Of a stretch of 64,000 bases of DNA, positions 1 to 64,000 are shown in pieces (the first letter of the stretch is position 1; every line of letters starts with the position of its first letter). The position numbers were made by a program, and so were the translations under genes. The DNA comes from Nitzschia sp. pyKryTriq1 (lineage: Eukaryota > Bacillariophyta > Bacillariophyceae > Bacillariales > Bacillariaceae), in assembly GCA_956465555.1 (NCBI GenBank), contig OY101117.1:3100001-3164000 (forward strand), given 5' to 3'. The notes under the pieces were generated by a model. It was not told the DNA's origin and did no database searches. It saw only the letters and a list, made by a program, of their open reading frames with translations.

Positions 1-1485
1 GATTGATATGAACGCCCGCGTCGGGAAAATTGATTCCACCTAACTTGGAAGACTCGTCTTGATCACAAAACAGAAAGATAGTCGCCACTTGATTGGGTTT
101 CTCTACCACAAAGTGTTTCGTGGGGACTTTCGCATGGGTCGCACCAGGTAATCGACAAGTAGCAGGCATTTTCGTTTTGGGATCATCTTTTATGATTCCT
201 TCCAGTTCTTCCTGGGTACAGGTTGGCAAGACAGTAACTCCAGTAGTGTCCTTGTGAATGTCCAACAGTTCTTCCCCGTGGTTGGTGTATTGACTTTGGA
301 ATTCTAAATCGTTCCATCCCAAGGCGAATCGAGCCATTTCATAGAATTTACTCGCCAGGGAATGGACCAAAATTCCCTGCTTGGTTCGATCGTTGACTGT
401 GGAAAAGGGGATATGGGCTCCTTCAGGAGAAGGAAAGTATTTCAGCGCTCGACATTCTTCCGGCGTCGTAAAGTTGGGCACTTGGAAAATACTGGAGGTA
501 GGGCGCTCATGGAAGATCTGCATTAGAAATGGTCGATATTCTTCACCAGGGACTTCCTGGAAGTTCCAGCTGCGATTTTGCACTTCGATGGAAGTATCAA
601 AGTCGACATCCCCACAGGCATAGGGTACTAATTCATTGGCCATTTGATGTCGTATCTGCGATTGAAAGTTTCGTTCTTCCTCTTGTTTGGCGAGAGTCTC
701 ATTGACCTTTTGTTCCATGCACTCGGTCATGGCGTCCACCAGCTGCAATGGATCTGAAGATTTTTGTTTAACTTGTGCTTCGCAGGCATCCAATAATGCA
801 TCCGCTTGGGCTTGGGCAATTGTTCGATCGTCTTCATGCTTGACATTAAAGTCTTTGTCAATCGTAAGCTCTACAAATAACGGATAAGACAAGCAAAGCA
901 AAGCAAAGACAAAAAAGACAAGTGCGTACATAAGTGAGGTTTTAGTGAGTGCGCCCAGCCAAGCCATTCTCGATAGTAGTTATTTCGTTTTCACTTACGT
1001 TGTCCTTCTTGTTCATTGACTTGAAAGTATCCTTTTTTACAATCGCCCGGGATTCGGCACTCTCCCGTCTTTTTACTGGGCATTTCTCGGACTTCAAATT
1101 CATGTCCGATGTAGGAATTGATCCCCTGCTGTGCTCCATAGGGATATCCTTCTCCGCTTTCACTGTTGCTAATAAATGTGTTGGGTTGAACCGACCGATT
1201 GATCCACAAGACATCCACCCGACGGCCCGATTGGTTGTGGAGCTGGATAGTTCGTTGATTGGGCGTTTCTCGTCGCTCCTTGCCCAAGGCTGCGGCATTC
1301 ACAGTACCAGTAGTAGAAAGTTGAAGAATCAGCATCAATGCGGAAAGCGCCAGCAGTCGTCGTTGTTGTCCATTCTTCCAGAGAGATCGGCTTTTGCTTT
1401 TGCTGCTCCAGTTGTTCGGGTTGTTGCCATTGTGAACGACCGAAGCATCATCATCATGAAGGTACCGGTAGGATAAAATCTTCAT
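1..1485 (-). CDS. VHL beta-domain / prolyl 4-hydroxylase-like fusion (partial, runs off left edge)
   Basis: Two exons, 1485-999 and 870-1 (and beyond), joined by a GTAAGT...TTGTAG intron with matching phase; about 452 residues are visible. Residues about 43-65 form a hydrophobic signal peptide or anchor. Residues about 80-135 resemble the VHL beta domain: the N-x-S turn, VLWIN, YPYG and NSYIGHEF follow the human order. After a Glu/Gln-rich helical stretch comes a 2-oxoglutarate/Fe(II) oxygenase fold of the P4H type, with an H-x-D metal pair in DIHKD and the strand LGGINFPDAG. The distal metal His and the 2OG-binding residue lie outside the window, so activity cannot be judged. Known: VHL binds hydroxyproline made by P4H enzymes in animals. 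Inference: an endomembrane enzyme with its own product-reading domain. The oxygenase call is firm; the VHL call rests on motif order. Confidence 0.75.
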
Positions 1486-2129
1486 GCTGTTGAATGTTGG
1501 ATACCGCGTGATGGTATCAAGAAGGGCAGAATGATAGGAGTAATATCACAAGGTACAAGTAGTTGGAAGGTGTGCTCGGACGTGTTATTTTACACTACTA
1601 GTAGTAGTAGTAACTGTGTCATTTCGTCATTTCCGTCATGGTCCATGGTCATTGCATCGCATGCTGTTCCCGGTTCCCGCAGACATCACGACAATGTAAG
1701 GTACCAGTACCGGTAGTGGAAGGCGGATGCGAAGTCTGCGATGGGTCATGGGAATCCAATCCCGAACCTTCGGATTTAGGCCCAAACCGGGTAACATAAC
1801 AATAGTGAAGTTTCGAAATTCCAGATTCTAAATTCCTAAAATCTAGGGCAGAAGTAGCCGTTTGGAGTGGAGCGCGCCGGCAGAGACTAGGTTTTTGCGA
1901 TATTTTTGGCGCGCCTTTTATCGTGTTGTGTGTTCTGTGTTTGGCAACTTTTAGTGGCAAGTGGCAAGAACAAACATCGATCATCGCACATCTCATCGCA
2001 CTTCCTTTTTCTTTCCTTTCCCATCGATCGTTGACCACGAGAGATATCGAAGAATTGTTGCATTCATTCAATCACGTCAGTTGTTGTTGTTTTCATCGCT
2101 TTCCGCCGGTTTCCATTCATTCAATCATT
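1486..2129. other. Intergenic, divergent promoter region
   Basis: Lies between the starts of two divergent genes. It holds the 5' flanks of both and a few short palindromic words (ACTAGTAGTAGTAG near 1598, GGTACCAGTACCGG near 1699). No further gene is supported; an open frame upstream of 2130 is continuous with the next gene but is an unlikely N-terminus. Confidence 0.5.
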
Positions 2130-3500
2130 ATGAGTATCGATTTCGAAGGTGGTACCGTGGTGTTGGCCCACGACGAGGAGTTTGAAACAATGTCGTCGAA
2201 GCAGCAAAGGGATTCTCCTCCTCCCTTTTCCTCGACGTTGTCTCCCCTTGTGGCGGCGAGTGTTGCATCGCCTTCTCCCTACAAGAAGAAAAATTCCAGC
2301 ATGATCACCACTCGTCGTGCTAGGCCCACTACTCCCATGATGATGGATGACTCCTCCTCACAGGGTGGTGGACGAGCTCTCCTTGGCTTGTCGTCGTCGT
2401 CCACGTCTTCTTCGTCGAACAAGATGACTCCGGAAGCCAAGAGACTCAAATTTCATTCGTCGACTGATGCTGCTGCTACTTCTACTTCTACTAGTCGTAC
2501 CGCTGCGCCTCGAGAGGAGGTAACCTTCCGCATCGAATATCCTGCTAGCAATACGATTCATGCTCCATCAAAAACGATGTTGAAGGCCTTGTTGGAACAA
2601 GTTTTGAACAACAACAACGACAGTAATTGTGGTACTACTGCTACTACTACTACTTGCGGAGAAGAAGCGCTTGAGAACGATCAAGCTCATCTCCAGCCGG
2701 CAGGAATTTTGAGCTTGGAGCAGGTTTTGTTGCCTGCCGTTGCTTTGCAGGAAGAAACCGCACTCAAACGGGTACAGGCCAAGATTCAGCGCGATGCTCC
2801 TGCCTACAAGTCCACCATTGAAGATAGTCGTCGTCTCATTCGAGCCAGCATTCGCAAGGCCATCGAAGCGGTCCAAGTGTCTCGTCAGCAACGACTCGAG
2901 AAGCAAGTGGTTCGACGTCAAGAGACTGCCGAACTGGCTCGTCAGGAACGACTGAAGAAACAGCAAGAACGAGCTCGTCTACGACAACTTGACGCAGACC
3001 AAAGACGTCAAGAAGTGCAGCAAGCCCGTGAACATCGTTTTACAGCCTTGAAACGTCAGCGCAACAAGAGTTTGTACCAAGAAATTTTTGTTTTGCATCG
3101 CAGCATGACACGATTGGAAAAGGAGCAACGGATGTGGAAGCAAGCACAGGAGCAGCAGGAAGAATGGAAACAAAAGATGCAGTCTAATGATGTACCGGTA
3201 GTACCATGCGACTCGGGCGCTCCTGCTGCTGGCGGCTCCACGGAAGAACAAGAATCGTCCGACTCGTCCACGAACAAAGTGCAGGTCTTGCGGGATCGTA
3301 CTGAAACGACCATGCATGACATGGTATTGGCATCTAAACGGATTCAACAAGGGTTGGCTCAAGTCTTGACCATTTTGAAGGATTCTGAACAAACACGTCA
3401 ACAGCTATACAAGGATTATCATCGTAACCATCACTTTGAGGGATACCAAGGAGTTCGCAATCCGAGGGGTCTTATTCGTTTCTTGAGTCAAGAAGACTAG
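2130..3500 (+). CDS. Coiled-coil protein of unknown function, probably nuclear
   Basis: A single-exon frame of 456 residues. I chose the ATG at 2130 (MSIDFEGGTVV) rather than the ATG at 1923, because the extra 69 residues look like translated 5' UTR. The N-terminal 150 residues are Ser/Thr-rich and disordered with a basic patch, KRLKF, that could serve as a nuclear signal. Residues about 240-400 are a long Arg/Gln/Glu-rich helix with heptad character (repeated RRQE, RQERLKKQQERARLR), a strong coiled coil. The C-terminus has a further helical segment ending in RGLIRFLSQED. I do not recognise a named family. The coding call is firm on length and codon pattern; the function is open. Confidence 0.8.
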   Translation: MSIDFEGGTVVLAHDEEFETMSSKQQRDSPPPFSSTLSPLVAASVASPSPYKKKNSSMITTRRARPTTPMMMDDSSSQGGGRALLGLSSSSTSSSSNKMTPEAKRLKFHSSTDAAATSTSTSRTAAPREEVTFRIEYPASNTIHAPSKTMLKALLEQVLNNNNDSNCGTTATTTTCGEEALENDQAHLQPAGILSLEQVLLPAVALQEETALKRVQAKIQRDAPAYKSTIEDSRRLIRASIRKAIEAVQVSRQQRLEKQVVRRQETAELARQERLKKQQERARLRQLDADQRRQEVQQAREHRFTALKRQRNKSLYQEIFVLHRSMTRLEKEQRMWKQAQEQQEEWKQKMQSNDVPVVPCDSGAPAAGGSTEEQESSDSSTNKVQVLRDRTETTMHDMVLASKRIQQGLAQVLTILKDSEQTRQQLYKDYHRNHHFEGYQGVRNPRGLIRFLSQED

Positions 3501-3826
3501 TGCATAATGATATGGTCGTTTGGGCGACGAAAAGGGGACGAAAAAACGAACGCACGAACGATGCAAGGGTCTTGACAAAGGCACCAACACAAAACCAACA
3601 AATACTTCCAGTAGGAAATGACTACTCGTAAATAGTATCGAGATTCATTGAATCCATCCAGCTTTCCTTTCTTCTTATTATTATTACAGTCTGGTCAGAC
3701 TAGTCTAGCACAGCAAACTCAGAGCAGAGTGACATGGGTAAAATTTGTGTCACCATTTCCAACGCTTTTATGCTGGGCTGTCAACTCCTTGGTCGTAAGT
3801 GAATTGAAAGCAGTCTGCTATGACTA
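3501..3826. other. Short intergenic region between convergent genes
   Basis: Contains the 3' ends of the convergent coiled-coil and phospholipase-like genes. No additional gene or repeat was seen. Confidence 0.5.
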
Positions 3827-4591
3827 CTAGAGCTCGATGTTTTCATTGTCCTCCGAGTCGGAATCGCTGTCGATTTCTTCGTCGCCTTCTTCAACCGTTT
3901 CTGTCCCCGACGACGACGACGACGACGACGACTCAGTATCAACTTTAATCTTGTCAAACATGGTTTTCATTGGATCGTCTTTCTTTACAATAGAATCTGG
4001 ATACTTAAGCAGAAGCTTTACAAAAAGACCCGCCAGCTTGCTCGGCGTATCAGCCTTTGCTGCCAGTGACTTGGATTTTTCCACATTCTCAGGAGCATAT
4101 TTCTTGTAAAAGTAGCGAATCGCGGCTTCTCTCTTCTGGGAAGCTTGATCCGAAGGTGTACACTCGCATGCTTGGTATTGCGATTCATCGAATTTCTTGC
4201 ATCCGCCCAACTTCATCATCATCGTGCTCAATTCCACATCCTTTGTACATTTCTCATCGTCATCTCCACAAGTTTCCTTGGCGCAGGTATCGAAGGTCGA
4301 GTCGCACGTCTTTTTCGAGACTCCGCAAATCTGATAGCACGCGTGCCACTGGTGGCAACAACTCTCATAGGGTTTTTCACCAGTCTCCCCCATATTCATC
4401 ATTACGGCGCCACCACCCATACTCGAGCAGCCAGTCGATTCAAACTTGGTGCGAGATTTGGGAGCGGGTGTATGACCCGAGCTACACCGAAAGTTCGGGC
4501 AGTTCTGGTTCATCATGTTGTTAAAGTCAAAATTTTGACCTCGACCACGGGCGACAAGAAACACAAAGGTAAATAGAAATAACATCTTCAT
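3827..4591 (-). CDS. Secreted group XII phospholipase A2-like protein, catalytic dyad replaced
   Basis: 254 residues starting at MKMLFLFTFVFLVARG, a clear signal peptide; an ATG five codons upstream (4606) is the alternative. The cysteine-rich core carries the signature ESCCHQWHACYQICG followed by KKTCDSTFDTC, matching the group XII PLA2 pattern CCNQHDxCYDTCG in spacing and in the following KKxCDxxF. The catalytic His-Asp of that pattern is replaced here by Trp-His, so catalysis by the usual mechanism is unlikely. Known: vertebrate PLA2G12B also lost its catalytic His and acts without lipase activity. The C-terminal 50 residues are a Ser run plus an acidic tail (DSDSDSEDNENIEL), absent from typical family members. 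Inference: a secreted or ER lipid-binding pseudoenzyme. Confidence 0.8.
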   Translation of the reverse strand: MKMLFLFTFVFLVARGRGQNFDFNNMMNQNCPNFRCSSGHTPAPKSRTKFESTGCSSMGGGAVMMNMGETGEKPYESCCHQWHACYQICGVSKKTCDSTFDTCAKETCGDDDEKCTKDVELSTMMMKLGGCKKFDESQYQACECTPSDQASQKREAAIRYFYKKYAPENVEKSKSLAAKADTPSKLAGLFVKLLLKYPDSIVKKDDPMKTMFDKIKVDTESSSSSSSSGTETVEEGDEEIDSDSDSEDNENIEL

Positions 4592-6028
4592 GATAGCGTA
4601 TAGCAAAACCTATTCGAGTTGTCTGATAGGAGTAGTACCGGTGGATGTATGCAATGCCGATGTCACCTTTCGCCTTGACAGTGCGAGTAGGAAAAAAAGG
4701 AGAGGGTGGAGAGTGGAGACTACTCTACCAGGTACCGGTACTATACAGCAGTACTTGTAGAGCCGATAGCCGCGAAACCAAAAGAAAACGTGGGGCTCTC
4801 GCTCTATGTATTCCGTCGCATTCTTGAAGGCCTTGGAAGTCGGCAGGAATCGAACGAGTCAGATGTGCTAGTACGTGCGTAGGTACGAACCGGTATCGGA
4901 AGTCACAGATCAAAGTGCCGATGCCGACATCAGTTGGGAGAATGAAAATGGTACAGCGACGAAAGGCACACAAGTGTACGAATTGATGGCTCGAGAGATC
5001 CAATTAGATAGCTTACCATGGTAAGCTTCCAGTAGTTTTTAAAGCCTTCCCCTCCTCTACTCCCACGTTAAGAAAATGGACCCTTGGTTGGGCCTCTTTG
5101 CGGACATTGGGGGACTGCTCACCAGGACGAACCAGTGGAAGTGGAAAAGAAGGATTTTGTAAATGACCCCAATCTCTGAGCCGACTGGATCAAAGCCTTG
5201 GCCAACATCCCGACCTTGTTCCTGCTCATCCCTAATTTGTGGAAACTCATTTCGATAGTCCACTCATTGTGCCACAGTAGACGATGATCAATCATTGGGA
5301 TCAAAACAAGGGCTCAGTGGGCAGGCACTGCTGCTAGTTCTTCTTGATGGTGCTACTAGTACTAACAGGGAGAATAACACTGTCAGGTGTGGATGTGCCT
5401 CTACCCTCTACTAGTAGAGAGGCAGTAGTTGGCAATAGCCTACGAATATAACTACAGTACTACGTAATAGTAATTGATATTGAATTGAATGCGTCATCAT
5501 CGACGGACCGAAACGAGAATGACGCGTTGGCTAGCTGACGCACTTCAGCTCCCTCGAAATCAACGTGAAGAAGTGCAACTGGCGGATGTGTATGACGCTG
5601 GCAGCGATTTAATGACCTTATGTAAAACAAGGAGCGCGTTGAATTTGAACCTTTCGTCGTTATGTATTTTTAATTAATTAGAATCATCATCCAATCGAAT
5701 GTGCGTCAAATTGAAAATCCAGAAGCAGAACAACGACAGCTGCTCCCATCTGCATGCACCCACGCACGGCAGGGTAGGAGTAAAACCGGTACCTGGTACA
5801 AGCAGAGTAAAGTAGTAGTAGTACCTGGTAGTACAGAAGTACAGTACCGGTACTCGTACCGGTACGGATCCACAGGAGCTCGAAATCTTTTCCCGCCATT
5901 ATTATGTTGTAATTCTTTTTCTCGTCGTTGTCATCGTCTTTTATGTTTACCCTCGCAACATCATTGTTATTGAGCAATTGAAACACCCATCTTCATCGCA
6001 TCGATCGTATTATCGGCGAAGCCGAGAT
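4592..6028. other. Intergenic, GTAC-palindrome rich
   Basis: No supported gene. Short open frames on both strands lack recognisable features. The stretch 5784-5875 is dense in GTAC words (GGTACCTGGTAC, CAGTACCGGTACTCG). A 62-codon frame at 5489-5677 was considered and not accepted. Confidence 0.45.
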
Positions 6029-6523
6029 CTATTTTGAATCGGCAAGATAAAATTCAATATCAGGTATGTGAGTCTGGTAATGTCGAGAAAACTGGGACTG
6101 GAGATTTGGATTGGCACAGATCATGTACTGTACCACCACTTCCTTGCAACTCATTTGCATCGGCATTGGTGGCATCTCGTCCTAGTAGTAATCTTCCAAA
6201 CTGAGCCTCTCGAATTCGTCGACCATGTGTTGTTGTTCTCCCTGACCATGGATCCTTCGTCCTCGTTGTTTGCAGTTGGATTCCTCGATTTGCCTGGCCG
6301 GTTTTTATTCTTCTTTGTCTTCCGGCTAAACATGCCAAACATGATGGCTCTTTTGGACGCAATGGAAAAATCATGTTGCGTCGGGATCACGGGCTGCTTT
6401 GACCAACATATTAGCGAGGCGTAAGCTCATCCGAGCATCGTATTTCCTGGAGGCACGAAGTTGCATTCGTCGTAATCCGACCGGAAGTAGAGAGGCAGGG
6501 CCATCTCCCACCCTTTTCGTCAT
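6029..6523 (-). pseudogene. Possible degraded or multi-exon small gene
   Basis: One reading frame holds protein-like pieces separated by stops: 6523-6371 (50 residues, basic, containing MSLRLANMLVKAARDPDAT), a middle piece with HMVDEFERLSLEDYY, then after a TAG a 48-residue piece at 6175-6029 (CKEVVVQYMICANPNLQSQF to YLADSK). A second frame at about 6336-6230 begins MFGMFSRKTKKNKNRPGK and also looks coding. The pieces share composition unlike the flanks. Either a host gene with small introns I could not place, or a gene broken by stops and a frame shift, or base-call errors. No family recognised. Confidence 0.3.
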
Positions 6524-6999
6524 GGTCGTCTTCGTCGAAGAACGAAAGACGCAAAGCGATGGGGTCGAGATGACGAAAGAGCCACCGCAAAAGCCAGCAC
6601 ACCGGACAACTGGAAGTGAACTGGCTCTTCCAATGAGATCCCACCATTGCCGAATTTGCGCTTTGCTGCGTCACGCAAAAGCTGTTCATGTGGTGCGTCA
6701 CGGTTTGGCTCGCGCACATTCGTCTAATTGAGTTGGATGAGGTCTCCAACCGAAAATGTCCAAGCTACATTTTTATCCGTAATGAAATTACTCGTTCCCT
6801 CCAATTCGTTTTTACATAGCAGAATTCAGACATTTCAAGTTTGAAGTTGCCGTGCGGATATTCTCTTGCGTTTTTGTGTTGATTTTCGTCTTCCGTCACG
6901 ATAGACACCAACTATAATATTGTTGTGTGTTGGATTAAAACAAGATCTTTGAAACGAATCTAAACCTCTAACTTAGCCTTTCGTGTAAAGACTGCAGGA
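6524..6999. other. Intergenic / bZIP 5' flank
   Basis: Upstream region of the bZIP gene. Several overlapping open frames at 6411-6749 exist on both strands with no clear winner. Nothing else seen. Confidence 0.4.
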
Positions 7000-8596
7000 A
7001 TGAATACGCCAAACAATAACCAGGCATCGCTGTCTCCCGATAGAGATTCCTTGGTAGCGTTGGATGCGCTTCTGCGGATTCGAGAATCACAAGCCCGCGA
7101 CTCTGCAATGTCCAACAGCAACAGTGGATCGACCACCAATGGTACGTGCTTTACATTCTCGCAAGACGCATGTTGCAGGGAAGCATCCATTTTCTCACTC
7201 TCGCCCAGCATTGTCTTCTTTGTCAAATTCTTTTGCTGCAAGCTTGAACTCTCTACTTCCCGGTATGAATGCTGCTAGTATGGCCATGCTCATGAATTCC
7301 AGCCAAAACCACCACGCGGCTAGTATGGCAGCTAGCACAGCGCATTATCGCTTGGCAGCGGCTCAGGCCGCAGCTGCCACTAGCTGGGTGGCTGCAAATG
7401 CTCCTCCTATTCTTTCCGCAACTGTCACCACGGCAGACTCCGTGAGTGCTCCTCCAATATCTGCAAGTGCAGCAAGGGAACGAGACCAAAACCAAGAACA
7501 TCCCGATGGAAAGAAAGGAGTATCCACCAAAGCTTCAATCAGACGAGAAAAGGTCGAGGAAGCACTTCGTTCTAAATCTCAACGCGGGAGGAAGCGAGAC
7601 GATTTAAGTGAGAAAGAACGGCTCGAGTTGACCAGGACCCGCAACCGAGAACACGCCAAGAGCACAAGGTAAGAGAGAGGAGGAGGACCAGGTACTGCTG
7701 TAGAGATTGTCATGATGACATCGCGAGCCATGCTTCGCAGACACGTTTCTAACAGCCCCCATTCTTCTATTAGAGTTCGAAAGAAGGCCCGTTACCAGGA
7801 GTTGTTGGATCGCGAAGAGAGATACCTCCAACTGCAGGAGCAAGAGGACCTCGAGGATGAGAGACGAGAATGCATTCAAGACTTCTTCCAGATGCGCCAG
7901 AGCATGCTTCTAGATCAAGTTCAACGTCTACCGGACGATCAAAAGTTGGGTGGGGGATCCTCTCAACCAAACAAGCCTGAGTCGTCCTCTTCAAAACTTG
8001 CAGAACTCGTGGACGGTACAATGCCATTTGAATTTGATTCCTTTCTTCCAGGCGGCGCTAACGCTGATAGTGATGATGCTTTCGCCAAAATGCTGGAATG
8101 GGATGAAGCTTTACTGAGACGAATGAAGTCCAGTTTCGTCGAAAGCGCCACGACCGTTTTCTCCACGCTCACGTACGAAATCGAATCTGGTCCTTCCAGT
8201 ATCGCCTTGAATAAGAACGACGACGCATTCTGCCGAGTTGGACTGTTCGTGAACATTCTTCCTTCGTCCTCCAACGCCGCCACAACGAGCAATCAAGCTT
8301 CTGGCAAGAAAAAATTGGTATTGTCGGGTATTTGTGCTTTCAGATTCGGTCCAGAACAATCAAGTCGTTTGGCGTCTTTGAAATGGACGACTTTGCAGGA
8401 CGAATCATGTTCTGCTGGTGGAGTCACCCCCCGCTCTTGGGCCGGTGGCGAGACGGACAGCAATAGCAGCCAGCCATCGCGCGAGACCTTGGGAAGTCAG
8501 TTGGTCCACCCAAGTGTGGTTTCATTGGATCACGTCAGACACTCACAACATGTGGATCTGGATGATAGCCACGGGGGACCTGGGATGAACATTTGA
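7000..8596 (+). CDS. bZIP transcription factor
   Basis: Three exons: 7000-7141, 7209-7668 and 7774-8596, 474 residues. Both introns have GT-AG ends and restore frame; the second splits the Arg codon inside the basic region. The basic region reads NREHAKSTR then VRKKARYQELL, giving the N-x7-R-x9-L spacing of bZIP proteins and resembling stramenopile bZIPs. The zipper is weak: after the first Leu the heptad positions are Tyr and Glu rather than Leu. The N-terminal half is Ala/Ser-rich; the C-terminal half (from about residue 290) is a folded-looking domain with WDEALLRRM and GICAFRFGPEQ that I cannot name. An earlier acceptor at 7178 for intron 1 is also in frame but gives a 37-bp intron. Expected to bind DNA in the nucleus as a dimer. 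Confidence 0.85.
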
Positions 8597-9182
8597 AAAT
8601 ATCCTACTTGGGATTCTTGAGCGCCCAGCAACTCTGGGACCGATCCCAAAATATTTATATGTTTGTCTGTACATGTCCATATATGTGAAGCCATTAGAAG
8701 TGTCATTAGTAGTCTTTTCCCTGGACATTCCCTTTGCTTTCGTTCTTGATAAATAGGTTCGGAGCTTGCGTCGTTTGTCCTGAGTGATGATTTCGATAGG
8801 TCGGTATCAAGTTATTTTTTATAATAGTACGTGAACTAGCAAGAGCTGAAAATAACAAATTCAATAAAATTTCGATGGTAGATCGAGAAGCGCGCGAAGT
8901 CCAAAAGGGGGACGACTTCTTCGATTGATTCCGTCCCCATTTGACTCGGGCGATCGACCGGACGTGCTCCAAGAATCATCATCCAACAGAATCGAAAGCC
9001 GCGTGCGGTGCGGTGGAGAAAAAAAGAAGAATGAGATGAGAGGAGTGGAGAGCGGAGCATGCAGCGAGACACGATGGGTGTTTTGTTTGTCAACATCGAA
9101 CAACGAAGTGCTCCTTCATTGCATGTAGGCCTGCATAGTAGTACGGGTACAGTGTTATTATACCAATCTACCGTAAAGTATC
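8597..9182. other. Intergenic
   Basis: 3' flank of the bZIP gene and 5' flank of the ubiquitin-like adaptor. Short overlapping frames only; no motif beyond a few GTAC words near 9143. Confidence 0.5.
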
Positions 9183-10594
9183 ATGTCGCCATCGCCCTCA
9201 TCCATCAATGTGTACTGCACCATCACTGCCTCGAATGGTGAACGAGTGCCTCTGGAATTGAGCACAGACAGCACGGCAACACATTTGCGACAAAAAGTAT
9301 CGCAAGTTACAAAGATTCCTTTGGATCAGCTCCGCCTCATATTTCGTGGGAAAATGATCAAGGACGACGATGCTGCCACTGCCGTCGAGACCTACAAACT
9401 CGAGCCAGATTGTGTCTTGCATTGTATGGGAAAACCCGTGCTGGATAACTTGTCGTCGACGACAACCACGACTCCTGCTTCGACTTCGACTTCCACTGCC
9501 ACTGCCACTACGAGTACCACAACGGCCGCTGCGGTCCCCAGCATTCCAACGACCACAGCAACATCGGCAACAGCAGCAGCGTCTATCACCGTGGATCCAC
9601 TTTCTAGTGCCCTCCAGACGCTTCGAACATCCAGTCCTCCCGCCGTCTACAGTACCGCAGTTTCCACCTTGGGAAAAATTCTAGCCAATATTGTCGCGCA
9701 TCCCTTGGAAGAAAAGTACCGCAAAGTCAAAAAGGAAAATGTTGCGTTCCAAAAAAAGTTGGGTGGATTGCCGGGAGGCGATGCTGCCATGCGGGCCGTA
9801 GGATTTCTTGTAGTACCAGATGAGGGCGGCGTTCCCGTGTACCAACTGCAAGCGTCGCCCGAAGCTTGGAATCAACTCTTGGCGCACAAGGCCACGATTG
9901 ATGCGGCAGTGACACAAGCGCAACGATTGGTGAATACTCCTGTGGCGTCAGCAGCAGCGTCAGGCACTGCCAACCCATTCCTAGGAGGAGGCATGATACC
10001 CGGTATGCCAGGAGGCATGCCGGGCATGCCTTCTGGGGCGGCCATGGACAATCCCATGGTGCAATCCGCCATGGCAGAAATGATGAGCAACCCAGAATCG
10101 ATGCGGAATATGCTACAAGTAAGTACACGACTGGGAACGCAATCATTCGTTGATTGACTACAGTCGATACATGACTCTCACTACTTTCACTCCCAAAACA
10201 CGACTTCGTTCTTCGTACATACATACGTCCTCCGTTCACCTTTTAGAATCCAATGGTCCAGCAAATGATTCAAAATGATCCAAATGTCTCTCCTATGCTT
10301 CGAAATAGTATGCAACAGCTCGCAAGCAATCCTGCCATGCTCAATCAATTGTCTCAAATGATGAGTGATCCAGCCATGCGGTCGCGAATGCAATCGATGA
10401 TGGCAGCCGGGGGTGGTGGTATGCCTGGCATGGGGGGAATGGGAATGGGCAGTATGCCCGGTATGGCTCCTCCAGCGCCAAGTAATCCCATCAACAGCAA
10501 TAATAACAACAATAGCAATGGAGGCAACGATCAAGACCAAACAGAAGAGGAAATGATTGCGGAAGCCATTCGAAGGTCACTGGAAGAAAACTAA
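9183..10594 (+). CDS. Ubiquilin-like adaptor with UBL, PUB, STI1 and UIM segments
   Basis: Two exons, 9183-10118 and 10247-10594 (GTAAGT...TTTTAG, phase 0), 427 residues. Residues 1-80 are a ubiquitin-like fold (VYCTITASNGERVPLELSTD, LRLIFRGKMIKDDD). A Thr/Ala linker follows. Residues about 140-235 match the PUB domain, with NIVAHPLEEKYRKVKKEN and AVGFLV, which in PNGase and UBXD1 binds the p97/Cdc48 tail. Residues about 255-400 hold NPM/DPAM-type STI1 repeats rich in Met and Gly, as in ubiquilin/Dsk2. The C-terminus EEEMIAEAIRRSLEEN fits the ubiquitin-interacting motif fully and stands where ubiquilins have a UBA domain. Likely a cytosolic shuttle linking ubiquitinated or hydrophobic clients to Cdc48 and the proteasome; the role is inferred from domains. 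Confidence 0.88.
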
Positions 10595-10793
10595 CGCAAG
10601 TGCAATATATGCTGGAATACAGTCAGCATAGGTGCTTGTACGAACGTAAAACAATACACATTACAGACAGTACGAGGTATAGACTATACTACCTGTGCGC
10701 TACCAGAGAAATTCTTGCAAGGAGATCTTGGCTTTCTCTAGCAAGAGAGACTATAGCGTAGACGAAATTGCAAAGACTGCTGTATAGTAAAAT

Positions 10794-11576
10794 TTATCCT
10801 AGAGGATCAAATATAGCGGGCGTTTCCCACAATCCTGGAAGAGCATTAGGAAATTCTTCAATGGTTGCCAAACTCAAGTCGACAGAAGGATCGTTTGCCT
10901 CAGGTCGATCTCCAGGCAAGATGCGGCCCTCTTCTGACTTGCCAGTGATCAATACCGTCTTCATTCCTAAATTCTTGGCTTGGCGAATATTCTTCATGGA
11001 ATCTTCCACCATTATACACGATTCTGGAGAGGGATGACCAATGCTCTTAAATATTGTCTCAAAAGCGGCCGCTTCAGGTTTGCAATGAGGCAAGACATCG
11101 TCGACAGCATACAATCGTTCTTCCCCAAACAACTCGAACAATCCTAGTGTTTCCAGGACTCTTTTCACATAAGCTCGTGGTCCATTCGAAAAGGCGACTA
11201 ATATCAGTGGACACGTTTGTAATTTCTCCTTTAACTCTTTCTTGGGAGCACCCAGTTTGGAATAATCCAAATTTGTCGCCCAATACTCGGCGAGATGTTT
11301 CGTATCAAATGTGGGAGCTCCTTCTGGGAAACGACCTTCTTGTTGCGCCACGGTGAGTGCTTTGGCGGTCGCATGATATCGTTCAAAGTATTCGTCTCGG
11401 ATTGCCTTGGCGTGCGCCAGGGAATCAAATTTTAGGTGATCCACCATGTACTGTTGGACGATCTCGCCATTGCGATGGGCAGTGAATCCCGTGCCGACGT
11501 CGTACAACGTATCGTCCACGTCAAAAATCAATGTCGTGACGACTGCTGGTCCATTGTTACTGTTTGGTTCGGGCAT
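10794..11576 (-). CDS. HAD-family pyrimidine 5'-nucleotidase-like phosphatase
   Basis: Single exon, 260 residues. HAD motif I is FDVDDTLYD near residue 18, motif II lies in LVAFSNG, motif III is the Lys in PHCKPEAAAF, and motif IV is MVEDSMKNI. Spacing and the cap sequence (YMVDHLKFD to YWATNLDYSKLG) fit the SDT1/PHM8 group of yeast, which removes phosphate from pyrimidine nucleotides and lysophosphatidate, and plant pyrimidine nucleotidases. No targeting peptide, so cytosolic. It converges on the ubiquilin-like gene with 199 bp between stop codons. Exact substrate is not readable from sequence. Confidence 0.88.
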   Translation of the reverse strand: MPEPNSNNGPAVVTTLIFDVDDTLYDVGTGFTAHRNGEIVQQYMVDHLKFDSLAHAKAIRDEYFERYHATAKALTVAQQEGRFPEGAPTFDTKHLAEYWATNLDYSKLGAPKKELKEKLQTCPLILVAFSNGPRAYVKRVLETLGLFELFGEERLYAVDDVLPHCKPEAAAFETIFKSIGHPSPESCIMVEDSMKNIRQAKNLGMKTVLITGKSEEGRILPGDRPEANDPSVDLSLATIEEFPNALPGLWETPAIFDPLG

Positions 11577-12437
11577 TTGTGCGTATCATATTATGTAGTA
11601 AAGACGTTCGTCCCGATGAATGAATAAAAGAAAAAAGAAGAATCTTCATCATCACCTCGTCATCTCATCTCCGTCATCATCGTCGAACTTCATCATTCGT
11701 CGTCATCATTCATCATTCTTCTTCTGTACGGTCTCGGTACAAGTACTGGTACCGGTACGGCATACAAGTAGAAGTATGGCAGTGATCCGAGCACGGACTA
11801 CTTCGATCTTACTCCAAAATCTCGAATGAGATAGGGTTCGTGCATTGTGACACCCGTTATTAGCAAGTTCAAAACATAAAAAATATACGTCACGAAGGTT
11901 GTAATGGCTCTGCGGCCGCGCATCTTGCAACCAAACTGATAGCTGTGCATCGTGAGAACACGTGTCATTATGAGGAAAAGTTGCAGTTTATTTATGTTGT
12001 GGTGACGGCCGTCTCGCACTGCAAGTACGAGTACCAGTACTACACGGAAAAGAAGAACCTTTCTACCGGTCCATCACTATTTCAACAACCCCGAACATAA
12101 CAGTACGAGTACCGGTGTATCGATCGATCGATCAATCAATCAATCACCCTCGTCATCGCAAAAGATAATACTCCCATCATCGTCTCCATTGCGTTGTGTT
12201 TACTGACATTCAAAATTCCTTTTGGATCGTTCATCGAACCTTCCGGCGCTGACTGCTGTCTACTAGAAACCTTCCGCTACTGAAACTTCCATCGGCAGAG
12301 ATCATCGTCCGAGATATTTTTTAACGACACGGCCTGCCTTTCAATCTTTCCTGCATTCGAAGCTCGAACTCCTGTGTTAAACCTCTCCTGCTGCTTGTGA
12401 CATAGAATAATTTCGCTCATCATAATCTACTACCGGT
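11577..12437. other. Intergenic, divergent promoters
   Basis: Contains a CAT/TCATC-rich tract (about 11640-11725), GTAC palindromes near 11738-11760, and a GATC/AATC microsatellite at 12118-12147. No gene supported. Confidence 0.5.
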
Positions 12438-13076
12438 ATGGGAAATCAACCGCCGTCGTCGCCTTGTTTCGACGATCAAGTCTACACGACTTTATCCTGG
12501 GCCGATGCACAAGGAAGCTGCCGAAATCTATGCAACGCGACTACCAACAAGAGAAAGGAAAAGGATTCTTCTCCGATAGAGTTTGTGCGCAAAACTCCTG
12601 CTCGCCCGCCCAAGCCTGAGCAGCGCCAAGATGATATATCCGAGACACTATCGAGCACCTTGACTCCGAAATACCACGACCCTCTACCAGCTCTGACGGA
12701 CAATTTGTCGAGCTCCGACCCGGAGGAGGAAGAGGATCGGAATAATCCTCAGCATCGCTTTCGCTCACATACAAGGCCGCGCTTCAATGCAGCAGCGCCT
12801 CTGGGTACGGAAGGCAATGCGATTCAGCTTCATAATCAGCCCCTGAGTCTAAGTCTATCACACAGTGCCGAGTACTATCTCGGCGTGGGGGCAGCGTCTT
12901 CCAACGACCACACGAATACGACTAGTGGTAGCCTGGAACGAGATGCACGAGTAGATTTAGGAACATCCAGGGGAAGTAGTGGTGGAAGAGAAGATGTGGA
13001 CGAATACTATTTTGATATCAGCGAAGAACGATTATTGCATGATCATCATCAGCACGGCGAGGAACGAGACGAATAG
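12438..13076 (+). CDS. Hypothetical low-complexity protein
   Basis: A 212-residue single-exon frame, polar and largely disordered. It has an acidic cluster (SSSDPEEEEDRN) near residue 95, an Arg/His-rich stretch, and an acidic C-terminus with EDVDEYYFDISEERLLHDHH. No signal peptide, membrane segment or known domain was seen. Support is the length of the frame and its codon pattern relative to the surrounding palindromic DNA; the family is unknown. It could also be one exon of a longer gene. Confidence 0.55.
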   Translation: MGNQPPSSPCFDDQVYTTLSWADAQGSCRNLCNATTNKRKEKDSSPIEFVRKTPARPPKPEQRQDDISETLSSTLTPKYHDPLPALTDNLSSSDPEEEEDRNNPQHRFRSHTRPRFNAAAPLGTEGNAIQLHNQPLSLSLSHSAEYYLGVGAASSNDHTNTTSGSLERDARVDLGTSRGSSGGREDVDEYYFDISEERLLHDHHQHGEERDE

Positions 13077-14602
13077 TCGACATTCAGTGATACAATTTTG
13101 AGCGCTCCGTCCGTGGGCCATCCGCTTCTACACTTATCGTTTCATAAGCTAGGTACTGTTGTCTGCACCTGTGTATTCGGGCTGCACAGATTTCAGCCAG
13201 TTGGTGATGTCATCATAGCATTGTTATTTGATGATGATGATTTTCTTCATTCTCCACCGGTAGCTAGAGAGGAGTATGCGAGTAGACGACAGTACCTGGT
13301 ACCGGTACATAATACACGAGCGCGTGAGCAATGTACTATTGATACATTCACGAAGTAGAGTACTACCGAGTACCTGGTAGTCTGTACCCGATACCGGTAG
13401 ACTAATCCTCTAGTATAGTACTAGTACTAGCTAGTAGAGAGTGTAGTCCTCCTCGAACTGTTGGTACGTAGACTTAGCTACTACGCCCGAGTCAATCTCT
13501 GGTACTATTGTCGTTCCGGCGCAAGAGAGATTCATTGATCTCGAGGAGCGTCAAGGCGTGGTACAGAAGTACTGTCTAAATTAGACAGTGCACTTTTTCG
13601 ATGCTTTACTAGTACTGTAGTACGAGGATATAATATGGTACTAGTAGTACCCGGCGTGGTACACCACCACCAGTTCGAGTACCTGTTACAGAGTACTTGT
13701 ATTCGTATTGTACCTGGTGCAAGAAGTAGCCTACTCGTCGTACCAGCAGAGGTAACTTGTACTGTACACTTGTAGTAGACCACCTGCTGGTACCCGTTAC
13801 ACGGTACCTCCTAGTACTTCTACTACTACTGCTACTACCGTCTCGTGTGTCTCGCAAGAAAGTGTTGTTCCCGAGCGTGACTGGTCTGGGATCCACGAAC
13901 CACGTCATCAGTCAAAAGCTCGCTGTGCGCGCGCTCGTAGCAGCCCCTCTTTCGGAAAATCGGTGCACATTCTTCAACAGCCAGCGTTCGTGTCAGGTAC
14001 GACATCACAGTACTGGGGTACAGTAAGTACTAAGTACTGTACGCAAGGATAACAGTACATACCAGGTACAGTACTAGCTACCGGTAAGTCTACTGGTACA
14101 CGCTCCTTTACGACACGGGCTACATCATGTATACAGTACCGGTACGTACCGGTACCACGTACCTGGTAGTGTGTCAAATGGGTCGGTAAAACCTAGCAAG
14201 GATGGTACAGTAAAACCAATGCTCCCCTTGTACCTGGTACAGGAACAGTACCAGTACTGTACCGGTAGACCTGGTACTGTACCTGTACTATGTTCTCAGT
14301 ACTACCGGTATGTACAACCTGCTGGTACCACAGTGTACAGTACTTGAAAATTGTGCTGTACCTGTACAGTACCAGTACCTGGTACGTACTATGGATGAGT
14401 TTTAGCCCTCCGACGACCCACGACGACCTCCTCACCTCGCGCTCATCACTCCTCTCGTCACTTATTACATTTCCCGTTGCTTCCTCTCGTCGGCATCCCC
14501 CGCCACAAAAAATTTCCATCTCGTCGTAACAAGAACGACGACGAAGACACAATTTTAACAAACCGGTAATAATAGCCTATCCTTCGAGTACTCTTTAATC
14601 CC
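13077..14602. other. Large GTAC/CTAG-palindrome tract
   Basis: About 1.5 kb without a convincing gene. From 13290 to 14400 nearly every line holds self-complementary words (GTACCGGTAC, CTAGTACTAGTA, CCAGGTACC and variants), including a perfect 20-bp palindrome at 14136-14155. The last 150 bp are TC-rich and belong to the 5' flank of the PMT-aldolase gene. Confidence 0.55.
14136..14155. repeat. Perfect 20-bp palindrome
   Basis: The sequence is two GTACCGGTAC units joined end to end, each itself a palindrome. It could extrude as a hairpin. It is the longest clean example I found of the GTAC-based words that fill intergenic DNA here. Confidence 0.85.
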
Positions 14603-16326
14603 ATGACCATGACCGCCACTTCCGATCGTCACGAAGAGTCTGCTCTAGGCAGCAGAGACGCAAGTCCCTCTTCTTTTACCAAGGTAAGACCAACCAGACT
14701 CTGGAGGTGAGGATTGGTTATTCTGTTTAGTTTCAGCGCCTGTTGTGCTAACGTGAATGCACATCATATTATTTGTATTCTCGTCGAAAGATCTTCAACA
14801 AGTCGACACAGTACACCGAGGAGGCGATTCAAACGTTCGAACACACCTTCGGCAAGCATTACATGTCGGCGGGAGGAGAAGCCATGACGGGTTTGATGAT
14901 GGGAGCCTTGCAGGCACCCAAGGGCTGCTCCATGCTCGACATTGGCTTTGGCATCGGCGGTGCCGCTTATGCATTTGCCGAGACCTTGGATGCGACAGTC
15001 CGTGGGATCGATGTCGGTGTTCAAGGATGCGAATTGGCCAAGGCGGAGCTAGTTCGACGCAACGAGGAACGTGTGGCCGCTGGACTCACTCCACTTAAAA
15101 TTACTTTTGAGCTGGAAGACTGCACCCAGGCTGATTACGCGCCAGAATCGTTCGATGTTATTTATTCGCGAGACACTTTTGTTCATTTGTCTGCCGAGAG
15201 CAAGGAAAAGGTATTTGCCAACTGTTTCAAATGGCTCAAGCCGGGTGGAAAGATCTGCATCGCCGACTATTCCCTCGGACGCAACTCCGACGCGTCGGGA
15301 CAACCGACGCCACCATTTGCCCAGTATTTGCAGGCTCGAGACTACCATATGTACACTGCTAAGCAATATTCGGTGGCCCTGGAAACACCGGGATTCACCG
15401 ATGTCAATGCGAGAGATATGGCGCATTGGTACTGTGTCACCTGCCAGACCGAATTGGATCGAGTAGCCCAACCTGGACCCAGTCGCGAAAAGTGTCTGGA
15501 AGAACAGGGAGCAGAACAAGTGGCCAAGTTGGAGCAAACCTACGAAAACAAAATTCAAATGACCTTGCGGGGAGATCGTTCCTATGTTTTGATTACAGGT
15601 GTCAAGGCTGATGGTGAGGCTGAATCGTCGGCGTCGCTCCAAAAAGAAGTCCAAGAAGCCTATCTGAAGCTTTACAACAAAGGATGGGTCATGAGTTGCG
15701 ACGGAAACTTGTCGGCACGGGTGGCTCCAGGATCGCCTGACTTTTTCGTGACACCCACGGGCATTGATGCTACCCAGATTGAACCCTCACAAATTGTTCG
15801 TTGCAATGGCAACGGCAAGACCGATGGTGCTATCAAACCGACTTCGGAAGTGGATTTGCACACTTTGATTTATCAATCTCGTCCTGATGTGGGCGCTGTG
15901 GTGCATTCGCATTCTATTTATGCTTGTGCCCTTGCTTGTTGCCGCATTCCCCTCCCCCCCGCCCACTATGCCGTCTGCGAACTCTTGTGCAGCCCCACCA
16001 GCAGCTGCGCCGTTAAAGACCAGGAGGGCGCCGCGGCGGTTCAGTGTGGAAGTTACCACACATACGGAACCTTCGAGCTGGCCACTGCCACCTTGGCCGC
16101 TTTGGGCCAAAATTATGCCTGTTTCATGGCCAACCATGGAGCCGTCGTCGTTGGAAAGGATCTTGCTGAAGCCATGTACTTGACTGAACGATTGGAACGA
16201 GAATGTGAAATCTACTGGAGGGCCAAGCAGTTGGCCCGCCCCATTCCTTTGACATCGGAAGAAATTACCAGCCTCGCGTTGAGGGATAAAACGTACGGCC
16301 AAAACCCAGAGGAAGAATCCTCGTAG
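14603..16326 (+). CDS. Phosphoethanolamine N-methyltransferase fused to class II aldolase
   Basis: Two exons, 14603-14683 and 14791-16326, phase 0, 538 residues. Residues 30-285 match the single-domain PMT of Plasmodium: TQYTEEAI, FGKHYMSAGG, LDIGFGIGG (SAM binding), YSRDTFVHL and WLKPGGKICIADY. The residues I know as catalytic in PfPMT, the two Tyr, the Asp and the His of YSRDxxxHL, are all kept. Residues about 310-510 are a class II (FucA/AraD-type) aldolase: SCDGNLSARV, TPTGID, catalytic Glu in TSEVDLH, zinc ligands in VVHSHS and MANHGAVVVG, and GTFELATATL. No targeting peptide. PMT turns phosphoethanolamine into phosphocholine using SAM; what the aldolase half acts on is unknown. Both halves look intact, and one exon carries nearly everything, so the fusion is not a splicing guess. 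Confidence 0.9.
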
Positions 16327-16604
16327 ATACATACGTCAAAGTTTACGAAAAAACAACCTGCTAGGGCCATAAATCCCCCAAGAGCCTTGTTTGGAATGTT
16401 GTTGTTGATACACATTCTTGTGGACCGTCTATGGATTTTGGAACCCCAATGAATAAAATAAATGTGCCGTTGTCGTTTGGGACTGAAAGTACGACGTTAT
16501 CACTGGCAGGAGAAAAGAGTGCGGAAAGAGGAAGAGTACAATACCAATACTGTACGAGTCCTACTGGCGTCTAGAGTAGTTTCGAGTCATATATATCTTG
16601 CAGA

Positions 16605-19600
16605 CTACTGACGATAGGCTCTTCCGTCATGCGTCGACTCGAGCGGAAAGCCAGCCTGAGCCAAATGTTGGATCAAACGACTTTCAAATCGACGGGAATC
16701 CGATTTCGAGGGTACTGGCAACACAACTGCAGTGCAGCTAGACCAGGCCGGGCCCTTACTGCGGTGGCTTTGTAAACGTTGAAACAGCGAGTCCGTTTCA
16801 CCAACATAATAACGAGGTGGATTGCATCCCAACTCCAACAAATAGACGCACGATTTATTGGCAAACGTGGGCGGAGGATTAGCCTTTGGTGGGATGGTAG
16901 TTGAAGGTTGACCGAGCATTTCTTCTGCTAGAGCCACTGCTTTCTGAAAGCCATAATGGTCCTGTGTGATTATACTGTTGATTCTAGTAACAAGTTCCTT
17001 GGCATCTTCGGGAGTCACAGTGTGGTGGGAGAGATACTGATCTAGTTCGTCGGCTCTCTCAATGATCTCATCGGGAAGACCAAAACGTGCAGCGGTCACC
17101 ATGGCCAATGAATCGTTGCAGACGCCATCTTCCAAACGATAGGTCCACTCGTAGGAATTGCTTGCAGATCTTGTAATAGCCATTTGTTTAGTGATAATGC
17201 GTTCTTTCGCCTTCAGCGGCAAATTCAAGATATCGTGCAGATGAGTAGCGAAGATGCCACTCATCCCACGACTGGCCATGGCCTCAAGAATAGCAGCGGC
17301 CAGTCGAGCACCATCGCGAGGAGAGGTTCCTCGTCCAATTTCGTCCACAAATACAAGTGATCTAGGGCCGCAGCAGCGCATGAGTGCCGCGATATCTTCC
17401 ATTTCGGCTCCAAACGCACTTTTGTTCTCGGCAGGGACGTCGGCTGAAGCTCCCCGTAGAAACAGGGTATCAAAGCGAGGAATACGAGATCCTTCCATCA
17501 ACGGAGCACACAAACCACAGACGGTTAAGAGCGCGGCAGCAGCTGTAGAACGCATAATCGTAGACTTTCCACTCATGTTTGGGGCTGTTAGAAGAAACAT
17601 GCCATCCAAATCAAAGGTATTCGGTACCGCCTGCGATTGAGGCATCCAGTACGGCCAAAGCCCTACGAGCTTGGCCGAGGAACCCGTAGTGCCATCGATA
17701 TTGGTGCTTTCTGGGTCCAGTGTTTCCGCCAGATGCCAATTATTCTTGATAGCCTTGACGGCATGGTGATAGGCGGCCGACAAAGCCAGATTCAAATGTG
17801 CCGATTGGATAATTGCTGGAATATGGCCGTCGTCTTGCAACGTCTTGGCTAAAGTAGACAAGATTGACGATACTTCTTCGCAAGCTTTGTCACAGGCCAC
17901 AACGTACTCTGATAGAGCCTGCTGCACATCTTCTGTGGTGTAACGGGTGTTGAGTTTCTTGCCGTGCCGATCCCTTGGGATAATGTAATCCTTTGCATTA
18001 CCAGAAGTTGGGACTTTCTTGAGTACCAGCAAATTATTGAAAATATCTTGTGCAATCAGCACTCGGTTGCTCTCATCGCCCTTTACGAAATCCCGAGCGA
18101 TGACTTCATCAAGATGTCGCCCCGCTTCTTCCACTCGTCGGTACACCTGCTCTGCGACTTCTCGCTGAACCCGACCTCGCCAAGGAAGTTCGTTCCGTTC
18201 TACAAACCCATCTGGAAGATACTTGTAGTGTGTCAATGGGTCCTCCAGAGAGAAATGCAAAGATGCAGCATTGTCTTGAAACACGAGCAACTCATCGTCG
18301 ACATGATGTGAAGGGCAGATGACGGCTTCAATCGTGTCCATAGCCTGCTGACACCGCACCAGCAACGATTCTCGGTCGGCAACCAAGCCGCTTTCATGGG
18401 AACACAATGTCAGAAGCGCGTCTATGGGCAGGTCATGGTGATGACGATGATTTTGCGACACCACAAACCGAGTCACTGCGAGCGTGTGTAAGAGTTCTCC
18501 ATAGATGGCCGCACTCGCTTGACCGGCCCGAATCAGACTCAAAACTTTTCCCAAGGGTGGAACCGTCAACCGGGGCAACACCATATTGTTGTCTTCATCC
18601 CTCAGTGACTGGACAACCTCGGACATCGCTCGTGCCACTTTGGGGGGAGGTGGCACCAACAAGTAACGCTTCAAAAATCGTCGAGTTGCTGCAGGTGCAG
18701 CCTCGTCCAACACATGAAAAATTAATGAGGGAATGGCAGGATCTTGGAGCAAACCCAGCTGGCTCGCTGTTTCCAAATACAATGGATTGGTATGGGCTGA
18801 CGATTGAGAAACGGTAAAGTCCTTTGGGCTCGGTCTTTGTTCTGGAATACAGCCACCCGGCTTTCGACTCGAGGAAGTTAAATCGTGGCGCTCTTCGTCA
18901 TGACGTTTTTCATTCCAGTGAAGTAAGGTATCCACAATGACAGAAATATATCGTTCGGATTCGGATCCATCCGTGGTGGGAATCAAATGAGGTGGCAGCA
19001 CGATGGTACGGACTCGAAAGCCACCCAAATGAGCTTCTACTAATTCTCGCTCTGCCGTCGTGCTGGGCTGGGAAGGATGAGGCAAAAACGGCAAGGAAAT
19101 CGACTTGGTGGAAGATGATGATGATTCGGTAGGAGAAGGAATATACACCAATGGTTCCGCAGGAGGATATGCGGCCAATCGACAAGCCACCGCCTCTGGA
19201 GTCAATCGTTCCGAATACTCCACCGACCGCTCTTCCAAAGAGACCTCCATCATGTGATACCCCGCTGCCGTGTGAACAATTCCCACACATGGACGGGATG
19301 GTGGTAACTGATCCAATGCAGAACCACTTTCATGCTCTGAGCCCAGCAACCAATTGTGGTCATACAGATATGTGGGCGATGCCGGTGAGACGATTTGCGA
19401 CAAAACCCTCGTTTTGAGTTTGTTGGACGCTGTTTGACCGACTTCTTCGTAGACGGCCACGCTGAAGCCTTGTTCTGTAAGTCCATTCAGAGTCGCCTGT
19501 ACATTGCGATAAGGACATCCTGCCTTGACTTTGCCTCCCATTGGATTCAACCCAACATGTTCGACTAGCAGAATCGCATCCACCCCAAACGTTTCATAGA

Positions 19601-20555
19601 AATCACCCATTCTCGTCAAGATCACACACTGGGGATATAATCGTTTTTGTTCTCGACAAAATGCCAAGAAACTTCCCTTTTTGCCAGCAGCTGTGGGGGT
19701 AGTAACTACAGCTCTTTTCTTGGGCGAAGCTGTCGGATCAAAGCCCATGGGACATTCGGTGGAATCGAGTTGTTTCAAGAGATCACGTGCGACCGGTCTT
19801 GAGATGTGTCTCAAGGGATCTCGCCAATAGTCATCCAATTTGGATCCTGGTCGGTCAAAGAGTGAATCCACGATTTGCTCATGTGTCGGTTGATGATCTT
19901 TCCTGCTGGTAGCACTAGTTGTGCTAATTATAGTAGTAGGGACCAGCATTGTTGGATCATCCTCGTCCAATGATTCTTCTTCTTCATCATCATCATCATC
20001 ATCATCGAGTTGCTGCTGTTCCTCCTGCTGTATCTGGCTTTCTTGTTGTTTGATTAAGGATCGGCAGTGCAAAATAAGATGCGCTAATTGCCGTTTATCG
20101 GGTGGAATTTCTTCATCGGTCATGGCCTGTTGCAGCGCCGACTTGGCCGTGGATTGGTTCGGCCGTCCAAAAATCGCCATGGAAACTTGTTTCGGGCTTT
20201 GGACATTGATAGGAGTGCCGTCATTGCATTGAGTGATTCGTTCTTGCAGTGCTTCAATAATACTATCGTTGCTATAGTTGCCAGAAGACTGATCATCATC
20301 TTCTTTTTCTTCGCCACCACCGTCCACATGCCCAACATACGATTGAAGCACCGAAACGAAGGAAAACTGCCGACGCCGATCGACCAGATCGATTCTTTGC
20401 AAATGCAAATGACAGTGGGTACGATGATGATGACTTGCTGTTCTCGTTGTCGTTGTTGTGGAGCATGGGGCAGAAGAAGAAAAGGCACGGACCGCCAAAG
20501 TCGGCTGACGATGCCGAGAAAATGCTGCTGCTAGCAGAAGGCACGACGACGCCAT
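16605..20555 (-). CDS. MSH1: MutS homologue with C-terminal GIY-YIG domain (MSH1 type), plastid or organelle targeted
   Basis: Single exon. I start at 20555 (MASSCLLLAAAFSRHRQ), giving 1316 residues; an upstream ATG at 20681 adds an Arg run that looks like UTR. The start gives a signal peptide ending in AAAF, a diatom plastid-type motif. Residues about 295-400 form MutS domain I with MGDFYETFG, the mismatch-contacting F-x-E motif, and KAGCPYRN as in plant MSH1. The ATPase has Walker A TAPNMSGKST near 993 and Walker B LVFVDEIGRGTS. The C-terminus, from about 1225, reads CVYLLELGCNPPRYYVGETD, a GIY-YIG nuclease fold. In plants MSH1 suppresses recombination and repairs organelle DNA. A long acidic insert (about 180-220) and Ser-rich loops make it larger than plant MSH1. 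Confidence 0.93.
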   Translation of the reverse strand: MASSCLLLAAAFSRHRQPTLAVRAFSSSAPCSTTTTTRTASHHHRTHCHLHLQRIDLVDRRRQFSFVSVLQSYVGHVDGGGEEKEDDDQSSGNYSNDSIIEALQERITQCNDGTPINVQSPKQVSMAIFGRPNQSTAKSALQQAMTDEEIPPDKRQLAHLILHCRSLIKQQESQIQQEEQQQLDDDDDDDEEEESLDEDDPTMLVPTTIISTTSATSRKDHQPTHEQIVDSLFDRPGSKLDDYWRDPLRHISRPVARDLLKQLDSTECPMGFDPTASPKKRAVVTTPTAAGKKGSFLAFCREQKRLYPQCVILTRMGDFYETFGVDAILLVEHVGLNPMGGKVKAGCPYRNVQATLNGLTEQGFSVAVYEEVGQTASNKLKTRVLSQIVSPASPTYLYDHNWLLGSEHESGSALDQLPPSRPCVGIVHTAAGYHMMEVSLEERSVEYSERLTPEAVACRLAAYPPAEPLVYIPSPTESSSSSTKSISLPFLPHPSQPSTTAERELVEAHLGGFRVRTIVLPPHLIPTTDGSESERYISVIVDTLLHWNEKRHDEERHDLTSSSRKPGGCIPEQRPSPKDFTVSQSSAHTNPLYLETASQLGLLQDPAIPSLIFHVLDEAAPAATRRFLKRYLLVPPPPKVARAMSEVVQSLRDEDNNMVLPRLTVPPLGKVLSLIRAGQASAAIYGELLHTLAVTRFVVSQNHRHHHDLPIDALLTLCSHESGLVADRESLLVRCQQAMDTIEAVICPSHHVDDELLVFQDNAASLHFSLEDPLTHYKYLPDGFVERNELPWRGRVQREVAEQVYRRVEEAGRHLDEVIARDFVKGDESNRVLIAQDIFNNLLVLKKVPTSGNAKDYIIPRDRHGKKLNTRYTTEDVQQALSEYVVACDKACEEVSSILSTLAKTLQDDGHIPAIIQSAHLNLALSAAYHHAVKAIKNNWHLAETLDPESTNIDGTTGSSAKLVGLWPYWMPQSQAVPNTFDLDGMFLLTAPNMSGKSTIMRSTAAAALLTVCGLCAPLMEGSRIPRFDTLFLRGASADVPAENKSAFGAEMEDIAALMRCCGPRSLVFVDEIGRGTSPRDGARLAAAILEAMASRGMSGIFATHLHDILNLPLKAKERIITKQMAITRSASNSYEWTYRLEDGVCNDSLAMVTAARFGLPDEIIERADELDQYLSHHTVTPEDAKELVTRINSIITQDHYGFQKAVALAEEMLGQPSTTIPPKANPPPTFANKSCVYLLELGCNPPRYYVGETDSLFQRLQSHRSKGPAWSSCTAVVLPVPSKSDSRRFESRLIQHLAQAGFPLESTHDGRAYRQ

Positions 20556-22240
20556 GAGAATATAAAGAATTACCGGTATTGGAGACAAACTAGCAGCAAC
20601 CGAATTTCTTCTTCTTCTTCTTCTTCTTCTCCGTTTCGTGTGTGGCACTCTCATGAATGAATGAATGAATGAATGAATCAATCAATCAATTACTGCAGGT
20701 CAATCTGGCTACCAGTATGAAGCAGTACTTGTACAGTACTGTACTGGCACCGGTACTCGTACAAGTAGCCAAGCGTGGAAAGAATGATCGTGGGTTGTAA
20801 TACCGGTACGGTGGATAATGGTGTGGGTGTTGGGTGTTGGCGAGAGAACATTCCAAGATTCCCAAGCTAGCTACGCCTCGGTCAGTGCAAGGTAATGCAA
20901 ATTGGGTATGTATATATTGGTACGGGATGCTTGGTTGGTATCGTATGTATAAAGGTAAATTGAGAGCGCGCCTGGCTTGAACACATACATTACTTAGATG
21001 TATATTAAAGTATTCATAGCGTATACAGTAGCAAATAAATAATGAGACCTAACTTGCATCAATTGCATGACCTTGGCCAGTGTGCGGTACATGAGGTCCC
21101 CAGCCGCCGGCACAGTACTGGTACCAGGTACGAAACGCCGGACCTCTCGCCCACGATGACCCTTGAGATGATCGTTAATTGCTGACTTCAATCCGGCACT
21201 GTTTGTCCGGGAAAAGAACAAGGGCCATTTCATATAATACATAATATATTATAGGTTTTAACCGACTTTGGTGGTACTGTACAGCACCATGGCCAAAAGT
21301 GCCGGAACTGTACCCCTGGTACCAGAGCTAGGTACAGGTACCAGTACGGTACCTGGTACTGCTGCTGGTACCGTAGGTTTATCGTACTTGTACCAGGTAC
21401 CGGTGCAATACCAGGTACCAGGTACCAGGTACGGCCCGCCCCGACGTAGTACTGTTCTCTTCTTGTAGGGCTCACGCAGCACTTTGGGCCTCAAAAATAT
21501 ACGGTAGTGCGGTAGTCTTCTACTGTACCTGGTACTGTTCAGGAAAAATGGACGGCTATGATATTGTACCGGTATGTTCTACGCGAGTACAATTCGCTAA
21601 AATGATTTTGAGTGGTGAAGCGATGCCCACCGTAGAACATGGTATGATTTCTACGTGTCGCGACACTACCTACAGTACTTCAACGCAGAACCCATACCTT
21701 GCCTTCTCTTCACTATTACATTGTACTACTAATGATGACGACTCAGATGTCTTGCCCCCTCTCCAGTTTGTACATACGTACGTGGAGAAGAGAAAAGATC
21801 TGGCGATGAGCATGTTCTTGCAACAAGCCCAAGAGACTTCGCCTTGCTATGCTCTGGTAGAGTAGCTCTACAGTATTACTCTACTACTCTACCACTAGAG
21901 AGTAGACGAGCGAAAAGGTGTGGTCGCCTTCGATGAGGCCAGTACTGTAGATGGAGGAGCGGGGTGGTCTTGCTCAAGCAGAGGAGGCGTGCTGCACATG
22001 GTGATTTCAATATATATTTAATAATACTACTATGTTATGAAGAAACTGCTATTACAATATGACCGTACTTGATAATGATCATGAAGGTGGTGTCTACTCG
22101 TCCTGGACGAAGAGTGGCAGCAGAATGTCCATCCTCATGATCATACTGAGAATCGGCACAAACACTGGAGGGATAGTTCCTCGTAGGCAGTAGGGCAATT
22201 GTTGTCTTTTCTTGGGCCACCCGGGCACATTGTTTGTTCT
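20556..22240. other. Intergenic, microsatellites and dense GTAC palindromes
   Basis: A CTT repeat (about 20606-20628) and an ATGA/ATCA repeat (20653-20690) sit in the MSH1 5' flank. Palindromic tracts at 20725-20765 and 21290-21440 are the densest GGTACC clusters in the window. A 105-codon frame at 21548-21865 has no recognisable feature and was not accepted as a gene. Confidence 0.5.
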
Positions 22241-22642
22241 TTACCTGCCATTACTCTTAACGCTAGGAACTGGCGGAACGGTAGGAGCCTTGGTACTCTT
22301 GACGGAGACGGCAGGAGCCTTGGTGCTCTTGACGGAGACGGCAGGAGCCTTGGTGCTCTTGACGGAGACGGCAGGAGCCTTGGTGCTCTTGACGGTAGGA
22401 GCCTTGGTGCTCTTGACGGTGGGAGCCTTGGTGCTCTTGACGGTAGGAGCCTTGGTGCTCTTGACGGTGGGAGCCTTGAACTTGGGTACCTGCAGCAAAC
22501 GTTCCTCACCGGCAGCACCACGAGCACCGAACACGCGAGAGCTCCTGATGGATGCTTGGACTTGCTCGTCGTCGTCAGACAAAGATGAAACCACAAGAAC
22601 CAAGAACGCTGCGGCAAGAGCAAGAGGGAAAGAAAGTTTCAT
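22241..22642 (-). CDS. Small secreted Lys/Thr/Pro tandem-repeat protein
   Basis: 133 residues from the ATG at 22642 (MKLSFPLALAAAFLVLVVSS), a strong signal peptide; upstream ATGs come from an ATG microsatellite. After an acidic pro-like segment (SDDDEQVQ) and about 40 residues, the protein is a tandem array: four KAPTVKST units, then three KAPAVSVKST units, then KAPTVPPVPSV. The array is basic and rich in Ser/Thr, suggesting an extracellular, wall-associated or glycosylated product. Silaffin-like or adhesive roles are possible but nothing here proves either. Repeat units are close in DNA sequence, so copy number is likely variable between strains. No family recognised. Confidence 0.7.
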   Translation of the reverse strand: MKLSFPLALAAAFLVLVVSSLSDDDEQVQASIRSSRVFGARGAAGEERLLQVPKFKAPTVKSTKAPTVKSTKAPTVKSTKAPTVKSTKAPAVSVKSTKAPAVSVKSTKAPAVSVKSTKAPTVPPVPSVKSNGR

Positions 22643-23365
22643 GATGATGATGATGATGATGAGCGCGTTGGCATTCCCTCTCGTTGACAATTTTGCCCGC
22701 TTCTTGTAAATTATGATGTGGGCAGGTCGCGGGGAGATCCCGCCATGGGCGGGTCTTTGTTATCATCTGGGTTAGCCAGTGCAAGTCCCAGGTGCAGCTA
22801 CGTAGCGAGCACTTTCGATCATGAAGGGTCATTTGCCATTAGAGTAAGATACTTCATCATCATGATCGGTCATTTCCCCAAGGAGCGGCCGGTGCTTTCT
22901 GTATTTATGGAATCATCTTTGTACCAGGCAAGTGTCACGACTAACAGGGGGCTGTCCTCGCTCGCTGAGACAGGTGCCGCCGGTGTGTACCGGTACCAGT
23001 ACCGCTTCGAACGGTACGAGTACGGCACCGGTACAGTGGACACGTACCGGTACTGGTGGTACTGTACAGGAGACATATTCAATGAGAACCACGTATATGA
23101 AAACCAAGATAAAAACCACGCGATAACGCTAGTAGTAAAAAACCAAAAGACTCAACTGGCGGGAATTGAACCCCAACCTCCTAAGTAATAATAGTTTTCG
23201 TTTTGTCTGTGATCGGCTTTGGCACTCCTCTTTGCTTGGCAGGCGCCCTTTGCACATGGCTTCCCTGGTTCCCTGGCGCCTCCTCTTCTGACACGACTGC
23301 AATAGATACGGGATTCAATTCGTGATTTAAAGTAGACGAAATTAACGCCAATCGGATCGCCCGCC

Positions 23366-23433
23366 TTCGAGGCCCCTATAGGGGCCTCGAAGGGGTTTTT
23401 TCGAGGCCCCCCGAGGCCCCTATAGGGGCCTCG
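23366..23433. repeat. Two near-identical perfect palindromes
   Basis: At 23366-23391 a 26-bp perfect palindrome (half-site TTCGAGGCCCCTA) and at 23412-23433 a 22-bp copy of its core, 20 bp apart. A half copy follows at 23453-23465. The GC-rich arms could fold into cruciforms or a strong RNA hairpin. This may be the end of a small non-autonomous element, but no matching ends were found. Confidence 0.8.
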
Positions 23434-23610
23434 AAGTCTTAAAACACGGCCCTTCGAGGCCCCTACTTTCTTATCTCTGCTTAAAACAAATAGAGATAAG
23501 AGCAGATAAGACATCAGAGGCGCAGAATCGGCAGGATTGGCAGGATGTCCCCGATATTATTTATATAGTAGGCAGAATTCTCTTAAGACAAAACTTCAGA
23601 TTTAATTAAG

Positions 23611-23788
23611 GTACTTTTTCTCTGCCAAATTCTCCAGGGAGCTTGCAAATTCCGCCTGCAGATTTTCTCTGGCGAATGCTCCTGGCGATCCCTCACTGAG
23701 GTACTTTTTCTCTGCCAAATTCTCCAGGGAGCTTGCAAATTCCGCCTGCAGATTTTCTCTGGCGAATGCTCCTGGCTATCCCCCACTA
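23611..23788. repeat. Tandem duplication, 90-bp period
   Basis: Two copies of about 88 bp starting GTACTTTTTCTCTGCC at 23611 and 23701, differing at only a few bases near the ends. The period is a multiple of three and the minus-strand frame stays open through both copies, repeating RRNLQAPWRIWQRKST, but no longer gene is evident. Confidence 0.85.
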
Positions 23789-23943
23789 TCGTATTTTTGG
23801 CCTCCCGCTACTCCATAGAAATCTCCAAGACCCCTGCAGAATTCACCAGTACATCAGTCAAATCTCTCCAACAATATCATTTCTTCTTCCACCATAAAAA
23901 TAATCAGGCCACACACCCCCACACACTCACCGTTGCACCCTCA

Positions 23944-24145
23944 CTCAACACTCTACAATCTACAGTACCGGTACACTACACGCCCCAATGCTGTTCCGCC
24001 CCTCACCCCGCCGTTTCAACACACCTGCGTAATAACGGTACTCCCTCAACACTCTACAATCTACAGTATCGGTACACTACACGCCCCAATGCTGTTCCGC
24101 CCCTCACCCCGCCGTTGCAACACACCTGCGTAATAACGGTACTGT
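23944..24145. repeat. Tandem duplication, 101-bp period
   Basis: Copies begin CTCAACACTCTACAATC at 23944 and 24045 and differ by a few substitutions. Each contains a GTAC-type palindromic word. Confidence 0.85.
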
Positions 24146-24452
24146 TCTTTAACTTACCGATAACGGCCAATCTTCCCGATTCAAACTCTCCCAGGCCAAG
24201 TAATGGTTGGCTGTCACACACAAAATATCGTCCCGACATATGATGTCTAACACCACCATACTTCATACATACGTATACCAGCTGTCATACCTTCGTATGT
24301 TCAGCCTCCTTCATTTTTACTCAACACCTGACTCCTCCTTCCTTCATTCCCTCCCTTGTCCCCAGTCGGGTATTTCGTGGTTGTACTGTGCCGGTACGAG
24401 TGGTTTGCGGCGTTTGGTATTGAGCAGGCCGAGGAAAAGAAAGGCTATCATC

Positions 24453-24659
24453 ATGCTGAAGCCGAGTTGTGGTCGTCGTCGGTTCGTGGTCATTCACCAT
24501 GCCAGCAGCAGCAGTGTCGTTTTGTTGTTGCTCTGCAGAATTATTTTCATTTGTTGGACGACTCCTGGCACTGTTACGGCTTTCGCGTTGTCGTCTTCGT
24601 CGCTCTTGGCCACACCAGCCGCCTCATCCTTCAAAGGTGATCATTCGTCTGGAAGGAAA

Positions 24660-24690
<31 letters not shown>

Positions 24691-25730
24691 ATATTTTGAT
24701 TTTGGATCATTGGAATATTAATCATGAAAAGGGACGGCAAGACTGGCTGCTCACTTTTTATGTGGATTTTCTGAAATGTGCCTTGGATCCTCGTAAGCTC
24801 GACAACCTGGAAGATCCCGATCGACGTGAAAGAGCTGGATTGTCGTCACTTTCGCCCAGCGACAAAAAGAGGACAGTATGGGCCAACATTGGCGCTCATC
24901 AATTTCATTTGCCTCAAGGAAACCCCGACGCCCAAGTGCTGGACGGGGTCATTACCTTGGTCTACGAGGATTTGAAGCCTCTGCTCGAACGGTATCCCAT
25001 GGTGGCACCGAGTTTGAAAGATTCCATGTTTCAAATGGAAACAGAAGAAGATGGGTCGGTATTGAAAGTGACAGATCCTTGGGGATCTCGCTTTCTTCTA
25101 GTGGAGGGCAATGGTCGTGATTCCAGGGGACTGCAACCAGGAGAACCGTCCGAGGGGTTGGCCTTACGAGACCTGACCATTCACACCCCTCCCGGAGCGA
25201 ATTTACCAGGGATTGGTCGCTTTTACCAACACATTCTGGGGGCACATTTGGTGGAAGATACTACCGGTAGTAGGCCCACAGGAAATAAGAATAAGCATGA
25301 GGATGATTGTGTTCAAATTCAAGTGGGTCCGCAGCAAACCTTGACATTTCGTCCATGCCCTTCGACGACCCCAACGAGCCACGTCGATTTGCGAGACGAA
25401 CCGGTCGAGATCCCAGATGGCGTGCCCGCGTATCTCTCCAACCATGGACCTCATATTTCCATGTACGTGGCCGACTTGGCCGCAACCTACCAAAGAGCCG
25501 CAGACTTGGGAGTGATCTACGTCAATCCTCGCTTTTCGAGACGAGCCTATTCGTTACAGGAATCCTTGAAGGATTGCATGTTTCGGTGTTTAGATATTGT
25601 CGACCCTGAGGACGTGGAGTCGGGACCGATTTTGCAACTCGAGCATGAAATTAGGAGTGTCGTCAGGGTAGATGGTACCAAATACAAGTCATGTCCCTTT
25701 GACGAAATTCCTCCGGAATGCACCAGATAG
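24453..25730 (+). CDS. Glyoxalase/VOC-fold protein with plastid-type targeting
   Basis: Single exon of 425 residues from the ATG at 24453 (MLKPSCGRRRF); the frame is open further upstream but that part reads like UTR. Residues about 20-50 form a signal peptide ending VTAFALSSSS, matching the diatom ASAFAP cleavage rule, followed by a Ser-rich transit-like stretch. The mature part has two beta-alpha-beta modules of the vicinal oxygen chelate type: LILDHWNINHEKG with GAHQFHLPQG, then LALRDLTIHTPPG, GRFYQHILGAH and GPHISMYVADL. The paired His and Glu positions fit a metal-binding VOC site, but the substrate cannot be told. Possible roles include methylglyoxal detoxification in the plastid or an unrelated VOC function. 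Confidence 0.75.
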
Positions 25731-25913
25731 AACAAACAAGGAGCATCTCGCTGCACCAATCTTGATTGCCTTTCTACTCTATTAATATATTTGGCACTCT
25801 GAACTTGTAAAGGTTGGTTTTGGATAATTTTTTGGCTACATGATATGCTCATGCTCCTGAACTCTATTATCTCGTTGAAACTACATGGACGGGTGATGAT
25901 TACCAACGTCGCT

Positions 25914-28778
25914 CTAGCGCCTATCATCCTCGTCTGCGTCGCTGTCGCTACCTTCCTGGCTGTCATCGCTATCGCTTCCAACCAGTTTCTGAGTTTCTTC
26001 GAGTTGTTTATAAAGTTCAGGGTAGCTTCGTTTAAGGATGCCTTGGAGGGAAATCCCGATTTGGTCGTTTTCCAAGGCCTCATCGAAGACCTGTTGAGCC
26101 AGTGCCCGTCTCTGATCCTCGTCGGGACAATGCACCAGGCATCGAAAAAAGGCTGCGTACGTACGCGATAGAAAGAACAAGCCCCCTCGAGCCCTTTGTT
26201 CTTGTGCAATCTTGTAAACTTTCCATGCCGTCTCCCATGATTTGCAATGGGCACAAATTTGCCAGACCAGTAAATAGACGGCGTGGTCGGGGGCGTCTTC
26301 TGGATTGTACAAGTGGCGGACCATTTGGGGATCATTGCCGAAAAAGTAAGGGGTCGAATAGGTGTGTAGGGATTGAAAGAGTTGCCAGGCCCGTTCCACG
26401 GGAAGCGGACTCCCATCGTAACTTTCTTCCACTGATGCCTTGTTTTGAGCCATGCGGCGAGATGTTTTGGCCCACGCATCCAGGGCATATTTTGTGGTGG
26501 TCAACCGACCCAAAGCGTATTCTCCGGTAATAACCGAACAAAGCTCGTGCTTGCGGAGCACTTGATCAACCTGGGGTCCGTCCGAAGCCAAGCCAAAGAG
26601 AGAATGCCATATTTCGCTTGTAGGCCACCAGGGTTTGGTGAGAACCATCCGATTCACAAGTTTAATGGCAAAGGCAAAATGTTGATCCCTGAGGCTCCCC
26701 TTTCGTGTCGTCCCGCGGCGTCGGGACCTACTCCTCGGCTGCACCAACAAATCAAAGGTGGACTGAGACATGACATCCTCCAATTCCGCTACAACGTACT
26801 TATCGAAGAGTACCTCCATCAAACGTTCGGCTTTTCGAAGGGATTCAGCTTCTTGGCCTCCACGTAATCCACCATATGCTTGCTCCAGCCAACGGTACGG
26901 AGGTCTACCATACAGCAAAATGAGATGATGGAGTGTGATATAGTCCTTGGCGCGCAGAAATTTTCTGGCCGTGCTGCTGTCGTCAGTAGTCGAAAGCAAT
27001 CGTTCGGTAGCATCGCGTCCAAATTTTCGTTTCATTAGAGCTTCCACGAGTTCATAGTATCTATCCACTAGAACAGGTGGAGGTGTATTTAGCAAACAGT
27101 GAAAACCAAAGGTGAAGAGACTGTTTCGATTTTTCGCATCCAAGCGTGGTTGCATCAGTAGCTGGACAACCGACAGAGTCGCACCTGCGGCCTCGGACAG
27201 TGCCGTCTTCAATTCCTCCGGTAGTTCCTCATTCGTCAGGTTGCTTTTGTTGCTGAGATCCTTGTCATATTGCTCCACCAGAGTTGCTGTATTTTTAGTG
27301 ATTTGCCAGTATCCGTACGAAATGAATCGCAGCAAGTGTCGACCAACAGAGGGATGATAATGATAGACGGATTCTGCCTTTCGACAAGCTTCAAATGTAC
27401 CAGAATCACAATACGCTCGTACCAGCAAGCGTAGAGACTTTTCTGAGAGGACCTTGGTCCCACGGATTTGTGAGAGGAACTCGGTCTCACGGAAGGTCGC
27501 CTGGTCCACCACTTCTTGAATTTGGTTCGCACGCTGCCGATACCAGTCTGCTGCCTCCAATCCTTGACTGGGAAATCGATAAAAGAGCCGCCCGATCAAT
27601 CGGGTATAGTGATATTGGCCGGATGCAAACTCTGGAGAGGCATGGGCTTCGACAAGTGGATATTTTTTCTTTGTAGGAGGAAGTAATTCATCATCTTTGC
27701 TCCCAGCTCCCACAAGACTTTGTATCCACTTACCAAGCGACAATTGAATCTTTGGTTCCTCAGTATTAACTGTGTCCTCTGATGGAAGGTCCTCCTCCTT
27801 GGGTGGATATCCGACCGGTTGCAAGGCTTCTACCATGATAGTTCGTTCGTTTCGGATTCGTTCCCAGAATGCCAAGACCAGTCTTTGATTTTGAATGATT
27901 TCCATGTCCGTTTCATTGTGCTGGGAGGGAATGACGGGGCGCTTGAGGGGGGAAAGCATATAGGATTCTTGTGTCATATCCTCGGCATCGTCCGCCTCTT
28001 CTTCGCTTTCCGACCTGCTGGAAATGGATCCTAGATCGACCAAACTCTCATGACATGCCGTGCATAGCTTTGCGTAGGCTTCTTCGGATTCGAGGATTTG
28101 TTCCCAAGTGACATCGGCCAAGGATGGATGAGAAAATTGTTGCAGAAGATCATGCCACGGCAAAGAAGCGTCGTCTACCGCATACGACCCGGATGCTGCT
28201 GTTGCTGCTGTTGATGTTGCCAACGATAAATCTCCGTCCTTCCATATTTGGGCGTAGTCTCGCACGCATTTCAAAAAATCTTTCTGTCGTCCCTTGTTCC
28301 AGGCCTCCAATTGTTTCCCCGCCTCTTTGTCGAAAGATCTGCGAATTTGTCTTGGCCTTTGTTTCTTGTTAGTATTTTGATCAGTGCCAGTCCCTGTGGC
28401 GTTATGCCGTCCACTATTCCACTGTGTACTATGAAACGAGCGATTTGGAGGATATCGAAAGGGAGGCTGCTGGTGCTTCTGTTGTGGCTGTGGTTTATGA
28501 TGACTATGAAATCTCGTCGGGGCGACAATGTTATTGTTTGACGATCCGCCGGTAACTGTAGGTATCGTCTCGTCATGTTCCCGGATACCAATCACACGTG
28601 TCAGCCCCTCGATCGAACTGAGAGATAAAGGCTGTTCCCGTCGCGACGATACCAACGGGGAAGAGATGTTTCTTCTTTGGTGTAATATTCTTGCGGGTCG
28701 CCGCCGTCGTAGGGAATGCTGGTGTTGAAGAACAAGGCGCCGTCGCAAAAGGTTTACTGCTTCTGCAGTGGCAGACAT
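25914..28778 (-). CDS. Large helical protein with probable mitochondrial presequence, PPR/TPR-like
   Basis: I start at 28778 (MSATAEAVNLLRRRLVLQHQ), 954 residues; this start gives an Arg-rich, acid-free presequence typical of mitochondrial import, while the frame's first ATG at 28949 does not. The body from about residue 200 is predicted helical, with repeated two-helix units (LCNTPPPVLVDRYYELVEAL region; AVYLLVWQICAHCKSWETAW; FFLSRTYAAFFRCLVHCPDE) resembling degenerate PPR or TPR repeats. The C-terminus is acidic (DSDSDEDDRR-like). Diatom mitochondria use such proteins for RNA handling, but I cannot assign one. It converges on the glyoxalase-fold gene with 183 bp between stops. Coding is certain on length; function is not. 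Confidence 0.75.
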   Translation of the reverse strand: MSATAEAVNLLRRRLVLQHQHSLRRRRPARILHQRRNISSPLVSSRREQPLSLSSIEGLTRVIGIREHDETIPTVTGGSSNNNIVAPTRFHSHHKPQPQQKHQQPPFRYPPNRSFHSTQWNSGRHNATGTGTDQNTNKKQRPRQIRRSFDKEAGKQLEAWNKGRQKDFLKCVRDYAQIWKDGDLSLATSTAATAASGSYAVDDASLPWHDLLQQFSHPSLADVTWEQILESEEAYAKLCTACHESLVDLGSISSRSESEEEADDAEDMTQESYMLSPLKRPVIPSQHNETDMEIIQNQRLVLAFWERIRNERTIMVEALQPVGYPPKEEDLPSEDTVNTEEPKIQLSLGKWIQSLVGAGSKDDELLPPTKKKYPLVEAHASPEFASGQYHYTRLIGRLFYRFPSQGLEAADWYRQRANQIQEVVDQATFRETEFLSQIRGTKVLSEKSLRLLVRAYCDSGTFEACRKAESVYHYHPSVGRHLLRFISYGYWQITKNTATLVEQYDKDLSNKSNLTNEELPEELKTALSEAAGATLSVVQLLMQPRLDAKNRNSLFTFGFHCLLNTPPPVLVDRYYELVEALMKRKFGRDATERLLSTTDDSSTARKFLRAKDYITLHHLILLYGRPPYRWLEQAYGGLRGGQEAESLRKAERLMEVLFDKYVVAELEDVMSQSTFDLLVQPRSRSRRRGTTRKGSLRDQHFAFAIKLVNRMVLTKPWWPTSEIWHSLFGLASDGPQVDQVLRKHELCSVITGEYALGRLTTTKYALDAWAKTSRRMAQNKASVEESYDGSPLPVERAWQLFQSLHTYSTPYFFGNDPQMVRHLYNPEDAPDHAVYLLVWQICAHCKSWETAWKVYKIAQEQRARGGLFFLSRTYAAFFRCLVHCPDEDQRRALAQQVFDEALENDQIGISLQGILKRSYPELYKQLEETQKLVGSDSDDSQEGSDSDADEDDRR

Positions 28779-29420
28779 GGTGCGAATGTAGTACAGTAAT
28801 TCACCCCAAGGGCGTAAGTATTTCAGAAAGTCGTCGATTGATGGATGAAGTAATGCAATGGTCGACCAGCAAAAGCTACAGTATGATGATATGGTCCATG
28901 GTCCATGGTCCATGGTCGAACTGAACCGTTCGAAAAAAATCTTTCTCACGACTCGCGAACAGAACCGATGGATGATTATTCTGCGGTGGAGCGATCGGTC
29001 GTGTTGGTCGTGTTTCCTTCGTCACTCTGATGCATGGACGGACGATCGATCGATCTCATTGTCTGCGTCTCCAGTCTCCGGTCTCGATGATGATTCCGTC
29101 CTCCGTCCACTTCTTGAATCATCGACTGGCTCGACTGGATCACTCAATCAATAAGGGGTGGGGGGCGGGGGCGGGGGGCGGGTCCTTGTATCATAACGAA
29201 GAGAAAGATCGAGATCTTGGGGTGCGATGTTCCGCGTGGAAAGTTGAAGGCAAAAAAGATCATCTCACGCACTTTTCGTTGAGGATGATGAAGGGATGAC
29301 GACGATAATAATACTTGTACTGCACCCTGGTACTTCTTTGATACGTCAAGATGCTATCATTCTTGCTACAAGTACCCCAACAACAACAAACAACTAAGAA
29401 CTAAGAACTACAAGAGGACC
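28779..29420. other. Intergenic, divergent promoter region
   Basis: Between divergent genes. Holds four tandem copies of GGTCCAT around 28890-28915 and a G-rich run at 29155-29182. No gene supported. Confidence 0.5.
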
Positions 29421-30575
29421 ATGACACATCCTGTCGCTCGTTTACTTTTACTCTGGTCATTCCTCCAAACCACTGTCTGCGGATTCCAACCTGTGACGCG
29501 GCTTTCTTCGGCTGGAAAATCTCATTCCATCATCGGCCATCATCATCCACGTCGAGAGTCGCTAGAACTTTACGTGGCAACGACTGCCGGTCAAGAGTAC
29601 ATTGTCGAAGTGGTAGAAGGGGGAGAAGATGATCCACGTGTATTGGATGTGGCAGCCTTTCGCAATGGCATGGTAAATCCGGAAATGATGGTCGAACGGG
29701 CCAAAAGCAAGCGCGACGCGATCGACACGACAGAAGCTGCAGTGAATGGTCTCAAGATTGGGGTCCTATATGTAGGACCCGTGATTGCTGCTTTTACCTA
29801 TTTGGAGTCGAACGATGTCACTCAGGCTTTGTCGAACTACGCCCTCCTGGGGGGAGGAATCGGTGTCCTACTTGCCGCCAACAACTATATGGGTCGGGGA
29901 ATCCACGTGCCCGACACTGCAGAGGCTACCAAGTAAGTTGCAAAGAATATTTTCATCATGGCTGAACCTACAGTATGTCGTTCCCATTTCTCATTCAAGG
30001 CGAATGCGTTCGATCCATACTCTAGCCGTATCATTGTCGACTTTTCAGAAGGAATCTACCGAAAACAAGACATTGGATTCGTCGCCGTCTCGGAGGACTC
30101 GACGTTTGCCCCAACCCGAGGAGTCATGGGAACGGTCGATGCGCAACTTCGAAATTCGGACAAAAGCCACCCAGGGGCGCGAAAGGTGTCGGGTCTTCCA
30201 TCTCATTTGCATATTAAAAACATGGAAGTTCACAAAACGTCTCGGAGGAGAGGGGTCGGCCAAGCCTTGTTGGATAAAATCATTGAATACGCCAAGACGA
30301 AAACTGATGCTGAAGCATTGACATTGTAAGTACATCGAAGATGATATCATTTCTGTGCTTTTGGTATGGATCCAAGGTCTGATACAGGATCCAATACTAG
30401 AGAAGGCGGCATCTGAACCATTGACACTCTCACTCCACATGCACATTTTGCGAACCGCAGGGAGGTCGAGGCCGCGAACCCCGCCGCCGTCAACTTGTAC
30501 AAGAAGGCGGGCTTTGAAGCAAGAGAGAACCCAAACAAATTGAGCAAAAACGTGTACATGGTCAAGTTTTTATGA
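29421..30575 (+). CDS. Plastid-targeted GNAT acetyltransferase with membrane segments
   Basis: Three exons: 29421-29932, 30026-30325 and 30461-30575; introns are GTAAGT...CTCTAG (93 bp) and GTAAGT...CCGCAG (135 bp), and all phases match, giving 308 residues. Residues 1-22 are a signal peptide ending VCGFQP, a plastid-type cleavage site. Residues about 110-155 hold two hydrophobic helices (IGVLYVGPVIAAFTYL; ALLGGGIGVLLAAN). After the first junction comes RIIVDFSEGIYRKQDIGFVAV and the GNAT core: the acetyl-CoA loop RRRGVGQALLDKIIEYA and NPAAVNLYKKAGFE. Without splicing, the first exon ends in a stop and the GNAT would start at an internal ATG 21 bp later; the matching phases favour one gene. 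Likely a plastid membrane-linked acetyltransferase; substrate unknown. Confidence 0.82.
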
Positions 30576-32092
30576 AGGAAAAGCCTTTTCTAGATTCGTG
30601 ATTGTCGTTGGAAGAGTTTCACGAAGAATGGTGGTGCTACTACCCGTTCCATCTAAAGACTTGGAGTAGTACAACTTAACCGAAATTTCGTTGTGTAAAA
30701 TCCCTTCTAGCTAGGATATCGATGATTACAATCTGCTACCTCGTAAAGGATCTAAGATCCGGTTCTGGACTTGTTCTTGTGAATAGGATCCGCAATATGG
30801 TAATGTTGCCTGGCGCAAACTGACCGCTTCGCCGATGAGACCCTCGGCGAGAAGAAACAAAGCAAGTTACGCCGCTTCACTATGGACTGCGCGATGCAAG
30901 GCAGGATCGATGATCGCGCCGATGTGGCTACCCCCAACGAACGAAGGACAGACAAGAAGTCGAACGAACACCCAAACCCGAAACCGATACCAAGAGAGAC
31001 GACCGATGAACCTCATAAGATCATCGAGTCAACCTCGGTATCGCAAATCCCAACTTCGGAATTCTAGATTAATTAGCTTTAAAAGCAACTTTCAAACCAT
31101 TCAATGGCGCAACCTAGTAACCCGAAGTGGAAGGATTTCCTCCAGAAGCGGATCGAACAGGACGGATCATGGGCGAAGGCGAAATCGGAGATGCCACTTG
31201 ACAATCTTGAACCGATACCATCGGTCTACAGTGTCCGAGAGAGTTGAGGGTTTGTTGGCGCCTGCGCCATGGCTACCCCCAACGAACGAAGGACAGACAA
31301 GAAGTCGAACGAACACCCAAACCCAAAACCGATACCAAGAGAGACGACCGATGAACCTCATAAGATCATCGAGTCAACCTCGGTATCGCAAATCCCAACT
31401 TCGGAATTCTAGATTAATTAGCTTTAAAAACCCGCCCGCCATCCCTTCACACCTTGACAAGGACGAGGCAAGGAGATGTACCCAAGGGTATCCCCGAGAG
31501 AGGACGATCCTGCTATGCAAATCGGAATCGATCAGGGGCATAGGCCAACGAATTATTCCACTAACAGTACTATACCATCGGTCTACAGTGTCCGAGAGAG
31601 TTGAGGGTTTGTTGGCGCCTGCGCCAATGCGATGTACGAGGATGTATCTTCATTCTTTTGAGTCGATTATTTACATGTTGGTTGCGCGTTGGTCAATTCG
31701 GCCATTCGAAATGATATACTTAATATCTCTATAAAATAGTATACTCGTAGAATTTTCTCAACGGAAGACTATTTTGGTAACAAATAGAGTTACATAGAGC
31801 GTTCCCGCCAAAGACATAGGGCGAAATAAAAAATCCGAGAGACGACCCAGCTGCGAGAACTTGTAGCGGCGCGCCTGACAACGAACACGCCTACGAAGCG
31901 TGCACTCTCTACCGGTACTGGTGTCCCCTGCGTTTCTCGGAAGCAGAAAAGGGAGAGAGCATTCCAACGCACAACACTATCCATTCCCCTCTTCCTCTCT
32001 TTCTTTGCATCACCTATCCACACGTACCGCTTTCGTCATTTCACATCCAGTTGATCTTTAGCACGCTTGAGAACGACGACGACGACTCAAGA
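30576..32092. other. Intergenic with a cassette-like tandem repeat
   Basis: Most of the stretch is the repeat at 30926-31626, described separately. The rest holds short frames only; 31940-32092 is the 5' flank of the membrane-protein gene. Confidence 0.5.
30926..31626 (+). repeat. Tandem A-variable-C cassette repeat
   Basis: Order A1 (30926-31084), v1 (31085-31215), C1 (31216-31269), A2 (31271-31429), v2 (31430-31572), C2 (31573-31626). A1 and A2 are almost identical over 159 bp, C1 and C2 identical over 54 bp, while v1 and v2 are unrelated to each other. A reads PNERRTDKKSNEH and ends TSEF-stop on the plus strand; short frames in v1 (31104-31247, MAQPSNPKWKDFLQKRIEQD) and v2 both run into C and end PSVYSVRES-stop. 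A third, older unit lies at 63141-63480 with a v segment related to v2. Whether these are protein-coding cassettes, pieces of a mobile element or a satellite is open. Confidence 0.85.
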
Positions 32093-33544
32093 ATGAACTG
32101 CACGATGGTACCACAATTGCTTCTGTCGTTCTTGCTGCTGGTGACAACGGCGGGGGCGACAACAAGAGAACAAGAGCATCATGTGGATTCAGCTCCCGCC
32201 TTTCGGGTACGAAACGTGCAAGATCGGCGGGAGGAATTGAGTGATCGGCAGCGGGAAATAATGGCGTTGGAATTGACCTTTGAAGAGGAAGGTGAACCCA
32301 TCAATGTGCCTCCTTTCAGCTTGCAAATATTCCCGACGCCCAATCCGTTGGCGTCCGACAGCAGGTTGACTATGGAAGCCGCTCTCGACGACTATCTCAC
32401 AGCCTACTTTAAAGGTCTTTATCCCGAATTGGACACGGACCCGGTAGATGGCGCTCCTCAATTCCTTTCTGCGTCTGTCGGTGTAGCGAGTATGGCCCCC
32501 ATTACTTCGGACAACGCGAGACGGAACTTGCAGCAGCGCAGCGGGACTCAGTTCGATGTTGAAACCACACTTCGATTCCAGGATGGTATTTTTCCAGAGT
32601 ATGGGGAACTGGAGAGCAACATGCAAGATGCCATGTTCAACAATTTCGATGTCTTTCTTGCAGACTATCTTTTCTTTTACGGCACACCCGACTTGGCCAA
32701 CATTGATTCGGGCACCTACATTTCGGGTTTTACCACACCCCCTGAGGCTACTGACAATCCTACCGCGGCTCCTAGTGCTAGTATTGGAGGTTCTATTTCT
32801 CAAATCAACGAGAGCGTTCCAGTCAATGCCCAAGATGGGGACGGAATCAATCCTTTGTATCCAGCGATTGGTTGTGGTGTGGTCATGTTCGTTTTGACTG
32901 CCTTGTTTCTGTCCTATCGACGCAAGCGCCTACTTGATATGGATGTCAGTACAGACGATTCCGATATTGAGCACATTTCTGTAGACTTTGACGGCCGGCA
33001 AGAAGCCGTGGAGCTGGAGCGCGAACGCCAACTCCAGTATCAAAAGGAACAGCAGATGATACACGAACAGCAGGAACGCGAGATGCTCCAGCAACAGCAA
33101 CAACTAGAAGCGCAGCGAAAAAAGAACAACAATAAGCGCAAGAACAAGTTTGGATGGAGCAAATCCAAAGTGCCCGTCGAAAAAGTCCAAATGGAAGACG
33201 GTCGAACAACCATCCATATTGCTCCTGTAATACCCGACGAAGATTCTGAGTGCGACCAACGGCCTGACGAAGATGATTCGGTGTACGACCGAAGACGCGG
33301 CGAATTGCCCATGATCTTCAATGTTGCCAGTTCGATGAGCCATGAGTCCTTCCATGACGACCATGACAATGATTTCATGCGGACTTATACGTCGGATAGT
33401 GGTGAGTATAATAGTTCTGCCTCGAGCAACATATATCAACCTTATGGCAACGGAGGTGGTCGACGTCCTCTGCCAAGTATGAGCCGAGGTGGCGCCACAT
33501 TTGGTGCTGGTGGCCAACAAGACATGAGAAGAGGGTATGCGTAG
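32093..33544 (+). CDS. Single-pass type I membrane protein, unknown function
   Basis: 483 residues from the ATG at 32093 (MNCTMVPQLLLSFLLLVTTAG), chosen because it begins a clean signal peptide; an upstream in-frame ATG at 32051 adds an acidic stretch. The ectodomain of about 210 residues has no recognised fold. A membrane helix near 263-285 (IGCGVVMFVLTALFLSY) is followed by RRKR, the usual cytosolic stop-transfer. The cytosolic part has a Glu/Gln-rich coiled coil (about 310-360), a basic cluster KKNNNKRKNKFGW, and an acidic Ser-rich tail. It may act as a receptor or adhesion protein; no evidence decides this. Confidence 0.78.
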   Translation: MNCTMVPQLLLSFLLLVTTAGATTREQEHHVDSAPAFRVRNVQDRREELSDRQREIMALELTFEEEGEPINVPPFSLQIFPTPNPLASDSRLTMEAALDDYLTAYFKGLYPELDTDPVDGAPQFLSASVGVASMAPITSDNARRNLQQRSGTQFDVETTLRFQDGIFPEYGELESNMQDAMFNNFDVFLADYLFFYGTPDLANIDSGTYISGFTTPPEATDNPTAAPSASIGGSISQINESVPVNAQDGDGINPLYPAIGCGVVMFVLTALFLSYRRKRLLDMDVSTDDSDIEHISVDFDGRQEAVELERERQLQYQKEQQMIHEQQEREMLQQQQQLEAQRKKNNNKRKNKFGWSKSKVPVEKVQMEDGRTTIHIAPVIPDEDSECDQRPDEDDSVYDRRRGELPMIFNVASSMSHESFHDDHDNDFMRTYTSDSGEYNSSASSNIYQPYGNGGGRRPLPSMSRGGATFGAGGQQDMRRGYA

Positions 33545-34342
33545 CAAGGGAATGGCGTGCTGTAGTTTGATGGGAATTGTTGTTGAGCTACAGACGGTAC
33601 AGTACATTATGATGATGTGTTTCTGAAGTATAATCTTGAGTAACAACCGAATTGGGACAGCATAACTTTTCTAGCAAGTCTCTGCTCTAGTAGCATCTCT
33701 ACTCTAGCTAGAGTACGTTTTAAAGAGGAATGAAAAGCTGAACTCCTTGGGATTCCAAGCGTCACTATCAAATATCACGAATGTCTGTTCTAGATCATCT
33801 CGTATCCCGATCCTGTATTCGTCGAAGTCCGCACTCTTTGTCCCGCCACCTTCTTTTTCAATTCCGATCCGAATGCTCCCGATCGCCTTTTGACAGGTTC
33901 AGGTTTACCGGCACCTGTACGAGTACAGTACGGCATTCAACGGGCCAAATCCCGATCATTGAGGGGTGGTGGGTCCCAAGGAGACTAATCAAGTTCTTTT
34001 CAGAATACGCACAGTACTTGACCTACGGGTACAAGTACGTACGTAGAAAGCTACGGGTACAGTACTTGTCAGCTGCCGCACGACGAATAAATGCAACGCT
34101 CGATAATACTCGTAATAATAGATCTTTCTTGCCGCGCGGCGCCGGAGCTCAAAGCCCGCCGCCACTATGATGCGTGCCAAGAGCAGCCGCACGAATAAGC
34201 AAGAATAAGAAGCAAGCGCCAAAGCTGCTCGCGTGTTACTAGTGCATTGTATAATACTCCAAAGTATTGTTTTCTTCTTTTCATCGTCCTATTGCAGGAT
34301 CCGATCCTATCACTCTAGCATTAACATAGAATAACAAGCACA
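33545..34342. other. Intergenic
   Basis: Contains CTAG/TCTAG-rich words at 33670-33720 and a GTAC tract at 33905-34070. No gene supported; this is the 5' flank of SKP1. Confidence 0.5.
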
Positions 34343-35025
34343 ATGGACGTCGAAGAAAGCACCGGAAGTGTCAACCTGGTACGTCGCAGCGTTGCTCGAG
34401 TACTTGCTGCCGCCTGCCGCCGCGATCCTTTGCGGCAAGCGCCTCACGCCGCATCGAGTCGTAGATCTCTTGCGGCGCATTGTATTCTGATGATAGATGC
34501 TCACACTCTGTATCCCTATATTGTAATCCGCACTATTGTCTATCACAGATCTCCAAGGAAGGAGACTCGTTCCCCGTGCCGACCGCCGTCGCCAACATGA
34601 GCGAGCTCGTCAAGACCATGATGGACGAAGACGCCGAAGACGACGAGGACTCGCCCACGGAGATCCCGCTGCCGAACGTCAAGTCCCAAGTCTTGCGCAA
34701 GGTTATTGAATTCTGCGAACACCACTTGCAAGAGCCCATGACGGAAATTGAAAAGCCGCTCAAGAGTCAGAACATGGCGGACGTCGTACAAAAGTGGTAT
34801 GCGGACTTTGTTGATTTGGAGCAAGTCTTGCTATTTGAACTCATCCTGGCGGCGAATTACATGGATATCAAACCGCTTTTGGATTTGACTTGCGCGACGG
34901 TTGCCAGTATGATCAAGGGCAAGACTCCGGAAGAGATCCGTGCTACCTTCAACATCACAAACGACTTTTCGCCGGAAGAGGAAGCCCAAGTGCGAGAAGA
35001 AAACAAGTGGTGCGAGGAGGCTTAG
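34343..35025 (+). CDS. SKP1: SKP1, adaptor of SCF ubiquitin ligases
   Basis: Two exons, 34343-34378 and 34549-35025, phase 0, 170 residues. Exon 1 codes only MDVEESTGSVNL; exon 2 continues SKEGDSFPVP. The order fits SKP1: POZ-like N-terminal half with VLRKVIEFCEHHL, then VDLEQVLLFELILAANYMDIKPLLDLTCATVA, IKGKTPEEIRATFNI, and the conserved end EENKWCEEA. SKP1 bridges cullin-1 and F-box proteins in the nucleus and cytosol. Length and C-terminus match the family, so the protein is complete. The acidic loop DEDAEDDEDS is slightly longer than in plants. Confidence 0.95.
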
Positions 35026-35947
35026 GGCGGCGCCAGCCAGTGATGGAAGAGGAAAGCGGCCCTCGTTCGTTTTACCAGAGGCGAAACTATGGAAAATAGG
35101 GAGATGTGGTTTTGGCTTGGTGGAGAGAAGAGACGAGGCATTTATTCATTTTTCACCCGTACTCTAGTCGGTCGACTGTATGGAATCGGGGAAGGATCCT
35201 CTTGCAGTTCGACAGGTCTATGTATAGCTACCACCACTACGAAGTACTACTATTACCACATCTAGATCACTATTTCAACGGAACTATCAGAAACGTCGTC
35301 GTGGGTGAACCAGCAGTTGGGCAGCATGCAAGCAAACAGACACCATAATTGCCTCTGCAACCCCTCTCGTATATCGGTGGACCGCTGGTTCTACCTCTCT
35401 ACTAGTACTACAACACGACAAGTAGCAGTGAGACCAAATGCTTGAGATTTTGCTAACAACTACACATACTGCCTGCATGATATACCCCTGTAAATTCAAA
35501 ATACGATACTGCTCTCTAGTAGACTATCTACTACTATACATGAGAGAGCAGAGAGGGACGATGCTGGTAAAAACGTAGTAGACAACTGGTGTATCTATTA
35601 CTACTTCTTGATTCGTCTTTGGCGATCATGGCGGTATTGATCCTTGATGCATTGGGGATGACTACTACTGTAGTACTGTCTCTCAGCTATCGTCAAGAAA
35701 GTAGTGCTAAAATATATTGTGAACTCTTGGCGCGGTGCACTACCATACCGTACCGATACTGTAGAACTCCGGGTCTCAACAAGCAAAAAGTACGCGGCAG
35801 CTACAGTACTAGAGAGGTAGACTCTCTCCTACCGGGTAGTACGGCACTACTCTCTACTGGTAGAGTAGAGCGGGTAGTAGTAGTACTGTAGAGATGATAT
35901 TGGTAGAATGTAGAATACTAAGAGCAAAAGAGAAAAAATAGCAGGCA
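35026..35947. other. Intergenic
   Basis: No gene supported. CTAGTA/TAGTAC words recur around 35400, 35515-35540 and 35800-35890. A T run just downstream of the tRNA gene (minus strand, near 35932-35938) would serve as its Pol III terminator. Confidence 0.5.
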
Positions 35948-35948
35948 A

Positions 35949-36021
35949 GCTTGATCGCGGAGTCGAACCACGGACCTCCTCATTACTAATGAGGTGCTCT
36001 AACCAACTGAGCTAAACAAGC
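35949..36021 (-). tRNA. tRNA-Thr (AGU)
   Basis: The minus strand folds as a full cloverleaf of 73 nt. The acceptor stem is GCTTGTT with ATCAAGC (one T-T mismatch); the D arm is GCTC...GAGC; the anticodon arm is CCTCA-TTAGTAA-TGAGG with anticodon AGT; the variable loop is AGGTC; the T arm is CGTGG-TTCGACT-CCGCG. No intron. A- and B-box promoter sequences are in place (TAGCTCAGTTGG, GGTTCGACTCC) and a T run follows downstream. The CCA end is not encoded, as expected for a nuclear gene. The RNase P gene begins about 490 bp away on the other strand. Confidence 0.95.
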
Positions 36022-36508
36022 CGAGCTGAGGGATGTGGTTCTCGCAAATATATAAAGTGAATTATTATTTGTAGTTTTAACTGTCATCCTTCCGGGGCGC
36101 AAATCCTTTCGGACTCGCGGGGAAGCGTTAAATCAAGTTCATGCAAATACTTAAACGGACACGTCACGAAGCGCTACTGTACTTTAACCCAGGTACTAGC
36201 AGGTACCTGGTACGCGCTGTACCGGTACTGTACAGGTGTGTACGGTTCAGTACCAGGTACAAGTACCCGGTCTCGCGCTATTTATCATCCCACGTTTATT
36301 GGCGCTACCGCAGTACCAGTACCGGTAAAAGGTACAGTAAAGCACTCTGCTCTTGCGAAGCAGTACGAGAATACTCTACCGTGCGTACGTACCGGTACTG
36401 TACAAGTATGCACTCGTACAGTGGTACCTCTATCTAGTACTGGATTCTGAAGAAATAGCTCGGCTTCTGCTTCACGCCAGACGCCAGAGGCATTTCATCA
36501 TCACATAA
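36022..36508. other. Intergenic
   Basis: Between the tRNA gene and the divergent RNase P gene; 36160-36440 is dense in GTACCGGTAC-type words. No gene supported. Confidence 0.5.
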
Positions 36509-39500
36509 ATGCCAATATTCACCAGTATCATAAGGAGCCTCTCTACTATCCCACCTGTTTGGACTGCGTCCGAGCAAACAACCGAAACCATTGGCAACCT
36601 TGCAAGTAATAATATGGAAGATCCCGCTCCAGACAGTGGCACGGCGTATCGGGAAGACACAAGTAGTGGTGGGAACGTCCCAAAGGAAGATCCGGTGGAG
36701 GAGAAAAAAACAAAGGATAATACGACCTCACCGCCACCAGAAGATGAAGTCGAGGGAAATTCGCCTCATTCTTCGAACAGCAGCAACCGTGGAGAATATG
36801 GCGAGGGAGCTCCTGCTCCTGTTATTCCCATGAATGGTGGCCATTCCACGCGACAGGTGTCCGCGGATGAAGAGGCGCCCAGGGCTGAAGTACACAATAA
36901 CACCACCACATCAGTTTCAGCCCCCGAGGCACCAGCCGGCGCTAATAAGAACACCGACGACGCTGTTACAAAAAAAGAGGAACGAGACGCTGAACATAAT
37001 TCGATGGACGATGCCGATCCGGAAACGAATATTCCAAATGGCCAAGAGGACTCGTCTATGAAACCGGAAAATCCTCCACCAGTAAATGAGGTGCGGCCGT
37101 TGGAAACTAGCGATGCGGACGAACCCCCCGTGAAAAAGCAAAAGACCGAAGATGGGGGTGCGGAAGCGGAAGAATCTGTAGAAGAGGCAGCGGCTTCTAT
37201 GCTTGACGAACAGAAGGATTCACCTCCTTCTGTAGAAGAAACGGACACGCCCCCCGAACCAGCTGACGACAAGGGTGATAAAATGGAAGTAGATTCCATG
37301 GATACAGAAAATAAGAGCCCAGAAGAGCCTGCCCAAGACACAAATAATACAGCAGATTCGGGCCGGGAGACTGAAGAGCCTGACCAGTCAGCGCAAGATG
37401 GATCCATTGAACACAAAGAGGACATGTCCACCGCAGTGTCTGCTGACGATGGTGATGCCGCCAAAGCCATAGTCGCCGATGGACCCCATGATTCAAAGCT
37501 TGACGAAAAGGCTACGCCCACAGAATCCATCGAAGAACCCATCGTCGAGGAATTCGCCGAGGAGGCATCAGCAAATAAGAGGAAGGATGCAACGGACGCT
37601 ACCGAGAATGCTAATGATGGCGAACCGATAGTGAAAGTCGACAAAGTAAGTGCGCCTCTGGTGTCCAAGGGCGAAGGTTCTGCGATAGGAGCTGAGACTC
37701 CAGAGACTGCTCCCTTGAATATTGAAAACGCTACTGGAAAAATGAAACACGATGACAACACCGGTGACTCGAAAGTAGACTTTCCAGAGTCAAAGACAGA
37801 GGCCGACCTGGTTGTGGGTGGCTCCCCCACGCCGTCTACTGGTGATGGAGCTTCTGGCGAGAAAAAGTCGGCCAAACACGTCCGCAGCAAACATGTGGAT
37901 CCACAGATTCTCGGGCTTCGACGACGGATTCAAGGGGCATGTCGTGACAATGATCTCGAGTCTGCCATGAAGGCATACGAAAAAGCCGTCACAGACAATA
38001 TTCGGCTGGAGGCCCAATCATTTTATAATTTACTTAATCTGTGCGATGGCCTAGAACGATCAGTGCATGTTGGAACTCCCAAGTGCGATGGTGGGGCCAG
38101 TTCTCCAAAAGTGCCCCCAGCGGAGGATGATACGATCGACAACAAGAAACGGCAAGAATATGCATTCCGACTTAAAGATCATATGATGCAGCTGAATATT
38201 CCACTCAACGAGACCGCCTACACTGCGATTATTAAAGTCTTGGTTCGCAATAAGGAATATGCCAAGGCCGAAGAGGTGATAGACGAATCCAAAACGGTTC
38301 AGCAGTGCAAGCCCAAGCTACGACTTTTCTCGCCACTATTAACAGCATATTGCGAGGAACGTCAAATGATAGACGCCTTGAAGTGCTGGTTGCGCATTTA
38401 CTCGAATAAATTGGAACTAATGGAGCGCGAGTTGTTGAGCCTCATGAAGTGCGCCATTGCGACAGGAGATGTCCATGTATTCGATCGCGTGTTGAGTGAT
38501 GTCGCCGAGGCTGTCGCGGTGCCGTCTAAAGACACTGTGTCACGAATACTGGAGTGGTACGAGTCACCACACGCTACTGTCCACACAGAGTCCATTCGGA
38601 TACCCAAACATGCCGATGAAATTCAAGTGCAATCCCTTTTACAAGAAATCCACAAGGATGAAGTGGAAAGACCACCGAGTATGGGACCCGTGCAGACTGC
38701 AAACGGGTGGAACGTGAGCTCTGCGGTTCCCATCGATACTGAAAGTGGCAAGCTAAAAGACGGATGCCTACAAGATTGTGCACTGCTGCCAGTTTCAATT
38801 TCCGCTAGGGCGTGGGAAGAAATGATGATGATGAACGAATCGATTGTTCTGGAGGGACAAGTGGAAGGAAATACATCCGAGTTCCAGGGCGGTCGCAAGG
38901 GAAAGATGCGAACTGATTTTGATCCTCAGGAACGAAAGGAGAGTTGGAAGCATTTCACCGATTTTTTGGAATCTATGGGACCTATCGATGTCGTAATAGA
39001 TTCCGCAAATGTTGGTTACTTCAAGCAAAACTTTGCCAGCGCTCCCAAGCACGTGGACTATGACCAGATTGATTGGGTCGCACGTCGTTTCTTGGCAATG
39101 GGCAAGAAGGTGCTGTTGGTTTTACACCAACGGCACTTCGCGCCCAATCTCATGCCGGAAAATTTCAAGCCGTTACAAGAAAAATGGGAAAATATGGGCA
39201 TTCTCTATAAAACGCCTGCCGGGATGAATGATGATTGGTTTTGGCTTCATGCTGCCTTGAAGCACAAGACGTTAGTCTTAACCAACGACGAGATGCGAGA
39301 TCATCACTTTCAAATGTTAGCACCTCGAACTTTTTTGCGTTGGAAGGAACGACACCAAGTTCATTTTAGCTTCGGTGACTGGGAATCCTCTGACCAAGAT
39401 GGCAGTGGCAATTCTGCCAGTCGAGGACGCACGGTCGAGCTGGAGTTTCCGGCTCCGTACTCCCGTCGCGTTCAACGAGTTGAAGACGGTCTTGTTGTCC

Positions 39501-39607
39501 CATTGATTAAGAAGGGAGACGAAAATCGATTTTTAGACGGTACGCACGTCGCGGAAGCAGATGAACCAGAAGAGGAAACGTACCTCTGCATCCGAGCCGT
39601 AGAGTAG
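36509..39607 (+). CDS. PRORP: Protein-only RNase P (PRORP) with a long acidic N-terminal extension
   Basis: Single exon, 1032 residues from 36509; an ATG at 36614 (MEDPAPDSG) is an alternative that would drop a possible presequence (MPIFTSIIRSLSTIPP). Residues about 35-450 are acidic, Pro/Glu/Asp/Ser-rich and disordered, with a basic patch PPVKKQKTED near 206 that resembles a nuclear signal. Residues about 465-640 are PPR-like helices (RRIQGACRDNDLESAMKAYE; ETAYTAIIKVLVRNKEYAKA). The NYN nuclease, about 825-965, has the metal Asp residues in VVIDSANVG, AGMNDDWFW and LTNDEMRDHHF, plus RTFLRWKERHQVHF, all as in plant PRORP. The usual CxxC zinc site appears as GCLQDC, one residue longer. It removes tRNA 5' leaders. 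The 430-residue acidic tail is unlike plant PRORPs, which are about 530-570 residues. Confidence 0.93.
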   Translation: MPIFTSIIRSLSTIPPVWTASEQTTETIGNLASNNMEDPAPDSGTAYREDTSSGGNVPKEDPVEEKKTKDNTTSPPPEDEVEGNSPHSSNSSNRGEYGEGAPAPVIPMNGGHSTRQVSADEEAPRAEVHNNTTTSVSAPEAPAGANKNTDDAVTKKEERDAEHNSMDDADPETNIPNGQEDSSMKPENPPPVNEVRPLETSDADEPPVKKQKTEDGGAEAEESVEEAAASMLDEQKDSPPSVEETDTPPEPADDKGDKMEVDSMDTENKSPEEPAQDTNNTADSGRETEEPDQSAQDGSIEHKEDMSTAVSADDGDAAKAIVADGPHDSKLDEKATPTESIEEPIVEEFAEEASANKRKDATDATENANDGEPIVKVDKVSAPLVSKGEGSAIGAETPETAPLNIENATGKMKHDDNTGDSKVDFPESKTEADLVVGGSPTPSTGDGASGEKKSAKHVRSKHVDPQILGLRRRIQGACRDNDLESAMKAYEKAVTDNIRLEAQSFYNLLNLCDGLERSVHVGTPKCDGGASSPKVPPAEDDTIDNKKRQEYAFRLKDHMMQLNIPLNETAYTAIIKVLVRNKEYAKAEEVIDESKTVQQCKPKLRLFSPLLTAYCEERQMIDALKCWLRIYSNKLELMERELLSLMKCAIATGDVHVFDRVLSDVAEAVAVPSKDTVSRILEWYESPHATVHTESIRIPKHADEIQVQSLLQEIHKDEVERPPSMGPVQTANGWNVSSAVPIDTESGKLKDGCLQDCALLPVSISARAWEEMMMMNESIVLEGQVEGNTSEFQGGRKGKMRTDFDPQERKESWKHFTDFLESMGPIDVVIDSANVGYFKQNFASAPKHVDYDQIDWVARRFLAMGKKVLLVLHQRHFAPNLMPENFKPLQEKWENMGILYKTPAGMNDDWFWLHAALKHKTLVLTNDEMRDHHFQMLAPRTFLRWKERHQVHFSFGDWESSDQDGSGNSASRGRTVELEFPAPYSRRVQRVEDGLVVPLIKKGDENRFLDGTHVAEADEPEEETYLCIRAVE

Positions 39608-40616
39608 CAGCGTTGTATACGTTTAGAGAAATGAATGGGGTTATAATGGTGCGAAATAGTTAAAAGAGCTAAAGCAGTATTAACTGGTCTACACTAGGAA
39701 AAAATGAAAAATCCGCTGCGCCTCGATGACAGCCGTTGGACTTGCTGCCAACGAAGGGGTTGTGAGCAAAGAAAATCATTATAACGGCATAAGTTCGGGC
39801 GTACAACCCATTCGAAGGAACATCTCCGGCATTGGTCCCGTGGTGAGGATTCTCGGCCACAAGCAGAGGTGAAGGGGTGATTCCACGGATAGCACCAGGA
39901 TCCAAAAGGTGGCGCCACCATTAGTCGCAGGTCAATGTTTGTACATCATTCATGCATCGCCATATCGAAACAAAGGCGATCGTCGGAAATACCGATCGGT
40001 CCACGATGTCTTATCAAGACGACCGACTCCTCTCCGATTATCACCTGTCTTCGATGCTGATGACAACAGATCATTGAAGAAGACCTTGGGAAAGAGACAT
40101 TTTAGCGTTCTTCAACAAGATCTCGCATGCTGGTTTTATGGAACGCCGATGGCAGCAACAGCTGACGCATCATCTGGAATCGTTGTTGGGCAACGATGAT
40201 GTATCGAATACTGTAGCAATCGGAGATGCTGGATGACCGGCAAAGCGAAATAGCAAAACCAACAAGAACAATCGTTGGAGAAAAGAGAAGGGCTTCATAC
40301 GGAGGATCTTGAAGCCGCCGACATTCTTCGACACTGTCCAAGTAATATGCGCTTTCAACTACCACAATGATGATTCTTTATTGTTTTCTTTATGTATGCT
40401 TCGTCCATATTAGTCCGAGGCATATATATATGTGAAATATATATGCAATCTCGGAGGAATCCTCCGTACGTGTTGTTCGCTCCGTCCACGGCACGAGATT
40501 TCGCTCCGTTTTTTTTCAGGACACGACATCGCACGCAGCACGCAGCCCTCTCTGTCACAAATTGCAAAACATCACGAGCATTCACATTACCCCACCACCA
40601 AAGCGAAATAATAGCA
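39608..40616. other. Intergenic
   Basis: Frames at 39669-39921 (minus) and 39909-40199 (plus, 96 codons) are open but show no known feature; neither is accepted. An AT-rich palindromic stretch (TATATATATGTGAAATATAT) lies at about 40421-40445 in the flank of the next gene. Confidence 0.45.
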
Positions 40617-41480
40617 ATGCAATCCATCACCTGCATGAACAACAATGCTGCTCTGCTAATCGAGCAGAAGAAATACAATGTGGCGCTTGAAATTCTCGCC
40701 GAGGCGCTAGGAAATGTCCAGCATGAAGTCGATTGCTTGGCCGACCCTTTGGAGCATGTTGTGGAACACGCGGGCCACCACAACCCCCAAGAACAAGTCG
40801 GCAACACTCGAGCGAATGCTTACGTTTACTCTTTTCTTGACAGCCAAAGAGTTCAAGAACGAAGAGAAGCTGCTATGCAATGCGATCCCCTTGATCAGCA
40901 CCACGCTAGCTGCTCAGCCGCTCAACAATCTTGCATGCGGCTGCTGGACCAAGAAGAAGAACGTGCCCAAGATTTCGTTTACCGCCATCCTATCCACGCC
41001 AACCCCGATCTTGCCAACGACACAGAAAACGGAGTCTACATTCTAAGTGTCATCATCGTCTTCAACTTGGGATTGACGCATCATTTGATGGCTCTTGACG
41101 ACTCTCCCATGCAGCGAACGGGGAAGCAACAAAAAGAAGTCGATGATGATGGTGAAGATACTAGCCAAAAACACAGAAGGCGCTACCTTCGACACCTCAA
41201 GAGTGCCTTGCGTTTGTATGAACTCGGCTTTCACATGCAAATGAAAGGTTGCGTTTCTATGGATATGACATATGCTATGGCTATGGTCAACAATTGTGCC
41301 TGTATATACGAAGCGTTGAACAAAAAGCGACGAGCAATCAAGTTCTACCAACACCTGCTATCCTCTCTACTTTTCTTGGTCGAAAACGGAGAGGCTGAAA
41401 ACATTGATGAGCTCGACGGTTTCCTCAGTAACGCCTCTCGACTGATCCTTCGAAAGAACGTTGTAGCAGCGGCTGCATGA
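40617..41480 (+). CDS. Diatom-type TPR-like protein of unknown function
   Basis: 287 residues from the ATG at 40617 (MQSITCMNNNAALLIEQKKY); the frame is open upstream but that part is unlikely to be coding. The layout matches a multi-copy family I associate with diatom genomes: an N-terminal helix pair NNAALLIEQKKYNVALEILAEAL, a variable middle, FVYRHPIHAN, then ILSVIIVFNLGLTHHLMAL, ALRLYELGFHMQM, TYAMAMVNNCACIYEAL, FYQHLLSSLLFLVENGE and IDELDGFLSNASRLIL. The helices resemble TPR units, so protein binding is likely. The AEN/DELDGF end is the most conserved feature I recall. Function is unknown; family membership is from memory of the pattern. Confidence 0.8.
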   Translation: MQSITCMNNNAALLIEQKKYNVALEILAEALGNVQHEVDCLADPLEHVVEHAGHHNPQEQVGNTRANAYVYSFLDSQRVQERREAAMQCDPLDQHHASCSAAQQSCMRLLDQEEERAQDFVYRHPIHANPDLANDTENGVYILSVIIVFNLGLTHHLMALDDSPMQRTGKQQKEVDDDGEDTSQKHRRRYLRHLKSALRLYELGFHMQMKGCVSMDMTYAMAMVNNCACIYEALNKKRRAIKFYQHLLSSLLFLVENGEAENIDELDGFLSNASRLILRKNVVAAAA

Positions 41481-42322
41481 AAGGCAATAGCTTAACATAC
41501 TCAATGCTATAAGCTAGTACTAAACGGCAACAAAGCAATTCCTTTTATCAATCCACTGAAGAAGCTACTACTAGTCATTGTAACTAGTAGTAACGAGATG
41601 ATCTCGATTATCTTGCCCCCTTCATCAGCATGTGCTCCATAGTTGCTTGAGCACCAGGAGAATCAGGTAGGTACTGTAGTCTAGCTATGTATGGCGGTTA
41701 TCCTGGTGATCAGCGGTTGAGAACTTGTGATGACGACAAATAAGCGAACAAGAGCGAAAGCGAAAGAAGCGCGAAGAGGCGATTTTGTGTCCGCGGAAAG
41801 ATGAAGTACTCGTTCCAGTTTTACAGCGCAACAGAAATTAATTAAATGCGATGAGACCTATTGTTCGGTAAACTGCAACAAAAAACATATCATACCACAC
41901 ATCATAATATGGTTCAATAGATTTTCAATTTAGAGAGGTAGTATGTTTCGTCATCCGTCACTCGCACCCATTCTTGGAGCTCGAGTCTCGAGTGTTGATT
42001 CGATTCACGAGTGAGTCGGAGCGACTAACTCGATTTATCCAGACGACGACTGACTTCAGTCCCCAATAAAACCCGGATCTTGGCGGAGAAAGAGAAAAGA
42101 TCTTTTCGGCGGCAAAACCTGATGGGCAAAACCGCTCCCATCATTCTTCATCATGACCGCATCGAGTCTCATCTCAAGAACCATTGTCGCCAATTCATTG
42201 TCGTTGTTGTTGCAACAAGATAAGACGCAGAGCCATCGACTCCAACTGGTTCTTTTCATATAGACAGTCAGTCAGTACTGATAGATCTACCGCAATCTTC
42301 ATCAATCTTCGTCGCCTTCATC
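41481..42322. other. Intergenic
   Basis: No gene supported. Short CTAGTAGTAA words around 41560-41595; otherwise unremarkable 3' and 5' flanks. Confidence 0.5.
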
Positions 42323-43678
42323 ATGTCGTCCTCGTCCGACCGAAGTTTGAGTACGACGCTCGCCTACACGATCGCTGCCGTGTTTGTAACTCGTCTAGCT
42401 TGGCAAAACACGCCACAATGGATCAAACAGGGGCTTCGGGGCAACATCAACGGCAACGATAATGATTCTGACTCCAACGATCAACTGGCCACTCCCATGG
42501 CGGTGTATACAAGAATCAATGAAGTCATGCAGCTTGCCCACCAACTTAGCGAAGACGTTATCCGAGATGATATGCCACAGTACAAAATGTACTGCTGTTT
42601 CATGAGCATGGTTCACTTGATGAAGGAGATAGATGCCAACCATCCCGAATGGCGTGAGTCTTACTTTGCCAAGGACGGAGTGGACGTGACCGAAGGAGAA
42701 TTGGAGGTTCTCGCCAAGTATTTGGATTTTGCCGAATGGTCGTACCTAGCAAGTCAACTGGGTGTCGAAAAATTGCTGCGACCGTTAGGGTACAAATTGA
42801 TTCGATTTGATAATGCCACGGAACCGGGTCGAGTGGGGCATTTTGTGGTGGTGCATCATCCGCGCAAGGAAGTCGTCATTTCCATCAAGGGAACCTCGAC
42901 TCTGGCGGACGTGTTGACCGATATTATTGGCAAGGCCGTCCCACATACGATACAAGGAGACAAACAAGAAATTCGGTGTCACGAGGGCATGTATACAGCA
43001 GCGCTATTGTTAATGGAAGAGACCATGCATTTGATTGAAAAGTTCTTTCTTCCACGAGGCTACAAATTGGTTCTCTGCGGCCATTCCCTCGGAGCGGGCG
43101 TGAGCTGCTTGCTGGGCATGTTCATCAAACAGCAGATTCCCGACATTGATCTACGCGTCTATGCCTTTGCCACACCCGCATGTGTTTCTTATGAGGCGAG
43201 CCTGAACTGCGATGGCTATATTACATCGATTGTCAACAACAACGATTGTGTCCCTAGATTGTCGCTCATGAATCTTCGATTGCTGGGGAAAATGCTGGTC
43301 TTGGTCGAAACGAAGTTGGACGAGAAGGGACTTAGCCCCGATAGCTTCCAAAAGGCCAAACGATACTTGACCGATATGATGAAAATTGACTCGGACTTTC
43401 TCTTGACGCCCCGTGCGTTGACCCAGTTTTTGGAAACGGAATTTGCCGAACCCCGCAGTGATCGATTTCTAGATTTGGAGCTGTATGTTCCAGGCCGCGT
43501 CGTCTCCATTTGGCAACATGTCGCGGATGCGACCATTATGGGTGGAAAAGTGACCGATGGACAGTCTCAAGTTTTGAAACAGATTTTTGTCGAAACCAAC
43601 ATGGTCTCGGATCATTCGTGCGATTCGTATCGAGCGAATCTCTTGCATTTGTTGGAGCAAACCGCCAATACTATCTAA
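42323..43678 (+). CDS. Class 3 lipase, diacylglycerol-lipase-like
   Basis: Single exon, 451 residues. The N-terminus has a weak hydrophobic segment (STTLAYTIAAVFVTRLAW) that could anchor it. The alpha/beta hydrolase core carries VVISIKGTSTLADVLTD (oxyanion strand), then the nucleophile Ser in LVLCGHSLGAGVSCLLG near residue 254, AFATPACVS, and SIVNNNDCVPRLSL with the likely catalytic Asp. The His is probably in the C-terminal WQHVADATI or SDHSCDS region. This pattern is that of lipase_3 proteins such as sn-1 DAG lipases, which release fatty acids from diacylglycerol at membranes. It is shorter than animal DAGL and lacks four membrane helices. Confidence 0.87.
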   Translation: MSSSSDRSLSTTLAYTIAAVFVTRLAWQNTPQWIKQGLRGNINGNDNDSDSNDQLATPMAVYTRINEVMQLAHQLSEDVIRDDMPQYKMYCCFMSMVHLMKEIDANHPEWRESYFAKDGVDVTEGELEVLAKYLDFAEWSYLASQLGVEKLLRPLGYKLIRFDNATEPGRVGHFVVVHHPRKEVVISIKGTSTLADVLTDIIGKAVPHTIQGDKQEIRCHEGMYTAALLLMEETMHLIEKFFLPRGYKLVLCGHSLGAGVSCLLGMFIKQQIPDIDLRVYAFATPACVSYEASLNCDGYITSIVNNNDCVPRLSLMNLRLLGKMLVLVETKLDEKGLSPDSFQKAKRYLTDMMKIDSDFLLTPRALTQFLETEFAEPRSDRFLDLELYVPGRVVSIWQHVADATIMGGKVTDGQSQVLKQIFVETNMVSDHSCDSYRANLLHLLEQTANTI

Positions 43679-43971
43679 TACATATACGAGTAACGCAAAG
43701 GCAAGAACGATTTTTTCGCTACAATTGCCTAGCTAGACCTTGAAAATGTACACCTTCGAACGATCCTCTGGCGTTCTTGGTTTTATCGCCACCATGAAGC
43801 CTCGTTTTGCAATTCCCCTAGGGGGGGAATGAGGCGTGTAGGAATCCATCGCCGATGACTTGGTGTCGCCTACTTGGTGTGCCACTCATTCCTTACGTTC
43901 ATGCTAGTGGATAATTTACAAGTACTGTCTGCACTTTACAGCACTGCCGGTGCTGCGCTGTGCTGTAGCAG

Positions 43972-44634
43972 CTACAATCCCTTCCAGATGAATGCTTTAA
44001 AAATTCCTCGATACGAGTCTGTGTGGACTTGAATATCATGAAGAAGATAGTACAACATGACCAACATGGCCAATCGCCCATTTTCCAATTCACTGACCAA
44101 CGATTCTTCATGCCGCCCCTTGTCTCGGACTCCAAAATACGCCAATCCATAATCGCCCGGCATGTCTTGTGGATTAACTTGAACCAAGACGACCGTTTCC
44201 AAAATCCCACAAATCGCCAAGAATTTGTAAATATCCGTCAGTGGCCATTGGTGTATTAGTTCAAATATAGGAGGCAACTGCTTCTGACTCAGTATGTCGA
44301 GTACATATCTTGGTAAATCCGAAGCAGAAGACGAAGCAAAGGATGAAATCCAGGACCAGCAAAACGTGATCATGGCCACTCGACCATGTTTCAATTCGGC
44401 TTCCCGGTAACGAGCGAAATTATCATCTGTAGCCAAACCAAGAGGATCAAAATAATACATCAGAGGACCCTCCCGTTGCAGTATTTTGGATAGAGTCGGG
44501 CTGCATCCGAGTTCTTCTTGCAGGGATACTGGTGAACTATTAAAAGCGGCGGTGATGGAAGACTTCCTCTGCAGGAGGAGAAGGAAGGCGATAATCAGCG
44601 ATCGCGGGGAGTTGAATTGCAACATCGCCGTCAA
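43972..44634 (-). CDS. FCP-like light-harvesting protein (LHC superfamily)
   Basis: Single exon, 220 residues. Residues 1-32 form a signal peptide plus cleavage motif ITAAFNSS, fitting the diatom plastid rule with Phe at +1. The chlorophyll-binding helices are recognisable: helix 1 with FARYREAELKHGRVAMITF and helix 3 with LVSELENGRLAMLVML, each carrying the E...R/N pigment-ligand and salt-bridge residues. Before helix 1 is YFDPLGLAT and before helix 3 is PGDYGLAYFGVRDKGRHE, an FCP-type loop. It should sit in thylakoids, collecting light or dissipating energy with fucoxanthin and chlorophyll. The helix 2 region (PPIFELIHQWPLTDIYKFLA) differs from main antenna FCPs, so it may belong to a side branch. 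Confidence 0.9.
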   Translation of the reverse strand: MTAMLQFNSPRSLIIAFLLLLQRKSSITAAFNSSPVSLQEELGCSPTLSKILQREGPLMYYFDPLGLATDDNFARYREAELKHGRVAMITFCWSWISSFASSSASDLPRYVLDILSQKQLPPIFELIHQWPLTDIYKFLAICGILETVVLVQVNPQDMPGDYGLAYFGVRDKGRHEESLVSELENGRLAMLVMLYYLLHDIQVHTDSYRGIFKAFIWKGL

Positions 44635-45133
44635 TCAATGTAATGATCCCGTCCTGAAAGTTGTGTCTCATGGAATAACGAGAGAAGGTACAAGTACGGG
44701 CTACGGCGGGTATGTTTGTGGTTTGTTGTGTCGTTATTTTGTCGATGACGATGATCTACTACCAGTATGCGATCGATGATCGAAGAAGAGAAGCGCGGCC
44801 GCATAGCTACCACGACAATTTTGAAAGAAGCAGTCCGGTCCGTCTAATCGGATTCAGAATTCGACTGCCTCGAATACTTTGACGGCGGGGCGGGCGTTCG
44901 TCAGCATAATAATCATCCGTTGCTTTCTTTTTGCTACATAGCTTTGCGCTTTTAGCGCGTTTGACCAGCATGGACCATGGCGGAATTCGGAGCTTGAAAC
45001 AACAAGCAGAGTCCAAAGCTCACAGCTCCCATACAGCAGCCGTTACAGCTACACAGCGTTTGTCGCAAATAGAAGCACGCTAGCAAGACACAACAGCTGC
45101 AACAGTGGATTAATCACTCTACTACGTGTAGTC
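44635..45133. other. Intergenic, divergent promoter region
   Basis: Lies between divergent FCP-like and PEX22-like genes and should hold both promoters. No further gene; no light-responsive motif that I can support. Confidence 0.45.
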
Positions 45134-46048
45134 ATGGAAGACGAAGAAAGCTTTTCGAGCGGCTCTGCTCTGCTGTTTGCCGTCGTGAGTTTTATCCTGT
45201 ATTGGTTGTTCTTGCGTCCCACGGCAGCTCCGACGACGGGCACCGGCAATACTGGTACTGCGACACCCACTAATAATCATACCGCCGGTCCTACTTCCAC
45301 ACCCCGCCGACCCCGCCCTCAACCTGCGGCAGCTGTCCATGATGCGCCAAGAGTGCAACATCAATATCACATGAGCCAAGCTGCCGCCGAAATCTTGAGC
45401 GAGTGTCAATCCAAACCCAAGCATGTGTCATCTTCCATCGCCGCAGTTGGTTTGGGGGGATCCAATGTCATTTTGAGCGATAGCGGATTGGTGGCGTTTG
45501 CGCATACGGAAGCGGCCTCGGTGGTATCGAACGATTCCGCAGCGTCCGTCCGACAAGAACGCGCAAAAATTCTAAGTCGATTGTGCCATCCGCATCCAGG
45601 AGCATCAGCATCAGGATCATCGTCAGGAGCGACACCACCGCCTTTGAAAGGATCGACATTAGTGGTTTCGATATCCCAAGCTACTATCAAGGGATCGTCC
45701 TGCTTGCCGCGGATTTTGTATGTCTTGGGGACCTTTTACAACCTAGTCGTGATTGTGGGTGTAGACGATAGTAATATTTTGGGAAACAAGGGCGGGAATG
45801 CTGCCGATGGTGCTGCCTTGCAAACCGAGCTGGTAGAGCAATTACGAGGATCCTCGTCGCTATCGGAAGATATCTTGCCCTCGCATCGGATTTTGGTAGC
45901 ATCCACAGTGACAGGAAGAGTGGCACTAGTTCGACAATTAGCAAAAGTCGCAATGGTCGTTGACTGGGATCCCGAAGTGGATTCGCAATTGACACGATTT
46001 GGGTACAAGGTAGCGCTGGTACCCAACTTGAGTATATTGCTAGAATAG
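45134..46048 (+). CDS. Candidate PEX22, peroxisomal anchor for the PEX4 ubiquitin-conjugating enzyme
   Basis: Single exon, 304 residues. One membrane helix near the N-terminus (residues 11-28, ALLFAVVSFILYWLFL) is followed by a Thr/Pro linker, then a soluble Rossmann-like domain: STLVVSISQATIKGSSCLPR, LYNLVVIVGVDD-type strand, EDILPSHRILVASTVTGRVALVRQLAKVAMVVDWDPEV, ending QLTRFGYKVALVPN. The last block matches the plant and fungal PEX22 pattern (H-R/K-L-x-S-T-x-x-G-R-x-x-V-R-Q-L ... D-P-E ... Q-L-x-R-F) and the N-terminal anchor topology. PEX22 recruits PEX4 to recycle the PEX5 receptor. PEX22 diverges fast, so this is a candidate, not a firm call. Confidence 0.55.
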   Translation: MEDEESFSSGSALLFAVVSFILYWLFLRPTAAPTTGTGNTGTATPTNNHTAGPTSTPRRPRPQPAAAVHDAPRVQHQYHMSQAAAEILSECQSKPKHVSSSIAAVGLGGSNVILSDSGLVAFAHTEAASVVSNDSAASVRQERAKILSRLCHPHPGASASGSSSGATPPPLKGSTLVVSISQATIKGSSCLPRILYVLGTFYNLVVIVGVDDSNILGNKGGNAADGAALQTELVEQLRGSSSLSEDILPSHRILVASTVTGRVALVRQLAKVAMVVDWDPEVDSQLTRFGYKVALVPNLSILLE

Positions 46049-46712
46049 ACTCCTATAGTACTGCACGGTTATGTAATACAAGAATTGTTAACAATACGTA
46101 CGAATATGAGGAGTGAGTCGGATTGTAGTCGTTGTAGCAGCATTTGGTCTATCTCGAATACTCGCACTGCACTATTATGCGCGCGAAGTGTATCCCTCCA
46201 TTTGAAACAATAGTGGTACTGCATTGTACTTGTCTTCAGTATGGATTGTTGTACATCTATCGAAATTGATATTGTCAAAGAAGATAGCCAAGATAGAGGA
46301 CTCTAAAAAGAACTAATAAAATGTACGTTCACCAGTGTCGGAGTAGTAGGCTCGGCTTCCCTTTGATTTGTATCTTCCATCACCGGTACTGTACGAACTG
46401 GTAGACTACTCCCCCCCCCTCCCGGCTCTCTACTCTACTAGCCAGAGAGAATAAGCCAGAAAGCTTGTCCTGCGAGTACTACAACAAGCAGACGACAAGA
46501 GCTCCCTCATTAAGGTGTTATTGTATCAGGATTGGATCGGTTCTGTACGTGTGCCAATAGTCAACGAACACAAGAAGACTCCCATGCACGTCCCATGCCA
46601 CCGCCAAGATCGTCTAAATAAATTAGGCCTACATACTGTGCCGTAGCTAGCAAGTAGACGCAACAAAGACAAGACGACGTGTTCGGACACCAAGTCAATA
46701 AAAATAATTAGC
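46049..46712. other. Intergenic between convergent genes
   Basis: 3' flanks of the PEX22-like and RanBP1 genes. A C run at 46411-46425 and short CTACTAG words; no gene supported. Confidence 0.5.
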
Positions 46713-47525
46713 TTACTCCTTTGGCTCTTCTTCCTTGGTAGAAAGCCCAGCAAGTGCTTCCGCCGCTTCGTCGGCCGCTTTACCACCATCTTCACCAGGT
46801 TTGTCTTCTCCAGCCAACAGCTTTTCCATTTCTTCTTGGCATTCAGTAAACTTCTTCTTGAATTCCTGGGCAGTATCTGAGTCGACAAATCGCATGGCAA
46901 AGACCGTCTCTACCAGGTCTCCGTCGGCAAAGTCAAAGGCCGACCACACCCACGACCGATCGCTGCCTACATTCGGTTCCAATTTGATACGGGGATCCAT
47001 CGCATGATTGGCAATGACCTTCATTGTTTTCTCCTGACGCATCAGTAGTCGAAGACGCTGGTGCTCTCGGTGTCGCAGAATACGAGCCTCACCAATGCCA
47101 CGCTCTCTCCATGTTTTGTTGCCCGTGCCGACGTCCAGCATAGTTTCGCCGTAAATAAACAGCTTGGCGCGAACTCCAAAGACGACTTCTTCGTCTTCTT
47201 CGCCCGATTTCACTTCGACTTCCTCCAGTTTCACCTATCGAGGGGCAAACACACACCAGAGACAAGGATTAGTCACATATCCTACATTCCCATTCAATTC
47301 GTGGCCACAATATTTTCGCCAAATCTCCACATGTCCATGAAGATGATGGGTCTCCAAAACTCGGCTACGCGACCTCTGCGTAGAAAAGCCTACGGCATGC
47401 AAGATGCGCCCACTTACCACGGGTTCAAAATGGGCTGTGCTTTCTTCTTCCTTGGCGGCATCTCCCTCCTCCTTTTCTTCAGGGGCTGTTGTTTCTTCTG
47501 CGGTTTTTGCTTCTTCTTCGCTCAT
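46713..47525 (-). CDS. RanBP1, Ran-binding protein
   Basis: Two exons, 47525-47418 and 47234-46713, phase 0, 209 residues; the junction reads HFEPVV then KLEEVEVKSGEEDE, the conserved start of a Ran-binding domain. The domain continues VVFGVRAKLFIYGE, WRERGIGEARILRHREHQRLRLLMRQEKTMKV, CAN-type INAHAMDPRIKLEPN, WVWSAFDFADG, and FAMRFVDSDTAQEFKKKFTECQE. RanBP1 promotes GTP hydrolysis on Ran after nuclear export. The N-terminal 35 residues are Glu/Ala-rich; the C-terminus is Ala/Glu-rich (AGEDKPGEDGGKAADEAAEA) with KEEEPKE. No signal peptide; cytosolic. A complete single-domain RanBP1. Confidence 0.95.
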
Positions 47526-47898
47526 GGTTGTCGATGGATGATGAAAGGGAATTCAAAAAGTGATTTAATTATGATATCTATCGTGAAAATGACTGATGGT
47601 AGCGAGGTTGCTTCGGCAGCCACAGACGATGCTCTGACCCTGCTGGCCAAGCAATGCATGCATCGGGCATCGGCCCAATAGACAACGCCCGCCCCGCATG
47701 CATGCATGGCGCGCGAAGGGCGAGGAACGAGGCCAGCGTCCGGATCGAGCGGGTCGGATTCCGGCCGGCGGCGGTACGCCCAATCTACCGGTCGTAGGGG
47801 ACTGTACCGGCACAGTACGTACCCCAGGTACCCTCTAGAAAACCAGGTACTTGGACTGTACCGGTACAGTACAGTACCAGTACTCTACAAGTACAGTA
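47526..47898. other. Intergenic
   Basis: RanBP1 5' flank, then a GTAC tract (47805-47898) containing a 16-bp perfect palindrome at 47855-47870. The TRIM element inserted directly into the end of this tract. Confidence 0.5.
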
Positions 47899-47902
47899 CT
47901 TG

Positions 47903-48103
47903 TGCAATACACAGGACACGGCACAAGACAGTCTTTAAGACATTCCCCACTCCTCTGAATAAGAGAGCTCCAAATGCCGCAATGGCTAAAGGCTAACGCA
48001 CAGAGTGTGAGGCCGTGGGTTCGAGACCGAACCTCAACCCCCCTTTTTCAGAGCACATCCCGGCTGAAGGCCAGACGTGACTCCTGACTGCATGCATAGT
48101 GCA
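47903..48103 (+). repeat. 5' LTR of the TRIM
   Basis: 201 bp. Carries a Pol III-like internal promoter: A-box-like TGGCTAAAGG at 47983-47992, exact B box GGTTCGAGACC at 48018-48028, and a T5 terminator at 48044-48048. Confidence 0.85.
47983..48048 (+). promoter_or_regulatory. tRNA-like Pol III promoter inside the LTR
   Basis: The A-box-like and B-box sequences are 25 bp apart, as in tRNA genes, and the T run follows 15 bp after the B box. The segment does not fold as a complete tRNA because the acceptor stem has no partner. It is repeated in the 3' LTR. Confidence 0.6.
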
Positions 48104-48393
48104 TTATGAATTCATAGCACAAAAATCAACGTACGAACAAACCCAACGCGAAGGTTCGCGCAATTGACTAATCCGAACAGCAAAAAGCCCCTGACAAGGG
48201 CAATAATAACAAGAAGACAAAAGAACAACAAGAGCTTAGATAAGCCCTATCTGTGCGCCGTAGAGCCACTCAACAATCCACCATTAAACAACCCAATTCG
48301 GGTCCAAAAGATAAGCCCCATTGAAGTGTGCCGTAGCGCCGTAAAAATAACAACCACTAAAAACAATAATCATAAAATAACACGCTAGCGAAA

Positions 48394-48532
48394 CATTGGG
48401 AGGAGTTCCGTATGGAAGCCTCAAGAGGTAGCAGTGCTTCTCGACCAACTAACCTACTATAACAAGCATTGGGAGGAGTTCCGTACGGAAGCCTCAAGAG
48501 GTAGCAGTGCTTCTCGACCAACCAACCTACTA
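48394..48532. repeat. Tandem duplication inside the TRIM
   Basis: Two copies of about 66 bp starting CATTGGGAGGAGTTCCGTA at 48394 and 48467 (73-bp period), almost identical. Confidence 0.85.
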
Positions 48533-49110
48533 ATAATAACAACCATAAACAAAAATCATCGCAATATACCGACGGCCTGATCACCCGCACGGCATAATTG
48601 CAACACACGCCCACAGTAGCAGAAGGGCACTACAAACTCGGGGGAGAAAAAGAAAAATCCCACCCTTCCCGCCCAGAGATTGAGGCGCAAAAACCAGCAC
48701 ATAATAACTCGGAGGAGCGCAGTTTCCCCACCACTACCGACCGCCCCCAGTGAAGGGCACATACACACAAGAACAAGCAATAAGTGGAAGAGCGAGCAGC
48801 GCCCACCCGCCCACACCGAATACGGGCATATCAACAACATAAAGTAGCGTACGACCGCACCTTAACAAATAAAAACACAACTTCAACACGACCCGAAGCG
48901 CCAAGAATGGCCGGGAAAAAAATACACTTCGAGGCGAAGCCCGACAATTCAAGAGCGCGCGCGGCTCGTACTGCAGTGTGTAATGGTTACTATGACGTGA
49001 AGCGTCGGCCCTCTGACCACGCACGCCTGCAAAAGACCACGCCCGCCTGGCAATAAAAACAACTAACAACTGAAACAAGGCATCTTAGTGAGAAATGTCT
49101 TGGGGGAGAG

Positions 49111-49307
49111 TGCAATACACAGGACACGGCACAAGACAGTCTGACATTCCCCACTCCTCTGAATAAGAGAGCTCCAAATGCCGCAATGGCTAAAGGCTAA
49201 CGCACAGAGTGTGAGGCCGTGGGTTCGAGACCGAACCTCAACCCCCCTTTTTCAGAGCACATCCCGGCTGAAGGCCAGACGTGACTCCTGACTGCATGCA
49301 TAGTGCA
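49111..49307 (+). repeat. 3' LTR of the TRIM
   Basis: 197 bp, nearly identical to the 5' LTR. The same A-box-like (49187-49196), B-box (49222-49232) and T-run (49248-49252) sequences are present. Confidence 0.85.
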
Positions 49308-49549
49308 CTTGTACTCGGCCCTCCACGTGGCAAGTGGAGCAGCCGTACTACATTGCCAATACCACTAAAGCTCACGCTTTGACAACACTCATCTACCTTC
49401 TCAACACATCACAGACTTGCCTGGTGAAGACGGATTCAAAAAACCTCTTACTACAGAGGCGGTAGAGTAGTGGGAAGTTTTCCGGAGTTGTATTTTTGGT
49501 CCTCGGCGCTGCACCGTAGGATTCCTACGGACCACTCCATAGCTCAGCC

Positions 49550-50011
49550 ATGACGATCTCAAATACAATCCGACAATCTACACCAAATGGGAGCAAGGAC
49601 ATCCGCTTAGTACAGTCCGTGCTCCTATATGGAATAGAAACTTGGACCATGACACTGGTGATGGTGGCGATCCTCCGGGGCTTCCACCATCAGGTTGCAC
49701 GCCAGATCGCCGGACGCAACCCAAAACTACTCCAAAACGGTAGCTGGGACTACCCAAGAATTGAGGTGGCTCGACGAGAAGCAGGGCTTTTCACGATCCA
49801 GCACTGCATCGCAGTTCGTCAGAATAGTTTTGTCGACAAGGTGGCAACCCGCCCTATCCTCTGAGAATGTGAACGTGCTGAGCAACAGACTGGGTCAGCA
49901 CCCAGTAGAATCTACTGGTGGACACAACAAATGCTAGCGCTAGACGAGGATGCGCCAGCCCGCGGTGTGTCCGACTCTGAACCGGACTTGGGCGGTGATA
50001 GTGATAGTTAA
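49550..50011 (+). mobile_element. LINE 3' remnant (C-terminal part of a reverse transcriptase ORF)
   Basis: The plus-strand frame reads LVQSVLLYGIETWTMT, LRGFHHQVARQIAGR, GSWDYPRIEVARREAGLF and CIAVRQNSFVDKVATRPIL, the conserved tail of non-LTR reverse transcriptase proteins in diatoms and other protists. An in-frame TGA at 49862 interrupts it; the same frame then continues CERAEQQTGSAPSRIYWWTQ to a final stop at 50009-50011. The catalytic palm is absent, so this is a 5'-truncated, dead copy. The stretch 49312-49549 between the TRIM and this frame shows no coding but may be more of the same element. Confidence 0.85.
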
Positions 50012-50836
50012 AGTTCGCATATTAGTGGTCAGCCTAGGTGCCCGCAAGCCTCTGTCGGGATTGGAATCCCATGCTGGGCAAGCTCAACGACACCGGAGGT
50101 AGTTAACAACAACAACAGTACTTCTTGTACAGTTCTTGCACAGTACCTGGCACTGTACCAGGTACGGGACAGTGGTACAGTACAACGTACAGTACAGTAC
50201 AGCACTGGTATGTACCGGTAGTACCAGCGGTACTGTTCGCTGCGTACCAGGTACTGTAGAACCATGTACTCGTACAGGTAGGGCCTACACTGTGCTAATA
50301 ACAGGGGTAGAAAATGCTGCTGGAACTTGCTGGAACTCCAAAAACAAAATACCGGAGCCTGAGACCTTCCTCCTATTCTTACGAAGAATATTATGTTATC
50401 ATGCGGTACAGTAGTAGCGCGTTGGGTTGTTGTTCTTCTGACCTTCCTGCTGGTTGTTCTTATCTTGCTGATGTCGTGCTAAGCCTGCCTCCAGCAGGAC
50501 GGTACAAGTAGTCTACAGGTAAAAGTACCAGCGGCGGATTGAGAATCAGATTTCCTCTGCCACCAAGCAACCATAAAAATGGATACGCTAGCTAGTACAG
50601 GCAGGTAGAACAAAATTGAAGAATCCACTGGTTAGATCGATGCAGGAGTACTGGTACTGCCATCATGGAAATAGTTGAACTACCGGTAGTAGCGCGTAGA
50701 TAGAGAGCTACTCGATAGTAGAGGCGTTGTTCTTGCTCAGCTCCGACCCCAACAGCATATTGTTTTGGACGGTAGTCTACACTTCCAGTACCAACGATAC
50801 CGTGTAGAAAACTTGCAAGATGAACTTCCAGTAGCA
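50012..50836. other. Intergenic
   Basis: A GTAC tract at 50120-50285 follows the LINE remnant. The remainder is the 3' flank of the heat-shock factor gene; no gene supported. Confidence 0.5.
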
Positions 50837-52567
50837 TCATGGATGTTCCTTATTGTTCTTGGTTGTGGGTACCCTTGTTGTTGGGACCGTAGTACTGGTG
50901 CTAACGCCACTGGTTCTTGCATGGTCCTGCTCCGCCGGAGGACCCGGTCTCTTCCCCTCGAGATGGAACTTGAGAATGCGATTCTGATGGGCGAGATAGC
51001 TGACGTCTGCTTGACTTAGCTGCAAAGCTGTCGACGTAGTAGTGGTGGTGGCTGTAGTTGCGGCGGTGGCAAAGTCATCATCATGAGGAGTTTGTTCCTC
51101 TCGTCCTCTCGTGTTTGCAGGATCGGCACCCCTTCTTCTAACAGTATCGTCCTGATCACCCTCCGAGTCAATCAGAAAATTGTCATCGAATTCAAAGTCC
51201 GATGATGATATCCTTGCTTGATCCTCCCCGTCTCCGGGTGGCCAAGAACCGGCATCAAGCGGCAACACGTCCATAGCAGTTTCTTCTTCCCCAGCTTCTT
51301 GTTCTTCCACATTTATCGGCTGGATCATATAACGAGGCGTTACCGCAGAAGAACCAGCATCGAACCCACTCTTGGACTCTTTGATCACGGGTCTAAACGG
51401 AGCCGAGGGCGGGAGTGGTGCAATCTTTGCAATATTGTAAAAATCTGGATTCCCTGTACCAGCCCCTGAGGCATTTCGTGCAGCGGATGCGGCATTTTTT
51501 ACTTTGGGAGGTCGTTTCATCTTCAATGATAACTCTGGAATACCTCTCAGGAATAGCTGTAGTAAGAAAGAATAAACAATTTGTCAGTTGAATTCACTCA
51601 AGCTTCTGGTTCATGTGGTTCTTCTTCCTCGAGCAAACCACCGCCGCGAACGTACCTCATGATAGTATGCGTTGAGATCTTGTCCTTCTACGACCCTCGT
51701 AAAAGCCCAACCGTTCACCTGGAAAGAAAAACGGGAAGATGTTAGATGGAAAGTGTTTGATTCGGGATCAAGTGCATTCTCATAAAACTGTAATATCATT
51801 TACTCGCTCACCTGGCGCATGAAAGAAGCGATTTTGGAGCTTCTGAAAAATTTTGGAATGAGATCTTGCTCGAAAGCCTCTGGCTTTACTATCCTCCATG
51901 ATCTCCCATGAGGCAGCCAAGAAATATAGTTCTGATACTTTGGGTTGGATAATATGTAATGCAATTTCACCGGGAACGGCAAGTTCATGTCCAATTCATT
52001 CTCCTTCTTCGTCCGAATAGGTTTGTTCGGGACTTGTTGCTTGCCGCTCATAACCCTACAAGTACTCGAAGGGAATAGCATGTAGTTCTGATCCAGCCGA
52101 AGCATACCCGACGATGAAGGTACAACTCGGTCAATCGAGAACTGCATTGGCGATGTGTTCGTGATAACATTTGTATTCATAACTGAGACATCCTGGGGAG
52201 AAGAACGTCTATACAGATCGGACATTGGGAGTGTTCGCGTGCTACTACTAGACCCGCTACTCGACCCCCCTCTCCTTTCACCATCAGTAGGAGACATGGT
52301 ATCCAAGGTGGATATTGCTTCAGACATTGTATTAGCAATATCAAGCGGATTAGGAATAGTCGGACTTGACGAGGCCTGTTGACCAAACCAGCTGACGCCC
52401 TGGAGGCGGCGTGTCATATCAGAAACCCTTTGCAAATTGAGCCCTTGTACTTCGTTTAGTGGCCTCGCTGGTAGAAGGAAATCGGAAGAAGATTTCCCGT
52501 CGTCGTCGGTCTCATCTTCTTCTGAGTGTTCAGTCCTCAGGGCTTCGTTCCTTTCCATCATCAGCAT
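50837..52567 (-). CDS. Heat shock factor (HSF) family transcription factor
   Basis: Three exons: 52567-51812, 51718-51656 and 51556-50837, 512 residues; both introns lie inside the DNA-binding domain and are in phase 0. The domain, residues about 200-290, reads FPVKLHYILSNPKYQNYISW, LPHGRSWRIVKPEAFEQDLI, PKFFRSSKIASFMRQVNGWA, then FTRVVEGQDLNAYYHELFLR and GIPELSLKMKRP, the typical winged helix of diatom HSFs. The 200 residues before it are Ser-rich and disordered. After it comes an acidic region (SSSDFEFDDNFLIDSEGDQD). No clear hydrophobic coiled coil of the HR-A/B type was seen apart from a short Leu-containing helix near the end. Diatoms have many such factors, few tied to heat. Confidence 0.92.
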
Positions 52568-54294
52568 TCATGTATTTGCTTTTGGGGGGCGCGATGTAAA
52601 TGAGCTGATGAGCGAGAGTTGAGGAATGAGGAAAGAGGAAAAATAGTGGAAAATCTCGCGCACTTCTGGAAGAAAATAATAATATCGGATGCGGATGTGC
52701 ACAGACGAAGGTTCCCTACGAGTACAAGGTACAGTACTGGTACTGTATTCTACTAATAGAGAGCAACCGGTAGTCTACTGTACTTTAGAGGTACAGTACT
52801 GTAGGGCCTATACTCCTGCAAACCAAACAGGAACATGGCCCTTGAGCCTTGAGAGCTGTCTCTTCATTCGCTATTGTGCTGAGAGTAGTACTACTGGTAG
52901 ACCGTCGGTAGATAAGTTTACGTAGAGGGACCCTGTCCTTCATTATTCATGCCATTAGCGATTGTTTAAGCCAAATCCACCAGTCGAATTTGAATATGCC
53001 CCAATCGAAGCACGTTAATTCCTCTTTCCACTAAAGCCCCTCGGATTCACTGATGCAGCTAAATAATGCAGATACGGTACGAGTAGTAAGAAGTGTTAAT
53101 GAGCGAGGAGCGCTCAACCGTCTTTGATCGGACTTTTTTACTTCAAAAAAAAAAATACACAAGCCGCCAAAATTTTACAGTATTTTATCATCTTCGTTCA
53201 GATAGACGAAAAATTGATATTATTTCAAATGATGGTTATTTAAGGACACCTTTCATTTGTCTACACTGAATTGGAATTGAATGCAAGACTGAAGAGAACT
53301 CCATTGATTTATTGATGACCAAAATTCCGCCTATTATTGAATTGAGTACCGGTAGACTTCTTATGCAAACGGCGATAAGACCCCGTGTCGCTTTCAACGC
53401 GCGGTCGGATCCGACCTCATGGTACTTGCAGTGTCCTGTCGACGTCATCGGTCTGTCCTTCCATCCTGTCGACGTCAGCCTGAGCCACTGCGTGACGTCA
53501 TAGCGTTCCAACTAGTCGTGACACCGCTGTCAAGACTAATGCATTTCATCTAGGAGAAGCGATCCTTACTTCACAGGACATCCAAGATCGCCATCACCTC
53601 TACATTTATGTTCGTCAGGTGCCAGCTCACTGGATTCGGTGCACTCATCATACTCTCCAAGAAGGATGACTTCAAAAATACCCTCGATGGTATAATGAAG
53701 TACAAGCACCCCGCCCGGCCGGCGGACGCGCAGGTACTATACATCTCACCACCACCAGCGAGACAGAACCTGTAGGCGGCGCAGTGTTCCAAAATAACAA
53801 TTCATGTCTACTAGCTTATAATTTTCACTTTCAATCATTCTTGTCGACTACCTAGTGCATCCCGGTACCGGTACTGGTAGGGCAGCATTCAAAGCGCGGG
53901 CAACTCGAAACATGTTTCTCTTCGCAGTCGCGCATGCAGTCGTCTATAGCGCGCCGGCCGGCTAGCCGCCGCTCTACAATTTCGCTGCATTCTCAACAAC
54001 GAGAACACAGCGACGACACCACAAAACAACATGTGCCAAGACTGACGACGACGCGCGTAGACGACTCTACTACGGTAGCTACAGTAGGTACTGTAGTACC
54101 CGTGCTCGTAACGGTTGTTGAATGCCAAGAAGCGAAAGTGCGACCTCTTCTTCCATACCGGTACCTGGTACGGAACGTACCGGTAGTTTCATTACGGCCA
54201 TAACGAGTATTCGTAACACTTAACATTCTAATCATCATACGAGTACAGCAGTACTTGTACATATTGTATTGTCAGTTCAAACAACAAATCAACC
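52568..54294. other. Intergenic between divergent HSF and bestrophin-like genes
   Basis: GTAC words at 52725-52800 and 53865-53880, a cluster of ACGTCA motifs at 53442-53500, and open frames at 53571-53792 with no recognised product. The plus-strand frame around 53575-53775 looks mildly protein-like and may be an old gene fragment. Confidence 0.45.
53442..53500. promoter_or_regulatory. Cluster of CRE-like motifs
   Basis: ACGTCA occurs at 53442-53447 and 53472-53477, and the full palindrome TGACGTCA at 53493-53500, three sites within 59 bp. Such motifs (TGACGT/ACGTCA) are the CO2/cAMP-responsive elements bound by bZIP factors in Phaeodactylum. They lie about 800 bp upstream of the bestrophin-like start, which is far for a diatom promoter, so any function is inferred. 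Confidence 0.3.
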
Positions 54295-55695
54295 ATGACC
54301 ACAAAGGACGACGCTCCCGCCGAACACGAATCTGCGGCGAAAAGCCATCGCAAAAGCGGTGTGATTAATAAATCTGTCCACGCCGTCAAGACCGGCGGGA
54401 GGGTTTCTGCCAAGGTCGTCGGAACTGCGGTCAAGACCGTCCTTCCGGGTGGCAAGCATGACGATTATCGCTGGGAGGAGTTGCAGAGAATCGAGAAGAA
54501 ACGCCGCAACATTCTAAAGCGAGCTGAAGAACCCTTCTGGAAGACCCTGACGCACTGGGACGGAACGGTCTTGTCTCATCTCAAGGGCGATTCGGTCTTG
54601 TGGCTCACCATTGCTATCTACATAGGAGTCCGGGTGGCAGCACGGGAGGGTCTTCCCGATTTTGTGTCGGGCTTGGACTCTGGGCGCATGACCATTGTTG
54701 GTGGATTCTTGACCTTTTTCATTGTCTTTTACGTCAACCAAAGTCACAAGCGCTACTTTGCCTTGTACGGGCATAGTATGGCGTGTAAGGGGCGTATTTT
54801 TGATACCGCCACTCTTGCACGAACGTGCCTTCCTCAAGAAAGAGCACTTCGATTGATCCGATACATGAACGCAGCTCATGCGGCTGCCTACGTCGGTCTC
54901 TCCGCGGTGTATCCTTCTAAGAGCTATTTTAATCACATTGAAGAGACCTTTCAGCTGTTAATACCCGAGGAAAGAGCGCGATTGGACAAGATTGGTTTGG
55001 ACACAGGAGGCTCCGCCCACCGAGAATTGATTGTCTGGGCCATGATGGAAGTCGAAAACGCCAAGAAAAAAGGACTGCTGGACCGTGAATTGGCGGCCAT
55101 GTTGCGGACAGAAGTGCTCAGTCTTCGAGCGGCTGCAGGGCAACTCTACAACGCGGCGGATCTACCTATTCCTTTCTTTTACGTGCATTTCATCTGCCTC
55201 TTGACAGCTATGTACCTACCGCTCTTCGCCATCGGACAAGGCATCAATGCTGGTACAGGCGAAGATGCCCACTGGGTGGTAGATGTCGTGGCTGGATTGG
55301 TAGTCGTCTTGCAATCGATCTTTGTGATTGGACTCAGAATCTTGGGTCAAAAAGTTTCCGATCCTTACGGTGACGATTTGGTGGATCTTTCGGTCATGTT
55401 CTACGTCCAATTCACTTGGCTGAATAGCAACCGTATTCTTCTCAGTGAAGACGCTCCGGCATCCAATCATTATGAGATTGAGCACGATCTCGCTCGGAAC
55501 CGAATTACCGTCGGGGCCGCCTGGGACGAGGGTTCAGATCGCGGACTGGGGTCGGAAAAGAAAGACGGAGGCCCAAAAGGTGGTGAACTGGAAGTCAATG
55601 ACGGTACTGTTCATAATGACGACGACGCAAGCTCCTCTGATGGTTCCATCATGGACGAACAAATGGGATTTGGTCGAAATGCTGAAACGACTTGA
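54295..55695 (+). CDS. Bestrophin-like anion channel
   Basis: Single exon, 466 residues. Membrane segments are clear at about 100-120 (DSVLWLTIAIYIGVRVA), 140-160 (TIVGGFLTFFIVFYVNQ), 290-315 and 330-350. The bestrophin hallmarks are present: NQSHKRYFALYGH after helix 2, the domain around LPIPFFYVHFICLLTAMYLP, and the cytosolic block FGQ-type DPYGDDLVDLSVMFYV. No signal peptide: the basic N-terminus (SHRKSGVINKSVHAVKTGG) suggests a cytosol-facing start, so plasma membrane or another non-plastid membrane. Bestrophins pass chloride or bicarbonate; in diatoms some feed CO2 concentration. The acidic C-tail (NDDDASSSDGS) is lineage-specific. Confidence 0.88.
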   Translation: MTTKDDAPAEHESAAKSHRKSGVINKSVHAVKTGGRVSAKVVGTAVKTVLPGGKHDDYRWEELQRIEKKRRNILKRAEEPFWKTLTHWDGTVLSHLKGDSVLWLTIAIYIGVRVAAREGLPDFVSGLDSGRMTIVGGFLTFFIVFYVNQSHKRYFALYGHSMACKGRIFDTATLARTCLPQERALRLIRYMNAAHAAAYVGLSAVYPSKSYFNHIEETFQLLIPEERARLDKIGLDTGGSAHRELIVWAMMEVENAKKKGLLDRELAAMLRTEVLSLRAAAGQLYNAADLPIPFFYVHFICLLTAMYLPLFAIGQGINAGTGEDAHWVVDVVAGLVVVLQSIFVIGLRILGQKVSDPYGDDLVDLSVMFYVQFTWLNSNRILLSEDAPASNHYEIEHDLARNRITVGAAWDEGSDRGLGSEKKDGGPKGGELEVNDGTVHNDDDASSSDGSIMDEQMGFGRNAETT

Positions 55696-55923
55696 GACCA
55701 CAGTATTACTGCATGATTACTTGTAAGTGTGTGTCTGCAGTCTCTCTGCGCGAACGGCTGGCACATGTATATTGTGTATTTATCCAGGAGAAGATGCGAA
55801 ACGTCACAACACGAATTCGCTCTGGATAGTACTAGTACTGTCAAGTGAAATGAGACAATTCCATCTTCTATAGAATAAAATATGTAAGTTATATATTTCA
55901 ATGAAAACATAGTGCCGATAAAC

Positions 55924-57435
55924 TCAGTGCTTCGAAGACACTATGCTTCCGCTGGTAGAGAAGGACGATGGCGAGGGGAAATATCTTTGTAATATCGCCC
56001 ACAGCTCTTTCGAGGCCATTGCCTTGAGGAGATGTTTGGTTGCGCGTTGAGTCTCCTCCGGAAAGAAAAGGTCACGATAGGTCTTGCCTGTCTTGAAAGG
56101 AAGAGGAGGGGCTGCTCGAGGCAAATCCAAGAACCCAAGAATCGAGTCCACAGTTTGGTTGTAGTTGGTCTCGTAGTCTTCATAGTAAATCACAAGTGAC
56201 GGGAGCTTTTCCTGTTCGATCATTCGGAGAGCGGCATTGTGCCATTGAACATAGCGAAACAGCTCGGAATGACAGGGTACCTTCAGTAATAGATTTGCAT
56301 CAAAGGGGATGCGCTTGAGCTTATTCTTGTTTGTAATATTCTTGGGCAATTCGCGTTCCATCCAAAACGATTTATCGGAAATGGTACACCAGCTCATAAC
56401 ACCTTCTGGAGACTCAATGAATTTGCGGATTTGTTTCTCAGAGAATCCAATGTTCTTCTGACGCATTTTCATTCCGTGATGCATTCGAGAGATCACATTA
56501 TCAAAAGGGTTCCGAATCAAGTGAACGACGCTCGTGACCAGGTCTTTGTGTAGGTACTTTGACTTCTTCTTGGCGTGATTGGATGGATCTTTGGGGTTCA
56601 CGTATTGCACGCTCTCAGCACAACCATTTAGAAATCTTTCTGTAGTAACAATTGAATTCTGTAAAGCTGCTCTATCGCTATAGCCTGCACAATGGGTCTT
56701 GGTTAGCGCCACTGGTGGCATAGGTAAGGTGTTGTTCCTTTGCCAGGGACCGTGTGCAATACTATCCTTGGTTTGACGGACGGGTACCATTTCATCTTTG
56801 TAGTGAATTTCCATGGCATAATTTGACGCCGTCGAACTCATAGACACTTGTTCTGTATTGTGGATCGTATAAGTAGTCCCACTATTAGGAAAGCTGATAA
56901 GCCAGGATACTTTCGAATCAACCGTCGTTCCAGGCTTACGATCGCCACTCGTTTTCGAAGCATGAGATGACGAGTCGTCGTCTTGACGCTTTGTTCCGGG
57001 GGAGACTTTCTTATCTTCTCCTTTACTCTTGTCTTTCTTTTTGCGATCACGATTGTGGATCTTCTTTTCCTTTCGAGTCTCTTTCCTCAGAGTCTTCTTT
57101 CGCTTCCTCCTGTCGGTCCACGTTTCCTTGACTCCAAGCTTCGAAAAAGTCACGGTGGCCAGCAAGTCTTTTTCAGCTGGAGTTATCAATTCAAGGTCAT
57201 CAAACTTGGTGACTAGCGATGCCATGATATTGCGATTCCATCCCGATTCTCGCATTATGGTGACAGACACACTCGACAAGGCAACCACCATCACCCCGAT
57301 GAACATGGTGGAAACCGCCGAATTCCTCATTGCCCTCCTTTCTCCATTCGTTGGTCCCTTGGATTCCATCATGCTTTCAGAGACATTGGTGAAGAACTGT
57401 GTTTCTTTCCAACTAGTAGAAGTACAATGGTTCAT
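55924..57435 (-). CDS. Type II membrane sulfotransferase
   Basis: Single exon, 503 residues. A membrane anchor near 40-62 (TMFIGVMVVALSSVSVTI) follows a short cytosolic tail, giving Golgi type II topology. A basic stem (KKTLRKETRKEKKIHNRDRKKKDK) leads to the catalytic domain. The PAPS 5'-phosphosulfate loop is SFPNSGTTYT and the 3'-phosphate site is VHLIRNPFDNVISRMHHG, both as in carbohydrate sulfotransferases. Later blocks include KLPSLVIYYEDYETNYNQT, the conserved bond with FLDLPRAAPPLPF. Likely transfers sulfate to wall or secreted polysaccharides in the Golgi; acceptor unknown. The stem length is unusual but plausible. Confidence 0.88.
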   Translation of the reverse strand: MNHCTSTSWKETQFFTNVSESMMESKGPTNGERRAMRNSAVSTMFIGVMVVALSSVSVTIMRESGWNRNIMASLVTKFDDLELITPAEKDLLATVTFSKLGVKETWTDRRKRKKTLRKETRKEKKIHNRDRKKKDKSKGEDKKVSPGTKRQDDDSSSHASKTSGDRKPGTTVDSKVSWLISFPNSGTTYTIHNTEQVSMSSTASNYAMEIHYKDEMVPVRQTKDSIAHGPWQRNNTLPMPPVALTKTHCAGYSDRAALQNSIVTTERFLNGCAESVQYVNPKDPSNHAKKKSKYLHKDLVTSVVHLIRNPFDNVISRMHHGMKMRQKNIGFSEKQIRKFIESPEGVMSWCTISDKSFWMERELPKNITNKNKLKRIPFDANLLLKVPCHSELFRYVQWHNAALRMIEQEKLPSLVIYYEDYETNYNQTVDSILGFLDLPRAAPPLPFKTGKTYRDLFFPEETQRATKHLLKAMASKELWAILQRYFPSPSSFSTSGSIVSSKH

Positions 57436-58061
57436 CTCAGCTTATGGCTGAAGGAGAGGTCATGAGAGAAACAATACCATGGATTTTTTGGAGTGCAATA
57501 TCGAAAATGGATGGATGTACTATGAATCTCGACAAATTTGTGTGATGGTGGCAGTTGGGGATTGAGCGAGTTGACGAGATTCCCTCGACATAAGCCCTTG
57601 ATCCGGCCGGCGCGCTTTCATGTTCGTCGCAATAAGTGAGCCATGTGCCGTCGGCGAAATAAGTTTACGATCGAGAAGCCCAAAAAACTCTACTGCCGAC
57701 GAAAATGTTAGACGAACGGAAAAGTTCTAAAAACTGTTGTGCATACTGTAGTGTAGATTTTAGTTTACCAGCACGACGTCAATTATGGAAGGGCAAGGTA
57801 ATACTATTTTGATCGACAGAGGGTATCGGCTTTTAAGCCAGCCAAAAACGGGCTCAATCTGAATGTAGCTGCGCGCTACTCAGTCGCCAATATCCTAGGT
57901 CGGGTAAAGGTATGCACATTCAGTACCTGCTCTACTCAGTAGTAGTTTAGGCAATCGGAGGAAGGTACTCGCCTAAAGATGGAGGAGCAAGAAGAACATT
58001 GTGAGACGAATTTCCTCTCAAGAATGAAGAATAGCAAGGGATATCCTGCGTACACATAGTG
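57436..58061. other. Intergenic
   Basis: Between the sulfotransferase start and the transporter end. No gene, repeat or palindromic tract of note. Confidence 0.5.
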
Positions 58062-60210
58062 TCACTTACCAGCAGTATTTAATTGCACTTCGACATCCTT
58101 TCTTTTCTTTTTCTTTGCCTTCAATGCAGCCTTGAACTTCTTCTTGTCTTCCTCTACTGCTGCCCGAAGCTTCGGTCCAGCGATACGGACATCGTGTGGG
58201 TGTTTGATGTACAAGGAGCAGGTGAACGAAACTATACCAAGGATCGATATGTAAAAGCCGGGAAGAAGTCGGGGCAGCAAGGAATCCCAAAATGGTGCCT
58301 CGTCGTCTTCCACCATCTCTGCCGCAACATAGTAGAGAAATGTGGCGACCAAGGGCATAGTTCCACCGAAAAGCGTGGCAGCAATATTGTGTCCGATGGC
58401 GACACCAGTGAAAGATAGTGTGGGATCATCCATCCAAAGTTCAACTTCAAACGCCGCCATACCTCCTTGGATCATCGAGAGACAGGCCGCAAACTGCATT
58501 TGACCGAGCAAAATACCCCACCAGCTCTCGCTCTCGAACATTCCAAACATGGTGGGACAGCCGACGATAATTGCTGGAAGCCCAATTCGAACAAGGTCGG
58601 TTCTGTGTTCGAAACGATCCGATGTTTTACCGGCGATGAGGAGGAAGCAAATGTAGGAAGCGACGACGAAAAAGTTCATTGCATCTGCGTCAGCTTGTGA
58701 CATGATACCCCGGAGCTCAGATAGGTAGACGGGTGTCCATAGGAAAAGGATGTAGAAAGAACTGGTGACAGCACTGAGTATCCCAATCATGCCAGCAAGC
58801 TGGCGGCGACGGAATGGCGATGCTAGTAGATCCATGACGGCAGGTTGGGTATAACTTTCGCTCGGTTGAATTATCTCGTCGGTTTGTTTTTGTTCATTGC
58901 GCTCCTCCCAATGTTTGGACTCTTCCGTATGACTCACCACCCTAAACAATATCGGAGCCAAGAACAAAGAAAAAAGAAACGGGAGTCGCCAACCATATGA
59001 ATCTATTTGTTCCTCCGTCAATGCATATCGAACGCATGATGTGACCGCGGAAGCAAGCAAGAACCCACCAACCTATTTCACAAGGAGGGGATGGAAAAGG
59101 CGTTTGAGAATGTGCACGTTAACGTGTGAGGATATGACCGCGTTGATAATCAGCAGGGGTACATGGTAGAGTCTCAAGAAAGTACGTACCGAACTGGCAT
59201 CACAGACACTCCCTCGGAAACCGCGAGTTTTGGCCGAGGACTGTTCAATGCTGATGACATACGAGCCCGCTAGCTGACCTCCGACAGAAAGCCCCTGCAT
59301 CATTCGCAGTAACACAAGGAGAATAGGCGATGCGATTCCCCACGTCGCGTAGCCTGGAAGGACGCCCATCAAAACAGATGGGACAGTAATTAACAGAATC
59401 GAGAATACTAAAGCATGTTTGCGACCAACGATACGATCGCCTATCTCTCCAAATAAAACAGCGCCGAGTGGCCTGAAGTAGAGAAAAAGTGTCACGAGAT
59501 CAGTGTTCGTTGGTGCTCAACATGTAAGCGCGGGTATGATCGTAGTAGCTGTACAAGGTACTCACCTCATGAGAAAGGCAGCCAAGTATACCCCAAACGA
59601 ATTGATCAACTGGAGCTTGTCCGATGCATCAGGAAAGAAAGCGCCGCCGATTTCCGGTGCCAGGAGGCCATAAACGGCAAAGTCGTACCTGTCGGGAAGA
59701 ACGAAGGGATAGGAAGGTACCGGTAGGTGAGCAAAGCATTTCTCAAAGTTTTCCTCATCTCTGCGCTGGAGATTTTCGTTCCAAGCTTGAACCATGGAGC
59801 TGGGGAGATTGGGCTTCTCCCCTAGCCCCAAACTAGGCACTAAACCTGCATTCAGATTGATTCCATCTTCCGAACATTCTCCCGTTTCCGCCTTACCATT
59901 CGTAAATGTTTCCTCCCACTCCACTCAGTAGACCCCAGATATTATCATCGCCGTGCTCATTGTCAGACGCCGAATAAAAGGAGAGCTCTTCTGCCGTGAT
60001 ATTGGCCCGAGCCTCGTCGTTTGCAATCGAGTCTAGTGCTTCCATCCCCTCAATTCTAGTCGCTACTTGTCTCGTATCTTGCATAGGCGCCAGATCTTTG
60101 ATTGGAGCAGTCATTCCACCGGTCTTTTTGCCCGATGATGACGATTCGTCCATCGTGGCGAACGACGCCGCAGATGCATCCATGGTGTTGAAACGCTTGT
60201 GGAAGTTCAA
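58062..60210 (-). CDS. MFS transporter of the metabolite:H+ symporter (MHS) type
   Basis: Four exons: 60210-59897, 59688-59566, 59472-59190 and 59072-58062; all junction phases match and introns are GT-AG, giving 576 residues. The first about 95 residues are a cytosolic tail. Then GGNIYEWYDFAVYGLLAPEIG, the MHS-family helix 1 signature, DRIVGRKHALVFSILLIT (the MFS loop 2-3 motif G-D-x-x-G-R-K/R), and RMMQGLSVGGQLAGSYV. The second half holds six more helices. Related proteins move proline, glycine betaine, citrate or alpha-ketoglutarate with protons. A lysine-rich C-tail (AALKAKKKKRKDVEV) ends near a GTAAGT, so a further small exon is possible. It is divergent from the aldehyde dehydrogenase gene. 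Confidence 0.88.
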
Positions 60211-61101
60211 TTCGCACTGACTGTCCTCTAGGTTGTCCGATGATGGAAACGCTACAGTAATGTCTTCTTTCTTCAGAATCTTCTTGTACCAAAACTACTC
60301 GTACGGTACCGGTAGCTACTAGGGACACGAAATGCTTGTTATTATAGCACGACCGTCAATTGCAAAACAATGTTGTAATCAAAACAAAGTACTGTAGTAT
60401 CGTCTTTTCCCGAAATAATGATAGAAGGTAGCTAGTACCGGTACGTGCTGTAGAATACCAGCCCAGTCACAGAAGCAACCACACGGGCATCGGGAACATT
60501 GTCAAAAGCGCACACGTGCCGAAGAAGTCGATACAAGCTCGCAAAAATGGGGTATGTAGATATACGTATCCGAGGAATGTGTATTTGGGTCTGGTTCCCG
60601 CCCGGCGGCGATTGCCAACCAACGGTGGGCTCGCCTACGAACCGGTACCAGGTACTGTACGTTCGTACCGGTACACACAGTACGGTAGATCTACCGGTAC
60701 TCACGCTGTATCACACGAAATTGTACGTACAGTACTATTGTCTGTACGCGAAGTACCGGTATGATTCTGTGCCGGTACGACGCCAATGCACCCGCGCGAG
60801 CGAGACGGCGCGTGCGTTCGCGTGGGTCCCAAATCAGAACTCACGTACACAGACAGACCGTGAAAGATCCAACCGCATCGCATCTCAAAACCTGCTGTCC
60901 CACAGGTACCGGTACTTGTACGGTACTGTAGGTATGATCTAGCTAGGATCTATGATCTTCTTTTTCTTCTTTGCCGATGATGCGATGATGATGCCTTCAC
61001 AACCAGTTCACAACGTTCATTGAAGCAACAAAACATCATCATCATTACTATTACTATTACTATTGCAAGACTAGAAAGATCAGGACACTTCCACGCAAAT
61101 A
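60211..61101. other. Intergenic, shared promoter region of transporter and ALDH
   Basis: About 890 bp between divergent starts. GTAC words are frequent at 60305-60330 and 60650-60775. ATT/TAC triplet repeats occur at 61036-61062. No gene supported. Confidence 0.5.
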
Positions 61102-62796
61102 ATGAGGTGTCTTCCCATTAGGCCTGATACCGTTTACACCAGCTACATCGACGGAACCACAGAGCGCCTGACGAAATCGGGGCTCGACGCTGAAACCCAA
61201 GCGACCTTGGTCCCCGTTGTATCACCGGCCACGAACAAACCAGTATGTTGGTTCTTACCGGCGAGTGATGACGATGTCGCTCGTGCCATCCAAGCGGCCG
61301 CCACGGCCTTTGAGGACGACTCTTCGGAATGCTGGTCGCATCCTTCCCGAGCCCCACAACGTGCCAAGATACTACGATCCATGGCGGCCAAATTACGGGA
61401 GCGCGTCGAAACATTGGCAGACATGGAAGTGCTTCAAATTGGAAGACCTCGAAAGGAAATGCGATTTCAATTGTCCAGACTACCTGAGTGGTTTGAATAT
61501 TTTGCGAACTTGGTGTGCGTCCACGAAGACTCCATCCCGCCGTTCGGACCGGGCTACATCAACCAAGTGAGACGGCTTCCACTCGGCGTGGTCGCCCAAG
61601 TCACGCCATTCAACCATCCGCTGCTCATCACCATAAAAAAGCTGGCGCCCGCCATTGCAGCAGGGAACACTGTGGTGATCAAACCTAGCGAACTAGCTCC
61701 CGCCTCCATCGTTGAGCTAGCAGCCTTGTGTACAGAAGCCGGCCTTCCAAAAGGAGTCATGAACATTGTCCTAGGCGCCAAGGATGTTTGCTCGCGTCTC
61801 ATCCAAGATCCAGCGATTGTCAAAGTGGATTTTACAGGAGGTCCCAACACGGGGAAAGCCATAGGAGAACAAGCTGGCAGTAATTTGAGCAGCTTCACTC
61901 AGGAGCTGGGAGGCAAAGCTCCCATGATTGTCTTTGCGCCTCCCTACGTGGAGCAACTCGACGAAGCGAGCCTGGACGCATATTTAGATCCTATCGTCAA
62001 TGGATGTGCCTTTGGAGCATTTATCGCAAGTGGTCAAACCTGTATTGCGGGTACGCGTATTTTGGTACAGTATTCCATATACAACAAACTGCTTTCCAAG
62101 TTAGTCGAAAAGACCAAGGTATTTTGTATGGGAGAGCCCATGGATATGGCGACGACTATCGGTCCCATCATCACGAAGCGACACATGAATTGGATCCATG
62201 ATACCATCGAGTCTAGTATGGCGAAGGATGAAAAAATACTACAAATATTGTGTGGCGGGAAACGATTTGAAGGGTTCGAGGGCGATCTGGCTGAATTGAA
62301 CGATGGAAACTACTACGAACCGACCATCATTGCTGTTTCCCCCGATATTATTTCTCAAATGACGACGCAAGAAGAAGAGTCCTCATCAATGATGACGATG
62401 GCGATCCAAAGCGTCTCAGCAGTCCATCATACAAGCGACGTCTTTCAAAAGGAGCTCTTTGGGCCAGTGGTCGTTCTCGCCCCCTTTTTCGATCAAAATC
62501 ACGCAACTGCGTTGGCGAACGACACAGACTTTAGCTTGGGATGTTCCATTTGGACAAAGGATCTGATTCAAGGGCATCAAATGGCGGACAAGGTGAAAGC
62601 AGGAATTGTATGGATCAACGATCACCACAAGAACCACCCGAGCAGTCCGTGGGGAGGCTTGACGAAAATGTCAGGAATTGGTCGGGAAAACGGTCTTGAC
62701 GCCTTTCGAGAATACACTCAGGCCAAGAGTGTCGTTATCAATTGCAACGAGTTCACAAGTGATTGGTTCCAAGACCCCAACGCCAGATACAACTAG
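61102..62796 (+). CDS. Aldehyde dehydrogenase
   Basis: Single exon, 564 residues, complete. The NAD-binding half has VTPFNHPLLITIKKLAPAIA, NTVVIKPSELAPAS and the VDFTGGPNTGK loop. The catalytic Glu is in TQELGGKAP and the nucleophile Cys in ASGQTCIAGTRILV, with FGPVVVLAPF and the C-terminal PWGGLTKMSGIGREN. No targeting sequence, so cytosolic. The chain is about 60-80 residues longer than usual, with inserts such as TTQEEESSSMMTM. Subfamily is not readable; the sequence could belong to the betaine-aldehyde or another group. Its divergent neighbour is an MHS transporter. Confidence 0.93.
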   Translation: MRCLPIRPDTVYTSYIDGTTERLTKSGLDAETQATLVPVVSPATNKPVCWFLPASDDDVARAIQAAATAFEDDSSECWSHPSRAPQRAKILRSMAAKLRERVETLADMEVLQIGRPRKEMRFQLSRLPEWFEYFANLVCVHEDSIPPFGPGYINQVRRLPLGVVAQVTPFNHPLLITIKKLAPAIAAGNTVVIKPSELAPASIVELAALCTEAGLPKGVMNIVLGAKDVCSRLIQDPAIVKVDFTGGPNTGKAIGEQAGSNLSSFTQELGGKAPMIVFAPPYVEQLDEASLDAYLDPIVNGCAFGAFIASGQTCIAGTRILVQYSIYNKLLSKLVEKTKVFCMGEPMDMATTIGPIITKRHMNWIHDTIESSMAKDEKILQILCGGKRFEGFEGDLAELNDGNYYEPTIIAVSPDIISQMTTQEEESSSMMTMAIQSVSAVHHTSDVFQKELFGPVVVLAPFFDQNHATALANDTDFSLGCSIWTKDLIQGHQMADKVKAGIVWINDHHKNHPSSPWGGLTKMSGIGRENGLDAFREYTQAKSVVINCNEFTSDWFQDPNARYN

Positions 62797-63763
62797 TGTA
62801 GCACGTACCATAGAGTTAGTACTAGACGGGGTCAAAGTAGTATGGCTATTGTTGGAGGAGCTACTTCTTGTACCTGATAGTACTACAGTCCTGGAATATC
62901 TCAAAGAATTGGCTGGTACCAAGAATACCAGCAAAGAAGAACAATTATAGACTCTAACTAGCTATCAAGCCTACTCTAGTAGAGAGTAGATTACCGGTAG
63001 TAGTAGCGCTCTCCTCTTGGAGTACCGGTATATCTTACGGCAGCGAAAAGGCGCTTTGTCTTACAATATTGCAGTACTGTACTGCTACAGTACCGGTACG
63101 AGTAGCTGTACTACTAGTAGTAGCAACTATCCATACCGTGGATACCCCCAACGAACAAAGGGAAGACAAGAAGTCGAACGAACACAAGTTGAGCCGATAC
63201 CGAAGAGAGACGACCGATGAATCTCATAAGATCATCGAGTCGACAACCAATATCGCAACTTCGGATTTCTAGATTAGTTGGATACCAGACAGCCAACGCC
63301 TCCTACTAGACAATGAACCAGAACTGGTGCAGATTTCTCTACTACGAAAACACGTTTGGGTAAGGGGTAAGGGTACTATTCTCGAAAGAGGACAAATTTG
63401 CTATGCAAATCGAAATCGACTAGCCAGGGACATGGGCCAGCGAAATATTCTACCATCTACTACATCATCGGTCTACAGTGCGCCATCATCTCGTACTGTA
63501 AATTCTCCCAATTTTGATGTTAAGGTGGATATGTAGCCTCAGTGCCATGGGCTGGAATTTTTGATTCCACGTGGCCAAAAAGGAATCCTCTATGATGGAA
63601 CTCTCGCAATAGCAAACCAAAAGGAAAAAGAATAATCAATAGAGATTCCATGATGAAATTTTTATATGTTATTCATGTACTAAGATAGAATAAAGTAGAA
63701 GACATAAATGGTGACCATTGGTTGAACTTTCAGCAACGCGGGATTTCATTTCTCGCGACAAAT
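62797..63763. other. Intergenic with a degenerate cassette repeat
   Basis: A GTAC/CTAG tract at 62810-63120 precedes the single cassette unit at 63141-63480. The remainder is AT-rich 3' flank of the right-edge gene. Confidence 0.5.
63141..63480 (+). repeat. Older single copy of the A-variable-C cassette
   Basis: A3 (63141-63277) matches A1/A2 with several substitutions and still reads PNEQREDKKSNEH to TSDF-stop; C3 (63463-63480) keeps CATCGGTCTACAGTG. The middle is related to v2 (shared TGCTATGCAAATCG near 63400). Spacing from A to C is about the same as in the tandem copies. Confidence 0.75.
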
Positions 63764-64000
63764 TTAGCGGTCGAAGTGCCCCATGTACTGCTCGTCCCGG
63801 TCGGGGTAGACCGAGCGGACGCCTGCCAAAATGCAGGGCGAAAGCTTCACGCGATTTCCGCGTCCCAGCGGTCCGAAAAGGTGCATCACAAGCTGTCGAT
63901 AAAGCAGCTTGCGAGCATGCGATCGGTCCGCTTTTTCGTCCTCGCGACGCGGCTCTTCGACCACATTGCACACAAAAGGGTAGACCTGGAGCCATTCGCA
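63764..64000 (-). CDS. Conserved protein, C-terminal end only (runs off right edge)
   Basis: The minus-strand frame is open from the window edge at 64000 to a TAA at 63764, 78 residues: EWLQVYPFVCNVVEEP, then HARKLLYRQLVMHLFGPLGR, GNRVKLSPCILAGVRSVYPD and a C-terminal YMGHFDR. The LxSCxLAxVRxxYPDxxxxYMGH end resembles a short repeat-family C-terminus that I have seen in protist proteins but cannot name. The charged, regular helical pattern and clean frame support real coding. The true start lies outside the window. Confidence 0.6.
   Translation of the reverse strand, partial: CEWLQVYPFVCNVVEEPRREDEKADRSHARKLLYRQLVMHLFGPLGRGNRVKLSPCILAGVRSVYPDRDEQYMGHFDR

Follow-up and report, generated by a model that had tools for sequence, protein, structure and literature searches.

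How can an LTR element that encodes no recognised protein be transcribed, copied and spread through a genome? The question is raised by a locus at positions 47903-49307 of the window, i.e., of the whole stretch of 64,000 nucleotides analysed here. The original prediction described this locus as a TRIM element, each LTR of which holds a tRNA-like Pol III promoter, and regarded such a promoter in an alga as an invention parallel to that of the plant Cassandra elements. The analysis reported here makes it probable, in our judgement, that the locus is a member of a non-autonomous LTR retrotransposon family which has moved recently, has a tRNA-derived type 2 Pol III promoter in its LTRs, and works in the manner of Helenus and Cassandra. 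The structure of the family, the nature of the boxes in its LTRs, and the way in which its RNA may be made and reverse transcribed are considered in turn.

Structure and copies of the element

The coordinates of the element stand as they were first given, and the sequence between them is that of a non-autonomous LTR element with TG...CA ends (Table 1). The two LTRs of this copy differ solely by a gap of 4 bp. Matching LTRs, a polypurine tract, a target duplication and the lack of a protein had been predicted, and all of these were borne out, the last of them with a Pfam comparison that covered six of 18 open stretches. These 18 stretches of at least 40 codons lie on both strands of the internal region. 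For the six that were compared with Pfam, no match rose above the cut-off, and two weak matches had E values of 0.08 and 0.13. The longest internal open stretch varies in both position and length from copy to copy. The 16-mer across the junction of polypurine tract and LTR is exact in 13 of 13 full-length loci.

In the tandem units of 69 nt (48391-48532), the same two hairpins are predicted in each unit, and a packaging or dimer signal is a possible role for them. GTAC/CAGTAC palindromic repeats are clustered at positions 47793-47910 of the window, adjoining the insertion point.

Table 1. Features of the LTR element and their positions in the window
Feature	Position	Strand	Remark
Target-site duplication CTTG, left	47899..47902		exact, 4 bp
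5' LTR, 201 bp, TG...CA	47903..48103	+	at least 35 genomic matches to the LTR
A-box candidate 1, TGCCGCAATGG	47975..47985	+	43 nt before B box, one mismatch
A-box candidate 2, TGGCTAAAGGC	47983..47993	+	35 nt before B box, one mismatch
B box GGTTCGAGACC	48018..48028	+	exact; no variable column in the rows spanning it
T5 run, Pol III terminator-like	48044..48048	+	no variable column
Internal region	48104..49110	+	1007 bp, A 37%, T 15%, without recognised protein
Perfect 12-nt palindrome TATGAATTCATA	48105..48116	+	at the place of the primer-binding site
69-nt tandem unit, copy 1	48391..48459	+	predicted to form hairpins
69-nt tandem unit, copy 2	48464..48532	+	96% identical to copy 1
Polypurine tract GGGGGAGAG	49102..49110	+	adjoins the 3' LTR
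3' LTR, 197 bp	49111..49307	+	4-bp deletion near its start relative to the 5' LTR
A-box candidate 1, 3' LTR	49179..49189	+	consensus scan
A-box candidate 2, 3' LTR	49187..49197	+	consensus scan
B box GGTTCGAGACC, 3' LTR	49222..49232	+	exact
T5 run, 3' LTR	49248..49252	+	T-run scan
Target-site duplication CTTG, right	49308..49311		exact, 4 bp

The search for copies covered the element's own genome (40.65 Mb in 20 contigs), and the copy counts are a lower bound. Genes for Ycf4, PsaL and ThiG lie on a 123.5-kb contig of this genome, which is a plastid, and a chlorophyll-binding protein is encoded in the window itself. The gene content is taken to indicate a red-lineage alga, most probably a diatom. 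At least 35 matches to the LTR were found, namely 26 in 13 full-length loci, three complete solo LTRs and six partial ones. Uninterrupted copies, 12 in number, span 1405-1437 bp; the remaining full-length locus, L036, contains an interruption, and its 3' LTR is truncated. Exact 4-bp duplications flank 11 of the 13 full-length loci and two of the three complete solo LTRs, the third solo LTR (L040) being without one. The two full-length loci outside these 11 are the interrupted L036 and the minus-strand copy of L037, where three of the four bases agree. Further copies with the same ends and with target duplications, for which the original prediction had advised a search, are thus present in the genome. 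L037 (C14:1174850-1178956) consists of two full-length copies in opposite orientation, with about 260 bp between them. An exact 21-mer scan of viral contigs found no copy of the element.

The LTR pair is without any difference in 11 of the 13 loci (L036 being compared over the shared part only), and the plus-strand copy of L037 has one substitution between its LTRs. As differences within the pairs are nearly absent, the movement of the family is recent, which agrees with what had been proposed from the LTRs of the window copy.

The flanks of the window copy are equal to those of a copy on contig C1 (L032) at 500 of 500 bases on one side and 499 of 500 on the other. These flanks, together with two further anchors common to the window and C1, mark the two copies as a single insertion that was duplicated along with its surroundings; the 13 full-length loci are therefore 12 insertions. 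The three anchors are positions 1-1500 of the window (98% against C1), the sequence beside 47903-49307 (99.9%) and the tRNA-Thr gene (35947-36022), and they are collinear with C1 from position 4240272 onwards, over about 47 kb. Their collinearity suggests a segmental duplication, as far as a comparison of the anchors alone can indicate.

The promoter-like block in the LTRs

An A-box-like sequence, an exact B box and a T5 run at tRNA-like spacing had been predicted for each LTR. The B box stands, as does the T5 run, which in each LTR begins 26 nt after the first base of the B box; the A box is less clear, there being two imperfect candidates which overlap each other. For scoring, the A-box consensus TRGYNNARNNG was used. 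Among 19 nuclear tRNA genes of the genome, the spacing between A and B box is 42-45 in 17, the script having misread the remaining two, and the spacing of candidate 1 (43) falls in this range. Candidate 1 has two variable columns, one at the Y position and the other at an N position of the consensus, and candidate 2 is altered in one of 32 rows, which is that of the solo LTR L045.

No gap occurs between the A and the B box in 32 of the 35 LTR rows, i.e., in those that span both boxes. The spacing is thus constant among the copies, and neither of the outcomes that were to refute the prediction, a lack of further copies with these ends or a spacing that differs between copies, was obtained. This constancy has little power, since the family is so young: 27 of the 201 reference columns of the LTR alignment are variable, and 11 invariant B-box columns would be met by chance with a P of 0.196.

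It is quite improbable that the boxes are a chance resemblance inside an ordinary small non-autonomous LTR element. In 60 simulated sequences, the geometry of A box, B box and T4 had a frequency of 0.05 per 64 kb, with a maximum of one. The same scan of the window itself gave four B boxes, of which two belong to the LTRs and one to the tRNA-Thr gene; the fourth, at 23172, is taken for a chance match. The LTR was also aligned with 44 distinct tRNA genes of the same genome, organellar ones included. The best local alignment scores 38, with the nuclear tRNA-Arg TCT, and falls to 22 when the B box is masked. A score of 38 was reached by none of 300 shuffled LTRs, but five of 600 random segments of the window match tRNAs equally well. 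In a fixed tRNA register, A-box candidate 1 scores 28, a value that a single position of the window reaches among the 32,162 that start with T; candidate 2 scores 30, the background having been run for the score of candidate 1 alone. For a chance resemblance speak the imperfection of both A-box candidates, the silence of ARAGORN and Rfam, neither of which called a tRNA on the block, and the youth of the family, whose copies are alike mostly by common ancestry. The block in each LTR is likely a tRNA-derived promoter, and a tRNA is not likely to be its product.

Two more definite identities were tried and rejected. A tRNA gene proper is called by neither ARAGORN nor Rfam, and it is also opposed by T-stem positions 48016 and 48030, which, as read from the alignment, vary without restored pairs. 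A 5S-type promoter was dismissed because no 5S family match was obtained at E up to 10. The predicted RNA fold is not exceptional, with z from -1.2 to -1.7.

A possible route of transcription

According to the reading preferred here, TFIIIC would bind the A and B boxes of the 5' LTR, and Pol III would begin transcription some 10-20 bp before the A box. Rounds halted at the first T5 run would give a short RNA of about 85 nt. Some rounds would leak past this run and end at the T5 run of the 3' LTR. The RNA from such leaky rounds would have the same tRNA-like block at both of its ends, and strand transfer would use this block as its R repeat. An autonomous LTR retrotransposon would then lend the proteins that copy the RNA and integrate it.

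The distribution of T runs bears directly on this route. On the sense strand of all 12 uninterrupted copies, the two T5 runs are the only runs of four or more T, and the two additional runs of the interrupted copy (L036) both lie within its insert. Of 402 strand readings of the window, each of 1.2 kb and overlapping with others, only four are free of such runs. The internal region is without T4 runs owing to its low T content (15%); an avoidance beyond composition was not significant in this region (P 0.50, dinucleotide shuffles).

It may instead be Pol II that makes the genomic RNA, the block being an independent small Pol III gene or a TFIIIC-binding site within the LTR. We consider this unlikely, but it is a serious rival, because Pol III should in most rounds get no further than the 5' LTR. 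A T5 run is of ordinary terminator length here, as the first run of four or more T after the nuclear tRNA genes is T5 in eight and T4 in five, i.e., T4-T5 in 13 of 19; the T5 run of the 5' LTR should thus halt Pol III after about 85 nt. Moreover, a 163-bp LTR of Blackbeard, an element of the CoDi1 lineage in P. tricornutum, suffices as a reporter promoter (PMC2806351), so that the 201-bp LTR found here could hold a Pol II promoter as well. Against Pol II stands the scarcity of T on the sense strand, where none of the 12 uninterrupted copies has a T4 run between its two T5 runs; this fits Pol III transcription from LTR to LTR, whereas two Copia coding regions of the same genome carry 2.2 and 3.8 runs of four or more T per kb. 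Type-2 Pol III promoter units are also present in or near the LTRs of BLV and foamy virus, where Pol III makes a small RNA and the genome is transcribed by Pol II; these viruses are protein-coding. Finally, the block could be a fossil SINE that was inserted in an ancestral LTR and has lost its use as a promoter. This overlaps with Pol II transcription of the genome, and the probabilities given to the two are not exclusive; we hold it to be very improbable. LTRs of this kind arise by SINE insertion, as Kojima proposes (PMC10886601), but no SINE with the same head was found, and the 34 block matches listed (best candidates, E up to 10) are all places of the LTR family.

Known designs, helper elements and primer sites

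TRIMs with tRNA-derived blocks in their LTRs have been named Helenus by Kojima (2024, PMC10886601), who also proposed TRIMp3 as the name of TRIMs that possess a Pol III promoter and argued for several origins of Helenus. Their sources, as described there, are fungi, animals and Selaginella, and their lengths are 311-1263 bp, the survey having screened for TRIMs of less than 1000 bp. With Helenus, the element described here shares the tRNA-like A and B box sequence in both LTRs, the polypurine tract, the non-autonomous nature and the GGTTC in box B. The animal members have 4-bp duplications, as does the element here, and most Helenus families, too, have a block that is no functional tRNA. It differs in being 1405-1437 bp long, against at most 1263 bp, and in having a 12-nt palindrome in place of a recognised tRNA-complementary primer-binding site. 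Further, most Helenus A boxes contain TRGCY and YGG (PMC10886601), whereas neither A-box candidate here has both. Since the element is longer than Helenus, and the limit of 1000 bp belongs to the screen and not to the mechanism, it is termed Helenus-like and not Helenus. The term denotes a shared design and is not a claim of common descent. Of the assignment to TRIMs, the non-autonomous LTR element is retained, and the size does not agree with the TRIMs of less than 1000 bp that were screened (PMC10886601).

The Cassandra elements of plants are alike in that their LTR holds both a promoter and a terminator of the Pol III type. Their transcripts are described as reaching from one 5S block, in the 5' LTR, to the other, in the 3' LTR, and they are the sole TRIM lineage in which Pol III transcription has been validated to date (PMC10886601). 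The Cassandra block is derived from 5S rRNA, unlike the one described here. Thus, the proposed parallel to Cassandra is upheld with respect to a tRNA-type block but not with respect to novelty, as the kind has already been published under Helenus and TRIMp3 (PMC10886601). What would be new is a Helenus-like design in an alga, and in a longer form; the design itself has been known since 2024. The words diatom and stramenopile are absent from the main text of the Helenus paper (PMC10886601), and among the literature matches listed for TRIM or Helenus reports from diatoms and stramenopiles, none is from a diatom. Pol III-promoter LTR elements would, by the preferred reading, extend beyond fungi, animals and plants, which fits repeated independent origins. 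As the family is young and small, the transcription of an LTR element by Pol III becomes testable in an alga.

The proteins of the route proposed above would have to come from a helper. Searched by shared sequence, an autonomous partner was not found, the best E value being 0.35 in a comparison with the Copia elements L082 and L083 and the Gypsy stretch L084 (L085 and L086 were left out). Searches with LTR, polypurine tract and primer-binding site likewise found no other intact family in the genome. The Copia elements L083, L085 and L086 have target duplications of 6 bp, read by eye as AGAGTA, GGACCG and CCCACT, against 4 bp in the element. One Gypsy element has a 4-bp duplication, GATT (also by eye), together with unusual LTR ends and a TGG-type primer-binding site. 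A 4-bp duplication is made by Blackbeard of P. tricornutum as well, which is of the CoDi1 lineage (PMC2806351). A helper of the Gypsy type therefore fits by the length of the duplication, and one of the Copia type fits by the palindrome.

This palindrome, TATGAATTCATA, is intact in 11 of the 12 uninterrupted copies. The 60 nt that follow the 5' LTR contain no TGG, and no complement of more than 6 nt was found to any of 58 host tRNA entries (44 distinct, organellar included), an incomplete set. A tRNA half-molecule as primer was rejected, its matches being of 6 nt at most; eleven tRNA matches have this length, among them TCATAA from a Met anticodon loop. Self-priming from the LTR, of the Tf1 type, was rejected too, the longest complement being one of 5 nt, which is reached by 456 of 500 shuffles.

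Four Copia elements, all with reverse-transcriptase matches in long open frames, were read for their primer sites. Two of them have a perfect 12-nt palindrome directly after the 5' LTR: CGCTTCGAAGCG in L083 (C9:1380300-1389300) and TACCGATCGGTA in L085 (C10:1498600-1505600). The background amounts to 45 such palindromes in the 64-kb window, or 0.0007 per position, and three palindromes at the primer place are therefore unlikely by chance. Their presence in the element and in two Copia elements raises the question of how reverse transcription starts. In the fungal GalEa Copia elements, a palindrome known as the Conserved Hairpin Site replaces the tRNA-complementary primer-binding site (PMC5445492), and its place is that of the palindromes of the element, L083 and L085. 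Unlike the element, GalEa encodes proteins, and a further, complementary copy of the sequence follows in it 12-41 bp downstream (PMC5445492), whereas the best downstream 12-mer here matches at six of 12 positions. An LTR-to-LTR Pol III RNA with a leaky T5, primed by its self-complementary palindrome as an RNA dimer or hairpin, through a device common to Copia elements of this genome, is conceivable but quite improbable. The Copia elements L082 (C5) and L086 (C6) have a primer-binding site in common, GCTTCCTCTGCGC, which complements 13 nt in the region of the D arm of initiator tRNA-Met (L081, C16), and this complementarity suggests that a short 5' tRNA fragment may act as the primer in these two.
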